Positions 1-37,978 of a stretch of DNA of 37,978 nucleotides are shown one piece after another. Every line of letters starts with the position of its first letter. The stretch's first letter is position 1. The position numbers and the translations under genes are program-made. The stretch covers positions 1 to 37,978 of the forward strand of contig CAIMUS010000185.1 of NCBI GenBank assembly GCA_903844665.1, written 5' to 3'. Below the pieces are notes generated by a model. That model had not been told where the DNA came from, ran no database searches, and saw only the letters and a list, made by a program, of their open reading frames with translations. The stretch is from an uncultured Pseudomonadota bacterium (GTDB taxonomy: Bacteria; Pseudomonadota; Gammaproteobacteria; Competibacterales; Competibacteraceae).

Positions 1-243
1 GTGGATGAAAGTAGTATGAAAAGTATCATCTTGTCATTTTGGCATCTCAAACTGCTTATAACTGCATGTAAAATAAGAATTTTTATGGAATTTTATCGCA
101 TGAATTGAGCATGACTTGTTGGTGCAAATTCAACAGCCTAGGTCAAGGCTAAACGCATATCATCAACTATGCAAGCCTGACCCCATCACCCATCATACAT
201 CACATCATTTGTGCGTCTAATGACTTGTTAGCCCGCCGTTTGA
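1..243. other. AT-rich intergenic segment, no gene seen
   Basis: I see no convincing coding region here. On the minus strand a core-like heptamer GGCTAAC (227-233) lies about 11 bases past the stop of the PIN toxin gene, where the R'' box of an attC site would be expected. A possible partner GTTTAGCC lies near 153, but no paired inner L boxes are evident. At best this is a decayed or truncated cassette end. Confidence 0.4.
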
Positions 244-708
244 TTACGGATGATTGTTTGGGTTTTCAACCGCCAAACCTTCGGCTTGGGCTGCAATGTT
301 CAGTTCCGCATCTGCCGAAACAAATGTTAAGGGCGAAAGTCCACGTGAAACTCTCGCGCCATTTGCTACCAGAGCCGCCGCTAGTTGAACTGCATCATAA
401 CCGCGCAAAGTATGGATGTCGCTTAATCGAATCGCGTCGCTGATGAGCGAATCCGAAATATCGGATTTAACAAAACGGGCAGCAAAATTTCTTCGGAATC
501 GAACGATTGATTTTGTCGCAGCGGCGGCAGTCATCGTTAAACCTCTGCGCTTGCGCGTCAGTGCAGCGCAAACTTCTACTTCGGTTATTTTTACTGAGTA
601 CAAACGATTTCTTGCCGACGGCTGCATCAACTTAATGACAAATTTTGAACCTGTTTCGGTCGAATATCTTTTAACTATCGCGCTACTTTCCACATAAAAA
701 GCCAACAT
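244..708 (-). CDS. PIN-domain toxin (VapC-like) of a type II TA pair
   Basis: A 154-residue PIN-domain protein, predicted to be a metal-dependent RNase toxin. The N-terminal beta strand reads FYVESSAIVKRY, where VapC proteins normally have LDSSAxVKxY, so the first metal-binding Asp is Glu7 here. Other acidic PIN positions appear intact: Glu43/Glu45 in ITEVEV, Asp105 in GYDAVQLAAAL and Asp133 in FVSADAEL. The start codon overlaps the antitoxin stop (TAATG at 706-710), which implies translational coupling. The pair seems to form one integron-cassette-like unit downstream of the attC-like site at 1061-1155. The PIN family is clear. Whether the Asp-to-Glu change leaves it active cannot be told from sequence. 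Confidence 0.85.
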   Translation of the reverse strand: MLAFYVESSAIVKRYSTETGSKFVIKLMQPSARNRLYSVKITEVEVCAALTRKRRGLTMTAAAATKSIVRFRRNFAARFVKSDISDSLISDAIRLSDIHTLRGYDAVQLAAALVANGARVSRGLSPLTFVSADAELNIAAQAEGLAVENPNNHP

Positions 709-989
709 TAACGACGCTCCCTAATAATCATTTCCGATAAAGGTTCTCCTTCAAACTCAATCGGCTCAAAATTGTCGTCTTCGTCGGTTTCATCTCGCGT
801 CGGAATGTTGCTAATAATGCCTTTGGCTAAAAGATAACGCTCAAACTCGTCTTCACGCGCTTCGATTTCTTCTGCCGTTAATGTGGCTTGTTCCTGTTCA
901 CGCAGATAGTTCGTCACTTTGTTAGCCACTTGGCGCACATCATTTAACGGTAGTTTCTGAATTTCGCTTAAAACTTCAGTCGGTGTCAT
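708..989 (-). CDS. antitoxin partner of the PIN toxin
   Basis: A 93-residue acidic protein directly upstream of, and overlapping, the PIN-toxin gene. Its N-terminal helix (TPTEVLSEIQKLPLNDVRQVANKVTNYL) resembles short antitoxins that start with a 'xxEVLxxIxxLPxxDxxQV' helix. The C-terminal half is rich in Glu and Asp, as expected for a flexible toxin-neutralising tail. GTGAGG lies about 10 bases before the ATG as a plausible ribosome-binding site. I infer the antitoxin role from size, charge, gene order and the 1-base overlap with the toxin. I do not recognise a classical DNA-binding fold, so the subfamily is left open. Confidence 0.75.
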   Translation of the reverse strand: MTPTEVLSEIQKLPLNDVRQVANKVTNYLREQEQATLTAEEIEAREDEFERYLLAKGIISNIPTRDETDEDDNFEPIEFEGEPLSEMIIRERR

Positions 990-1060
990 ATTCGTTCTGC
1001 CTCACAAACTACATTTTACAACGAAGCGCGAGAACAAACCAACACCGGATAGAAAAAGCG

Positions 1061-1155
1061 GGCTAACGCGGAAGTTCAACCGCCCGCGCCCACCACGAAA
1101 CCCGAAAACACGAAACAGCTTGCGGGCACGGGTCAGGTGGAACGCAAAGTTAGGC
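1061..1155 (-). repeat. attC-like recombination site (95 bp)
   Basis: Read on the minus strand, R'' GCCTAAC (1155-1149) contains the PEP-CTERM stop codon. A 5-base spacer precedes L'' GTTCCACC. At the far end L' GGTTGAAC is followed by a 6-base spacer and R' GTTAGCC (1067-1061). L'' and L' pair at 7 of 8 positions, and R'' and R' at 6 of 7. The order, spacing and imperfect dyad match integron attC sites. R' is not a perfect GTTRRRY core. Confidence 0.6.
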
Positions 1156-2109
1156 ATGGATTCCGCAAGTGCCATCAGGGCAACGCTTGCTACCGGGCTT
1201 TCCTTGCCGCAAACGGTAGCCAAGCACAACGATGAACCCCGTCCCAAGCAGCAGTATGGTAGGTGGTTCAGGAACGGCGTTAGATGTTCTCGTCAATAAG
1301 ACATTACCAGCACCACTGATAGTGGCGCCAGCAAAATCGAATACATACGGATCTGGCTCCGGATTAACATCGAGATTTGCCAAATACTCAGTTGGAATTC
1401 CGCTCCTATTGTAACCACCACGCAGCTTAGCAGTGGCCGTACCAGGAAAAACGAATACCGCGGCTCGATTTTGAGCTGGTGTGGCTGTCGAATAGATAGT
1501 ACCCACACCTTGATCGTCAAAGGCTGAGGCAAACGCTGTCAACACCGTATTTTCGGGAACGAAGTCAAAACTTAGTCCCGCATCGTTGAGAGAAGAGCCG
1601 TCGGCCATCGTAACAGAGATCAAACTTAGACCCTGGTCGAAAGTGCCTCCCAGCAGCGAACCTACAAACGAAATATTATCTGAGAAATCGAAGATTACTT
1701 GAACGCTACCTCCACCGATATTGTTAGCTCCATTATCACCGAAGCCCATATACAGGGAAGCCGGCTGATCTACCTCAATGGAAAACGGCACGGAGAAGGT
1801 GATATCAACAACATTCCAGCCGTAACTCGTTAGGTTTATCGGGTCCAGTACTCCGTATTTGAACGGCATTCCTCCAGGGTAAAACCCAAATCCCCCAATA
1901 TCAGAAGCCGGACCGTTAACGCCAAAATGTAAAGCCATATCTCCATAACCGATACCGAATCGACTGACTTCTCCGAAGAGTCGAAAATTTGCTTCTAGTT
2001 CTACTGCATTCCCGGGTGCTGAAATACCAATACCAATACCAATAGCGACAAGTGCTTTGCAGGTTGCCTTAGCGGTTTTCTGCGCAAAAGATAGTATCAA
2101 ATCTCTCAT
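1150..2109 (-). CDS. PEP-CTERM sorting-domain protein
   Basis: A 319-residue exported protein. The N-terminus has basic residues and then a hydrophobic segment (ALVAIGIGIGIS) ending near AxA-like PGNAVE, consistent with a signal peptide of about 35 residues. The C-terminus carries a PEP-CTERM sorting signal: VPEPP near residue 279, a hydrophobic stretch (TILLLGTGFIVVLG) and then basic residues. Such proteins are exported and processed by exosortase, usually in exopolysaccharide-producing Gram-negatives. No exosortase gene is in this window. The middle is rich in Gly, Ser, Asp and Phe with no enzyme motif I recognise. Oddly, 17 extra residues (GKPGSKRCPDGTCGIHA) follow the basic cluster, and the stop codon sits inside the attC-like R'' box. 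The gene lies between two attC-like sites, as in a gene cassette. Confidence 0.85.
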   Translation of the reverse strand: MRDLILSFAQKTAKATCKALVAIGIGIGISAPGNAVELEANFRLFGEVSRFGIGYGDMALHFGVNGPASDIGGFGFYPGGMPFKYGVLDPINLTSYGWNVVDITFSVPFSIEVDQPASLYMGFGDNGANNIGGGSVQVIFDFSDNISFVGSLLGGTFDQGLSLISVTMADGSSLNDAGLSFDFVPENTVLTAFASAFDDQGVGTIYSTATPAQNRAAVFVFPGTATAKLRGGYNRSGIPTEYLANLDVNPEPDPYVFDFAGATISGAGNVLLTRTSNAVPEPPTILLLGTGFIVVLGYRLRQGKPGSKRCPDGTCGIHA

Positions 2110-2152
2110 TGTATGATCCTCAAGCTGCGACGGAGTGACTGCTATGACCCCC

Positions 2153-2215
2153 GCCTAACGATCTAAGCTCAGCCGCCGCGCGGTAGCGCGGTCGGCTGCA
2201 GCGCTCAGTTAGGGC
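2153..2215 (-). repeat. attC-like recombination site (63 bp)
   Basis: On the minus strand this reads R'' CCCTAAC, spacer TGAGC, L'' GCTGCAGCC, a GC-rich centre, L' GGCTGAGC, a spacer, and R' GTTAGGC (2159-2153). R' is a perfect GTTRRRY core. L'' and L' pair fully except for one extra G in L'', which matches the extrahelical base that orients attC folding. It lies 44 bases upstream of the PEP-CTERM start codon, where the junction with a previous cassette would be. Confidence 0.65.
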
Positions 2216-2363
2216 CAATGCGGCTTCCAGCAGAACCTAAAAAAGGTGTCTGACCCCTTTTCCGCTTTTCCGACCCCGATATGCATCACAATCACCCCAT
2301 TCAAGCCGGAAATTGACGCCCACTTGTGGCAGCAATAGTACGCTACCATTTCATATAATTGTA

Positions 2364-2439
2364 GTCGGGCAAAAGCGCAGCGTTGCCCGACGTTTTCTCT
2401 GTTTGCGGCGGTGTCTGTCGAGCACATCCTGTGCCCGAC
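2364..2439. repeat. pair of REP-like hairpins
   Basis: GTCGGGC at 2364-2370 pairs with GCCCGAC at 2385-2391. A second hairpin uses GTCGAGCAC (2417) and GTGCCCGAC (up to 2439). Such short GC-rich hairpins with a GTCGGGCA stem are common interspersed repeats in proteobacterial genomes. They occupy the gap between the cassette region and the next gene. Confidence 0.55.
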
Positions 2440-2506
2440 CTACCCGGATGGGCAGCGCTCCCGAGCATTTTGATGAAAGAGTTCCGTTACCTGATGAGGA
2501 AATTCC

Positions 2507-3487
2507 ATGCAAGACCTGAACGTACCCACGACCACCCCATCGCTACCGGCCCAACCGATCGCCATCGGCGCCCTCAAACGCTTGAAAGTGCTGTGTATTT
2601 CTGAAGTCGGCTGGCTCGATAACGCCACCCTGCTGGCGGATATCCAAGCCGCCGGCGGCATGAGCGCCAATCAATATCGATTGCCCTGGCCACCGTTCGG
2701 CGAACTGCATGCCGGCAACGCGGCCGGTTCATCGGCGTTGATCGAAGCGGAAACAGCGGATGGCAAACTGCACCGGGTGCTGTTCGATACCGGCTGGAAT
2801 CCCGCCTGGATGGAGCGCCGCTTCGCCGAGGAAGGCGTGGACCGACTGTTGGAGGACGGCGCTATCGAGTGTCTCGTCATCAGTCACGAACACTTCGATC
2901 ATTTCTGGGGGATCGGCGTCACCCTGAAACACTGCCCGGCTATCCCAATCTATATCCCCGAAGGTTTTCACCAGGAGGGGCTGGACTTGATCAAGCAGTT
3001 CGGTCATACCGGCCCGGTCATCACGGTACCGGCCCAGCAGCCGATCGCACTGTTTCCCGGTTGTGCGCTGGTGCAGTTTCCCATGCAGACCTTGTTGCAG
3101 GTCCAGGGCGAGAACGTGCTGTACTTCGAGATTCAGAACAAGGGTTTGGCGATGGTGACCGGTTGTGGTCATGGCGGCGTCCTGAATCTGCTCGAGTACG
3201 CCCGGCGCACCTTTACCGGGGGCGAACGCCTGTACGCGGTGTATGGCGGTCTGCATATCGCGCCCTTCGAGGACTGGAACGCGGACAAAGACCGGCTGAT
3301 CGAAGCCCTGGCCGCCTATCGGATCGAGCACTTCGGCTGCAATCACTGCACCGGCGCGACGGCGGTGCAGAAAATGCTGGCCGCCGGTCTACCGGTGGTC
3401 AGAGGCAGCGCAAAGCACGGTTCCAAAACCAACTTGTTTCTCGGCAACGGCGATGTCCTGGAACTGTCGGCGGAGAAAGCTGCATAG
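2507..3487 (+). CDS. MBL-fold metallohydrolase (COG1237-like)
   Basis: A 326-residue metallo-beta-lactamase-fold protein. The metal site motif HEHFDH is at residues 127-132 (His127, His129, Asp131, His132). TGCGHGG follows near 220, and late YGGLH and GCNHCTG segments supply further ligands. The overall pattern (VLFDTG, then ISHEHFDHFWG, then TGCGHGGVLN, then the YGGLH block) fits the COG1237 group, which includes archaeal dihydropterin ribofuranosylaminobenzene phosphate synthase homologues and many uncharacterised bacterial hydrolases. The substrate is unknown. ATG at 2507 follows GAGGAAA at good spacing. There is no signal peptide, so it is probably cytoplasmic. It is convergent with the catalase gene and appears monocistronic. 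Confidence 0.85.
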   Translation: MQDLNVPTTTPSLPAQPIAIGALKRLKVLCISEVGWLDNATLLADIQAAGGMSANQYRLPWPPFGELHAGNAAGSSALIEAETADGKLHRVLFDTGWNPAWMERRFAEEGVDRLLEDGAIECLVISHEHFDHFWGIGVTLKHCPAIPIYIPEGFHQEGLDLIKQFGHTGPVITVPAQQPIALFPGCALVQFPMQTLLQVQGENVLYFEIQNKGLAMVTGCGHGGVLNLLEYARRTFTGGERLYAVYGGLHIAPFEDWNADKDRLIEALAAYRIEHFGCNHCTGATAVQKMLAAGLPVVRGSAKHGSKTNLFLGNGDVLELSAEKAA

Positions 3488-3532
3488 ATTGTTTCCTCCC
3501 GGCGGCTCAGGCCAGCCTATGACCTTATCCCT

Positions 3533-3745
3533 TCACACCGCGTCCGCTGGAACTGCGGTTGATGCTCCTGGATGCCGGATCCGTTCCTCGGCGCCGGGAT
3601 TATGGACCCAATACGGCGAGCGAACTTTGCCCGCCGTGACGGGGGGTGACCTCGATGCCGCTCCCGTGCAGGTCGGCGCGCAGGGCTTCCGTGAAACCCC
3701 GTAACGCCCAGCGGGCGGCAATCAACCCGGCCAAATCATCACTCA
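3533..3745 (-). pseudogene. short-chain dehydrogenase/reductase remnant, frameshifted
   Basis: On the minus strand one frame reads RWALRGFTEALRADLHGSGI, matching the segment just after the catalytic Lys of classical SDR enzymes (SKWALRGFTEALRAEL...). The reading then has to shift frame, at about 3640-3650, to continue as GKVRSPYWVHNPGAEERI, which resembles the next SDR block. The N-terminal Rossmann half, including the glycine-rich motif and catalytic Ser/Tyr, is missing. It abuts the catalase 3' end. This is a decayed gene fragment, not a functional reductase. Confidence 0.55.
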
Positions 3746-3754
3746 ACAGCTCGG

Positions 3755-5203
3755 TCAGCCTGCCTCACTCACCGCGATGCCCAGCGCCTTGGCGACGCCT
3801 TCGCCATAAGCCGGGTCGGCCTGCAGGCAATGGCGAATGTGGCGCAACTGGATCTCGCGTGGCGCCTCGCCGATCGAGCGCGCCGTATTCTCGAACAAGG
3901 CTTGCTGCTGTGCCGGGCTCATCAGACGGAACAGCGCGCCGGGTTGCGAGAAGTAGTCCGTGTCTTCGCGGTGGTTCCAGTGATCTGCGGCGCCCTCCAA
4001 ACTCAGCGGGGGCTCGCGGTAATCCGGCTGCTCGGCCCACTCGCCCTGGTCGTTAGGCTCGTAACCGAGCGTGCTGCCGTGGTTGCCGTCAACCCGCATG
4101 GCGCCGTCGCGGTGGTAACTGTGCACCGGGCAGCGTGGGGCATTCACCGGAATCAGGTGGTGATTGACGCCGAGCCGGTAGCGCTGCGCGTCACCGTAGG
4201 CGAACAGGCGGCCCTGCAGCATCTTGTCCGGCGAGAAGCTGATGCCGGGTGGCACGTTGGCCGGATTGAAGGCGGACTGCTCGACCTCGGCGAAGAAGTT
4301 TTCCGGATTGCGGTTCAGTTCCATCACGCCCACCTCGATCAGCGGATAGTCCTGGTGCGGCCAGATCTTGGTGAGGTCGAAGGGGTGATAGGGCGCCTTC
4401 GCGGCGTCGGCTTCAGGCATGATCTGCACTTTGAGCGTCCACTTCGGGAAGTCGCCCTTTTCGATGCTCTCGTAGAGGTCGCGCTGGTGGCTCTCGCGGT
4501 CCTTGCCGATGATCGCTTCGGCGTCGGCGTCGGTCAGGTTCCTGATGCCCTGTTGCGACTTGAAGTGGAACTTGACCCAGCAGCGCTCGTTCTTCGCGTT
4601 GATGAAGCTGAAGGTGTGGCTGCCGAAGCCATGCATGTGGCGGTAGGTCGCCGGGATGCCGCGGTCGCTCATGACGATGGTGATCTGGTGCAGTGCTTCG
4701 GGCAGCGAGGTCCAGAAGTCCCAGTTGTTCTTCGCGCTGCGCAGGTTGGTGCGCGGGTCGCGCTTGACCGCGTGGTTGAGGTCGGGGAACTTGAGCGGGT
4801 CGCGCAGGAAGAACACCGGCGTGTTGTTGCCGACCAGATCCCAGTTGCCTTCCTCGGTGTAGAACTTGACGGCGAAGCCCCGGATGTCGCGCTCGGCATC
4901 GGCTGCACCGCGTTCGCCGGCGACGGTGGTGAAACGGGCGAACAGCTCGGTCTTCCTGCCGAGCTGGGAGAATATTTTCGCCCGCGTGTACTCGGTGATG
5001 TCGTGCGTGACGGTGAAGGTGCCGTAGGCGCCGGAGCCCTTGGCATGCATGCGCCGCTCGGGAATCACCTCGCGGTCGAAGTGGGCGAGCTTTTCCAGGA
5101 ACCAGACATCCTGTAGCAACTGCGGGCCCCGTGGGCCGGCGGTCATCACGTTCTGGTTATCGACGACGGGACAGCCGGCATTGGTAGTGAGTTTCTTGCT
5201 CAT
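3755..5203 (-). CDS. katA: monofunctional heme catalase
   Basis: A 482-residue small-subunit catalase that converts hydrogen peroxide to water and oxygen in the cytoplasm. Distal His53 lies in [10 protein letters not shown], the distal Asn is in [11 protein letters not shown] (about 126), and the proximal heme-ligand Tyr336 is in [13 protein letters not shown]. The length and the C-terminus fit clade-3-type catalases. I chose ATG at 5203 ([10 protein letters not shown]) because AAGGATTA precedes it and homologues begin there; an upstream in-frame start would add 21 unlikely residues. No OxyR-type site was recognised. The gene stands alone apart from a doubtful small reading frame upstream. 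The symbol is a family name; katE-type numbering could also apply. Confidence 0.95.
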
Positions 5204-5240
5204 GTCTGTAATCCTTAGCCTGGTCGTGAGAGTTGATGGA

Positions 5241-5408
5241 TCAGCCGAATGAAGGGATGAGGGCAATCAGGTCCGACAACAACACGCCAGCGCCAAGTAA
5301 TGTGATGGCGATGCCCGCGACGAAACGGATCTTGTTCGCGAATCGACGGCCGGGAAGGGCGATGCTGGTGATCACCGGTTTCCTGGTAGCAGCAATCAAG
5401 TGGTTCAT
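5241..5408 (-). CDS. possible small membrane protein
   Basis: A 55-residue reading frame whose C-terminal half ([27 protein letters not shown]) would form one or two membrane segments after a basic stretch. It lies 37 bases upstream of the catalase start on the same strand. No clear ribosome-binding site precedes the ATG at 5408, and a longer TTG start at 5456 is possible. I recognise no family. It may be real or chance. Confidence 0.25.
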
Positions 5409-5508
5409 GGCGATTGCGGTGTGTCTTGTCGTAGCTATACATTCTAGCTTGACCAAATTAAAATTTAAGGTCTTCCTTGGCGCTACAGCGCCAGCCGGGG
5501 CCAGCCGG

Positions 5509-6156
5509 TCAGGGAATGTTCAGTATTTTTTGCAGTTGCAGGCTTAACCGCCATTGTGGATGCTCCAGGCAGTAACGCAGCGCCGCCAGGGTATTTTCCC
5601 GTAAACGGAGATCGTCCAGCGGCTGGAGGAAGAAATACTGAAAATCGAGGTGAACGAAGCGCTCCGGCTGGGATTGGGGCTCGACCTGGGGATAGACCAG
5701 CTTGAGTTCCTGTCCCTGCCGCAGCAGCAGGGGCGCTGTCGCCTTGGGACTGACGCAGATCCAGTTCAGGCCGGGAGGCGGTGGCCGGGTGCCGTTGGTC
5801 TCCACCGCGACTTCGAAGCCTTGGGCGTGCAGGGCCTCGATCAGAGGTTCGTCCAGTTGCAACAGCGGTTCGCCGCCGGTGCAGACCACATAGGGTTTGG
5901 CTTGAGGGAGCGCGGTCGCCGGCCAGCGGGTGGCGATCGCCGCGGCCAGTTCGGCGGCCGTCCGGAACTTGCCGCCGCCGCCGCCATCGACGCCGACGAA
6001 ATCGGTATCGCAGAACCGGCAGACGGCGGTGGCGCGGTGCGATTCCCGACCGCTCCAGAGGTTGCAGCCGGCGAAACGGCAAAACACCGTGGGCCGGCCG
6101 CTCTGCGCGCCCTCGCCTTGCAAGCTATAGAAGATTTCCTTGACCGAGTAAGTCAT
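5509..6156 (-). CDS. queE: 7-carboxy-7-deazaguanine synthase
   Basis: A 215-residue radical SAM enzyme of the queuosine/preQ0 pathway that rearranges 6-carboxytetrahydropterin into 7-carboxy-7-deazaguanine. The N-terminus MTYSVKEIFYSLQGEGAQSGRP is typical of QueE. The cluster-binding cysteines are Cys31, Cys46 and Cys49 (CX14CX2C, the expanded spacing seen in gammaproteobacterial QueE). CTGGEPLLQ follows near residue 110 as the SAM-contacting GGEP motif. The start codon is 3 bases after the stop of the three-domain QueD gene, so the two are surely co-transcribed with queC. Identification is firm. Confidence 0.95.
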   Translation of the reverse strand: MTYSVKEIFYSLQGEGAQSGRPTVFCRFAGCNLWSGRESHRATAVCRFCDTDFVGVDGGGGGKFRTAAELAAAIATRWPATALPQAKPYVVCTGGEPLLQLDEPLIEALHAQGFEVAVETNGTRPPPPGLNWICVSPKATAPLLLRQGQELKLVYPQVEPQSQPERFVHLDFQYFFLQPLDDLRLRENTLAALRYCLEHPQWRLSLQLQKILNIP

Positions 6157-6159
6157 CGC

Positions 6160-7254
6160 TCAGACCGGCAGGGCCGGGCCTTCGTCGCCCCAGCACAGCA
6201 TGGCCCCACAGCCGGGCGTCTGATAGAGGTCGATCCGGTCGAGGCGAGGCAGATGGGGTTGCAGGCGGTCGCGAATCCAGCGCGACACGGCGCCGGGATC
6301 GGTGTCGGCGAGTCCTTCCAGTCCATCCAGCCGGTGATGGTCCAGTTGTCGATACACCGGCTCGAACAGCGCTTTCACATCGCCGTAATCCACCGTCCAG
6401 CCCATGACCGCATCCAGCGGAGCGGTGAGGTGCAGGCGGAGCAGATAACTGTGGCCGTGCAGCCGGCGGCGGCGATTGGCAGGCGGCGCCTGACGCAGGC
6501 TCAGGGCGCTTTCAAAGCGCTGTTCCTTCCAGATCCGATAGCGCTGACCGTCGAAATGGCAGCCGGCGCTGACCGTTTCGTACACCGTCACCCAGGACAG
6601 GGACGGCAGTTCCGGCTTGAGGCGCCGCCAGAGCCAGGTCGCCAGGATCTCACTGGTCGGATTCTCCAGGCCGGGAAGATCGTTCAGGCAGGCGTGATGC
6701 AGTTCCGCCTGCAGCGGTGCCCAGAGCCTCTCCAAATGATCGAAGTCGATGCCCATGTCCAGCCCGTCCAGGTTCTGATCGGCATGCAGGATGACCTCGA
6801 AACCGTGGCCGTGCATCCGTCCGCATCGATGTCCCGGCGGGACCTTGGGCAAGCGATGGGCCGCCTCGAAGCGAAACCGCCGCCAGAGGTGGGCGTGCTC
6901 CCGTCCATCCAGGTCGGCGCCCTGATCGCGGGTGCTCTGGATGCCGACCTGTTCGATGCCCGGCGCGACCAGCCGCGCCCGCAGCCAGCGGGCCAGGTTC
7001 TCGTCGGTCGGCACGGGAAGATGATCGTTCAGCAGCGCGTAATCCAGCGGCGCGAGACACCCGGCAAGTTGCGCGGCCAGGGTGTCGGTTTCGGCGCCGG
7101 GAAACGGCGCCCAATCCATTGGCAACAATGCCCGGACCCGGGCCAGGAAGCTGTGCCCGTGCAACCGCCGGGCGCGATGGCCCGCCGGCAGAATGTCCAC
7201 CTGGCGCGCGGCCTCGAAGGGGGCCGCGGCCACCGTGTACAGGCGTTCTCTCAT
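6160..7254 (-). CDS. queD: three-domain QueD-like 6-carboxytetrahydropterin synthase
   Basis: A 364-residue protein made of three tandem PTPS/QueD domains (about 5-115, 120-238, 243-358), where ordinary QueD has one of about 120 residues. The middle domain is complete: [22 protein letters not shown] gives Zn ligands His133, His148 and His150 and nucleophile Cys144, followed by a catalytic His in LHHACLND and Glu226 in VYETVSAGC. The first domain has Arg17 for the first Zn His and Ala28 for the Cys. The third has Leu251, Arg262 and Gln345 for the His, Cys and Glu. Only the middle domain should be catalytic. The ATG overlaps the queC stop (ATGA), fixing the start at 7254. It makes 6-carboxytetrahydropterin for QueE. 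Confidence 0.9.
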
Positions 7255-7934
7255 GCCACGCCGCCTTTGAAGCGCTCCACCAGCGGATCGGCGATACCGG
7301 CCCCGGCAAAGCCCCTGGCCCGCAGGATGCAGGCGGGACATTCGCCACAGGGCGGTTGCCGGCCATGATAACAGGTGTGGGTATGGGCCAGCGCCGGCAG
7401 CGCGCCGAGATCGCGGGCCAGTTCCACCGTCTCTTTCTTGGTTTTGAACATCAAGGGCGTATGCAGGGTAAAGTCGAATTCCATCCCCAGGCGGAGCGCC
7501 TGCTCCAACGCTTTCAGGGTAGCTTCCCGGCAGTCAGGATAGCCGCTGTAATCGGTCTGCGCCATTCCGCCCACCAAGTGCTGGATACCCCGCGGGTAGG
7601 CGTAGGCCGCCGCGAAGGTGATAAAAATCAGATTGCGCCCCGGCACGAAGGTATTGGGCAACCGCGTCTTGGGGTCCAGTTCGCGTTGGACCGCCACCCC
7701 GCTGTCGGTCAGGGCGCTGCCGCCCAGGGCGGTGAAAGTATCGATGGGCAGTACGGTCTGCGGCACGCCGGCCAGGGCCGCCACGGTCGCGGCGCAGTCC
7801 AGTTCGATCCGGTGGCGCTGGCCGTAGTCGAAGGTCAGGGCGGTGACATGATCACGACCGAACCGCGCCAGCGCCCAGTACAGGCAGGTGGTGGAGTCCT
7901 GGCCGCCGGAAAGAATCACGAGGGATCGAGGCAT
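7251..7934 (-). CDS. queC: 7-cyano-7-deazaguanine (preQ0) synthase
   Basis: A 227-residue ATP-dependent enzyme that converts 7-carboxy-7-deazaguanine to preQ0. The PP-loop SGGQDSTTC is at residues 9-17. The C-terminal zinc site is [15 protein letters not shown], followed by [13 protein letters not shown], typical of QueC. ATG at 7934 is preferred over the upstream TTG because GGTGAG lies 7 bases before it and [11 protein letters not shown] is the normal N-terminus. It is the first of three overlapping or adjacent queuosine genes (queC, queD, queE) and lies 31 bases downstream of ubiX, so all four may be one transcript. Confidence 0.95.
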
Positions 7935-7965
7935 AGTCCAACTCACCAAGCAGCGGACCGTTCCA

Positions 7966-8577
7966 TCAGTTCTTGCCTGATCGATCGGCGGTTCTCTGAG
8001 AAATACCGATATCCTCGCCCCAGCGCTGGAGCATGCCGGTATCGATATCGAACAAATCCAGCACCCGGCAGACGGTATGGGTAACCATCTGGTCGATGGA
8101 TTGCGGTTGATGGTAGAACGCCGGCGCCGGCGGCATGACGATGGCGCCGGCCTCGGTGACCGTCAGCATGTTTCTCAGGTGGATGGCGTGCAACGGTGTC
8201 TCCCGCACCAGCAACACCAGCCGCCGGCGCTCTTTAAGCACCACATCGGCGGCGCGGGTCAACAGACTGCTACTGACGCCCGAGGCGATCTCCGCCAGCG
8301 TGCGCACCGAGCACGGCGCGATGACCATACCCATGGTCCGAAAGGAGCCGCTGGCAATGGCCGCGCCGATATCGCCGACTCGATAGCTGACCGTCGCCAG
8401 CGCGCGTAACTCCCGCGCCGATAGGTCAAGCTCGCAGGCCCGCGTCATCTCGGCCGCCCGCGATACGACCAGATGGGTGTCGACCTCGACCTCACGCAAC
8501 AGCTCGAGCAGACGGACACCATAAATGATCCCGCTGGCTCCACTGATGCCTACGATCAATCGTTGCCGCGCCTTCAT
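7966..8577 (-). CDS. ubiX: flavin prenyltransferase UbiX
   Basis: A 203-residue flavoprotein that attaches a dimethylallyl group to FMN to make the prenyl-FMN cofactor of UbiD decarboxylase in ubiquinone synthesis. The N-terminal [19 protein letters not shown] is the FMN-binding signature. [20 protein letters not shown] and a basic [20 protein letters not shown] segment (prenyl-phosphate binding) follow, then [17 protein letters not shown]. Full length for the family. No ubiD lies in the window. It is placed 31 bases upstream of queC. Confidence 0.95.
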
Positions 8578-8690
8578 ACCGATTCCGTGTTAGAGCCGTA
8601 CTGCATCATTTTCATCAATATTATATCATCATCTCATTATCCAAACCCGAAAACAACGAGCAATTCACTCACGCTTCATACCAACCACAA

Positions 8691-8744
8691 AAAACCACCA
8701 AAACCACCAAAACCACCAAAACCACCAAAACCACCAAAACCACC
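8691..8744. repeat. 9-bp tandem repeat, six units
   Basis: Six consecutive perfect copies of AAAACCACC lie between gloC and ubiX. The plus-strand translation would be a Lys-Pro-Pro repeat, but no gene there is credible. The 180-base gap has no other recognisable feature. The tract could vary in copy number by slippage. Confidence 0.9.
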
Positions 8745-8756
8745 TGACAGCGACTG

Positions 8757-9401
8757 CTACGCGAGCACCCGCTCACCCACAAACGGATTGGTGCGACGCT
8801 CCGCTCCAAACGTAGAGGTCGGCCCATGCCCTGGAATGAATTGTACATCGTCGCCGAGCGGCCAGAGCTGCTCGCGAATGGAGCGGATCAGCGTCGCATA
8901 GTCACCGCGCGGCAGGTCCGTGCGCCCGATCGAACCTTGAAACAAGACATCGCCGACGACAGCCAGACGGCTCTCGGGATGGAAGAAAATCACATGACCG
9001 GGGGTGTGACCGGGGCAATGTCGAACCTGAAGCTGAATATTGCCGAAAGCGACCGTATCGCCCTGCTTCAGCCAGCGGTCGGGCACGAACGGCCGGGCTT
9101 CCGGAAAACCGATCTGTTGGGCGCGGGTAGCCAGCAGATCGAGCCAAAACCGGTCTTCCTGATGTGGACCTTCAATCGGTACCTTCAACCGGTCCGCAAG
9201 TTCCCCGACACCACCGATATGATCAATGTGGCCATGAGTGATCAGAATTTTTTCGATATCGACCTTCACCTGATCCGCCGCGTGGAGAATCCGGTCGAGA
9301 TCGCCGCCCGGGTCCACGACCGCCGCCTTACCGGTTTCCTGGCAACACAGCAGCGAGCAGTTCTGGGCGAACGGAGTAACGGGAATGATAAACGCTTTCA
9401 T
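8757..9401 (-). CDS. gloC: MBL-fold hydrolase, YcbL/GloC-type glyoxalase II
   Basis: A 214-residue hydrolase close to E. coli YcbL (GloC), which hydrolyses S-lactoylglutathione in the methylglyoxal detoxification route. Motifs: THGHIDHIGG (metal site HxHxDH), HCPGHTPGHVIFF (His ligand), GDVLFQGSIGRTDLPRGD (bridging Asp) and FIPGHGPTSTFGAERRTNPF (last His). The start at 9401 gives MKAFIIPVTPFAQNCSLL, matching the YcbL N-terminus (IIPVTxFxQNCSL); the 34 residues upstream do not belong to the family. AAGG precedes the ATG at short spacing. The exact substrate is inferred from the family. Confidence 0.93.
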   Translation of the reverse strand: MKAFIIPVTPFAQNCSLLCCQETGKAAVVDPGGDLDRILHAADQVKVDIEKILITHGHIDHIGGVGELADRLKVPIEGPHQEDRFWLDLLATRAQQIGFPEARPFVPDRWLKQGDTVAFGNIQLQVRHCPGHTPGHVIFFHPESRLAVVGDVLFQGSIGRTDLPRGDYATLIRSIREQLWPLGDDVQFIPGHGPTSTFGAERRTNPFVGERVLA

Positions 9402-9614
9402 AGCCTTGCTGAAAATTGAAGCATTTCGACATCGAGGGTGGCGTTGTTCTCTCTGTCGAACAATATGGGGGTGGTTCAGCGTGCTTTCAAGGTCGGACCT
9501 CAACTTCCGGGAGCAGCGGCGGCATCACTCCCGCGTCATGCTGGCATACCGCCCCACAGCCGGCTGGTGCTCACCGCCCGGCCCTACGCCTGGTGCTGTG
9601 GGAGCGGCGTGACA

Positions 9615-9738
9615 CTGTAGGAGCGGCGCCCTCGCCGCGATTTTCGGGTCTCCACTGTGGGAGCGGCGCCCTCGCCGCGATCACTGGCCGCACCTGTGGC
9701 GCTACCGGGTTGATCGCGGCGAGGGCGCCGCTCCCATA
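9615..9738. repeat. REP-like GC-rich repeats, direct and inverted copies
   Basis: GGAGCGGCGCCCTCGCCGCG occurs at about 9620 and 9659 in direct orientation and once inverted near 9714-9733. The second and third copies form a long hairpin with about 27-base arms (9655-9683 and 9711-9738). This BIME-like cluster lies just upstream of the NACHT gene pair. A further copy lies at the 3' end of the NACHT gene. Confidence 0.85.
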
Positions 9739-9857
9739 GATTATTCTCATTAATTTTATACCTCTATCTACCTGTGTAAGCCTTCCCCAGTGGGATCGAG
9801 TAGTCTACGCTTATAGTTGAATCTACTTTTATTTTTCACCCGTGAGGAGGAATTGTT
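9739..9857 (+). promoter_or_regulatory. probable promoter/leader of the NACHT gene pair
   Basis: An AT-richer gap between the REP cluster and the first gene. TTTTATAC near 9752-9759 could be a -10-like element. Immediately before the start codon lies GAGGAGG, a strong ribosome-binding site (about 9842-9848). No operator palindrome was seen. Confidence 0.3.
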
Positions 9858-10337
9858 ATGACAGGCGAAAGTAAAGACAGCGGCGGTACTATCAGTACTG
9901 GTGGCGGCGCTTATATTGGCGGGCGCGTCAAAGTCGGCGGCGATTTCGTCGGCCGGGACAAAGTGGTCACTGCCGGCGCAGGAGGTGTAGCCGTGGGAGG
10001 CAATGTCACCGGCGGCGCCATCGTGACCGGCAGTGGCAATATCATCAGCCAACCGCAGGGCGCTACCCTGGAAGACCTCCGCGCTCTGATCGCGGAATTA
10101 GGCCGGCTGCTACCGCAAGCCAGCCTGAACCCGGATGTAGCCGAGATGATCGAGGGCGATTACCAAGTGGTGAAGAAGCAGGCCGAGAGCGCTACACCCA
10201 ATGGCGGCATCGTCAAGACCAAGCTGAAAAGCGTGCTGGAGCTGCTGACCAGTTCGGGCAACGCGGCGGGCGCCGTGGAGAAAATCCTGTCAATCGGCAC
10301 GAAAGCGGCGCAGGTGGCGGGATTGCTGTTTCCTTGA
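9858..10337 (+). CDS. small glycine-rich partner of the NACHT protein
   Basis: A 159-residue protein in two parts. Residues 1-65 are a Gly/Val-rich repeat-like region (GGAYIGGRVKVGGDFVGRDKV, then VAVGGNVTGGAIVTG), probably a beta-roll. Residues 70-159 look alpha-helical (LEDLRALIAELGRLL, KLKSVLELLTSSG, GAVEKILSIGTKAAQVAGLL) and resemble helical tails in proteins next to bacterial NACHT/STAND NTPases. The GGDFVGRDK motif recurs as GHDFIGRDK near the N-terminus of the next gene, 23 bases downstream, which suggests a physical or evolutionary partnership. A strong GAGGAGG precedes the ATG. No enzyme motif is visible. I infer an adaptor or effector-associated role in an immune-type module; the molecular function is unknown. 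Confidence 0.8.
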   Translation: MTGESKDSGGTISTGGGAYIGGRVKVGGDFVGRDKVVTAGAGGVAVGGNVTGGAIVTGSGNIISQPQGATLEDLRALIAELGRLLPQASLNPDVAEMIEGDYQVVKKQAESATPNGGIVKTKLKSVLELLTSSGNAAGAVEKILSIGTKAAQVAGLLFP

Positions 10338-10360
10338 AAACAAACGTACGGTGAATTGTT

Positions 10361-13339
10361 ATGGACTCCCAGCCATCGAAAATAGCCAAACTTCAGGAAC
10401 AGCTTCGCGACCTGGAGAAAGTACGCCCGGTGCTGGGCGACGCCCTCACCGACCAGAAGAAAGCCGAACTGGAAGCTCGCCTGCAACCACTGCTGCACAC
10501 GGGTGGCGGTGCTGTCGTTGGCGGTGGTGTCACCGTTGGCCATGATTTTATCGGCAGAGATAAACATGAACATCACTACCACCGTGGTGAAGACCCGGCC
10601 ACCCTTCGACAAGCGGAAACCGCCTACCGCCAGAACCTCGCCAATCACTGTGACACCCTGCCACTGCGAGGAGTAGACCCGACACCCGGCGAGGGCGCCA
10701 CGGGACGGCAGCCGCTCAGCCTGGCGCAGGTTTACATCGCCCTGGACACCCAACGCCGCGCGCCGGCAACGGTCATTGCCCAGGCACTGCACCAGGCCGC
10801 CCAAGGCCAGTTGAACGGCCTGTCAGCGGCATCTTCCCCCGCTACAGCCGGTCGCGACGAAGACACCCGGCCGCTCGCCGCCCTGGAAGCGGCGATTGTG
10901 CACCGTAACTGGGTGCTGCTGGGCAAACCGGGTTCCGGCAAAAGCACCTTCGTCAATTACCTGACCCATGCCCTGGCGGTGCGCGCCTGGGAGCACCTGC
11001 CGGGCTGGCCGGAGCAGGAACGGGACGCGCTGCCGATTCAGGTGATCCTGCGCGACTTCGCCCGCTGGCTGGCCACGCAACAGCCCCTGCCGTCGGCCTG
11101 CCCGGAACTGCTGTGGCGCTTTATTACCCACGAATTGCAACAGCGCAAATTGGAACACGCCACCAAGGTCGTGGGGCAGGCGCTGGATCAGCCTGGCCGC
11201 GCGGTCGTGCTGCTGGACGGACTGGACGAAGTGCCGCCGGACGACGACCGGCTGCTGGCGCTGGTGCGGGACAGCGTGGCGGCCTTCGCCAAGCGTTACC
11301 ACCACAGCCGTCACCTGGTCACCTGCCGGGTGCTGTCCTACCAGGAACCCGGTTGGCAACTGCCGGCGGACCTGTTCCCGGCGCTGGAACTGGCGCCGTT
11401 CAACGCCGACCAGATCGACCGCTTTATCGGCGCCTGGTATACCGAAGTCGGCGTCAAATGGCAGCTGCCACCCGGTGACGCCGACCGGTTGGCGAACAAA
11501 CTACGCCAAGCCGTGCGCCGACCGAGCTTATGGAAACTGGCACCTAACCCGCTGCTGCTCACCGTCATGGCGATGGTACACACCCGTCGCAATGAACTGC
11601 CGGAACAGCGGGCGCTGCTCTATCAGAACGCCGTTGATATCCTGCTCGAACACTGGGAGCAGCAAAAAGAAGACGTCGAGGCGACGCCACCGCTGCGCGA
11701 TCTGCTGGCCGAGGTCGATCGGGACTTCAACGATCTCAAGGACATCCTGGAACGGCTGGCCTACACCACCCTGGACCAGACAGGCGCCACGCCGGACAGC
11801 GAGGATAGCGCCGACCTGCACGAATACGACCTGCTCCAGGAACTGAGAACCCTCCATCCCCGGCGCAGCTACGACTGGGCCGAACACGTGTTGGACACGC
11901 TGCATCTGCGCTCCAGCCTGTTGCTGGCGCGTACCGGAAAAGTGTTCGGTTTTCCTCATCGCACCTTCCAGGAATATCTGGCGGGCGTTCATCTGGCGCG
12001 GCTGCCGGACTTTGAGCAGGCTGCCGCCCAACGGGCCGAAGCGGCGGCGTTCTGGCGCGAGGTTATCCTGCTGGCGGTCGGCTATCTGGTCCACCAGAAC
12101 CGGGATCTGGGCAAACCTCGGCTACTGGTGGAAGAACTCTGTCCCGACCGCTCCCCGCCGAGCGACAGCGCCTGGCGCCAAGTCTGGCTGGCCGGCGAGG
12201 TGCTGCTGGAAGTGGGCCTCAACCGCATCCAGGACAGCGCCCACGGCAAAAGTTTGTTAGAACGGGTCCGCCGGCGGCTGACCGAACTGGTGGAAACCGG
12301 CGCCCTGTCCGCCCGCGAACGCGCCGAAGCGGGTGATGTGCTGGGGCAACTCGGCGATCCGCGTTTCGACCCCACTCGGTTCTATCTACCCTGCACGTAC
12401 CGGGGCCAGCCAGAGCCGCTGGCCGGCTTTATCGAAATCCCGCCGGGGCCGTTTGTGATGGGGAGTCAGGAAGGTGACAAGGATGCCTGGGAGGATAAAT
12501 CTGGCAACCCGGCAATGCTTACCACAGACTATCGCTACTGGCTGGCCCGCTATCCGGTGACGGTGGCGCAATTCCAGTGTTTCATCGAGGCGGGTGGCTA
12601 TGAAGACTCCGCTTGGTGGACGCCCACCGGTTGGTCCTGGCGGCAGGGGCAATGGGACAACCAGGTTGAAGAGGATTGGTTGCGAGATCGTTTGCGAAGC
12701 CGCCCTGTGGAACTACGCCAGGCTCCCATGGAGTGGAATGTCCAGCGTGCTTATCCCAACCGGCCGGTGGTCAATGTCTGCTGGTTCGAGGCGATGGCCT
12801 ACTGCCGCTGGCTGGAGGCGCAGGTGAAAGCGGCTCAGGTCCTGCCACTGCCGGACGGCTATGGTCTCCGCCTGCCAACGGAAGCGGAATGGGAGAAAGC
12901 GGCCCGGTGTGGGGATGCGCGTCGTTATCCCTGGGGTGATGAAGACTGGGACGAGACCCGGGCTAATATCGCACCCAGCGACATCGGCCATCCTACACCG
13001 GTAGGGATGTATCCGTTGGGGGTGACGCCGACCACGGAACTGCATGACCTCAGCGGCAATGTCTGGGAATGGACCCTGAGCCGGTACCAACCATACCCTT
13101 ATGATCCCAAGGATGGCCGGAACGATCCCGAAGCCGAGGGTTGGCCCGTCGTGCGGGGCGGCTCCTGGCTCAATCATCTGGGGTTTGCGCGCGCCGCGTC
13201 GCGTGACAGGTCTCCCCCCGACTCCTGGGATGCCAACAGCGGGTTTCGGGTGGTGTTGTCCCGCTCCTACAGCGCCGCTCCCACAGTGTTGATCGCGGCG
13301 AGGGCGCCGCTCCCACAGCGGGCTGATAATTTGCTTTAA
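10361..13339 (+). CDS. NACHT NTPase with C-terminal FGE-sulfatase domain
   Basis: A 992-residue STAND-type protein. Order: short coiled coil (5-45); Gly-rich GHDFIGRDK motif (about 60-68); helical linker with YRQNLANHCDTLPLRGVD (89-106), typical of NACHT-SUMF1 proteins; NACHT domain with Walker A GKPGSGKST (188-196) and Walker B VVLLDGLDEVP (282-292); winged-helix/helical region to about 680, including FPHRTFQEYLAG; FGE/SUMF1-like domain (about 685-968) with RLPTEAEWEKAAR, NVWEW, RGGSW and GFRVVLSR. The cysteines of true formylglycine-generating enzymes are absent after RGGSW, so this domain is probably a ligand sensor. The last 24 residues are translated from a REP repeat. Families like this are predicted NTP-dependent conflict systems. 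An antiphage role is inference. Confidence 0.9.
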   Translation: MDSQPSKIAKLQEQLRDLEKVRPVLGDALTDQKKAELEARLQPLLHTGGGAVVGGGVTVGHDFIGRDKHEHHYHRGEDPATLRQAETAYRQNLANHCDTLPLRGVDPTPGEGATGRQPLSLAQVYIALDTQRRAPATVIAQALHQAAQGQLNGLSAASSPATAGRDEDTRPLAALEAAIVHRNWVLLGKPGSGKSTFVNYLTHALAVRAWEHLPGWPEQERDALPIQVILRDFARWLATQQPLPSACPELLWRFITHELQQRKLEHATKVVGQALDQPGRAVVLLDGLDEVPPDDDRLLALVRDSVAAFAKRYHHSRHLVTCRVLSYQEPGWQLPADLFPALELAPFNADQIDRFIGAWYTEVGVKWQLPPGDADRLANKLRQAVRRPSLWKLAPNPLLLTVMAMVHTRRNELPEQRALLYQNAVDILLEHWEQQKEDVEATPPLRDLLAEVDRDFNDLKDILERLAYTTLDQTGATPDSEDSADLHEYDLLQELRTLHPRRSYDWAEHVLDTLHLRSSLLLARTGKVFGFPHRTFQEYLAGVHLARLPDFEQAAAQRAEAAAFWREVILLAVGYLVHQNRDLGKPRLLVEELCPDRSPPSDSAWRQVWLAGEVLLEVGLNRIQDSAHGKSLLERVRRRLTELVETGALSARERAEAGDVLGQLGDPRFDPTRFYLPCTYRGQPEPLAGFIEIPPGPFVMGSQEGDKDAWEDKSGNPAMLTTDYRYWLARYPVTVAQFQCFIEAGGYEDSAWWTPTGWSWRQGQWDNQVEEDWLRDRLRSRPVELRQAPMEWNVQRAYPNRPVVNVCWFEAMAYCRWLEAQVKAAQVLPLPDGYGLRLPTEAEWEKAARCGDARRYPWGDEDWDETRANIAPSDIGHPTPVGMYPLGVTPTTELHDLSGNVWEWTLSRYQPYPYDPKDGRNDPEAEGWPVVRGGSWLNHLGFARAASRDRSPPDSWDANSGFRVVLSRSYSAAPTVLIAARAPLPQRADNLL
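13262..13318. repeat. REP-like repeat overlapping the NACHT gene 3' end
   Basis: A further inverted-orientation copy of the GC-rich repeat seen at 9615-9738 lies at 13289-13318, preceded by a partial copy (13262-13284). It is translated as the C-terminal tail of the NACHT-FGE protein. REP copies thus bracket the two-gene unit. Confidence 0.8.
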
Positions 13340-13494
13340 ACTGATTGGCATGAACATGATTAGTGGGGAGTCGCGTCCGTACAACGGCCGGCCAAATACT
13401 GAACCGCCCCCGCGTCCTGTCGCCTGGCGGCACGGCGCGGGGGCGCCCTGCAAGGATTTGGTGAATATTGAAATGCCTGACTTGGGAGGTGAAC

Positions 13495-13704
13495 ATGACT
13501 GCCAAAGAAATCCTCCTGCGCGAAGCGGAACGGTTACCCGAACCGCTGGCCCGGGAAGTTCTCGATTTCCTTGTGTTTCTTCGAGAGCGGAGCGGCCATG
13601 AAACAGTGGGAACTACTGACGATACCCTGGCTTACCGGATTGCCCACCCCTGGAAAGTGGCGGACTTCAAGCCCCTGAGCCGCGATGCCGCCCATGAGCG
13701 CTAA
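13495..13704 (+). CDS. antitoxin, DUF2281/VapB-like
   Basis: A 69-residue protein, MTAKEILLREAERLPEPLARE, then VLDFLVFLRER, matching the short antitoxin family (DUF2281-like) that begins with a 'LPExxxxEVLDFVxFL' helix. The C-terminus ends PWKVADFKPLSRDAAHER. ATG at 13495 follows GGGAGGTG at ideal spacing; an upstream in-frame ATG at 13468 lacks one. Its 3' end overlaps the PIN-toxin gene by 20 bases, typical of TA operons. It should bind and inhibit the toxin and may autoregulate the operon. Confidence 0.85.
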   Translation: MTAKEILLREAERLPEPLAREVLDFLVFLRERSGHETVGTTDDTLAYRIAHPWKVADFKPLSRDAAHER

Positions 13705-14119
13705 GCGCTTCATCGATACCAATATCTGGCTCTATGCCTTGTTTGAACCCGCCGGAGACGAAGTAGAAAAGCAGCGGCTGGCCGCCAGACTGACGCTGGA
13801 GGAAACCGCCACAGCTATCAGTGAACAGGTGATTGCCGAGGTTTGTTCCAATCTGTTGCGTCGAAAAACGTGCGCCGAGAGTGAACTGATCGGCTACGTT
13901 ACGAGCTTCTACCGCCGTTGCGAAGTCATCGCGCCTGGCCTGACACTGCATCGGTCCGCCAGCAATCTACGGCAGCGCTACCATTTCAGCTACTGGGACA
14001 GTCTCATCGTGGCGGCTGCCCTGCAGTCCAACTGCGGTGTTCTCTACACGGAAGATCTCCACCACGGCTTACGGATCGAACCCTTGGAAATCGTCAATCC
14101 CTTTCGCCAAGGGCAGTAA
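13685..14119 (+). CDS. PIN-domain toxin (VapC-like)
   Basis: A 144-residue PIN-domain predicted RNase. Acidic metal ligands are visible: Asp11 in KRFIDTNIWLYAL, a Glu in EVCSNLL (about residue 55), Asp in YWDSLIVAAAL (about residue 104) and TEDLHHG near 119. MSAKRF (13694) is an alternative start three codons in. The pair sits immediately downstream of the NACHT-FGE gene and upstream of a scrap of another FGE gene, which suggests it was inserted in, or replaced part of, an older array. Unlike the PIN toxin at 244-708, the first Asp is intact. Confidence 0.9.
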   Translation: MPPMSAKRFIDTNIWLYALFEPAGDEVEKQRLAARLTLEETATAISEQVIAEVCSNLLRRKTCAESELIGYVTSFYRRCEVIAPGLTLHRSASNLRQRYHFSYWDSLIVAAALQSNCGVLYTEDLHHGLRIEPLEIVNPFRQGQ

Positions 14120-14136
14120 TCGCTACTCAGTAATAA

Positions 14137-14226
14137 TACGCGTCGCGTGCCCGCAATCCCACCGACGGCTGGGTTGTCGACGGCGGGTTTCGGGTGGTGT
14201 TGTCCCTGGCGAATTCTGATTTCTGA
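14137..14226 (+). pseudogene. 3' remnant of an FGE-sulfatase-domain gene
   Basis: The frame reads YASRARNPTDGWVVDGGF and continues to RVVLS and a TGA stop at 14226. This matches the last segment of the FGE domain in the NACHT protein (about 13197-13257). The 24 bases encoding GFRVVLS are nearly identical, while the bases before differ at many positions. An in-frame stop lies just upstream, so only the tail of a second gene remains. Confidence 0.65.
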
Positions 14227-14269
14227 GCTTCTGGTTTCTGAAAGCGCTGAATTTCTGGGGGGATGGGGT

Positions 14270-14301
14270 CTGGGGAAGGGGGCTTACGCCCCCTTCCCCA
14301 G
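14270..14301. terminator. perfect 14-bp hairpin, terminator- or REP-like
   Basis: CTGGGGAAGGGGGC, loop TTAC, then its exact reverse complement. There is no T-run after the stem on either side, so a classical Rho-independent terminator is uncertain. It lies between the FGE remnant and the 3' end of the kinase fragment. Confidence 0.5.
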
Positions 14302-14349
14302 CGGCCGCCTATCGCATCGTTCGGATCGGTCGCTTCAGCCCAGGCTGCT

Positions 14350-15027
14350 TTATGGCGCCGCCGCCACGGGAAACAACACCTTAACGGTGGCGCCCCGATC
14401 CAGTTCACTGTCCACGAAGATGGCTCCACCATGCCCCCTGACAATGCCCAGTACCGCCGATAACCCCAGGCCGCGGCCGGTGAATTTGGTCGTGAAGAAA
14501 GGATCGAACAGACGGTGTCTGATCTCCTCATCCATGCCACAACCGTCATCGGCCACTTGCAGGTATACGAATTCTCCCGCCGGCGGTTTCTCTTCCAGCC
14601 TGCTCTGCCGCAGACAGGCCGCATCGCAGAGTTCCACACCGGTAGTAACCGTGATCGCCCCTCTCTGTTCTCCGATGGATTCGGCGGCGTTGGTGATCAG
14701 ATTCATGACGATCTGTTGCATCTGTCCGGCGTCGGCTTTGATAGAAGGAAGCTGCCGGTCCAGCACCAGGTTAAGGGTTACGGTTTTGGGAATGACCGAC
14801 TGAAAGAACGGTAGGTTTTCCTCGACCAGTTCGGTAAGGTCGAGGGCCTTGACGATAAACCGACCCTTGCCGGAATAAGCCAGCATCTGCCGGGTCAAAT
14901 CCGCCGCCCGCTGGGCGGCATGGATCGCCTGCTCGATGCTGGAATGGGCGGTTGACGCCGGGGAAAACGCCGTGACGGCCAGATCCAGGTAACTGTATAA
15001 ATTTCTATATTTTTCAAATTTGTACAT
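14350..15027 (-). pseudogene. N-terminally truncated sensor histidine kinase
   Basis: A 225-residue frame with the C-terminal part of a PAS-type hybrid/sensor kinase: the end of the dimerisation helix (AIHAAQRAADLTRQMLAYSGKGRF), N-box QQIVMNLITNAAES, G1 VADDGCGM, F-box RLFDPFFTTK and G2 GRGLGLSAVLGIVRGHGG. The H-box with the phospho-accepting His and all sensory domains are missing. The first dozen codons (MYKFEKYRNLYSYL) are read from the AT-rich control region of the neighbouring KfrA-like gene, so the original 5' end was cut off by a rearrangement at about 14990. ATPase folding may persist, but autophosphorylation is not expected. Confidence 0.75.
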
Positions 15028-15082
15028 ATTATTTTTACGACTGTAGTCAATGCATGTTTGGGAAACCCAGTTTTCTCTGACT

Positions 15083-15110
15083 ATATGTAGAAATATAAAT
15101 TTCTACATAT
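15083..15110. promoter_or_regulatory. operator-like palindrome upstream of the KfrA-like gene
   Basis: ATATGTAGAAAT, 4-base spacer, ATTTCTACATAT: a perfect 12-bp inverted repeat. Related half-sites AAATTT(C/G)TA(C/T)AT occur at 14999-15010 and 15016-15027. KfrA proteins are known to bind operator repeats in their own promoter, so this is the likely autoregulatory site. Confidence 0.6.
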
Positions 15111-15178
15111 TTGCTCGGCCGGCCACATTTTTTCTTTAAATTTGATTTTTTACTTTCTTTATGTTACTTAATTTATTA

Positions 15179-15201
15179 CTTTCTTTCTTTCTTTCTTTCT
15201 T
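15179..15201. repeat. CTTT microsatellite before the KfrA-like gene
   Basis: Five perfect CTTT units plus a partial sixth end 12 bases upstream of the start codon. The tract sits where the 5' untranslated region or promoter spacer should be, so changes in unit number could alter expression. Confidence 0.85.
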
Positions 15202-15213
15202 CGAGTGAAAGCC

Positions 15214-16197
15214 ATGCGACCTGTCGAATACCCCGATGAAGCGATTATTGCCGCCGGTCAGGCGCTGCAAGCCGAGGGTCGGCGGATAACCGCCTTTGCG
15301 ATCCGCCAGCGGATAGGCGGCGGCGACCCGGCGCGCATTCGCGCGGTGTGGTCGGACTATCTGAACCGCTGCGCCCGGCAGACCACCGAAATAGTCAAGG
15401 AAACACTGCCGGCGGAATTCGCCGCCGCCGTAGAGGAACTGAACACCGCTTTCCTGGAGCAATGGCGCAATCTGGCCACCCGTTTTTACCAACTCGCACG
15501 CGACAGCGCCGAGGCGCGGGTGCGGGAAGCCTTGCAGACAGCCCGCACCGTCCAGGAACAGGCGGAGGCGGAGATGGCGGACGCCCGGCAGAATGCGCTG
15601 ACCCAGGACACCCGGATCGCGGAATTAACCGGCCAGTATGAAGAGGCGCAACAACGCCTGCGGACGCTGCTGCAGGAGCAGGAGGAACGGGCGCAGCAGT
15701 TGGCGGCGCTGGAATCGCGCTGGCGACAGGCGCAGTCCGAAGCGGCTGAGCGGCGGGAACAGTTGAGCCAGTTCCAGGCGGCGGCGGCGACGGCGACCGG
15801 TAAGGCCGCCGCCGAAGTCGAGCGCCGGCAGCAGGCCGAACAGGCGCTGCAGGAAGCTCAGGCGCAGCAACTGGCGCTGAAGACAGCGCTGGAAACCGAG
15901 CGCGCCCAGCGGGAGCAGGCGGAATACCGGGCCGGGCAGTCCCAGGCCGAGGCGGCTAAAGCCGCCCGGACGCTGGAGCAAACCGTGGCGGAACAGCAGC
16001 AATCAGCGGTTCAGGTCGCCGAATGGTGCGCCCGGGTGGAGGGCCTGGAGGCCCGGCTACAGGCCGCCGAAGCTGCCCGCCGGCAGGCCGAGCAACAGAC
16101 CGCGAGCCTTACCCACGTGCTTGATCGACTGGCGGCCGGCAAGCGCGGGAAGCAAGTGGAATCCGTCACTCAAAGCCAGCGCAAATCCAGGCAGTAA
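15214..16197 (+). CDS. KfrA-like DNA-binding coiled-coil protein
   Basis: A 327-residue protein. The N-terminal 115 residues match the KfrA_N DNA-binding domain (EYPDEAIIAAGQALQAEGRR, then ITAFAIRQRIGGGDPARIRAVW). From about 115 to 310 it is an uninterrupted Ala/Gln/Glu/Arg-rich coiled coil. In plasmid RK2, KfrA is an autoregulated nucleoid/segregation-associated protein, and chromosomal relatives exist. ATG at 15214 is preferred over GTG at 15205, with GAGTGAAAG before it. The gene is preceded by a palindromic operator and a CTTT tract. Its 3' end overlaps the convergent DUF2126 gene by 28 bases. No plasmid replication or partition genes are nearby, so a chromosomal or relic role is possible. 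Confidence 0.85.
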   Translation: MRPVEYPDEAIIAAGQALQAEGRRITAFAIRQRIGGGDPARIRAVWSDYLNRCARQTTEIVKETLPAEFAAAVEELNTAFLEQWRNLATRFYQLARDSAEARVREALQTARTVQEQAEAEMADARQNALTQDTRIAELTGQYEEAQQRLRTLLQEQEERAQQLAALESRWRQAQSEAAERREQLSQFQAAAATATGKAAAEVERRQQAEQALQEAQAQQLALKTALETERAQREQAEYRAGQSQAEAAKAARTLEQTVAEQQQSAVQVAEWCARVEGLEARLQAAEAARRQAEQQTASLTHVLDRLAAGKRGKQVESVTQSQRKSRQ

Positions 16198-18347
16198 GGC
16201 GTCAACGCCCTGGCGGGGGGTAATGCGGCGGCCTCGACCGGGCCATCGAGCCACTCGCTTACCAAGCGCTCCTCGCGCCGCCGGCGGGCCTCGGCGGCGT
16301 CCACCGGCAGACCGTCGTAGGGTTTGCGCTGCGGTTCCCAGTCGTGCAGGGTGACGCGCAGGGTGGTGGTTTCGCCCGGCCGCCACAGAGTCAGCGCCAC
16401 CGGGCCGTGCGCCCCCAGACCCGGATGTAGCCCCAGGTTGGGAACGAAATTGCGATAGCGCAACCCCATGATCCGTACCGGACCTTGGGCATCCGCCTCC
16501 AGGCGCAGCGGCACTTGATAGCCATCCACCTGCAGCCGCCACGCCTCCAGGGATTCCGCCGAAGCGGCGGCGCGGAGGGTCACTTCGATCCGATTGGTGC
16601 TCGCGTCCACCAGCCGCGAGGTGCCGCCCTCCTGTGAGGCCACGTCTCCTACCAGGGGCCAGAACTCCAGCGCGCGCCTGAGGCTGAGGCGGCAATCCTG
16701 AAACTCCACGCTGCCCAGCAATCGATAGCTGTTGTCCAGCAACTGCTCGACGATGGCTGGCCCCAGCCCCAGGTCCGCCGCCGCCAGTTCAGCCAGCACC
16801 TCGGCCAGATCCCGCTCCAGAAAATAAGGTAGGGCGAAGCGCTCATGCAATTCATCGCCCCAGTCTTTCAATTCGGCCGGTTCGCCCTTCGCACCGAGCA
16901 TGGCCACGATGGCGCGCAGCAGCGCCGCCAGCGCCGCCGACCGCTCCGGCGTCGCCGCCATGCGGAAGGCGCGGAATTCGACCAGACCGAGACAGCCACG
17001 GCCGGGCAGATAGGGATTCCACAGCTTTTCGATATTCAGCCCGCTACGGTGGGTGTTGCCCGCCGGGTCGCACAGGAACGGCGCCAGGCTGCTCCACAGC
17101 AAATCCGGCGCCGGCTGCTCCTGGCGGGATAACAGTTCCAACGCCAGACCCAGCTCCGCAAAGGCCGTCCGTGAGCCTTCGTCGGGGCGGGGCGACTGGC
17201 TGGAACCGCCGACGAAATCCGAGGCGAAATAATAGGATAAGGCGGGATGGCGGGTAAAATAGCGGATCAGATCGGGTAGCAGTCGGGGCCTGAGAAGAAA
17301 CGGACTTTGGGCGGGACCGGGACCGCCCAGGGTCAACTGCCCGCCCCCGCCGGAGTCCGTAATCTGGCCGTTGTAAAGAAAGCGCCGGGGCGATAATCTC
17401 TGCCTGGCGGCGGTGCTGAAGATGGTCCGGTTCGCCGCCAGAAAATCGGCCACGGTTGCAGTCGGCGCCATATTGACCTCGATTACCGCCGGGTCCGGCG
17501 TCAGCGTGGTCCAACTCACCACGGCGTCCATCGGCGGCGGGAAACCCATCAGCACCAAGTTCTCCAGCCCGGCCTCCAGGGCAGCCGGACCGGCTTCCTG
17601 GAGGAACTGCTCGAACAGTACTATGGTCGGGAAGGCCGGCAATTCCAGTACCGGCGCCGGTTGGGTGAGCGCCTCGCACGCCCCGATGGCCACCAGGAAG
17701 CTGCCTTCTCCGGCCAGTTCATCGCGCAGTCCTGTCGGTGGGATGGATTGGGAATGCAACGCTATCCGCTCCAGGCGGGTATCCTGGGAAGGACCGGGCG
17801 GTGGTGGCTTTCCATCGCAGCGGAACACCAGCCGCAGCACCGGGTCCCGCTCGCAGCGATACCGCGCCACCGCCCACCCCCGATCGTGTAGCCGTTGTTC
17901 CAGCCCCATCCAGAAGGCGGCCAGCGCTTCCGCGGAGTACTTACGGCAGGGTTTCTCCAGCAGTAGTGGATCCGGCGGACCGGTCCAGCAGCAGCCGCCG
18001 TCACGCCGGCGGTATAGACCCAGGCTCCAGCGCGGCCGCTTTTCCCCCGGATATTGCCGGCCCAGCGTGCGCAGGAGAACGCCACCCAGAGATCGCGCCA
18101 GCTCCACCAGCATCTGCTGGGCGTGCGTTTCCTTGTCTTTACCCAATGCCTCGAACAGCCATTCCGGCGCCAGCGAGAGTGGATCGGTAAAGGTCGGTTC
18201 GCCGCCCACCCAGATGTCGAGCCTCTGGCGCTCGATAAGGGTGTCGTGGTGGGCAATGGCTTGATCGAAAGTTTCGTGCGAGTCGGCCATGAATTCGGTA
18301 ACCCTCTTTCCCAGGAGAGCGGGTGAATCAGGTTTCCGAATCGACAT
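16170..18347 (-). CDS. DUF2126-type protein (transglutaminase-associated family)
   Basis: A 725-residue protein related to the DUF2126/COG4196 module that is often fused behind a transglutaminase-like domain. Family-like blocks include the N-terminal LDIWVGGEPTFTDP, PGEKRPRWSLGLYRRRDG (about 105), the mid-region PTATVADFLAANRTIF, SPRRFLYNGQITDSGGGGQ, and late RHPALSYYFASDFVGGSSQS with GLVEFRAFRM. No transglutaminase Cys-His-Asp triad is present. The start at 18347 is chosen because GGAGGA, inside the end of the upstream gene, sits 5 bases before the ATG. The genes overlap by 20 bases, so translation is coupled. Molecular function is unknown. It may take part in peptide or cell-surface chemistry with a missing transglutaminase partner. 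Confidence 0.75.
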   Translation of the reverse strand: MSIRKPDSPALLGKRVTEFMADSHETFDQAIAHHDTLIERQRLDIWVGGEPTFTDPLSLAPEWLFEALGKDKETHAQQMLVELARSLGGVLLRTLGRQYPGEKRPRWSLGLYRRRDGGCCWTGPPDPLLLEKPCRKYSAEALAAFWMGLEQRLHDRGWAVARYRCERDPVLRLVFRCDGKPPPPGPSQDTRLERIALHSQSIPPTGLRDELAGEGSFLVAIGACEALTQPAPVLELPAFPTIVLFEQFLQEAGPAALEAGLENLVLMGFPPPMDAVVSWTTLTPDPAVIEVNMAPTATVADFLAANRTIFSTAARQRLSPRRFLYNGQITDSGGGGQLTLGGPGPAQSPFLLRPRLLPDLIRYFTRHPALSYYFASDFVGGSSQSPRPDEGSRTAFAELGLALELLSRQEQPAPDLLWSSLAPFLCDPAGNTHRSGLNIEKLWNPYLPGRGCLGLVEFRAFRMAATPERSAALAALLRAIVAMLGAKGEPAELKDWGDELHERFALPYFLERDLAEVLAELAAADLGLGPAIVEQLLDNSYRLLGSVEFQDCRLSLRRALEFWPLVGDVASQEGGTSRLVDASTNRIEVTLRAAASAESLEAWRLQVDGYQVPLRLEADAQGPVRIMGLRYRNFVPNLGLHPGLGAHGPVALTLWRPGETTTLRVTLHDWEPQRKPYDGLPVDAAEARRRREERLVSEWLDGPVEAAALPPARALTPYCLDLRWL

Positions 18348-18900
18348 CTTCTTCCTCCAGGGTCTCGCACATATTGCGGTAGCACGGCTCGCAGATTCCA
18401 TGAGAGAGCGGCGGCAACATCACCGCATCGAACAGACGCAGTTGTTCGACCGCCTCTTCGACCTCTACCCAGGCGCCATCTTCCAGTGCGACCTTCATGC
18501 ACCAGCCGCAGATTTTCAAGGGATCGTCCGTGCGCGGCGCCAGCGGTGATAGTAAGGGAACCGGTGGCCGTTGCTCCGCATCGACCAGGCGGGTACGGAA
18601 TTCGACATCGTCCCTATCCACCATGGCGATGTGCATTTCCAGCAGTCGTCGCAGATCCGGGGCGTCGCAGCGAAAATGGAAACGGATGGATCGCCCGGCG
18701 CGCGCCTTCCGTAGCGCATTGCGATAGATCTGCCGGGTCGTGAGGTCGGTAATGAAATCCCATAGTGGGCGTTGGAGTACATCGTCCAGCAGCAGATGGA
18801 GGCCGTGATTGCGCGCCGCAAACTGCAGCCAGGCTTCGTTGACATAGGTGATTTCATCCTGGCTGTTCACCCGGTAGACAATGGTGGCATCTTCTAACAT
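18328..18900 (-). CDS. PAS-domain protein with CxxC pairs
   Basis: A 190-residue protein. Residues 1-100 look like a single PAS domain (TIVYRVNSQDEITYVNEAWLQFA is the usual PAS entry strand and helix). The C-terminal third has CGWCMKV and CEPCYRNM, two CxxC pairs about 40 residues apart, which could bind metal or sense redox state. There is no kinase, cyclase or DNA-binding output domain. ATG at 18900 (MLEDATIVYRV) is chosen as the domain start; an upstream ATG at 18942 would add 14 basic residues. It overlaps the DUF2126 gene, whose ribosome-binding site is embedded in its last codons, so the two probably work together. Function otherwise unknown. Confidence 0.75.
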   Translation of the reverse strand: MLEDATIVYRVNSQDEITYVNEAWLQFAARNHGLHLLLDDVLQRPLWDFITDLTTRQIYRNALRKARAGRSIRFHFRCDAPDLRRLLEMHIAMVDRDDVEFRTRLVDAEQRPPVPLLSPLAPRTDDPLKICGWCMKVALEDGAWVEVEEAVEQLRLFDAVMLPPLSHGICEPCYRNMCETLEEEDVDSET

Positions 18901-18949
18901 GGTTTTATGGGTACCGCGTTGCCGCTTGTGCATTACCGGCATTGAGGAT

Positions 18950-18998
18950 GCCGGGTTGGGACTGTAAACAGACTGTAATATCTATAACAGAACCCGGC
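18950..18998. promoter_or_regulatory. inverted repeat with internal direct repeats upstream of the PAS gene
   Basis: GCCGGGTT (18950-18957) pairs with AACCCGGC (18991-18998). Between them GACTGTAA occurs twice, 11 bases apart (about one helical turn). The position, 50 bases upstream of the PAS gene, suits a regulator-binding site. The regulator is unknown. Confidence 0.4.
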
Positions 18999-18999
18999 G

Positions 19000-19160
19000 C
19001 TGTTGCCTATCCATTGCTGTAGTTAGCCGGGGCGTGGTTATGATTCTTCGCCTGTAGGATTGGGCTTGTTTGTGAGTCTTGAATCTGGTTGTGGGTGAAT
19101 GATTATGTGTGGTTTATAAAGATGATGATATAAAAAACCGTCCAATCAGTCCCAAAACCG
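19000..19160. other. intergenic segment without a recognised gene
   Basis: No coding frame or RNA gene is convincing here. The segment separates the PAS/DUF2126 operon from the inverted-repeat-rich region that starts at 19162. Confidence 0.4.
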
Positions 19161-19161
19161 A

Positions 19162-19317
19162 GCTACCCACTTAAGACGGGACGCTTTGCAGGCTGACCGC
19201 AGAGGGGTTTCCCTGGAGCGCCGGCATCTTGCCGGCTGTTGACTGGCGCCGATGCTCTCAAGCCGGCGAGAACGCCGGCGCTCCCAGGGTCGGATTGTCC
19301 CGCCTTAAGTGGGTAGC
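19162..19317. repeat. 156-bp palindromic (MITE-like) element
   Basis: Outer arms GCTACCCACTTAAGACGGGA (19162) and its near-complement ending at 19317 match at 20 of 21 positions. Inside lies a second palindrome of REP type (GGAGCGCCGGC near 19216 and GCCGGCGCTCC near 19274). The outer arm is related to, but in reverse orientation from, the ends of the larger element at 19353-21948. No coding capacity. Confidence 0.7.
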
Positions 19318-19375
19318 CCGCCTGTAAAATTTAACCCATTGAAATTACTAACTGTCCCGGCTTAAGTGGATACCC

Positions 19376-19690
19376 CGTGGGAGTAAGAAACGAAAACATT
19401 AGGTGCACCCATTAGTTGGCTCCGGTACATCGGCCTATGGCGTCCAACAAGTGATTATATAGCTTCCGTATGTATACCACGCCCCCAAACTAGCGCACAG
19501 CGGGCGCGGCGTTCGGACATTTTTCCACGCGCCAAGGGGAAGCGTCCAACGGGCGAGCGGAAGACTAGACATTTCGATACGTTCTGTCTAATCGTGGATT
19601 CCGCTTTCCCGCCTGTCCCGCGCTGCGCTAAAAGTCGCATAATGTCATCTTCTGGAAAATCGTTCAGGGAAGGCCGGAGAGAGCCGTGGG
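19376..19690. other. non-coding left part of the repeat-bounded element
   Basis: About 315 bases with no credible gene. A weak dyad (TAGACA...TGTCTA, about 19565-19590) and a short minus-strand frame without family resemblance are present. It would be the 3' flank of the three-gene operon. Confidence 0.4.
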
Positions 19691-20119
19691 TCAGGGCTTC
19701 GCAGGGTATGCGGCGATGATGACTTGGGCGAGCTGCTCCGCCACCTGCTCGTTGAGAGCTTCATCGTAGTCCTTCACCAAGGAGTGTGATGGGTCGTCGT
19801 CTTTCTCGTCGAGTACAATGGCTACGGTGGCGTATTTCATAGCGGCGTTCTTTGCTGCACCAACATTCAAAAGCGCAAACCTAGACTTCGGGCCGACCGT
19901 GCGGCCCTTATTCACAAAGATGTCCCGAAGCGGGGGGATGGCTTCTTGCGGCGTGAGTTTTTGAAAATACTCAACCCAGTTTACCGACAACCCTTCTTCG
20001 ATCTGCCCATTTCCCTTTTTCTTGCGGCGGAATGCGGCGGGGTCAATGAAATCGCCGTCTATCGAGGCTCCCCCAACATGGCGGAATATATGATGGGACA
20101 GGTCAAGCTCGATCATCAC
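19691..20119 (-). CDS. conserved-looking hypothetical protein, third gene of operon
   Basis: A 142-residue soluble protein I cannot assign to a family. Notable segments: FRRKKKGNGQIEEGLSVNWV, SRFALLNVGAAKNAAMKYATV and EKDDDPSHSLVKDYDEALNE. The central 'LSVNW...FALLNVG...DDPSH' arrangement looks like a conserved domain rather than random sequence. There is no signal peptide or membrane segment. Its ATG overlaps the stop of the upstream gene by 4 bases (ATGA), so it is translationally coupled to it. It is the last gene of the operon inside the 23-bp inverted repeats. Function unknown. Confidence 0.75.
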   Translation of the reverse strand: MMIELDLSHHIFRHVGGASIDGDFIDPAAFRRKKKGNGQIEEGLSVNWVEYFQKLTPQEAIPPLRDIFVNKGRTVGPKSRFALLNVGAAKNAAMKYATVAIVLDEKDDDPSHSLVKDYDEALNEQVAEQLAQVIIAAYPAKP

Positions 20120-20778
20120 GCAAACGAAGCGCCAATGGCGCAGGCAACTGAAACAATGCTCTCAACCGGCTCGCTGCCGAAGTGCGGCGCCGTCAAACTG
20201 TCCCCCCGAGGTATCTCAGCAACCAGCTTGGCGAGCGGCTCACCGGTAAATTCAATAGCAACGAAATTTCTCGGGCCGTGAATCCACCGCGTGCGGAGCG
20301 TGCCGTCTGGCGTAAGGGTAATTTTGGGAAGGCCAAGTCCGGGTTGCGCCAAAAAGAAGTCGGTGAACTGACGAAGGGAAGCGGGAAGAATGTGTTCATC
20401 CTCTGCGAGTGCATCCCGGTGTAGGGCCGTTATCCGGTCAGCAATTTGCCGGTCACGCGGCGTGTTGCTGCTCAGATAGAGGGCCTGGATGGCGTCAAAA
20501 ATCTGCTGACTGTCGGTGAACTCCGGAATGATGTTGGGCGAGGCCCAGTATAGGCGTTGCAGATCGCGCGCAGTCGCTTCGAAGAGCCTTCGCGGAAGGG
20601 TCATCGTCCCGGTGAAACCGCTGCCAGGGTGCGCCCTTGCAGACAGTATATTGCGGTGGTGGTGTTCCCAACGTTGAGATGAGTAGTTCTCTGAGGTGCG
20701 GTCGAGCGACGCCGTGTTAAACATCATATCCAGTTCTGAAACACCACCATTGCGGGCATAGGTCAGCGCGGCTTCCAT
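20116..20778 (-). CDS. hypothetical protein, second gene of operon
   Basis: A 220-residue protein without a family I recognise. The first part (MEAALTYARNGGVSELDMMF) is helical. The C-terminal part (KITLTPDGTLRTRWIHGPRN, then FVAIEFTG) looks like a small beta-sheet domain. A Thr/Pro-rich middle with SSNTPRDRQIADRITALHRD follows YWASPNIIPEFTDSQQIF. There are no membrane segments. It overlaps the TIGR04255-like gene upstream by 16 bases and the hypothetical gene downstream by 4 bases. Such tight overlaps imply a three-protein functional unit. It could be the partner commonly encoded after TIGR04255 genes, but I cannot confirm that from memory. Confidence 0.75.
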   Translation of the reverse strand: MEAALTYARNGGVSELDMMFNTASLDRTSENYSSQRWEHHHRNILSARAHPGSGFTGTMTLPRRLFEATARDLQRLYWASPNIIPEFTDSQQIFDAIQALYLSSNTPRDRQIADRITALHRDALAEDEHILPASLRQFTDFFLAQPGLGLPKITLTPDGTLRTRWIHGPRNFVAIEFTGEPLAKLVAEIPRGDSLTAPHFGSEPVESIVSVACAIGASFA

Positions 20779-21584
20779 ATCGTCTCCTGCACCTGCTTGG
20801 CGGTGGCATCGAAGAACAGCTTGTAGGTAGCGTCATGGGCCGAGTCATACCAGGCCCGCGCTCCGTCCAGAGAGAGGTCACTCGGGACGCCGTAGGCCTT
20901 GAGTTCCAAGCCAACGGCAAGCTCCATGGTGTCCGCCCGACGACCGGACCGAATGGCCAAGTCAAGCAGAAGACTCGGATTTACTCGATAGGTTGCCGTT
21001 GCATTCAGCCCTGCAAACTGTCGGTCGTCGGTCTGAATGTCATAGAAGCTCGTTACCGGGGGCAACATGTTCATAAGCTGCCCTTGGTTGGCAAAAACTT
21101 CGTTGGGGGTGATGACATTGACATAGGTAAGTTCGCATCGCTGGATAGGGTCGAGCTCTCTCCCGATGAACTCCTGAATGAAGGCCTTATAGTCTTCAAT
21201 CTCCCGCCAGAAGTCTTTTATCACCGTCTCGTAGTGAGGATATTCGCTCGGCGTCGAACTAGACAAGCGCCGCCAGTTGAGCATAAACGCGTTCCGTTGA
21301 ACTTGAATGAGCGTCGGGTGATGATCACTGAAAAACCAAAAACGCGGCAGAGGGAAGACTTCGCCGGGCGCTTCCATAAGTGGCTGCGCATCGGACGGAT
21401 TAACGACTACGCCTTGCTGCTCGCAAAGAGGATATTTTTCGCGGATGCGATCCCAGTAGATGCCGATGTGTTGAGCTTTAAACTCCGGTATCGGCAGATG
21501 AAAGAGAGAAACAACAAGCTCGGTGATAGGAGGATTCTCGAACTTGATGCGCTCCTTGGTGTTTCCAGCTAGCGCGTTGGTCAT
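20763..21584 (-). CDS. TIGR04255-family-like protein, first gene of operon
   Basis: A 273-residue protein. The N-terminus (IKFENPPITELVVSLFHLPI) and the later blocks LIQVQRNAFMLNWRR, YPHYETVIKDFW, and RCELTYVNVITP match the TIGR04255 family pattern (NPPIxEAVxE, then hQhxxxxFxxNWR, then ELTYINxI). The family is widespread, variable and biochemically uncharacterised, and is often found in small operons on accessory DNA. The ATG at 21584 lacks a strong ribosome-binding site. A 7-bp palindrome CTAAGGA-A-TCCTTAG lies about 30 bases upstream and could be an operator. Base composition is less GC-rich than the flanking metabolic genes, which supports transfer. Confidence 0.8.
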   Translation of the reverse strand: MTNALAGNTKERIKFENPPITELVVSLFHLPIPEFKAQHIGIYWDRIREKYPLCEQQGVVVNPSDAQPLMEAPGEVFPLPRFWFFSDHHPTLIQVQRNAFMLNWRRLSSSTPSEYPHYETVIKDFWREIEDYKAFIQEFIGRELDPIQRCELTYVNVITPNEVFANQGQLMNMLPPVTSFYDIQTDDRQFAGLNATATYRVNPSLLLDLAIRSGRRADTMELAVGLELKAYGVPSDLSLDGARAWYDSAHDATYKLFFDATAKQVQETIWKPR

Positions 21585-21609
21585 TTGGTAACCACAATAT
21601 GTGAAGGAT

Positions 21610-21628
21610 TACTAAGGAATCCTTAGCA
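21610..21628. promoter_or_regulatory. short palindrome upstream of the TIGR04255-like gene
   Basis: CTAAGGA, one base, TCCTTAG, a perfect 7-bp inverted repeat within the presumed promoter of the three-gene operon. It may be an operator. It is too short to be a terminator. Confidence 0.35.
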
Positions 21629-21664
21629 CTTGAGCGGCCTCATACCGTCAGCCGTGAGATCGTA

Positions 21665-21832
21665 CTATGACTGATGTTGTAGCTGCGGGCAATGTCCCTC
21701 ACCTATAGCCTGTATGCAGCTCGCTCGGTATGCGATGAACCCCGCGATCAGCGCAAAGCAGCCGCCGATCAAACTCCCCCAGTCCGTCAGGAGCTTATAC
21801 CAGGTGAGGTCGAGCGGCAACCCCAAGTTCAT
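21665..21832 (-). CDS. small membrane protein, probably a truncated remnant
   Basis: A 55-residue frame (MNLGLPLDLTWYKLLTDWGS, then LIGGCFALIAGFIAYRASCIQAIGEG). The single membrane helix followed by AYRAxxIQA resembles the N-terminal anchor of longer proteobacterial proteins of the 'GxFALxAGxxAYxAGxIQA' type that continue as a coiled coil. Here the frame stops soon after the helix, so it is probably a truncated copy. It lies upstream of the TIGR04255-like gene in the same orientation, inside the inverted-repeat element. Function unknown. Confidence 0.4.
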   Translation of the reverse strand: MNLGLPLDLTWYKLLTDWGSLIGGCFALIAGFIAYRASCIQAIGEGHCPQLQHQS

Positions 21833-21960
21833 ATGGTTCCTCGCCGACTGCTTCTTGCGATTGTTGCGCATCCGGGCGGCGGTGTCAAAACCGCATAAGC
21901 GCCAGTATGTTAATTCCGCTTCAACGGGTATCCACTTAAGCCGGGACACCTTAGCCAGTT

Positions 21961-22037
21961 GTAGGGTGGGCAGCTTGCCTGCCCACGCCGGTTATCTGGG
22001 TAAAAGCTAAGGTGGGCAGACAAGCTGCCCACCCTAC
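21961..22037. repeat. 26-bp-arm inverted repeat
   Basis: GTAGGGTGGGCAGCTTGCCT begins the left arm (21961-21986). The right arm (22012-22037) is its reverse complement at 25 of 26 positions. The GTAGGGTGGGCA motif is a common interspersed palindrome in bacterial genomes. It starts 13 bases outside the 23-bp repeat. Confidence 0.85.
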
Positions 22038-22101
22038 CTATCTGGTGCTTCGAAGATGAAACAGAATGGCTTAAAGTGTCCAATGTCGCGCTGCACGGCC
22101 A

Positions 22102-22183
22102 TGATCATCGTTTCGGCCACCGATTGGTGGGCATTGCCCACAACTCCGTATGGGTTGGCGGCATGTGGCCCAAACGATGATCA
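22102..22183. repeat. 19-bp-arm inverted repeat with central hairpin
   Basis: TGATCATCGTTTCGGCCAC (22102-22120) and GTGGCCCAAACGATGATCA (22165-22183) are complementary at 18 of 19 positions. A small hairpin GTGGGCA-T-TGCCCAC lies between them. It is non-coding and one of several palindromic elements clustered at 19162-22183. Confidence 0.8.
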
Positions 22184-22313
22184 AGGCCGCGCTGCACCGC
22201 CGCCCGTTCCCTATCGCCTCGGTTGACGGCGCGTGATTTATGCCGCGCTCGGCTGCCAGATCGTTTATACTAATCTGACCTTTCCCGTTAGCGTGCTACT
22301 GCATAACTTAGCT

Positions 22314-22688
22314 GTGACAGCCTCCGACATCAAAATCTCTGAAGCCATCTTAAAGCTTTCTGAACCACTTCGAAAACAATATCGAGAATCTCACCGTCTT
22401 CAAGCAATTATCTCTCTGACGGTGATGGCATGGAACATCTCACTCTTTTCAAAAGAACAACAAGCTCATGTGCAAGGAATGTTACTTGATATCCTGCCTC
22501 CACAGCTTCGAGGGGAGGACGTTGCCGTCTTATTAGAATGTCTTGATACTCTGATTGAAAGTAAGAACAGATACTACCCCAACGTGAGAGAGTATATTCT
22601 CACGCATACGCTATCATACTCAGGTGATTTGATCACGTTGACAGTCGGAACAGCGCCAGTGCCTGCAACCATTCAGAAAAGGCCATAA
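22314..22688 (+). CDS. hypothetical protein, AT-richer orphan gene
   Basis: A 124-residue helical protein from GTG at 22314 (VTASDIKISEAILKLSEPLR). An in-frame GTG at 22233 would add 27 residues of doubtful origin, so the start is uncertain. Sequence features: amphipathic helices (EAILKLSEPLRKQYRESHRL, HVQGMLLDILPP, VAVLLECLDTLIESK) and no catalytic motif or clear membrane segment. The gene is AT-richer than its neighbours and lies between a cluster of inverted repeats and a stem-loop (22698-22724), consistent with acquired DNA. Family not recognised. Confidence 0.55.
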   Translation: MTASDIKISEAILKLSEPLRKQYRESHRLQAIISLTVMAWNISLFSKEQQAHVQGMLLDILPPQLRGEDVAVLLECLDTLIESKNRYYPNVREYILTHTLSYSGDLITLTVGTAPVPATIQKRP

Positions 22689-22697
22689 TCCTGCACA

Positions 22698-22724
22698 AGG
22701 AGGAACAAAACAATTGTTCCTCCT
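22698..22724 (+). terminator. stem-loop after the orphan gene
   Basis: AGGAGGAACAA, 5-base loop, TTGTTCCTCCT: a perfect 11-bp stem beginning 10 bases past the stop codon at 22688. There is no long T-run after it, so termination efficiency is uncertain, but the location fits a transcript end. Confidence 0.55.
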
Positions 22725-22875
22725 GGAATTCCAGACAGGAGCAAGACCATTGGCACCAGGATAACTGCAGACAGGTATGAAGACTATCGGACATCACCCC
22801 ATTAGTCTTAAAAGGGCAAGGCGTTGGCGCAATTGCCGCAGTACCAGTACGGCCGCCTCACGCTGACACCCCGAG
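22725..22875. other. short intergenic segment
   Basis: No gene, repeat or regulatory site recognised between the stem-loop and the 3' end of the DUF1254 gene. Confidence 0.4.
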
Positions 22876-24210
22876 CTACTGTTTTTTCTCGATCGGGGGC
22901 GCAAACCAGGTCCCGTTCAGCACCGGCTCCCTGGGTAGGTACAGCCGCAGCGTCAGCGTGATGTCCCTGCCTTTCTGGCTGGGAAGCCAGTTCATCTCCG
23001 ACACCCCCGGCGGTTGCTCGGCCGCCAGCGTCAGCGGCAGCGAGCCATCCGGCTCGTATTGGAATTTCATAAAGCTGTTGACGCTGTAGCGCTTGAGGCG
23101 ATTCGGCACGACCCGGTAGTCCGGCAGCGTCAGCACCGTCAGCGACCAGAAGGCGTCGACGACATCGGCCGGCAACTGCTGTTTCGGGAAACGGATCGTG
23201 TAGGTGTGATTGCCGCTGAGTCCGTAACCGTTGGCATCCTTATTGCCGCTGAAGTGGATGACCTCCTTGGCCGGGTTGGCCCAGATAGCCATGTAGTTGC
23301 CGATCGTCCGAAGGTCGAAATGATCGCCGTAGTCGCCGGTCGTGTAAGCCACGCTCCAGCCGCCTTTCTGCGTGCCGAAACCGCGCGTCATTTCGAAGAA
23401 AGCCGGGATCGTTTTCGTCTTCAGGATAGCGGCGACGCGCTTGCGTTCCTCCGGGCTCGACGCCACCGCCGCCGCCACCGCGCGCACCTTGTCCTGCAAC
23501 CGCGGCGCGCCCGGCATGCTATCGACCGCGCTCGCGAGCACCTTGTCGACGTTGTCGAAGATCTCGACTCCGATCAGTTTGCTGTTGCTGAATATTGGAA
23601 GCTTCAGCGGTGGCGCAATATTCAGTTTGCCGAGCGAGCGCAGCTTGAAATCGTATTGCAGCCTGACTGCCTCGCTCGGCGTCGTCTGCAAGGCGATCCG
23701 CGCCAGCAGCTTGGCTTTCTTCGAAGGCAGTTCGATGGGCGTGGCGCCTTCGGGCAGCCGCGGATGGGCGCCTTTCAACAGGAAGACAAAGTTGCCGTAT
23801 GGCGTTTTGGGGGTCTGCCGTGGATTGATATTGATAAGAATATTGCCCCATTCATCGACAACCTCGACCGTATAATAGCGGTTGGCGATCTTCGGCACGG
23901 TGAGCAGCGCGGGCGCCCTCTCATCGACGGCGAGCCAGGCCTCGAGGGATGCAACGTCCATGTCGGGATTGACGAATTCCGCTTTTCCCAGAGGGTTGTA
24001 CTTGATGGTGTTATAACCCGTCCTGGTCACTTCCTGATCGATCTTTTCCTGTCGGATCACCAGGTAGCGACCCAGCAGATAGATATAGGCGTCGGTCACG
24101 GTCTGTTCGTTCACCGGTTCGCCGGCGCGAGCACTCGGGAAAGTGGCGCTCAGGGCGAGCAGAGTGAATGCGGCGAGCGGCAGTAGGACTGGTGGAATGC
24201 GGATTTTCAC
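22876..24210 (-). CDS. exported DUF1254/DUF1214 protein
   Basis: A 444-residue protein with a signal peptide (MKIRIPPVLLPLAAFTLLAL, then SATFPSARAG, likely cleaved after ARA near residue 29). The DUF1254 part follows (YIYLLGRYLVIRQEK, NPDMDVASLEAWLAVDERAP, IANRYYTVEVVDEWGN). The C-terminal DUF1214 part has AFWSLTVLTLPDYRVVPNRLKRYSV and ends GTWFAPPIEKKQ. Members are periplasmic or secreted and of unknown function. Sequence is complete at both ends. It is divergently oriented from the chitosanase/MscS pair with a gap of about 140 bases that would hold both promoters. Confidence 0.9.
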   Translation of the reverse strand: MKIRIPPVLLPLAAFTLLALSATFPSARAGEPVNEQTVTDAYIYLLGRYLVIRQEKIDQEVTRTGYNTIKYNPLGKAEFVNPDMDVASLEAWLAVDERAPALLTVPKIANRYYTVEVVDEWGNILININPRQTPKTPYGNFVFLLKGAHPRLPEGATPIELPSKKAKLLARIALQTTPSEAVRLQYDFKLRSLGKLNIAPPLKLPIFSNSKLIGVEIFDNVDKVLASAVDSMPGAPRLQDKVRAVAAAVASSPEERKRVAAILKTKTIPAFFEMTRGFGTQKGGWSVAYTTGDYGDHFDLRTIGNYMAIWANPAKEVIHFSGNKDANGYGLSGNHTYTIRFPKQQLPADVVDAFWSLTVLTLPDYRVVPNRLKRYSVNSFMKFQYEPDGSLPLTLAAEQPPGVSEMNWLPSQKGRDITLTLRLYLPREPVLNGTWFAPPIEKKQ

Positions 24211-24354
24211 GGTGTCGTTTCCTTGTCGCTTAGTAGTCGCTTATTGTTTGTCAAAATTTTAAGTTTATCGGATAGGCCGGGTGGCTACCAGGCTGTTTCG
24301 GAAGCGCCGGCCGGCTTATCCCGTTGTTCTCTTAGACCGGAGTGCTTGAAAGCG

Positions 24355-25089
24355 ATGTTACCAAAATTGACCCCGGCGCAGCGCCGCCGCATCGATCGGA
24401 TTGTCAGTGTATTCGAAAACGATACGATCGACAGTCAGTACGACTATTCCGAAATCCTGGGTGACGGCCGGGGCATCACCGCGGGCAAGGCCGGATTCAC
24501 CTCGGCGACCGGCGATCTTCTGGAGGTCGTCGAGCGGTACGCCGACCGCGTGCCGGCAACGCCGCTGCTGGCGCGGTTCCTGCCCCGCCTGCGCGAACTC
24601 GCTCAGGGGTGCGACGATGCTACCGTAGGATTGGAAGATCTACCGGACCTCTGGGCGGCGGCGGCGGATGACCCGGTTTTCCGCGCTATCCAGGACGAGG
24701 TGATCGACGAACTCTACTATCAGCCGGCGCTGGCGTATGCCAACCGGCTGCACGTGAACACGGCTTTGGGGCTGCTCATCCTCTACGATACGATCATTCA
24801 GCATGGCGACGGCGACGATCCGGATGGACTGCCGGCGCTGCTCGAACGGACCCATGCCCAGGCCGGCGGCAGCCCGGCGACCGGTGTGGCGGAGCCGCAC
24901 TGGCTGGCGAATCTGCTCGCCCGTCGCAGGGAGGTCTTGCTTCATCCTGCCAGCGCCGCCACCCAGGCCGTTTGGGCGGAGTCGGTAAAGCGCTGCGATG
25001 CGTTGCGGCAACTGCTGGAAGCGGGTAATTACGCGCTCGCGGGTCCTTTCGAAATCGCTCCTTTCGGTACGCCGCACGAGATCTCCTGA
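24355..25089 (+). CDS. GH46-type chitosanase
   Basis: A 244-residue protein matching family GH46 chitosanases, which hydrolyse beta-1,4 links in chitosan. The active-site region SVFENDTIDSQYDYSEILGD, followed by GRGITAGKAGFTSATGD, places the general acid Glu21 and the general base Asp37 as in the Streptomyces enzyme. LLEVVERYADR and YYQPALAYANRLHVNTALGLLILYD (substrate-groove helices) follow. ATG at 24355 is used; a longer in-frame start at 24223 adds no signal peptide. GH46 enzymes are normally secreted, so the apparent lack of a signal is odd. The stop is one base before the start of the MscS-family gene, implying one operon. Confidence 0.85.
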   Translation: MLPKLTPAQRRRIDRIVSVFENDTIDSQYDYSEILGDGRGITAGKAGFTSATGDLLEVVERYADRVPATPLLARFLPRLRELAQGCDDATVGLEDLPDLWAAAADDPVFRAIQDEVIDELYYQPALAYANRLHVNTALGLLILYDTIIQHGDGDDPDGLPALLERTHAQAGGSPATGVAEPHWLANLLARRREVLLHPASAATQAVWAESVKRCDALRQLLEAGNYALAGPFEIAPFGTPHEIS

Positions 25090-25090
25090 C

Positions 25091-27694
25091 ATGAGCAGAT
25101 TTATGCCTTTATCCGTACCCTGGAGAAAGAGCGCCTGCTGGTTGCGGCGCCTGGCTCTGGGCTTGCCGGCCATCGCTTTGGCCGCCGTTTTTTTTCTGGC
25201 GTCGGCCTCCGGCGGGGCGGCGGATCAGACCACCTCCGAACCCAAGCCGGCCACCGCGCCTTCGCCCTCGACCGCCATCCCATCAGCAGAGGTCGCCACC
25301 CGAGCCACAGAGGTAACCGACCTCCTCCGCACCTTGACTACGAATCTGGCCCCCAGCCCCGCCATCGAGACGGTCCAGCAAGCGCTGCCCGGGATCATCG
25401 AGCAAATCGACCGGGGATTCGCGGGGACCATGAGCACCCTCCAGGAGCAGCCGACTCTCGAGGCGCTCCAAGCGCAGCAGCAGGTTTGGCAACGGCGGCA
25501 ACTTCAGGCGACCGGTTGGCTGAACCTGCTGACGCAGCGGGCCATCGGCCTCCGGGAGGCGCTGAACCGCCTGGCGGGGCTGCAGCAGACCTGGCTCCAA
25601 ACCCGCGACGCCGCGCATGCGGCGCAATCGCCGGAACCGATCCTCCAGCAGATCGAGACGGTGTTGGCCGCCATCGAAGCCACGCAAACGCCGCTACAGA
25701 AGCAGCGGGATACCGTGCTCGACCTCCAGAGCCGTGTCGCCGGCAAGTTGACCCGCTGCGATGAAGCTCTGTCACAGATTGCCCAGGCCCAGCGCAGCGC
25801 CGTGGGCGGGTTACTGGTGCGTCACAGCCCGCCGATCTGGAGCGCCGAGTCGTGGTCGAAGGCGCGCACGGAGGGACCTGCCCGGGTTCGCCGTATCGCC
25901 GCCCAGCAGTGGGCGGACATCGAGCAGTATCTGCACGATCCCTCTCAGGGCATGCCGCTGCACCTCGGGGTCTTCACGGCGCTGGCGCTGCTGCTACACG
26001 CGGCGCGACGGCGGATCCAGCGCTGGACAGTGGCCGGCAAGAGCTTATCCTTCACCACCACTGTGTTCGATTACCCCTACGCAGCGGCCTTCATCGCCAC
26101 CCTACTCGTCGTTTCCGCGCCCAACTTGCAAACACCCCCCACGGTTCGTAACCTCTTTGTGGTAGGGGGACTCGTACCGATGATCCGGCTGGTACGGCCG
26201 GTGGTTGACCCACGGATCGTCCCCGGACTCTATGCGCTGGGTGTCCTGTACGCCCTGGATACGGTCCGGGAGGTTTTCGGCGGCGCGCCGCTGGTCGAAC
26301 AGGCTATCCTGTTGCTGGAGACGCTGGCGGGAATGGCGGTGCTGGGCTGGGCGCTGGCCGGCAGGGACCTGCGGCGCCCCGCTGCCCAGGCCACGGAGTT
26401 GGCGTGGCTGGACGTTCTTCGGCTGGGCGCCGGTCTCATCTTTGTCACCCTGTTCGTCGGGCTGGTGGCCGGCGCCTTGGGCTATATGCGCCTGGCGCGA
26501 CTCCTGGTATCCGGTGTGCTCGGCGGCGGCGTCCTGGCGCTGACGCTGTCCGCCTCTATCCAGGTGCTGGGCGGTCTGGTGGTGCTCGCCCTCCGGCTAT
26601 GGCCGCTACGGCGTCTGCAGATGGTCCAGCACCATCGCAGCCTGCTGGAACACCGTATTTACCGCGTGCTGGTCTGGCTGGCCGTCGGCGGCTGGTCGAT
26701 CCGCTGGCTGGACTATATCGGACTCTTCCAGCCGGCGCTGTCCTTCGGGGAGGCCGCACTGGCTGTCAAGTTCGAGCGGGGTTCGATCAGTCTCTCCCTG
26801 GGCGATGTCGTTGCCTTCTTCCTTACTGTGTGGGTGGCCTACCTCCTTTCGGCTTTTATCCGCTTTGTGCTCCAGGAGGATGTATATCCCAGGAAAGGGA
26901 TCCCGCGCGGCTCGTCCTATGCCATTTCCAGCCTGCTCCATTACGCCATCCTGACCCTCGGCTTCGTGGTAGGACTGGGGGTGCTGGGAATGGATTTCAC
27001 CAAAGTGAGCGTCCTGCTCGGCGCGCTCGGCGTGGGCATCGGCTTCGGTTTGCAAAGCGTGGTGAACAACTTCGTCTCCGGCCTGATTCTCCTGTTCGAG
27101 CGGCCCATCCACGTGGGCGACACTATCGAGGTGGGCGATTTGCAGGGCGAGGTGCGTCGCATCGGCATCCGCGCCAGCACGGTGCGCACCGGGCAAGGGG
27201 CCGACATCATCGTGCCTAATAGCCAGTTCATCTCGGCCAATGTAACCAACTGGACGCTCAGCGATCAATTGCGGCGCATCGACCTGACGGTGGGCGTGAA
27301 TTACGGCGCCGCGCCGCAACAGGTGATCGAACTACTGGAAGCAGTGGCGGCCACAGCCCCGCGGGTGCTGCCGAAGCCGCCGCCCCAGGGTCTCTTTGTA
27401 AATTATGAAGATAAAGCGCTTAAATTCGAACTGCACGTCTGGACGGGCCAGTTCGAGGGCTGGCAGGGAATTCGGAGCGATCTGACTGCGGCCGTATACG
27501 ATGCCCTCATCGTGGCGGGTATGGTTGCTCCCTTACCTCAGCGCGAGGCGCCCCTGCTGTGCGACCCGGAGAGCGCAACCTCATCGCCGACCCAGCCGGA
27601 GGAGCACACGGCGCCCCCGGCCGATCGGGAAAAGGCGGCCATAGAACCGGAATCACCCCAGAAGGGGATACAACCCCCAGCGGCAATTCGGTAG
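25091..27694 (+). CDS. large MscS-family mechanosensitive channel
   Basis: An 867-residue membrane protein of the MscK/MscM-like kind. A signal/anchor (LRRLALGLPAIALAAVFFLA, about 17-36) leads to a Gln/Leu-rich periplasmic coiled-coil region (70-280). Some ten membrane helices follow. The conserved MscS core is near 630-790: FTKVSVLLGALGVGIGFGLQ, then SVVNNFVSGLILLFERPIHVGDTIEVG (pore helix TM3 and beta domain), then STVRTGQGADIIVPNSQFIS. It would release solutes under osmotic down-shock. The C-terminus ends in a Pro/Glu-rich tail (from about 820). ATG at 25091 lies one base after the chitosanase stop. Confidence 0.92.
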   Translation: MSRFMPLSVPWRKSACWLRRLALGLPAIALAAVFFLASASGGAADQTTSEPKPATAPSPSTAIPSAEVATRATEVTDLLRTLTTNLAPSPAIETVQQALPGIIEQIDRGFAGTMSTLQEQPTLEALQAQQQVWQRRQLQATGWLNLLTQRAIGLREALNRLAGLQQTWLQTRDAAHAAQSPEPILQQIETVLAAIEATQTPLQKQRDTVLDLQSRVAGKLTRCDEALSQIAQAQRSAVGGLLVRHSPPIWSAESWSKARTEGPARVRRIAAQQWADIEQYLHDPSQGMPLHLGVFTALALLLHAARRRIQRWTVAGKSLSFTTTVFDYPYAAAFIATLLVVSAPNLQTPPTVRNLFVVGGLVPMIRLVRPVVDPRIVPGLYALGVLYALDTVREVFGGAPLVEQAILLLETLAGMAVLGWALAGRDLRRPAAQATELAWLDVLRLGAGLIFVTLFVGLVAGALGYMRLARLLVSGVLGGGVLALTLSASIQVLGGLVVLALRLWPLRRLQMVQHHRSLLEHRIYRVLVWLAVGGWSIRWLDYIGLFQPALSFGEAALAVKFERGSISLSLGDVVAFFLTVWVAYLLSAFIRFVLQEDVYPRKGIPRGSSYAISSLLHYAILTLGFVVGLGVLGMDFTKVSVLLGALGVGIGFGLQSVVNNFVSGLILLFERPIHVGDTIEVGDLQGEVRRIGIRASTVRTGQGADIIVPNSQFISANVTNWTLSDQLRRIDLTVGVNYGAAPQQVIELLEAVAATAPRVLPKPPPQGLFVNYEDKALKFELHVWTGQFEGWQGIRSDLTAAVYDALIVAGMVAPLPQREAPLLCDPESATSSPTQPEEHTAPPADREKAAIEPESPQKGIQPPAAIR

Positions 27695-27705
27695 CGGTCA
27701 CTATT

Positions 27706-27808
27706 CCCCCCCTTGTCAAGGGGGGGCGCCCGAAGGGCGGGGGAGTCAAAGTCCGCCAGATCGAACCACCCCGGCGCTGCGCGCCACCCCTCCTTATCCA
27801 AGGAGGGG
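27706..27808. repeat. paired hairpin interspersed repeat
   Basis: Two C-rich hairpins: CCCCCCCTT/AAGGGGGGG at 27706-27726 and CCCCTCCTT/AAGGAGGGG at 27787-27808, separated by a GC-rich spacer with CGCCCGAAGGGCG. This matches a type of dispersed double-hairpin repeat seen in many bacteria. It lies just past the MscS stop, so it could also act as a transcript end. Confidence 0.75.
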
Positions 27809-27931
27809 AATTCATGCACACCTATGCCCGACTTTCCGGTATAGCCTTTGCCAGAAATCACCTTATCCTCGCTCAGTCAGCGCGAGCAACGCGCTATTCT
27901 CAGAGAGAAGATGGGGTTGCTGTGGACCGAC

Positions 27932-30052
27932 TCAACCGGACTCCGCCGCCGCGCCGCGGTCGAGCAGGGCGTGGAGCTTTTCCGCGAGTTGCGGCTTGCG
28001 GTAGGGTTTGTCCAGCAAGTCGCTACCCGCCGGACGGTCGCTGAACCGGCTGAGGTGCGCTTCGGTATAGCCCGAGGTGAATAAGACTTTGAGATCGGGT
28101 CGTCGCTGGACGGCTTGCCGCGCGAGTTCCACCCCGCTCAGAGGGCCAAGCAGGACCACATCCGTGAACAGCGCCGCCACCTGTGGGGTGGCCTCCAAAA
28201 CTGCTAGCGCCGTCGCCGCGGTATCCGCCTCGACGGTCTGGTAGCCCAAACTCTCCAGCATGCGCACGGCCATCCGGCGCACCGCACTCTCATCCTCCAC
28301 CACCAGGATGGTTTGCTGCTGGCCGGAGCGGGGACGCACCGGCTCGGAAGGGGTTTCGACGGCCGTGCCAGCGTCCGCCCCCACCGCGGGCAGATAGAGG
28401 CGGAGAGTCGTTCCCTGGCCCACCTCGCTGTCGAGGTGAATAAATCCGCCGGACTGTTTCACCAGGCCATAGACCATGCTGAGTCCCAGCCCGCTGCCCT
28501 GTCCGACCTCCTTGGTGGTAAAGAAGGGCTCGAAGGCATGCCGTTGCACGTCCGGCGCCATGCCGCTGCCGGTGTCGCCGACCGCCAGCATGACGTACTG
28601 CCCGGGTTCTACTTCATAAAGCCGGGTGTGCGCGACGTCCTCGTGCAAGCAGTAATTAGCGGTCTCGATAGTCAGTTGTCCACTGAGGGGCATCGCGTCG
28701 CGCGCGTTGACCACTAAATTGAGCAGCGCGGCTTCGAATTGGCCTGGATCGATCACGGTCGGGAGCAGATTCTCGGCCAAGTGCGTCCGCAAGGCGATGG
28801 TCTCGCCCAGACTGCGGCGCAGCAGATCGCTCATGCTGGCCACCAGTTGGTTCAGATCCGTCCTTTTCGACCGCAGGGGCTGGCGCCGCGCGAAGGCCAG
28901 CAGGCGATGGGTCAGGCTGGCGCCGCGTTCCACCGCCACCAACGCCTCCTGCACCAGGCTTCCCATCGCCGGGTCCTGGAGTTGCTCCGCCAGGAGTTCG
29001 AGATTCCCCAGGATAATGGCGAGCAGGTTGTTGAAGTCATGGGCCATCCCCCCGGTGAGCTGCCCCACCGCCTCCATTTTCTGTGCTTGCCGCAGGCTCT
29101 CTTCGGTGAGCCGGCGTTGGGTAATGTCATGCGCCAGCAACACCACCATCGGTCTGCCCGGCAGCGTCGCGTCCAAGGGAGCGAGCCGCACCTCGAACGT
29201 GCGCGGGCCGACTTTAGGGATCGACAGATCGTATTCCAGGCTCTGGATTTGGCAGGTCTGCAGGGTTTGGCGGATGGCCTCGAGCACCTGCTCCGTCACC
29301 GCCGCCGGCAGTCTCTCGCCGAGCTGCCGGCCCTGCAGCGCCGCGTGCTCGGTATAGAGCAGGTCGGGCCGGGCGGTCAGGACCTCGACATAGCGCCCCT
29401 CTTCATCCAATACCAGCAGCACGTCGGGGACGGCCTGAACGATGGCCCGCAGCCGCGCCTCGCTTTCGCGCAACGCCTGTTCGGCCTGCCGGCGCGCGGT
29501 GATGTCGCTCATCACGACGCGACACACGGGCGCGCCGTCGGCTTCCTGTGCGGCGGTTGCTTCCAGGTTCGCCCAGAATGCCGTTTCGTCCTGTTTCATC
29601 ATCCGCAGTTCGCACGCCTGCGGCGCGCCTGTTTCAAAGAGCTGTTTGCGGAAGAGGTAGTAGCTGTTCTGGTCTTCGGGAAAGATAAAGCGGGAGATCG
29701 ACTGCTTGACCAGCGCGCCCCGGGCCACGCCCAGCAGGGTCGCGGCGGTGAGGTTGGCCTCCAGGATCAGCCCCTTCTCGGAGAGGGTGCAATAGCCCAC
29801 CGGCGCCAGATCGTAGAGGTCGAAATAGCGCGCCCGCGCGGCGTCCAGTTCCGCCTGCGTCCGGCGCAACTCCTCGTTCTGCACCTCCAGCTCGATCTGG
29901 TGCACCCGCAGTTCGTGAAGCTTCTGCCGGATGCCTTCGGGCGACAGGGACTCCAGGTCTTCCGACGACTGGGCCGCTTCTTTCCGGGCGATCTCTTCGG
30001 CCTGCCGGCGCAGTTCGGCGGCGGGTTCGGGCCGGTCATCTTTGCTTTTCAT
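27932..30052 (-). CDS. PAS-PAS hybrid histidine kinase with receiver domain
   Basis: A 706-residue cytoplasmic hybrid kinase without membrane segments. Order: N-terminal coiled coil with ELRVHQIELEVQNEELRR (about 47-64), PAS 1 (75-190), PAS 2 (200-315), HisKA with H-box GGMAHDFNNLLA (His338), HATPase with N-box LNLVVNARDAM (Asn449), VGDTGSGM, FEPFFTTK and GSGLGLSMVYGLVKQSGG, then a C-terminal receiver (582-700) with phospho-acceptor Asp631 in LFTDVVLLGPLSG and the late Thr/Lys in LFTSGYT and DKPYRK. Its ATG overlaps the stop of the CheB/CheR gene by 4 bases (ATGA), so the two form one signalling operon. No output regulator with DNA binding is adjacent. Confidence 0.93.
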   Translation of the reverse strand: MKSKDDRPEPAAELRRQAEEIARKEAAQSSEDLESLSPEGIRQKLHELRVHQIELEVQNEELRRTQAELDAARARYFDLYDLAPVGYCTLSEKGLILEANLTAATLLGVARGALVKQSISRFIFPEDQNSYYLFRKQLFETGAPQACELRMMKQDETAFWANLEATAAQEADGAPVCRVVMSDITARRQAEQALRESEARLRAIVQAVPDVLLVLDEEGRYVEVLTARPDLLYTEHAALQGRQLGERLPAAVTEQVLEAIRQTLQTCQIQSLEYDLSIPKVGPRTFEVRLAPLDATLPGRPMVVLLAHDITQRRLTEESLRQAQKMEAVGQLTGGMAHDFNNLLAIILGNLELLAEQLQDPAMGSLVQEALVAVERGASLTHRLLAFARRQPLRSKRTDLNQLVASMSDLLRRSLGETIALRTHLAENLLPTVIDPGQFEAALLNLVVNARDAMPLSGQLTIETANYCLHEDVAHTRLYEVEPGQYVMLAVGDTGSGMAPDVQRHAFEPFFTTKEVGQGSGLGLSMVYGLVKQSGGFIHLDSEVGQGTTLRLYLPAVGADAGTAVETPSEPVRPRSGQQQTILVVEDESAVRRMAVRMLESLGYQTVEADTAATALAVLEATPQVAALFTDVVLLGPLSGVELARQAVQRRPDLKVLFTSGYTEAHLSRFSDRPAGSDLLDKPYRKPQLAEKLHALLDRGAAAESG

Positions 30053-33000
30053 GGTGCGTTTCCACCATTCGATCCATTCTTTGATTCTTTCGACCGTTCC
30101 GTTGTCGCAATCGCATACATCCGCCCGGCCTTATTCACCAAAGCGGTGGAGGTCAACCAGACCTCCACGACAGTACCCTCTTTAGTGATTCGTTGGGTAC
30201 GATACGGCTCCAGAATTTCAGCCTGGCCAAGCTTCAGTACATTGGCCAACGCTTCTTCTCGCAGCCCCTCCGGGACCCGGTCGCGGACGTTCATCACCAG
30301 CGCCTCGGCTTCACTCCAACCATACATCCTCACCGCTCCCGGGTTCCAGGCCAGGATGCGGCCCTCCAAGTCCTGCACGGTGATGGCATCGTACGCATCG
30401 CGCACGACCACGGCCAAGCGGAGCAGGTCATTGGCTTTCCGCAGTTCATCCCGTGCCTCCTTTATCTCCGTGATGTCGATAAAGGTGATCACGCCGCCCT
30501 CGATCACGTTGTCCAGCGTGCGGTAGGGCTGAATGCGCAGCTTGTACCACTGGCCCTCCGTGGTCTGCACTTCCACCTCTTTGGGAATCAGGCTGTCCAG
30601 CACCGCCTGTGTATCAGCCACAATGCGGTCGTAACCCGCCAAGTTGGAGAGAATGTGGCCCACGGGCCGCCCTACGTCCGTGGGGATCAGGTTGATGATC
30701 TTGGTGGCGGCGGGGGTGAAGCGCAGGATGTGCTGCCGGTGATTCACAAAGATGGTGGCGATGCCCGTGCCAGCCAGCAGATTGTTCATGTCGTTGTTGG
30801 CCCGCGACAGATCGGCCACCTTGGTTTGCAGCTCGGAGTTGACCGTGGCCAGTTCCTCGTTGACCGATTGTAATTCCTCCTTGGAGGTCTCCAGTTCCTC
30901 GTTGGTGGATTGCAATTCTTCGTTGACCGACTGCATCTCTTCGTTGGAGGATTTGAGTTCTTCGTTGGCGGTCTCCAGTTCCTCGTTGGCGGCCTGGAGG
31001 TATTCCTCCTTGGCCTGCAGTTCCTGTTTGAGCACCGCAACGCGCGCGTCGGTATCCGTATCGGCGCTGTCCGCCCCTTCGCCGGCTCGCAGAGCGGCGG
31101 CCTGCTGCGCCGGTTCGGGGTCGAAGGGCGCTTCCTCCAGAACTACCAGGTAAAGGGGCGCCTCCGGCGTCGCGGCAGGGCCTGTCGCCACCGAGCGGAC
31201 GGTCAGGTTGACCGTGGTGAAGTCGCCGTTGGTTTTGACGCGCAGGCCCGGGCAGCGCACGATCTCTTTTGTCCCCATGGCTTTGTGCAGGGCCGTGGTC
31301 AGGTCGCGCCGCAAGCCGTCGCGGGCCATCTTCAGGATGTTGGGGGTTCCGGCCTCGCCCGGGGCCGGCTCGAGATACAGACCGGTGCGGCCGTGGAGGT
31401 AGAGAATCTCGCCGTGGCTGTTGACGAGCACGCCGGCCGGGGCGACCTGCTGCAGCAGCGCCTGCTCGGTCATCTCGCGCAGCGGCAGTTTCACTGGGAA
31501 TGCCGTTTTTCCGGCGGCCCGCGGGAGCGCCGCATCGATCGCCGTCATGGGCGGGAGAAACCGGCCCAGGGCCGCGCGCTGCGCGCCGTGAAAGTCTTCT
31601 TTGCGCTGATACAGCTTCAACTTGCGGTCCAGCACAGCAAACAGATCCATAAACTCGCCCACGGTCTCGGAGGTGCCCAGGAAGAGAAAACCGCCCGGGT
31701 TCAGGGCGTAGTGGAAGAGGGACATGATCTTCTTCTGCAAGTCCCCGCCCATATAGATCAGGAGGTTGCGGCAACTGATGAGGTCGAGTTTGGAGAACGG
31801 CGGGTCTTTGATCACATTCTGCTCGGAAAAGACCAGCAGGTCGCGGATGCCTTTGTGGATGCGGTAGGCGCTGCCGTCGGGCTCGGCCGCGAAAAAGCGC
31901 GCCAGCCTTTCCGGCGTGAGGTCGGCGGCGATGCTGGCCGGATAGCGACCGGCCCGGGCCGTGGCAATCGCCTGACTGTCGATGTCGGTGGCGAAGACCT
32001 GCACCTTGAAACTCTGTTTCATCGCCTCCTGACGTTCGGCGAGCAGGATGGCGAGGGAATAGGCCTCCTCGCCGGTGGAACATCCCGGCGACCAGACGCG
32101 GATCACGGCGTCCGCGGGCTTGCCGGCAAAGAGCTTGGGGATGACCTGTTCCTCGATGGTCTTGAAGGCCTCCGGATCGCGGAAGAAATTGGTCACGCCG
32201 ATCAACAGGTCGCGAAACAGCGCTTCCGCCTCCGCCGGCGTCTGCTGAAGATACTTGACATACCCGTCCATCGTTTCGATCTGGTGGACGGCCAGGCGCC
32301 GCTCGATGCGGCGGTGGATGGTGCTCAGCTTGTACTGGGAAAAGTCATGGCCGGTCTGGGCGCGCAGCAGGATAAAGATCTTCTTCAACGCGTTCTCGGC
32401 CTTGGGCGCCGGGGCGGTGGCGGCCAGGGGGGGCTTGCCGAAGGCATGGGTCACGTAGGCGATGAGCTGGGCGGGCATCTCGGCCGGCGGCATCTCATAG
32501 TCCACCAAGCCGGTGGCGATGGCGCTGCGCGGCATGCCGTCGTACTCGGTGGAGGCGGGGTTCTGGACCATGACCATGCCACCCTCGCCCTTGATGGCCC
32601 GCACGCCCTGGGTGCCGTCGCTGCCGGTGCCCGAAAGCACGATGCAGATGGCCCGCTCGTGCTGGTCCTGGGCCAGGGAGCGGAAGAAGAAGTCAATCGG
32701 CAGGCGCTGCCCGCGGGGGGCGGAGGGTTCCATCAATTGGAGAGAGCCGTTCAGAAAGGCCATGTCGCGGTTGGGCGGGATGATATAGGCGCAGTTGGGC
32801 TTTACCGCCATCCCGTCCTCGACCTCGAAAACCTGCATGCGGGTATAGCGCCTGATGAGGTCGGTGAGGATGCTCTTGTGGTCCGGGGCCAGGTGCTGCA
32901 CCAGGACAAAGGCCATGCCGGGATCGGTGTCGGCGGGCATGCCGGAAAAGAAGGCCTCGAACGCCGCCAACCCCCCGGCGGATGCGCCGACGCCGACGAT

Positions 33001-33135
33001 GGGGAAACCGGCAACGGGACTTTCGACCGTCTCTTGCACCTCGGCTGCTTTTCCAGCGATCTCCTGCGCCTCGATGGTCTTGGTATCGCGCGTTGTTTCC
33101 GATGCCTTCGCTTTGGCTTTTTTTCTTGCTGTCAT
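30049..33135 (-). CDS. CheB-CheR-coiled coil-PAS fusion protein
   Basis: A 1028-residue fusion. Residues about 45-230 are a CheB methylesterase domain without a receiver: VGASAGG (Ser52), LVQHLAPDH (His81), LSGTGSDG (Asp173). Residues about 248-520 are a CheR methyltransferase: DFSQYKLSTIHRRIERRL, VWSPGCSTGEEAYSLAI (SAM loop), FATDIDSQAI, SCRNLLIYMGG. A heptad-repeat coiled coil (NEELETANEELKSSNEEMQS type, about 690-775) leads to two PAS domains (to the C-terminus). ATG at 33135 is used; a TTG two codons upstream is possible. It is co-transcribed and overlapping with the hybrid kinase, a pairing known for sensory CheB/CheR-PAS-kinase systems outside classical chemotaxis. Confidence 0.93.
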   Translation of the reverse strand: MTARKKAKAKASETTRDTKTIEAQEIAGKAAEVQETVESPVAGFPIVGVGASAGGLAAFEAFFSGMPADTDPGMAFVLVQHLAPDHKSILTDLIRRYTRMQVFEVEDGMAVKPNCAYIIPPNRDMAFLNGSLQLMEPSAPRGQRLPIDFFFRSLAQDQHERAICIVLSGTGSDGTQGVRAIKGEGGMVMVQNPASTEYDGMPRSAIATGLVDYEMPPAEMPAQLIAYVTHAFGKPPLAATAPAPKAENALKKIFILLRAQTGHDFSQYKLSTIHRRIERRLAVHQIETMDGYVKYLQQTPAEAEALFRDLLIGVTNFFRDPEAFKTIEEQVIPKLFAGKPADAVIRVWSPGCSTGEEAYSLAILLAERQEAMKQSFKVQVFATDIDSQAIATARAGRYPASIAADLTPERLARFFAAEPDGSAYRIHKGIRDLLVFSEQNVIKDPPFSKLDLISCRNLLIYMGGDLQKKIMSLFHYALNPGGFLFLGTSETVGEFMDLFAVLDRKLKLYQRKEDFHGAQRAALGRFLPPMTAIDAALPRAAGKTAFPVKLPLREMTEQALLQQVAPAGVLVNSHGEILYLHGRTGLYLEPAPGEAGTPNILKMARDGLRRDLTTALHKAMGTKEIVRCPGLRVKTNGDFTTVNLTVRSVATGPAATPEAPLYLVVLEEAPFDPEPAQQAAALRAGEGADSADTDTDARVAVLKQELQAKEEYLQAANEELETANEELKSSNEEMQSVNEELQSTNEELETSKEELQSVNEELATVNSELQTKVADLSRANNDMNNLLAGTGIATIFVNHRQHILRFTPAATKIINLIPTDVGRPVGHILSNLAGYDRIVADTQAVLDSLIPKEVEVQTTEGQWYKLRIQPYRTLDNVIEGGVITFIDITEIKEARDELRKANDLLRLAVVVRDAYDAITVQDLEGRILAWNPGAVRMYGWSEAEALVMNVRDRVPEGLREEALANVLKLGQAEILEPYRTQRITKEGTVVEVWLTSTALVNKAGRMYAIATTERSKESKNGSNGGNAP

Positions 33136-33192
33136 GGACAATTGGCGTAAGTCCTGCTCTGTGAAATCCTGTAATCAGCGTATATCTGCGGT

Positions 33193-33978
33193 TCAGAATT
33201 TGGTGAATTTACGAAATTCAGGAGGACGTTTTTCGCGAAATGCATTGACGCCCTCCTTGGATTCCTCGGTCTGATAATACAGACTGACCGCCTGTACCCC
33301 GAGTTGGCCGATGCCCCGAATGGCCTCCGAGTCGGCATTGATGGAACGCTTGGCGATGGTAAGCGCGGTCGGACTCTTCTCAAGAATCTCCCGACACCAT
33401 CGGTCGACTTCGGCATCGAGTTGCTCATGGGGTACGACGCAATTGCATAACCCCATCTGCAGCGCTTGCTGCGCCGGGTAACGGCGGCAGAGATACCAGA
33501 TTTCCCTGGCCTTTTTCTCCCCGACCACGCGGGTCAGGTAAGCGGTGCCCCAGCCGGGGTCCACCGAGCCGACTTTTGGCCCTACCTGACCGAAGACGGC
33601 CCGCTCCGAAGCGATGGTCAGATCGCAGATCAGGGCCAGCACGTTACCGCCGCCGATGGCGTAACCCTGCACCCGGGCGAGCACCGGCTTGGGAGAATCG
33701 CGGATGATGCTGTGCAGTTCTTCCAGCGGCAGGCCGATAGCGCCCCTGCCGTCGTAATGGCCCTCATGGGCCGACTGGTCACCGCCGGTGCAGAAGGCCT
33801 TGTCACCGGCGCCGGTCAGGACAATGACGCCGCAGGAGGAGTGCCAACTGGCCCTGCTGAAGGCCTGGATCATTTCCTCCACCGTGATCCCGCGAAAGGC
33901 GTTGTAGACGTCGGGGCGATTGATGGTGATCGTAGCGACGCCGCTTTCTTCTTTGTAAAGAATATCTTGATAGTCCAT
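33193..33978 (-). CDS. crotonase-fold enzyme, BadI/MenB-like
   Basis: A 261-residue enoyl-CoA hydratase/isomerase-superfamily protein. It is closest in my memory to 2-ketocyclohexanecarboxyl-CoA hydrolase BadI and to MenB: INRPDVYNAFRGITVEEMI, GDKAFCTGGDQS, YDGRGAIGLPLEELHSIIRD, ARVQGYAIGGGNVLALICDL (oxyanion hole), FGQVGPKVGSVDPGWGTAYL and ending RPPEFRKFTKF. The reaction is probably ring cleavage or a related Claisen-type step on a cyclic acyl-CoA. The choice between BadI-like and MenB-like cannot be settled. No other benzoate- or menaquinone-pathway gene lies in the window. It is 57 bases downstream of the CheB/CheR gene's opposite end and shares its strand. Confidence 0.85.
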   Translation of the reverse strand: MDYQDILYKEESGVATITINRPDVYNAFRGITVEEMIQAFSRASWHSSCGVIVLTGAGDKAFCTGGDQSAHEGHYDGRGAIGLPLEELHSIIRDSPKPVLARVQGYAIGGGNVLALICDLTIASERAVFGQVGPKVGSVDPGWGTAYLTRVVGEKKAREIWYLCRRYPAQQALQMGLCNCVVPHEQLDAEVDRWCREILEKSPTALTIAKRSINADSEAIRGIGQLGVQAVSLYYQTEESKEGVNAFREKRPPEFRKFTKF

Positions 33979-33996
33979 TGCAACACCTGATAGGTT

Positions 33997-35475
33997 TTAA
34001 GGCTGTCTGCCCACCAGCTGACGCTTCAGACTGGCCAGAATGGCATCGGCTATCGGCTGATAATTTTCATCGAAGTGATGGCTGCCGGGGCGGGCGATGG
34101 TTTCCGCCTGGCGCATCGGCTCCAGAGTGCAAAGGCTTTCCCCGGCTTCTTCCTGACCATAAAAGCACTGGATTTTACCAGGCTCGATCTTGCGCACCTC
34201 GGGTTCGAGCGGCAGTCCGTCATCCGATTCGGCGCCCAGCCACTCGAATATCTGGATCTCGAAAATCGCGGTCCGGCTGGGAGCCAGCAGCGACAGCAGA
34301 ATTACATCACGGCGCAGATCTTCGGGCAACCGGTTGTAGGCAAAGGGGAGAATGTCGGCGCCGAACGAATAGCCGATCAGCACCACGTATTTGAGTTTCC
34401 AGGCGGAAAGATAATATCTCATGATCTCGCCCAGATCCGTGGCGACTTCCTCGGGAGTGCGTTTCGACCAGAAGTAGCGCAGCACATCGACGCCGATGAC
34501 CGCTATCCCTTTGCTTTTCAACATATCTCCCAGCGTTTTATCGATGTCGCGCCAGCCGCCGTCGCCGGAAAAGATAATCGCCAGGGTGTCGTTGGTGGAG
34601 GTCGACGCCACTTCGACCAGAGGCAGATCGCTGACCGTCGCCTTATCGACCGGTACGGCTTCCAGAATCAGCTTTTGCACAGTTTCCAAATAAAGATCGA
34701 CCAGCGGCGTCACCCGTGGCGTTGCCCCCGCATCACGGCCATTCGCCTTGGCGGCGGCGGCTGCAAACGCCAGGATCTCCGGCGAAAGCGGCGCCGTACC
34801 CGCCACCTGCCAGACGCCGCGCAGGGTTTGCCCGGCCGCGAAGGTCTGATACCCCGCCTCGCCCGAGGTTGTCGTCACCGTACAAAGTGGCCGTTGCAGC
34901 GGCAGCCGGGGCACGAAGTCCACGCTCAAGCCGCCGGCAAACGACAGGGGAGGGGCCTGCACCAGGGTGGCGTAGACGAGCGCGGCTCCAGCTCCGCGGC
35001 CGAGCAGAACCGGTTCATCATAGCGGGTCAATTTCAACTCATGCTGCGCGTTATGGCTGACCCATTCCAGCGGGCCGGACAGATCGATACAGTCCTTCAG
35101 ACTGGCGGCGTTGAGGTTTTTCAGCGCCGTCTGGATATCGATCGCCGCCACGGCCAGGCCGGCCGCCAGCAGGCGGTCGATGGCCTTTTGATCTTCCTGA
35201 TTGATGCCGTCTTCCCCGGAAAACAGCATCACGAACCCCTTGGCTGCCTCCTCAGGCGCATACACCGCCACCGCGCCGAACTCGGAAGTGGCGATGGTCG
35301 CACGCTGCTGCCCGGCCGCAAAGGTTTGGTTCGGTAGCAGCGCCACTGCCAGAAGCAGCAGGACGGCATACGCCAGACCGCGCCGATAAGAACCGCTTCC
35401 TGTCTGCCCGATGATCTTGGTCTTAATTATGTGTAGCACAAGATAGCCGCCATGAAAACCAAGCCATTCAATCAT
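33997..35475 (-). CDS. AcvB/VirJ-family periplasmic hydrolase
   Basis: A 492-residue exported alpha/beta-hydrolase-fold protein of the AcvB/VirJ family. Agrobacterium AcvB hydrolyses lysyl-phosphatidylglycerol. A hydrophobic segment (LAYAVLLLLAVALLPNQTFA) ends near residue 53 as a signal peptide. Two related alpha/beta halves follow. The C-terminal half contains IIFSGDGGWRDIDKTLGDML, a typical family block, nucleophile Ser in IGYSFGADILPF (about residue 370) and a late GSHHFDENY with the catalytic His. The first 17 or so codons, including ATG at 35475, lie inside a 256-bp repeat shared with the hicB locus, so the native start may have been replaced. No in-frame Met follows until after the signal. 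Confidence 0.85.
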   Translation of the reverse strand: MIEWLGFHGGYLVLHIIKTKIIGQTGSGSYRRGLAYAVLLLLAVALLPNQTFAAGQQRATIATSEFGAVAVYAPEEAAKGFVMLFSGEDGINQEDQKAIDRLLAAGLAVAAIDIQTALKNLNAASLKDCIDLSGPLEWVSHNAQHELKLTRYDEPVLLGRGAGAALVYATLVQAPPLSFAGGLSVDFVPRLPLQRPLCTVTTTSGEAGYQTFAAGQTLRGVWQVAGTAPLSPEILAFAAAAAKANGRDAGATPRVTPLVDLYLETVQKLILEAVPVDKATVSDLPLVEVASTSTNDTLAIIFSGDGGWRDIDKTLGDMLKSKGIAVIGVDVLRYFWSKRTPEEVATDLGEIMRYYLSAWKLKYVVLIGYSFGADILPFAYNRLPEDLRRDVILLSLLAPSRTAIFEIQIFEWLGAESDDGLPLEPEVRKIEPGKIQCFYGQEEAGESLCTLEPMRQAETIARPGSHHFDENYQPIADAILASLKRQLVGRQP

Positions 35476-35678
35476 TAAATTGGTGTGTACCTTTAGCTAA
35501 CTTCTGTGACACCAGCGCGTTCAACGACAACCCTGCCTGTGCCGCTTCAATAGCCAAGGCCCGGTGCAAACGCCGATCCAGGCGTACATTGAACTGCCCG
35601 CTATACTCCTTGCGGGAAGGGGCTACTGGAATCGGCTCACCCTGCTGGGTATAACTGGCCTTGACCCCTTCCCATGCG
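35423..35678. repeat. 256-bp direct repeat, copy 1
   Basis: Collinear without gaps with 36621-36876, with about 13 mismatches by eye (roughly 95% identical). It carries the 3' two-thirds of a hicB gene and its downstream flank. The copies are 1198 bases apart and flank a VapBC pair. Confidence 0.9.
35468..35678 (-). pseudogene. truncated hicB copy
   Basis: The frame encodes AWEGVKASYTQQGEPIPVAP and continues to KGTHQFND, nearly identical to the C-terminal 69 residues of the intact HicB at 36666-37016. The N-terminal HicB fold (first 47 residues) is absent; homology ends at 35678, and the sequence beyond is unrelated. The ribbon-helix-helix half remains, so a short DNA-binding product is conceivable but lacks a start signal I trust. 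Confidence 0.8.
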
Positions 35679-35855
35679 GGTAGTGTTCCTCGGAACACCA
35701 CCGGATAGGAAATCCAACGGCGCCTTCGAGACTATCTCTGGCCCTATCAGCTCCGTCAACCGCAGTGAATCGGGGATTTCGCGCCGAGAACCCTTGCATT
35801 CTCCGGTTTCGGAGCATATTCTTTACCAGTATAAATTTATTCTTTACCAATCGCC

Positions 35856-36098
35856 ATGCTGAACATCAAGAATCGGGAGACGGAAGCGGCCGTCCGCGAA
35901 CTCGCCAGCCGGTTGGGAGCCAATTTGACCGAGGCGGTCGCGGTCGCGGTCCGGCACGAACTGCGACGGCTGGAGGACGACCAGGCCGCCTATCTGCGGC
36001 AGGTGCAGCAGGCGGCGGCGCGGGTGCGGGGGGCCTCCGCTCCGGCGGCATGGCTGACCGAAGCCGACCTGTACGATGACGCGGGCCTGCCGCGGTGA
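35856..36098 (+). CDS. vapB: VapB-type antitoxin (Rv0623-like)
   Basis: An 80-residue protein, MLNIKNRETEAAVRELASRL, then GANLTEAVAVAVRHELRRLE, matching the Rv0623-like/PSK antitoxin family with an N-terminal ribbon-helix-helix. The C-terminus is acidic (LTEADLYDDAGLPR) and would occupy the toxin active site. No clear ribosome-binding site precedes the ATG. Two direct copies of ATTCTTTACCA lie upstream (about 35819 and 35840) and may be promoter or operator elements. It overlaps vapC by 4 bases. Confidence 0.9.
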   Translation: MLNIKNRETEAAVRELASRLGANLTEAVAVAVRHELRRLEDDQAAYLRQVQQAAARVRGASAPAAWLTEADLYDDAGLPR

Positions 36099-36520
36099 CC
36101 GTACTGGTCGTTGATACCTCGGCGGTCGTGGCCCTCCTCAAGAGCGAGCCAGGCTGGGAGACGCTGGCGACGCGCCTGCACGCGGCTTCGTCCCGCGTTC
36201 TTTCGGTCGCCAATTGGGTGGAATTGAGCCTCGTCGCCGCGGGACGTCATGGCGATGAGGCCACCCTGGAATTTTTGGATCGCTTTCTCCAGACCGCCGC
36301 CATCGAGTTCAACTCAGTCGACGAACCGCAGGCCCGGATCGCGCGCGAGGCGTTTCTACGCTTTGGTAAGGGCCGCCACCCGGCCGGGCTGAATTTCGGC
36401 GACTGCTTCAGTTACGCCTTGGCCCGGACGTTGGACGCGCCCTTGCTGTTCGTGGGCAACGATTTCATCCAAACGGATGTGCGGGTGGCGATGGAGGTCA
36501 GGGAGCAAGCTAGAAGCTAG
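36095..36520 (+). CDS. vapC: VapC-type PIN toxin
   Basis: A 141-residue PIN-domain RNase toxin starting at GTG in the vapB stop overlap (GTGA). Active-site residues: Asp7 in VVDTSAVVALL, Glu in NWVELSLV (about 43), Asp in LNFGDCFSYALA (about 103) and Asp in FVGNDFIQTDV (about 122). The 'KGRHPAGLNFGDCFSYALA' block is a hallmark of Rv0624/FitB-like VapC. The pair lies between two 256-bp direct repeats. Confidence 0.93.
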   Translation: MTVLVVDTSAVVALLKSEPGWETLATRLHAASSRVLSVANWVELSLVAAGRHGDEATLEFLDRFLQTAAIEFNSVDEPQARIAREAFLRFGKGRHPAGLNFGDCFSYALARTLDAPLLFVGNDFIQTDVRVAMEVREQARS

Positions 36521-36529
36521 CCAGCATAG

Positions 36530-36565
36530 CCTGGATGGAGCGGAGCTGGCGGAGCGCAATCCAGG
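36530..36565. repeat. REP-like palindrome after vapC
   Basis: CCTGGAT (36530) and ATCCAGG (to 36565) border a GGAGCGGAGC/GGAGCGCAAT core, a form of the dispersed 'CCxGGATxGCGCTCCATCCxGG' repeat common in proteobacteria. It lies 10 bases past the vapC stop. A partial relative (CATCCGGGCTACGCTGG) is at about 37328. Confidence 0.6.
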
Positions 36566-36620
36566 TTACTCCTGACCACTTCCACGCTGCTCCATCCATC
36601 TGCCTACGGCAGTGGACTCA

Positions 36621-36876
36621 TTAATTATGTATAGCACCAGATAGCCACCATGAAAACCAAGCAATTCAGTCATTAAACTGGTGTGTACCTTTAGCTAACT
36701 TCTGTGACACCAGCGCGTTCAACGACAACCCTGCCTGTGCAGCTTCAATAGCCAAGGCTTGGTGCAAACGCCGATCCAGGCGTACATTGAACTGCCCGCT
36801 ATACTCCTTGCGGGAAGGGGCTACTGGAATCGGCTCACCATGCTTGGTGTAACTGGCCTTAACCCCTTCCCATGCG
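36621..36876. repeat. 256-bp direct repeat, copy 2
   Basis: The donor-like copy of the repeat at 35423-35678. Here it contains the 3' part of the intact hicB and about 45 bases beyond its stop. Same orientation as copy 1. Confidence 0.9.
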
Positions 36877-37016
36877 ATAGCCAGTTCGCTAAGAGCCGCT
36901 TCGGGCGAATCGGCAAAGGCCGAGATCTGGGAGAGTTCGACAAAGTGAGCGAGATAGTCGCCCTCGTCATCCTGAAAAACAGTGACGGTATACCCATCAA
37001 AGCGATCCGGTTTCAT
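36666..37016 (-). CDS. hicB: HicB antitoxin
   Basis: A 116-residue antitoxin. The N-terminal degenerate RNase-H-like HicB fold (YTVTVFQDDEGDYLAHFVEL, DSPEAALSELAIAWE) is followed by a C-terminal ribbon-helix-helix (YSGQFNVRLDRRLHQALAIE, then AAQAGLSLNALVSQKLA). It blocks HicA and represses the operon. The start overlaps the end of hicA by 20 bases. Its last two-thirds are duplicated at 35468-35678. Confidence 0.93.
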   Translation of the reverse strand: MKPDRFDGYTVTVFQDDEGDYLAHFVELSQISAFADSPEAALSELAIAWEGVKASYTKHGEPIPVAPSRKEYSGQFNVRLDRRLHQALAIEAAQAGLSLNALVSQKLAKGTHQFND

Positions 37017-37248
37017 TCTCTACCTCGTATTGCAACAAAAACTGCTCGACCTGATAGCCCTTGGCCTTGCCATTCCTACCCTCCTGGACAGGTAAGCGAT
37101 AACCGGTGGGTGAATACCAAATCTGGTGACTGCCAGTTTGGTGGTCGAGGCTCCAACCGGCATAGCTTAACAGGGTCTTGAAATCGGCGAAGGACAAACC
37201 TTTCGGATTGTTCATCGCACGGGCGAGGAGTTTTTGGTGTTTGGTCAT
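36997..37248 (-). CDS. hicA: HicA toxin
   Basis: An 83-residue double-stranded-RNA-binding-like mRNA interferase. LSFADFKTLLSYAGWSLDHQ followed by TGSHQIWYSPTGYRLPVQEG contains the catalytic His in GSHQIW. ATG at 37248 gives the usual MTKHQKLLARAMNNPKGLSF start; an upstream extension is not family-like. The operator-like palindrome 37249-37272 abuts the start codon, which leaves almost no leader, so the transcript may be very short-leadered or the palindrome may overlap the ribosome-binding region. Confidence 0.92.
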   Translation of the reverse strand: MTKHQKLLARAMNNPKGLSFADFKTLLSYAGWSLDHQTGSHQIWYSPTGYRLPVQEGRNGKAKGYQVEQFLLQYEVENETGSL

Positions 37249-37272
37249 GATGTAACTATATCCAGTTACATC
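37249..37272. promoter_or_regulatory. operator-like palindrome of hicAB
   Basis: GATGTAACT, 6 bases, AGTTACATC: a perfect 9-bp inverted repeat directly upstream of the hicA start codon. The HicB ribbon-helix-helix is the likely binder (autoregulation). Confidence 0.6.
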
Positions 37273-37408
37273 GTGGGGCGCTATACATTGGCGGGAGAAC
37301 AAGTGGCTGACTTGGCGGCTTCGTTGCATCCGGGCTACGCTGGCTTATACCGCCTGCGGTCCAGTTGCCGCTGGACTTCCTCATGGTATCTACGCGCTAA
37401 TATCGGAA

Positions 37409-37879
37409 TTACTGTATCGGACCAGTAGTACGAGGACACATACTTGCACCACCTTCTATTCGTTGCAAAGGGTGGTTATCCCAATATTTTCGATAATAAT
37501 CTCCAAATGGTTCTTTAATTCTATCAGAAGCTGTTGAATCATACCAAAAAATATGAATTATATTATTTGGATACTTGCAAATTAATAATTTCTGCTTGAG
37601 AGCTTTGTTAACTTGATCTCTAATTATTTTAATTTGCTCATCATTTAATAAAGCCTGATTTTGATCAGGAAAAGTCCAATTAGGAAGCCCAATAGCTTCA
37701 AAATTAAATTCAGTAATATTAGAACTAATATAGTCCTCAGTTGTACCATATCGATTGAATGAACTCAATATCGAATATATATAAAATATCAAAATATATC
37801 CGATAATTAAAGCTAGGAATATTTTGGCTACTGAATCATATAGCGCTCCTATACAGGTTGTGGAATTTCTAAATACCAA
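37409..37879 (-). CDS. hypothetical membrane-anchored protein, AT-rich
   Basis: A 156-residue frame starting at a TTG (37879). Residues about 17-38 (VAKIFLALIIGYILIFYIYSIL) form one membrane helix. The rest is soluble and rich in Asn, Asp, Ile and Tyr. Codon use and the strongly AT-rich base composition differ from the rest of the window, which suggests recent transfer. I recognise no family. The start codon is uncertain, and the C-terminus (GGASMCPRTTGPIQ) enters less AT-rich DNA near the repeat at 37330-37430, so the original 3' end may be lost. Confidence 0.5.
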   Translation of the reverse strand: MVFRNSTTCIGALYDSVAKIFLALIIGYILIFYIYSILSSFNRYGTTEDYISSNITEFNFEAIGLPNWTFPDQNQALLNDEQIKIIRDQVNKALKQKLLICKYPNNIIHIFWYDSTASDRIKEPFGDYYRKYWDNHPLQRIEGGASMCPRTTGPIQ

Positions 37880-37978
37880 TTCGATTTCTTAAAATTGAAA
37901 ACCTTTTTATTGAGAAAATTGAAAAAACTCTGTTTGACCTGCTGAAAAGTTTTATTTTCATAGAAATGCCTTCGCAGA
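37880..37978. other. AT-rich right edge
   Basis: Continuation of the AT-rich segment with no gene start recognisable before the window ends. A gene entering from the right cannot be excluded. Confidence 0.4.

Follow-up and report, generated by a model that had tools for sequence, protein, structure and literature searches.

A glycine-rich motif common to a NACHT-FGE protein and its small neighbour in a Competibacteraceae bacterium: a candidate sensor-partner switch

Comparable systems and the layout of the locus

The bacterial amyloid signalling sequences BASS1-10 with Bell effectors were reportedly described by Dyrka et al. in 2020. In the portions of two papers considered here (PMC7889193, PMC8086366), an NLR lies next to a small helical partner with which it has one common short motif, and CHAT and TIR proteins are given as other partners. 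STAND NTPase-FGS systems with EAD-coupled effectors (Kaur et al. 2021, PMC8195603) are characterised, in the sections of that paper considered, by a central STAND NTPase with a C-terminal FGS (FGE) domain, a neighbour gene carrying a common N-terminal module, caspase and TIR partners, and a frequent association with diversity-generating retroelements (DGRs). The DGR-diversified NACHT-CLec sensors of multicellular bacteria (Dore et al. 2024, PMC10907252) combine NACHT with an FGE-type CLec domain in two-target loci; according to the part of the paper used here, a role as antigen sensors in bacteria has been proposed for them, and many of the targets have N-terminal extensions without characterised domains.

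The window analysed here, a stretch of 37,978 nt on contig CAIMUS010000185.1 (GCA_903844665.1) from an uncultured Pseudomonadota bacterium of the Competibacteraceae, carries a gene pair resembling these systems (Table 1). The adjacent genes reported in a preliminary description were both recovered and are separated by 23 bases. Like the systems of Kaur et al., the pair includes an NTPase with intact Walker A and B motifs and a C-terminal FGS/FGE domain, but its common module is a Gly-rich motif of about 24 residues instead of an EAD or bDLD, and its partner lacks a catalytic domain. Pfam yielded no EAD or bDLD hit at E ≤ 1 for the two window proteins, the short motif occupying that place, and membership of the EAD-coupled subset was rejected, since no known EAD or Death-like domain is present on sensor or partner. 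Some targets of Dore et al. likewise have N-terminal extensions without known domains, but no such short motif is named in the part of that paper considered, and the window has only a second VR-like 3' end, without TR or RT. As in BASS pairs, the NLR adjoins a partner with a common motif; relative to Bell effectors, however, the small protein is reversed, with an N-terminal motif (residues 12-35 of 159), no C-terminal one, and a C-terminal helical domain.

Table 1. Features of the gene pair and its surroundings (positions in the window)
Feature	Position	Strand	Basis and remarks
Small partner gene	9858..10337	+	ORF, 159 aa; shared motif at the N-terminus, then a Gly-rich segment and a C-terminal four-helix bundle
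Shared motif, small protein residues 12-35	9891..9962	+	Local alignment, shuffles, motif HMM
Second Gly-rich segment, residues 36-66, AGAGGVAVGGN type	9963..10055	+	Sequence; AlphaFold2 confidence low
Four-helix bundle, small protein residues 71-157	10068..10328	+	AlphaFold2; weak PADLOC PDC-M14B match
NACHT-FGE sensor gene	10361..13339	+	ORF, 992 aa; Pfam NACHT and FGE-sulfatase
Shared motif, NACHT protein residues 45-68	10493..10564	+	Alignment; follows a short helical N-terminus
NACHT domain, residues 184-359	10910..11437	+	Pfam PF05729, 31.4 bits (cut-off 26.7)
Walker A GKPGSGKST, residues 188-196	10922..10948	+	Sequence; alignment of 8 sensors
Walker B region DGLDE, residues 286-290	11216..11230	+	Sequence; alignment of 8 sensors
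FGE / C-type-lectin-fold domain, residues 688-965	12422..13255	+	Pfam PF03781, 2e-49; PDB profile matches
VR-like segment 1, FGE C-terminus	13195..13262	+	82% identity to 14139-14206
REP-like repeat, 3' end of NACHT-FGE gene	13283..13318		Sequence repeats
Orphan VR-like segment 2	14139..14226	+	Reads ASRARNPTDGWVVDGGFRVVLSLANSDF, then stop; presumably what is left, at the 3' end, of a second FGE gene

Past VR-like segment 1, the NACHT-FGE reading frame enters the REP-like repeat, of which further copies lie upstream of the gene pair (9613-9641, 9653-9681 and 9704-9739).

In an alignment of eight sensors, Walker A residues G188, P190, G191, G193, K194 and T196 and Walker B residues D286, L288 and E290 are invariant, and in the predicted model of the NACHT protein helices spanning residues 7-41 precede the motif. 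Among PDB profiles, the FGE domain matched FGE, EgtB and the Treponema denticola variable protein 1 (2y3c, 2.5e-14). A function as formylglycine-generating enzyme was rejected on inspection, the C-terminal segment RGGSWLNHLGFARAASRDRSPPDSWDANSGFRVV being free of Cys; the active-site cysteines of human FGE (Cys336/341) lie in the corresponding segment. The related NCBIfam equivalog models SenA, EgtB, OvoA and PvdO all scored far below their cut-offs for the window domain.

The shared motif and its recurrence in relatives

The GRDK motif noticed earlier in both proteins proved to be real and longer than claimed: residues 12-35 of the small protein (ISTGGGAYIGGRVKVGGDFVGRDK) and 45-68 of the NACHT protein (LHTGGGAVVGGGVTVGHDFIGRDK) align without gaps over 24 residues, 16 of them identical, ending in GDFVGRDK and HDFIGRDK, respectively. 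The local alignment score of 88 is far above those of shuffled sequences, the best of which were 57 when the small protein was shuffled (n = 2000), 54 when only its Gly-rich N-terminus was (n = 2000), and 65 when both local regions were (none of 5000 reaching 88). A motif HMM whose seeds included the small protein's own sequence matched that protein at 2.5e-13. In the window genome (98.9% complete, 348 contigs), a four-sequence motif profile found only the two genes of the pair at E ≤ 1e-3.

Motif pairs in neighbouring genes were found in Competibacteraceae, Thiodictyon, Rhodocyclaceae/Accumulibacter and Chloroflexota, and the NTPases bearing the motif differ, being of the NACHT, nSTAND1 or NB-ARC type. 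Of 20 motif-bearing NTPase sensors in the collected loci, 10 have a separate motif partner, 4 are fused to an effector-like domain and 6 have none visible, a tally biased upward because most loci were gathered via the motif and the small protein. The four fusions carry a TIR-like or caspase domain in the same chain, as in the 1385-aa caspase-motif-NACHT-FGE protein of L155. The two-gene unit of the window recurs in two Competibacteraceae loci (L054, L055) and one of Anaerolineae (L150), and in Thiodictyon (L149) the order is reversed, the small gene following the NACHT gene. Viewed from the partner side, the pairing is less pronounced: a B-motif NTPase adjoins 9 of 24 B-motif ORFs without an NTPase (same locus). 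The motif genes of L076 and L153 adjoin TPR proteins, with no NTPase seen there, and for the first L160 sensor only the second sensor bears the motif within 11.4 kb upstream and 5.1 kb downstream.

Partners in these loci carry a caspase domain, a TIR/DUF4062-like domain, or helices only. The caspase domain (PF00656) was detected in L053 (4.5e-16), L070 (3.6e-17) and L069 (5.9e-15), and TIR_2/DUF4062-like domains in L053, L067 and L072, all of the latter below curated cut-offs. The recurrent pairs, the effector-sensor fusions and the variety of NTPases support the suggestion that the motif couples the sensor NTPase to its partner. Also in favour of it, cognate motifs resemble each other more than non-cognate ones do in 10 pairs (0.660 versus 0.615, permutation p 0.006, relatedness uncontrolled). 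NACHT homologues consistently devoid of the small gene, which would speak against this, were not encountered: in 40 genomes of the order, two homologues exceeded 50% identity (57% and 58%), and both have the small gene directly upstream. The new killing mechanism previously envisaged is not borne out, because relatives carry the same motif on caspase and TIR-like proteins; in general terms, the output is therefore probably a cell-death chemistry that is already known.

Traces of a DGR

Three features were absent from the preliminary description: the four-helix bundle, the VR-like remnant at 14139-14206 and the connection with DGRs. A second FGE 3' end lies 0.9 kb downstream and appears to differ in the manner of DGR-varied copies. 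The VR-like copies at 13195-13262 and 14139-14206 are 82% identical, with identical flanks and 12 mismatches, all within 13206-13238; compared with each other, they differ at codon positions 1-2 in 11 of the 12 cases, while the remaining one, G/C at a third codon position, is contrary to the AAY template prediction. The C-terminus encoded by VR-like segment 2 (..VVVSLANSEF) is of the type found in the L053 and L055 FGE genes.

Among ten loci strictly tested, five (L053, L069, L152, L155 and L160) have FGE domains as DGR targets, with nine TR/VR pairs showing no non-A mismatches and a template-C control of zero; a less stringent scan of six more loci (L034, L056, L070, L072, L154 and L156) gave no TR. 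The status of an active DGR target was rejected for the window, since no TR or DGR RT matching its FGE gene was found in the draft assembly, and the four DGRs on other contigs of this genome have their own TR/VR pairs, none matching the window VR. We infer that the window sensor descends from a DGR-diversified array whose second target gene and DGR were lost here, so that the sensor would now be fixed.

The small partner and the possible mode of action

Pfam searches returned nothing for the small protein, which lacks an enzyme domain and whose C-terminus forms a four-helix bundle. AlphaFold2, run with four sequences, placed helices at residues 71-87, 92-110, 116-132 and 139-157 (block pLDDT 77-93), while the motif region of the monomer model is unstructured and of low confidence (block pLDDT 30-36). 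The bundle resembles the C-terminal helical domain of the PADLOC PDC-M14B / AbiTii proteins, with a weak match to PDC-M14B (best 3.6e-6; residues 46-145 against profile positions 156-257 of 267); unlike PDC-M14, the pair has no full-length M14B and no AbiTii match, and M14A was not matched at E ≤ 1. Homologues of the small protein are encoded in L054, L055, L149 and L150 and form the C-terminal part of the L053 caspase protein. The partners in L065 and L076 match TCAD2 (PF19971), which gave no hit to the window protein at E ≤ 1; as profile comparison left window-type and TCAD2-type partners unmatched (probability 0.4%), the small partners belong to more than one family.

On balance, these comparisons favour reading the pair as a bacterial sensor-partner switch of the STAND-NTPase/FGE type, in which the partner would be recruited through the shared motif. 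Since relatives have the tag on proteins that contain cell-death enzyme domains, the pair looks like a self-destruct immune switch, and a tag joining such a switch appears to be undescribed so far. At rest, the NACHT-FGE protein would hold its C-terminal FGE domain as a ligand sensor; ligand binding would cause the NACHT domain to bind ATP and oligomerise, clustering the Gly-rich motifs near the N-termini of the NACHT proteins, and this cluster would recruit and co-assemble with the N-terminal motif of the small protein, thereby activating its four-helix bundle. Oligomerisation, motif-motif contact, the immune role and the terminal role of the four-helix protein are the elements that we infer. 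The motif would provide a short, concrete coupling element for DGR-diversified NACHT-lectin sensors, with caspase and TIR-like executioners suggested by homologous loci, and the minimal two-gene form (159 aa and 992 aa, no DGR) is compact enough for transfer to E. coli.

The small protein is probably the terminal component of the switch: no further gene of the window genome carries the motif (E ≤ 1e-3) or the bundle (E ≤ 1e-5), which makes a terminal role more likely than that of an adaptor to a third protein bearing the motif. Its output would be helical and possibly membrane- or assembly-acting. The bundle has no strongly hydrophobic helix (mean hydrophobicity of the last one, 0.35), so a membrane role is a guess, and, as it is also found after caspase and AbiTii domains, it is more in keeping with an assembly module than with a toxin. 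One could tentatively propose instead that the small protein links the NACHT oligomer to an executioner whose gene lies elsewhere, or is a relic of a caspase-motif-bundle protein shorn of its enzyme. An enzyme can indeed precede the bundle, as in L053, where a caspase protein has this four-helix domain behind its motif, and in L118, an AbiTii domain plus the four-helix domain; in L070 a caspase beside nSTAND1 has a similar helical region behind the motif. Moreover, an unlinked caspase gene on contig C319 of the window genome could act as executioner through contacts invisible in sequence. However, besides the lack of a second motif or bundle gene in the window genome at these thresholds, stand-alone motif-bundle genes recur in five loci of two phyla (the window, L054, L055, L149 and L150), indicating a stable form and not a one-off relic.

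A special form of the recruitment model, rather than its opposite, is amyloid templating, which is attractive and which we regard as possible, though doubtful: the motif would belong to a bacterial amyloid signalling family other than BASS1-10, and clustered NACHT N-termini would seed a cross-beta fibre joined by the motif of the small protein, whose helical domain would be exposed or inserted, as for HET-s/HeLo and BASS/Bell. The adjacent NLR and partner with a common short motif correspond to the BASS layout, for which the consulted part of PMC7889193 also gives CHAT and TIR partners, and the motif region is unstructured in the monomer model, but a low pLDDT from four sequences may reflect a shallow alignment only. 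The caspase-like protein of L165, distantly related and helical at its C-terminus, bears FDQRGQQIRGDQYNASRD, which matches a Methanothrix NLR peptide with a score of 55 (reached by 0 of 1000 shuffles); this peptide is stated in the available part of PMC8086366 to stain with Congo red. Against this, neither published peptide matches the window proteins (best, the small protein, with a score of 30, reached by 56 of 1000 shuffles) or L163, L164 and L166, and effector BASS motifs are C-terminal, whereas the partner's motif is N-terminal. If the motif were amyloid-like, hypermutated sensing and prion-type signalling would be united in one bacterial pathway. A wider proposal, that an undescribed prion-like motif family links DGR-hypermutated NACHT-lectin sensors to interchangeable caspase, TIR-like or four-helix executioners in aggregate-forming Proteobacteria and Chloroflexota as an adaptive-sensor, amyloid-relay, cell-death pathway, seems to us rather speculative.

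It is unlikely that the motif is just a flexible or homo-oligomerising Gly-rich beta linker, reused in conflict proteins without cross-talk between the products. Such a spacer would agree with the abundance of A-type Gly-rich segments in these families, with the lack of an adjoining B-motif NTPase, in the sequence covered, for 15 of the 24 NTPase-free motif ORFs, and with a cognate motif similarity only slightly above the non-cognate one; yet fusion and adjacency substitute for one another, and the GG-A, G-V and GRD positions are near-invariant in 20 copies from 10 pairs. Only the gene order, with the small gene first, as is common in toxin-antitoxin pairs, would suggest an antitoxin-like inhibitor capping the NACHT N-termini until infection; this is very improbable, as in homologous partners the same motif is joined to caspase or TIR-like effectors, which fits activation.

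The second Gly-rich segment of the small protein resembles the A-type motif of paralogous NACHT-FGE pairs, which is present in L034, L053, L056, L058 and L059; next to L056, L069 and the L053 TIR-like gene, the neighbouring NACHT proteins have the A-type motif only, which likewise weakens the pairing as viewed from the partner side. A search with the single protein retrieved an additional gene on contig C255 of the window genome (9.9e-4), through the adjoining Gly-rich segment (residues 28-104). Proteins of C255 also carry the A-type motif, and their likeness to the small protein could reflect a third-party contact.

A motif common to both proteins of the pair

The window spans the whole of contig C185, part of a draft assembly that totals 4.88 Mb. 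Pfam searches identified two domains in the 992-aa protein, NACHT (31.4 bits against a cut-off of 26.7) and, at the C-terminus, FGE-sulfatase (2e-49); searches of Pfam and NCBIfam with the small protein at E ≤ 1 returned zero matches. Residues 12-35 of the small protein and 45-68 of the NACHT-FGE protein are identical at 16 of 24 positions, and the score of this alignment was reached by none of the shuffles in three sets (0/2000, 0/2000 and 0/5000), which confirms the motif-sharing pair noticed in the preliminary description. The stretch common to the pair was named here the B motif, and segments of the GxGAxAQG..AGxGGVAVGG type were named the A motif.

Coordinates of features in the window (forward strand)
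Feature	Position	Strand or place	Remarks
Small gene	9858-10337	same strand as large gene	159 aa
NACHT-FGE gene	10361-13339	same strand as small gene	992 aa; 23-base gap between genes
DUF2281-like/PIN gene pair	13468-14119	between the two FGE ends	DUF2281-like match 25.1 bits, cut-off 26.5
Orphan second FGE 3' end	14139-14226		reads ASRARNPTDGWVVDGGFRVVLSLANSDF-stop; C-terminus like those of L053 and L055 FGE genes
REP-like palindromic repeats (GCGGCGAGGGCGCCGCTCCCA)	9613-9641, 9653-9681, 9704-9739, 13283-13318	flanking the gene pair

STAND proteins bind a ligand, oligomerise in a nucleotide-dependent manner and activate a clustered N-terminal partner. This knowledge and the anatomy of the pair lead to our main explanation, held with moderate confidence, that a STAND-FGE sensor recruits the small partner through the common Gly-rich motif of about 24 residues: ligand binding by the NACHT-FGE sensor would result in its nucleotide-dependent oligomerisation, and the clustered sensor N-termini would then activate the partner. 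Since in the window's genome a profile search found the B motif in these two genes only (E ≤ 1e-3), the four-helix bundle of the small protein occurs once only (E ≤ 1e-5), and the sole caspase gene found lies on a contig other than C185, the small protein itself is the favoured, though unproven, terminal component.

The second Gly-rich segment of the small protein resembles the A motif of genes on contig C255 of the same genome. On C255, a second pair of a NACHT-FGE gene and a small gene (locus L034, 9502-12324 and 12391-12867) shares a different Gly-rich motif, GEGAVAQGPGAVAAGKGG / GSGGVAQGNSAVAAGAGG. The reading frame of the window's NACHT-FGE gene continues into the last REP-like repeat, which supplies its final codons.

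Recurrence of the pairing and the likely output

Loci for comparison (L numbers) were gathered by searches with the small protein, its four-sequence profile, the helical domain and the NACHT region alone, and by searches of the window's genome. Removal of contained duplicates left 65 loci, a few still overlapping, in which 46 ORFs carry the B motif at E < 1e-3 according to an HMM seeded from these same loci. L082 and L105 are the same gene and were counted once, L073 was excluded as a sensor because its P-loop-like string falls within an EAD7 match, L149 was excluded since its motif ORF (3974-4525) and NACHT ORF (4368-6968) are in different frames, and the row of L151, whose small gene is broken, was dropped.

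A P-loop is present in 20 B-motif proteins. For ten of them the locus encodes a B-motif partner as a separate protein: the window, L054, L055 (8743-11643), L053, L067, L070, L072, L150 and both sensors of L152. In four others an effector-like domain is fused to the sensor itself, a TIR-like one for L055 (2560-5913), L105 and L158 and a caspase for L155; these labels come from short string patterns, which are the only basis for L056 and L158. In L155, Pfam assigns all three domains (caspase, NACHT and FGE) to a single chain of 1385 aa. The remaining six (L086, L154, L156, L157 and two in L160) have no visible partner or fusion, and for five of them the available sequence stops no more than 0.3 kb away on one side of the gene. 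Around the first L160 sensor, 11.4 kb of upstream and 5.1 kb of downstream sequence contain the second sensor as the only other B-motif gene, a setting that counts against pairing. Among B-motif ORFs lacking a P-loop, 9 of 24 adjoin a B-motif NTPase; the NACHT neighbours of L056, L069 and the TIR-like gene of L053 carry the A motif only, and at L076 and L153 the neighbours are TPR proteins, with no NTPase seen.

This tally is biased, since most loci were collected via the motif; a less biased view is given by the search with the NACHT region. Across 40 genomes of the order, no more than two homologues other than the window gene exceeded 50% identity (57% and 58%), and in both cases the small gene lies directly upstream. 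The next homologue (47%) contains the B motif and a fused TIR-like domain.

Caspase domains occur on B-motif proteins of L053, L070, L069 and L155, and TIR_2/DUF4062-like domains, below curated cut-offs, on those of L053, L055, L067, L072 and L082; the L068 protein combines EAD1 with a sub-threshold transglutaminase-like match, and that of L073 carries EAD7. The NTPase of the sensors also varies, being NACHT, nSTAND1 (L070) or NB-ARC (L072). Constancy of a motif across changes of both effector and NTPase is expected of an adaptor. Over the ten pairs, motif likeness was slightly higher for cognate (0.660) than for non-cognate combinations (0.615; permutation p 0.006, in a test that ignores relatedness). 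Docking through the motif, as proposed in the preliminary description, gains comparative evidence from pairs, fusions and the constancy of the motif across changing domains, but no structural support. Caspase and TIR-like partners likely name the general output of the related loci and, since such partners are used there, the suggestion that the killing mechanism would be new is not supported.

Of 398 genomes sampled from the whole phylum, 2 had the helical domain. The motif-plus-helical profile matched in 5 of the 40 genomes searched within the order and in 5 of 400 from the phylum of G590, a genome on which relative searches were centred; at E ≤ 0.01 the small protein as a single query had matches in 9 out of 190 relatives (all counts include the centre genome). 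Searches for relatives of the small protein gave 37 pattern matches in viral contigs, 0 of them confirmed, and none in plasmids.

A TPR protein is encoded directly upstream of a motif-bearing small gene in L055 (5949-8246), L076 (4316-6832) and L153 (7349-9571), which represent two phyla; by eye, its N-terminus is apparently membrane-spanning. It is possibly a second partner type.

Helical domain of the small protein and possible action of the motif

An AlphaFold2 model built from four sequences contains four confident helices at residues 71-157 of the small protein and, at the N-terminus, 66 unstructured, low-confidence residues that include the motif. The model of the NACHT-FGE protein is confident for NACHT and helices, with low confidence for the FGE part. 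A Foldseek search of the PDB with the bundle gave no match at E ≤ 0.001, and comparison of solved structures with the small-protein profile gave none either (best E 0.85). VIA-align matches at Z 12 to 11 included S23 proteins, Avd, the accessory protein of diversity-generating retroelements (DGRs), invertase inhibitors and designed bundles, but for helical bundles Z under about 13 may reflect common arrangement only, and the predicted bundle is taken to have generic structural neighbours only.

The window-type helical domain follows the B motif in stand-alone small genes of L054, L055, L149 and L150, caspase and B motif in L053, and an AbiTii domain in L118; L070 has a similar helical region after caspase and motif. 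An Avd role was rejected because of these fusions to caspase and AbiTii proteins. Identity with TCAD2, suggested by homologues, was withdrawn, since profile comparison did not match the two domain types and the window protein has no TCAD2 match. Some other B-motif partners end in Pfam TCAD2 (L065, 6.2e-13; L076, 5.6e-9), for which profile comparison could not demonstrate a relationship to the window's bundle. PADLOC PDC-M14B models match the helical domain weakly.

The B motif may act as an amyloid template or through ordinary beta docking. The two-gene layout of NLR and partner and the lack of structure of the motif region in the monomer model are consistent with amyloid, as is a stretch in a distant relative, L165, that closely resembles a Methanothrix peptide shown to aggregate (PMC8086366). 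However, the window proteins are unlike either of the two published peptides, and the window partner carries its motif at the N-terminus, whereas that of Bell-BASS lies at the partner's C-terminus (PMC7889193). The L165 stretch occupies residues 372-389 (FDQRGQQIRGDQYNASRD) of a 594-aa protein (ORF 190-1974) that by eye is caspase-like with a helical-type C-terminus.

Diversity-generating retroelements and the second FGE end

Template (TR) and variable (VR) repeats were sought in ten loci by a strict scan over 60 bases with zero mismatches outside template adenines and at least 8 at adenines. It revealed nine TR/VR pairs in five loci (L053, L069, L152, L160 and L155) and none in the window, L054, L055, L149 or L150; the control scan for template cytosines gave 0 in all ten. 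Looser scans, in which as many as 2 or 4 non-A mismatches were tolerated, gave in addition ordinary repeats and VR-VR and TR-TR rows, and only rows with 0 non-A mismatches were counted; no pair was found in L034, L056, L070, L072, L154 or L156. The VRs occupy the 3' termini of FGE genes, an arrangement reported for NACHT-CLec DGR targets (PMC10907252) and noted for STAND-FGS systems (PMC8195603). One DGR target is the 1385-aa fusion of L155 (6140-10297), in which Gly-rich motifs of two kinds accompany caspase, NACHT and FGE.

The window pair is a variant of the STAND-FGS/DGR conflict systems, its distinct feature being the coupling motif. We could not find this motif in the literature searched: FVGRDK, TGGGAYIGG, GGDFVGRD and VNTGGG occurred in no paper text, and GRDK scored 0 in the 12 papers listed, subscription journals, figures and supplements being outside the scope.

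Four DGR cassettes are located elsewhere in the window's genome, on contigs C10, C333, C96 and C114 (L038 to L041, respectively), with clean TR/VR pairs differing at 10 to 18 template adenines and 0 other sites; that on C333 adjoins a NACHT homologue of 37% identity. None of the four matches the window gene, and neither DNA search nor a template-A scan of the draft genome found a TR for the window VR. The reading of the window FGE as a current DGR target was therefore rejected for this assembly. A reverse transcriptase (RT) match on C195 resembles the RT of a group II intron (QGGPLSPLL, YADD); RT fragments on C36 and C248 share its YADD region.

Aligned over 68 bases, the orphan FGE end and the NACHT-FGE gene show 12 differences between identical flanks; every one falls within 13206-13238, and codon positions 1 or 2 account for 11. 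We infer from this VR-like pattern that the two FGE ends are a decayed two-target array whose DGR was lost. The DUF2281-like and PIN genes between the two ends are a probable toxin-antitoxin pair.

Follow-up and report, generated by a model that had tools for sequence, protein, structure and literature searches.

A conserved three-gene operon with a TIGR04255 gene, a candidate toxin-antitoxin-like defence module, lies between facing ends of IS and MITE copies in a Competibacteraceae genome

MITEs are generally short inverted-repeat elements that occur in many copies, and Rickettsia palindromic elements are protein-coding palindromic repeats. PrrC-type nucleases sit inside type I restriction operons. 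The type II toxins MazF/PemK, YhaV and PIN are ribonucleases. TIGR04255 is an NCBIfam family (sporadTIGR04255) to which that library assigns no function; its model covers a single gene, it is not named in the open-access PMC texts searched, and the libraries and papers searched attach no three-gene system or effector to it. CmdTAC is a toxin-antitoxin-chaperone system in which CmdT carries the active-site set H-Y-[EDQ] and CmdC is SecB-like (PMC11618068). Described active-site sets of ADP-ribosyltransferases (ARTs) are H-H-h, H-Y-[EDQ] and R-S-E, with divergent forms such as RES (PMC9503650). KptA/Tpt1 is an RNA-repair enzyme (PMC6333775, PMC9503650), and the winged-helix RNA lobe of Tpt1 carries three residues of an Arg-His-Arg-Arg tetrad (PMC6333775).

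The DNA analysed here is contig CAIMUS010000185.1 of an uncultured Pseudomonadota bacterium of the family Competibacteraceae (assembly GCA_903844665.1; 4.88 Mb in 348 contigs), and its full 37,978 nt are referred to as the window. A first-pass annotation had read a 2.6-kb segment of the window, enclosed by 23-bp inverted repeats, as a mobile unit whose cargo was an uncharacterised three-protein system, possibly of conflict type. We find that the repeats are ordinary, and that the operon between them, termed A-B-C after its genes, is previously undescribed and a candidate new variant among toxin-type conflict systems. Our main reading, in which the repeats are facing IS/MITE ends and A-B-C is a three-component toxin-antitoxin-like defence module, is given a probability of roughly 55%.

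The two arms (19353-19375 and 21926-21948) are complementary as inverted repeats at 23 of 23 positions with a spacing of 2550 nt, and two further motif copies lie just outside, at 19164-19182 (minus strand) and 19297-19315 (plus strand), both as first described. Four motif matches were observed in the region against 0.05 expected from shuffled sequence. The first-pass annotation had set two findings against its own proposal, and one of them, a dispersed repeat, was encountered in substance: the genome holds 127 copies of the motif GTCCCGNCTTAAGTGGNTA (62 + 65). When these copies were aligned, the sequence 5' of GTCCCG, corresponding to the element interior, fell into a few conserved types, and beyond the 3' side of GGATACCC each copy had its own sequence. 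Because a conserved flank is present only on the GTCCCG side, the motif represents the outer end of an element, a terminal repeat that reads GGGTATCCACTTAAGNCGGGAC in the outside-to-inside direction. Searching the genome with the whole region showed element homology stopping at the motif, and found no second copy of 19378-21922; the 2.6 kb is single-copy.

The element in question is an IS whose sole gene between the terminal repeats encodes a DUF6399 protein (PF19936; labelled 'unknown function' in Pfam and not named in the open-access PMC texts searched). A complete copy of 1.7 kb with a 545-aa frame is found on contig 338 of the same genome, and contig 130 holds a copy with an internal deletion. 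The terminal motif is present in one of the 95 relatives searched, and that genome contains one complete IS copy of 1724 bp with both ends and the DUF6399 protein. As no other gene lies between the ends (contig 338; locus L160, 1-5392), DUF6399 is probably the transposase of this IS, which is multi-copy and has MITEs with 8-bp duplications. The ISAzo13-type transposase family (PF07592) gave no match, a result without weight because the control genomes were equally silent.

On the left of the operon, the last 57 bp of the IS are found at 19319-19375 (plus strand) as an end remnant whose terminal repeat is the left arm and which matches the ends of the IS copies on contigs 338 and 130. This remnant abuts MITE-A (19162-19318; 157 bp; terminal repeats GGGTATCC..GGGTAGCC), which lies outside the trio segment and is represented by about 40 copies of 81-95% identity, with homology stopping at the motif; in the search with the whole region, these roughly 40 copies matched window positions 19164-19320. 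The tandem of MITE-A and IS end has one further copy, on contig 21. On the right, MITE-C (21926-22044; approximately 119 bp) has the right arm as its terminal repeat and a decayed far end, and the region 21923-22044 has five other copies of 92-97% identity (two on contig 20 and one each on contigs 244, 103 and 36). The short elements range from 110 to 180 bp, many having both ends and no room for a gene, and their designation as MITEs is supported by the many short copies that share terminal repeats with the autonomous DUF6399 IS. They resemble MITEs generally in being short, inverted-repeat and multi-copy, and differ in that their ends are those of the DUF6399 IS. Clear 8-bp target duplications flank three MITE copies (cggcggta, tcgcagcg and gattcttg; copies L002, L013 and L024) and are not visible in many others.

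The left arm ends the IS remnant to its left and the right arm ends the MITE to its right. Each 23-bp arm is the outer terminal repeat of its own, separate copy of the DUF6399 IS/MITE family, with one copy flanking the operon on each side; both arms face it from outside, bounding no mobile unit. The perfection of the arms, the somewhat different composition of the segment and the presence in the genome of an autonomous IS with identical ends, which the first-pass annotation had suggested looking for, would suit a 2.6-kb unit with its own 23-bp ends that a partner transposase mobilises in trans. However, the arms are oriented as the ends of outside elements, and the end of that IS, like the MITE end, is directed inwards at the 2.6 kb; IS sequence continues for about 35 bp beyond the left arm and a MITE adjoins the right one, the interior is single-copy, and no target duplication is visible at 19353/21948, where the flanks are themselves IS and MITE sequence. 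With conserved element sequence outside both ends, the mobile unit with a three-gene cargo was rejected, and we regard it as very improbable. The other adverse finding, genes conserved without the repeats, likewise applies in substance, as the trio occurs in many genomes and the motif in a single relative. There is no sign that the operon is carried by the window's repeats, and the locus serves as a caution that an operon framed by perfect inverted repeats need not be one mobile unit, since two adjacent MITE or IS copies whose ends face each other can give the same picture.

All three genes are on the minus strand. Gene A (20763-21584) encodes 273 aa and belongs to TIGR04255; gene B (20116-20778) encodes 220 aa, overlaps A by 16 nt and is a putative antitoxin on the basis of its position; gene C (19691-20119) encodes 142 aa, overlaps B by 4 nt and is a putative effector with a predicted ADP-ribosyltransferase-like fold. 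A perfect 15-nt palindrome, CTAAGGAATCCTTAG (21612-21626), lies some 28 nt ahead of gene A and, judged by its sequence, is a possible operator. The open reading frame positions confirm the three-gene operon with its overlaps as initially annotated, and the promoter-proximal palindrome was likewise recovered. The claim of a distinct base composition held in part: GC is 0.51-0.59 inside the segment and 0.60-0.70 over most of both flanks, yet the difference is modest, as the immediately adjoining sequence is at approximately 0.47-0.56. GC at third codon positions is 0.63-0.65 in the trio vs 0.68-0.85 in most neighbouring genes. An Rfam scan over the segment returned no match, positions 19376-19690 fold no better than shuffled sequences (z 0.24), and promoter and terminator scans gave no more matches than in shuffles. 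In a look for an empty site, the flanking PAS gene proved absent from close relatives, and none of the close relatives examined keeps the locus.

Gene B contains a palindromic dispersed element of 92 bp (20657-20748, minus strand) that, like the Rickettsia palindromic elements, is inserted in frame. On each side of the element stands a 7-bp direct repeat, CCGCAAT (20650-20656 and 20749-20755), and the repeat-to-repeat distance is 99 bp, or 33 codons. Known palindromic repeats occur in many copies, whereas this one has only about five in the genome, including those on contigs 140 and 151 (87-91% identity) and two partial ones, and the other copies lie outside any gene B. The 33-codon insertion might damage gene B, which may still work because the insertion lies in the variable N-terminal part; the conserved part of B is the C-terminal half.

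Protein A matches TIGR04255 with an E value of 9.6e-21 and 74.7 bits, above the curated cut-off of 30, over model positions 1-249 of 252, so that the early designation of A as TIGR04255-like was correct; like the family as a whole, the gene is sporadic. Its AF2 model (pLDDT 79) is a duplicated beta-alpha fold, for which the best PDB alignments are to phosphagen kinases and McsB catalytic domains (Z 8-9.4) and Foldseek lists AdoMetDC-like and TBP-like duplicated folds. Because identity in these alignments is only 4-10%, the fold is not taken to indicate an activity. Genes B and C matched no family above cut-off in Pfam or NCBIfam, none of the three genes had a PADLOC 2.0.0 match at E values up to 1, and sequence-profile searches of the PDB with each of the three proteins gave no convincing match. 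No antitoxin homology was detected for B. The SecB family matched none of the three proteins, and no SecB appears among the listed fold matches of A, where an absent fold match is not decisive.

The AF2 model of C was built from 38 sequences and has a pLDDT of 96.9 and a pTM of 0.90. Foldseek found no significant match to this model (best E value 0.54). With our in-house structure aligner, VIA-align, KptA/Tpt1 ranked first (Z 7.0-7.5, rmsd 2.5-2.9, 87-95 residues), followed by CC0527 (DUF952), DarT, Pierisin, AvrPphF ORF2, PltA and pertussis S1. The 31 highest-ranked PDB rows all belong either to the ART superfamily or to the DUF952 protein CC0527, and unrelated aspartate kinase domains start at Z 3.3 or less; all Z values for C are below 8. 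Because some 30 entries of one superfamily head the list, clear of the rest, the model argues for an ADP-ribosyltransferase-like fold, a statement about fold by which we do not claim membership of the superfamily.

Among 14 C sequences, a set mostly not chosen by motif, H112 is present in all and R13 in 13; S45 is found in 11, the other three aligning poorly there. The invariance of S45-F52 in a separate alignment (A2) was imposed by the search pattern and was excluded as evidence, and one candidate relative (L167) was discarded as a chance motif match within an unrelated protein. In the model, the first beta strand carries R13, the second carries S45, and a late strand begins with H112, a strand and helix order that matches the places of active residues in ARTs. 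The set R-S-H corresponds to none of H-H-h, H-Y-[EDQ] and R-S-E, its third residue being H and not E, and would be another divergent ART set. The fold proposed for C is probably an NAD+-using one.

Given that KptA/Tpt1 provides the closest folds, C might instead be an RNA-repair or metabolite enzyme of that type, in a non-toxic operon devoted to repair. In structure, C is matched best by the KptA/Tpt1 and DUF952 folds (Z 5.7-7.5, 87-95 residues), but identity is 4-14% and the conserved residues are others; within Tpt1, the alignment extends over the C-terminal lobe only, and C offers no space for the winged-helix RNA lobe. The distribution of the operon is sporadic, moreover, and its third gene is exchanged with toxins, and we consider a repair role quite unlikely.

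The first-pass annotation had also proposed asking whether the three genes co-occur elsewhere, and they do, as an ordered A-B-C operon in distant phyla. A Mycobacterium paragordonae plasmid carries, in the same order, a TIGR04255 gene (261 aa), a 180-aa gene overlapping it by 14 nt and a 142-aa gene with a 4-nt overlap. Within the class, TIGR04255 is found in 35 of 369 genomes, and B-like genes (recognised by the pattern P..pdG...W) and C-like genes follow it in eight of the loci read (L062, L082, L086, L097, L098, L099, L100 and L101). A scan for the C family across genomes yielded 37 loci and one viral contig, with representatives in Pseudomonadota, Acidobacteriota, Chloroflexota, Rhodothermota, Latescibacterota, Nitrospirota and others. 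B precedes C in nearly all of these, homologues of gene B occupying this position in 34 loci, and many have TIGR04255 or an alternative first gene before B. The nearest relative, in a Methylobacteriaceae MAG (L102), shares 59% identity in C, 53% in B and 50% in A, and its neighbours on the two sides look by eye like genes for glycogen synthase and debranching enzyme. A direct search found the window's gene A in none of the family-level relatives, single-protein scans of gene A against genome contigs and of gene B against viral contigs found no relatives, and gene B alone, searched against plasmids and 398 genomes of the phylum, was matched only in its internal repeat. A-B-C is a conserved, tightly overlapped and sporadic operon, and its widespread yet sporadic occurrence suggests horizontal spread.

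The alternative first gene, A', encodes about 217 aa, contains 'VVVTAEFHNPSILNPDFL', and was seen in the place of TIGR04255 before B-C in five loci (L104, L110, L112, L125 and L165). No sequence similarity between A' and TIGR04255 was detected, and because the comparison of A and A' profiles was not significant, A' is not called a relative of that family.

In other TIGR04255 operons, the third gene encodes PemK/MazF (E 1e-13), YhaV (E 7e-46) or, twice, PIN, and the second gene encodes a short protein at the usual place of an antitoxin. These type II toxins thus take the same third-gene place after TIGR04255 as C, to which they have no detected sequence relation. We tentatively propose, at somewhat less than even odds, that TIGR04255 is the common component of previously unrecognised three-gene defence modules in which the last gene is an exchangeable toxin, be it MazF, YhaV, PIN or a member of the new R-S-H ART-like family.

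A second TIGR04255 gene was observed in the window's own genome (L084; contig 297, approximately 3896-4645); after it come a short gene, one for a PemK/MazF toxin and one that reads as a type III-like DNA methylase. In another recurrent operon, TIGR04255 is joined by a gene for an HTH protein, about 220 aa long, and one for a 'WRQG...SHSCD' protein of 260-270 aa (L074, L076, L077, L085, L088 and L091); the one 'WRQG...SHSCD' protein tested had no Pfam match.

Occurrence in defence islands was a further check that had been suggested. Roughly one in three related loci is near restriction or other defence genes: approximately 12 of 38 C loci have restriction or related genes no more than 6 kb away, a count that has no matched control set, and about two thirds have no defence neighbours within that distance. 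PADLOC identified the arrangements hsdS-A'BC-hsdR (L125) and hsdS-BC-hsdR (L131), a type IV Mrr-like enzyme encoded immediately ahead of B (L124), and as other neighbours HsdR (L106), a type III methylase (L137), DrmC (L111 and L121) and a IIG enzyme (L133). GmrSD occurs in two neighbours, by eye at L107 and L129. With B-C between hsdS and hsdR in two loci and several others beside restriction genes, A-B-C could be an accessory of restriction systems, either a PrrC-like guard or an anti-restriction or regulatory operon, and not a free-standing toxin-antitoxin-like module. The likeness to PrrC, non-restriction genes lying between hsd genes, rests on gene placement, and the window's copy is not linked to hsd genes and adjoins no restriction system. 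Most other loci are not beside such genes either, including those among glycogen genes (L102) and after lipA (L086), and an accessory role is rather unlikely. Third genes, defence neighbours and the predicted fold of C together support the earlier suggestion of an uncharacterised three-protein system of conflict type.

Under the toxin-antitoxin-like reading, A-B-C is probably anti-phage. C would be a small effector with an ADP-ribosyltransferase-like fold, and B would restrain it, because its place in the operon is the one that small proteins take ahead of MazF, YhaV and PIN elsewhere. A, as the component common to all sister operons, may sense the trigger or stabilise B. Disturbance of A or B would then free C, and growth of the infected cell would be stopped. 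Such a module would resemble CmdTAC in having three small genes in one operon, one ART-fold product, and a possible antitoxin plus a third component; it would differ in the R-S-H set of C and in that A shows no sign of a relation to SecB. The toxin-ending operons give TIGR04255, present in about one tenth of the sampled genomes of the class and with no assigned role, a testable function. If the reading is true, a 'sporadic' family gains a function, and a small ART-like effector family spanning Pseudomonas to Chloroflexi is added.

Elsewhere in the window, at 9858-13339, two neighbouring genes have N-termini with a repeated 'GGGxxVGGxxxVGRDK'-like motif, the second gene encoding 992 aa, and this pair possibly encodes STAND-type conflict proteins.
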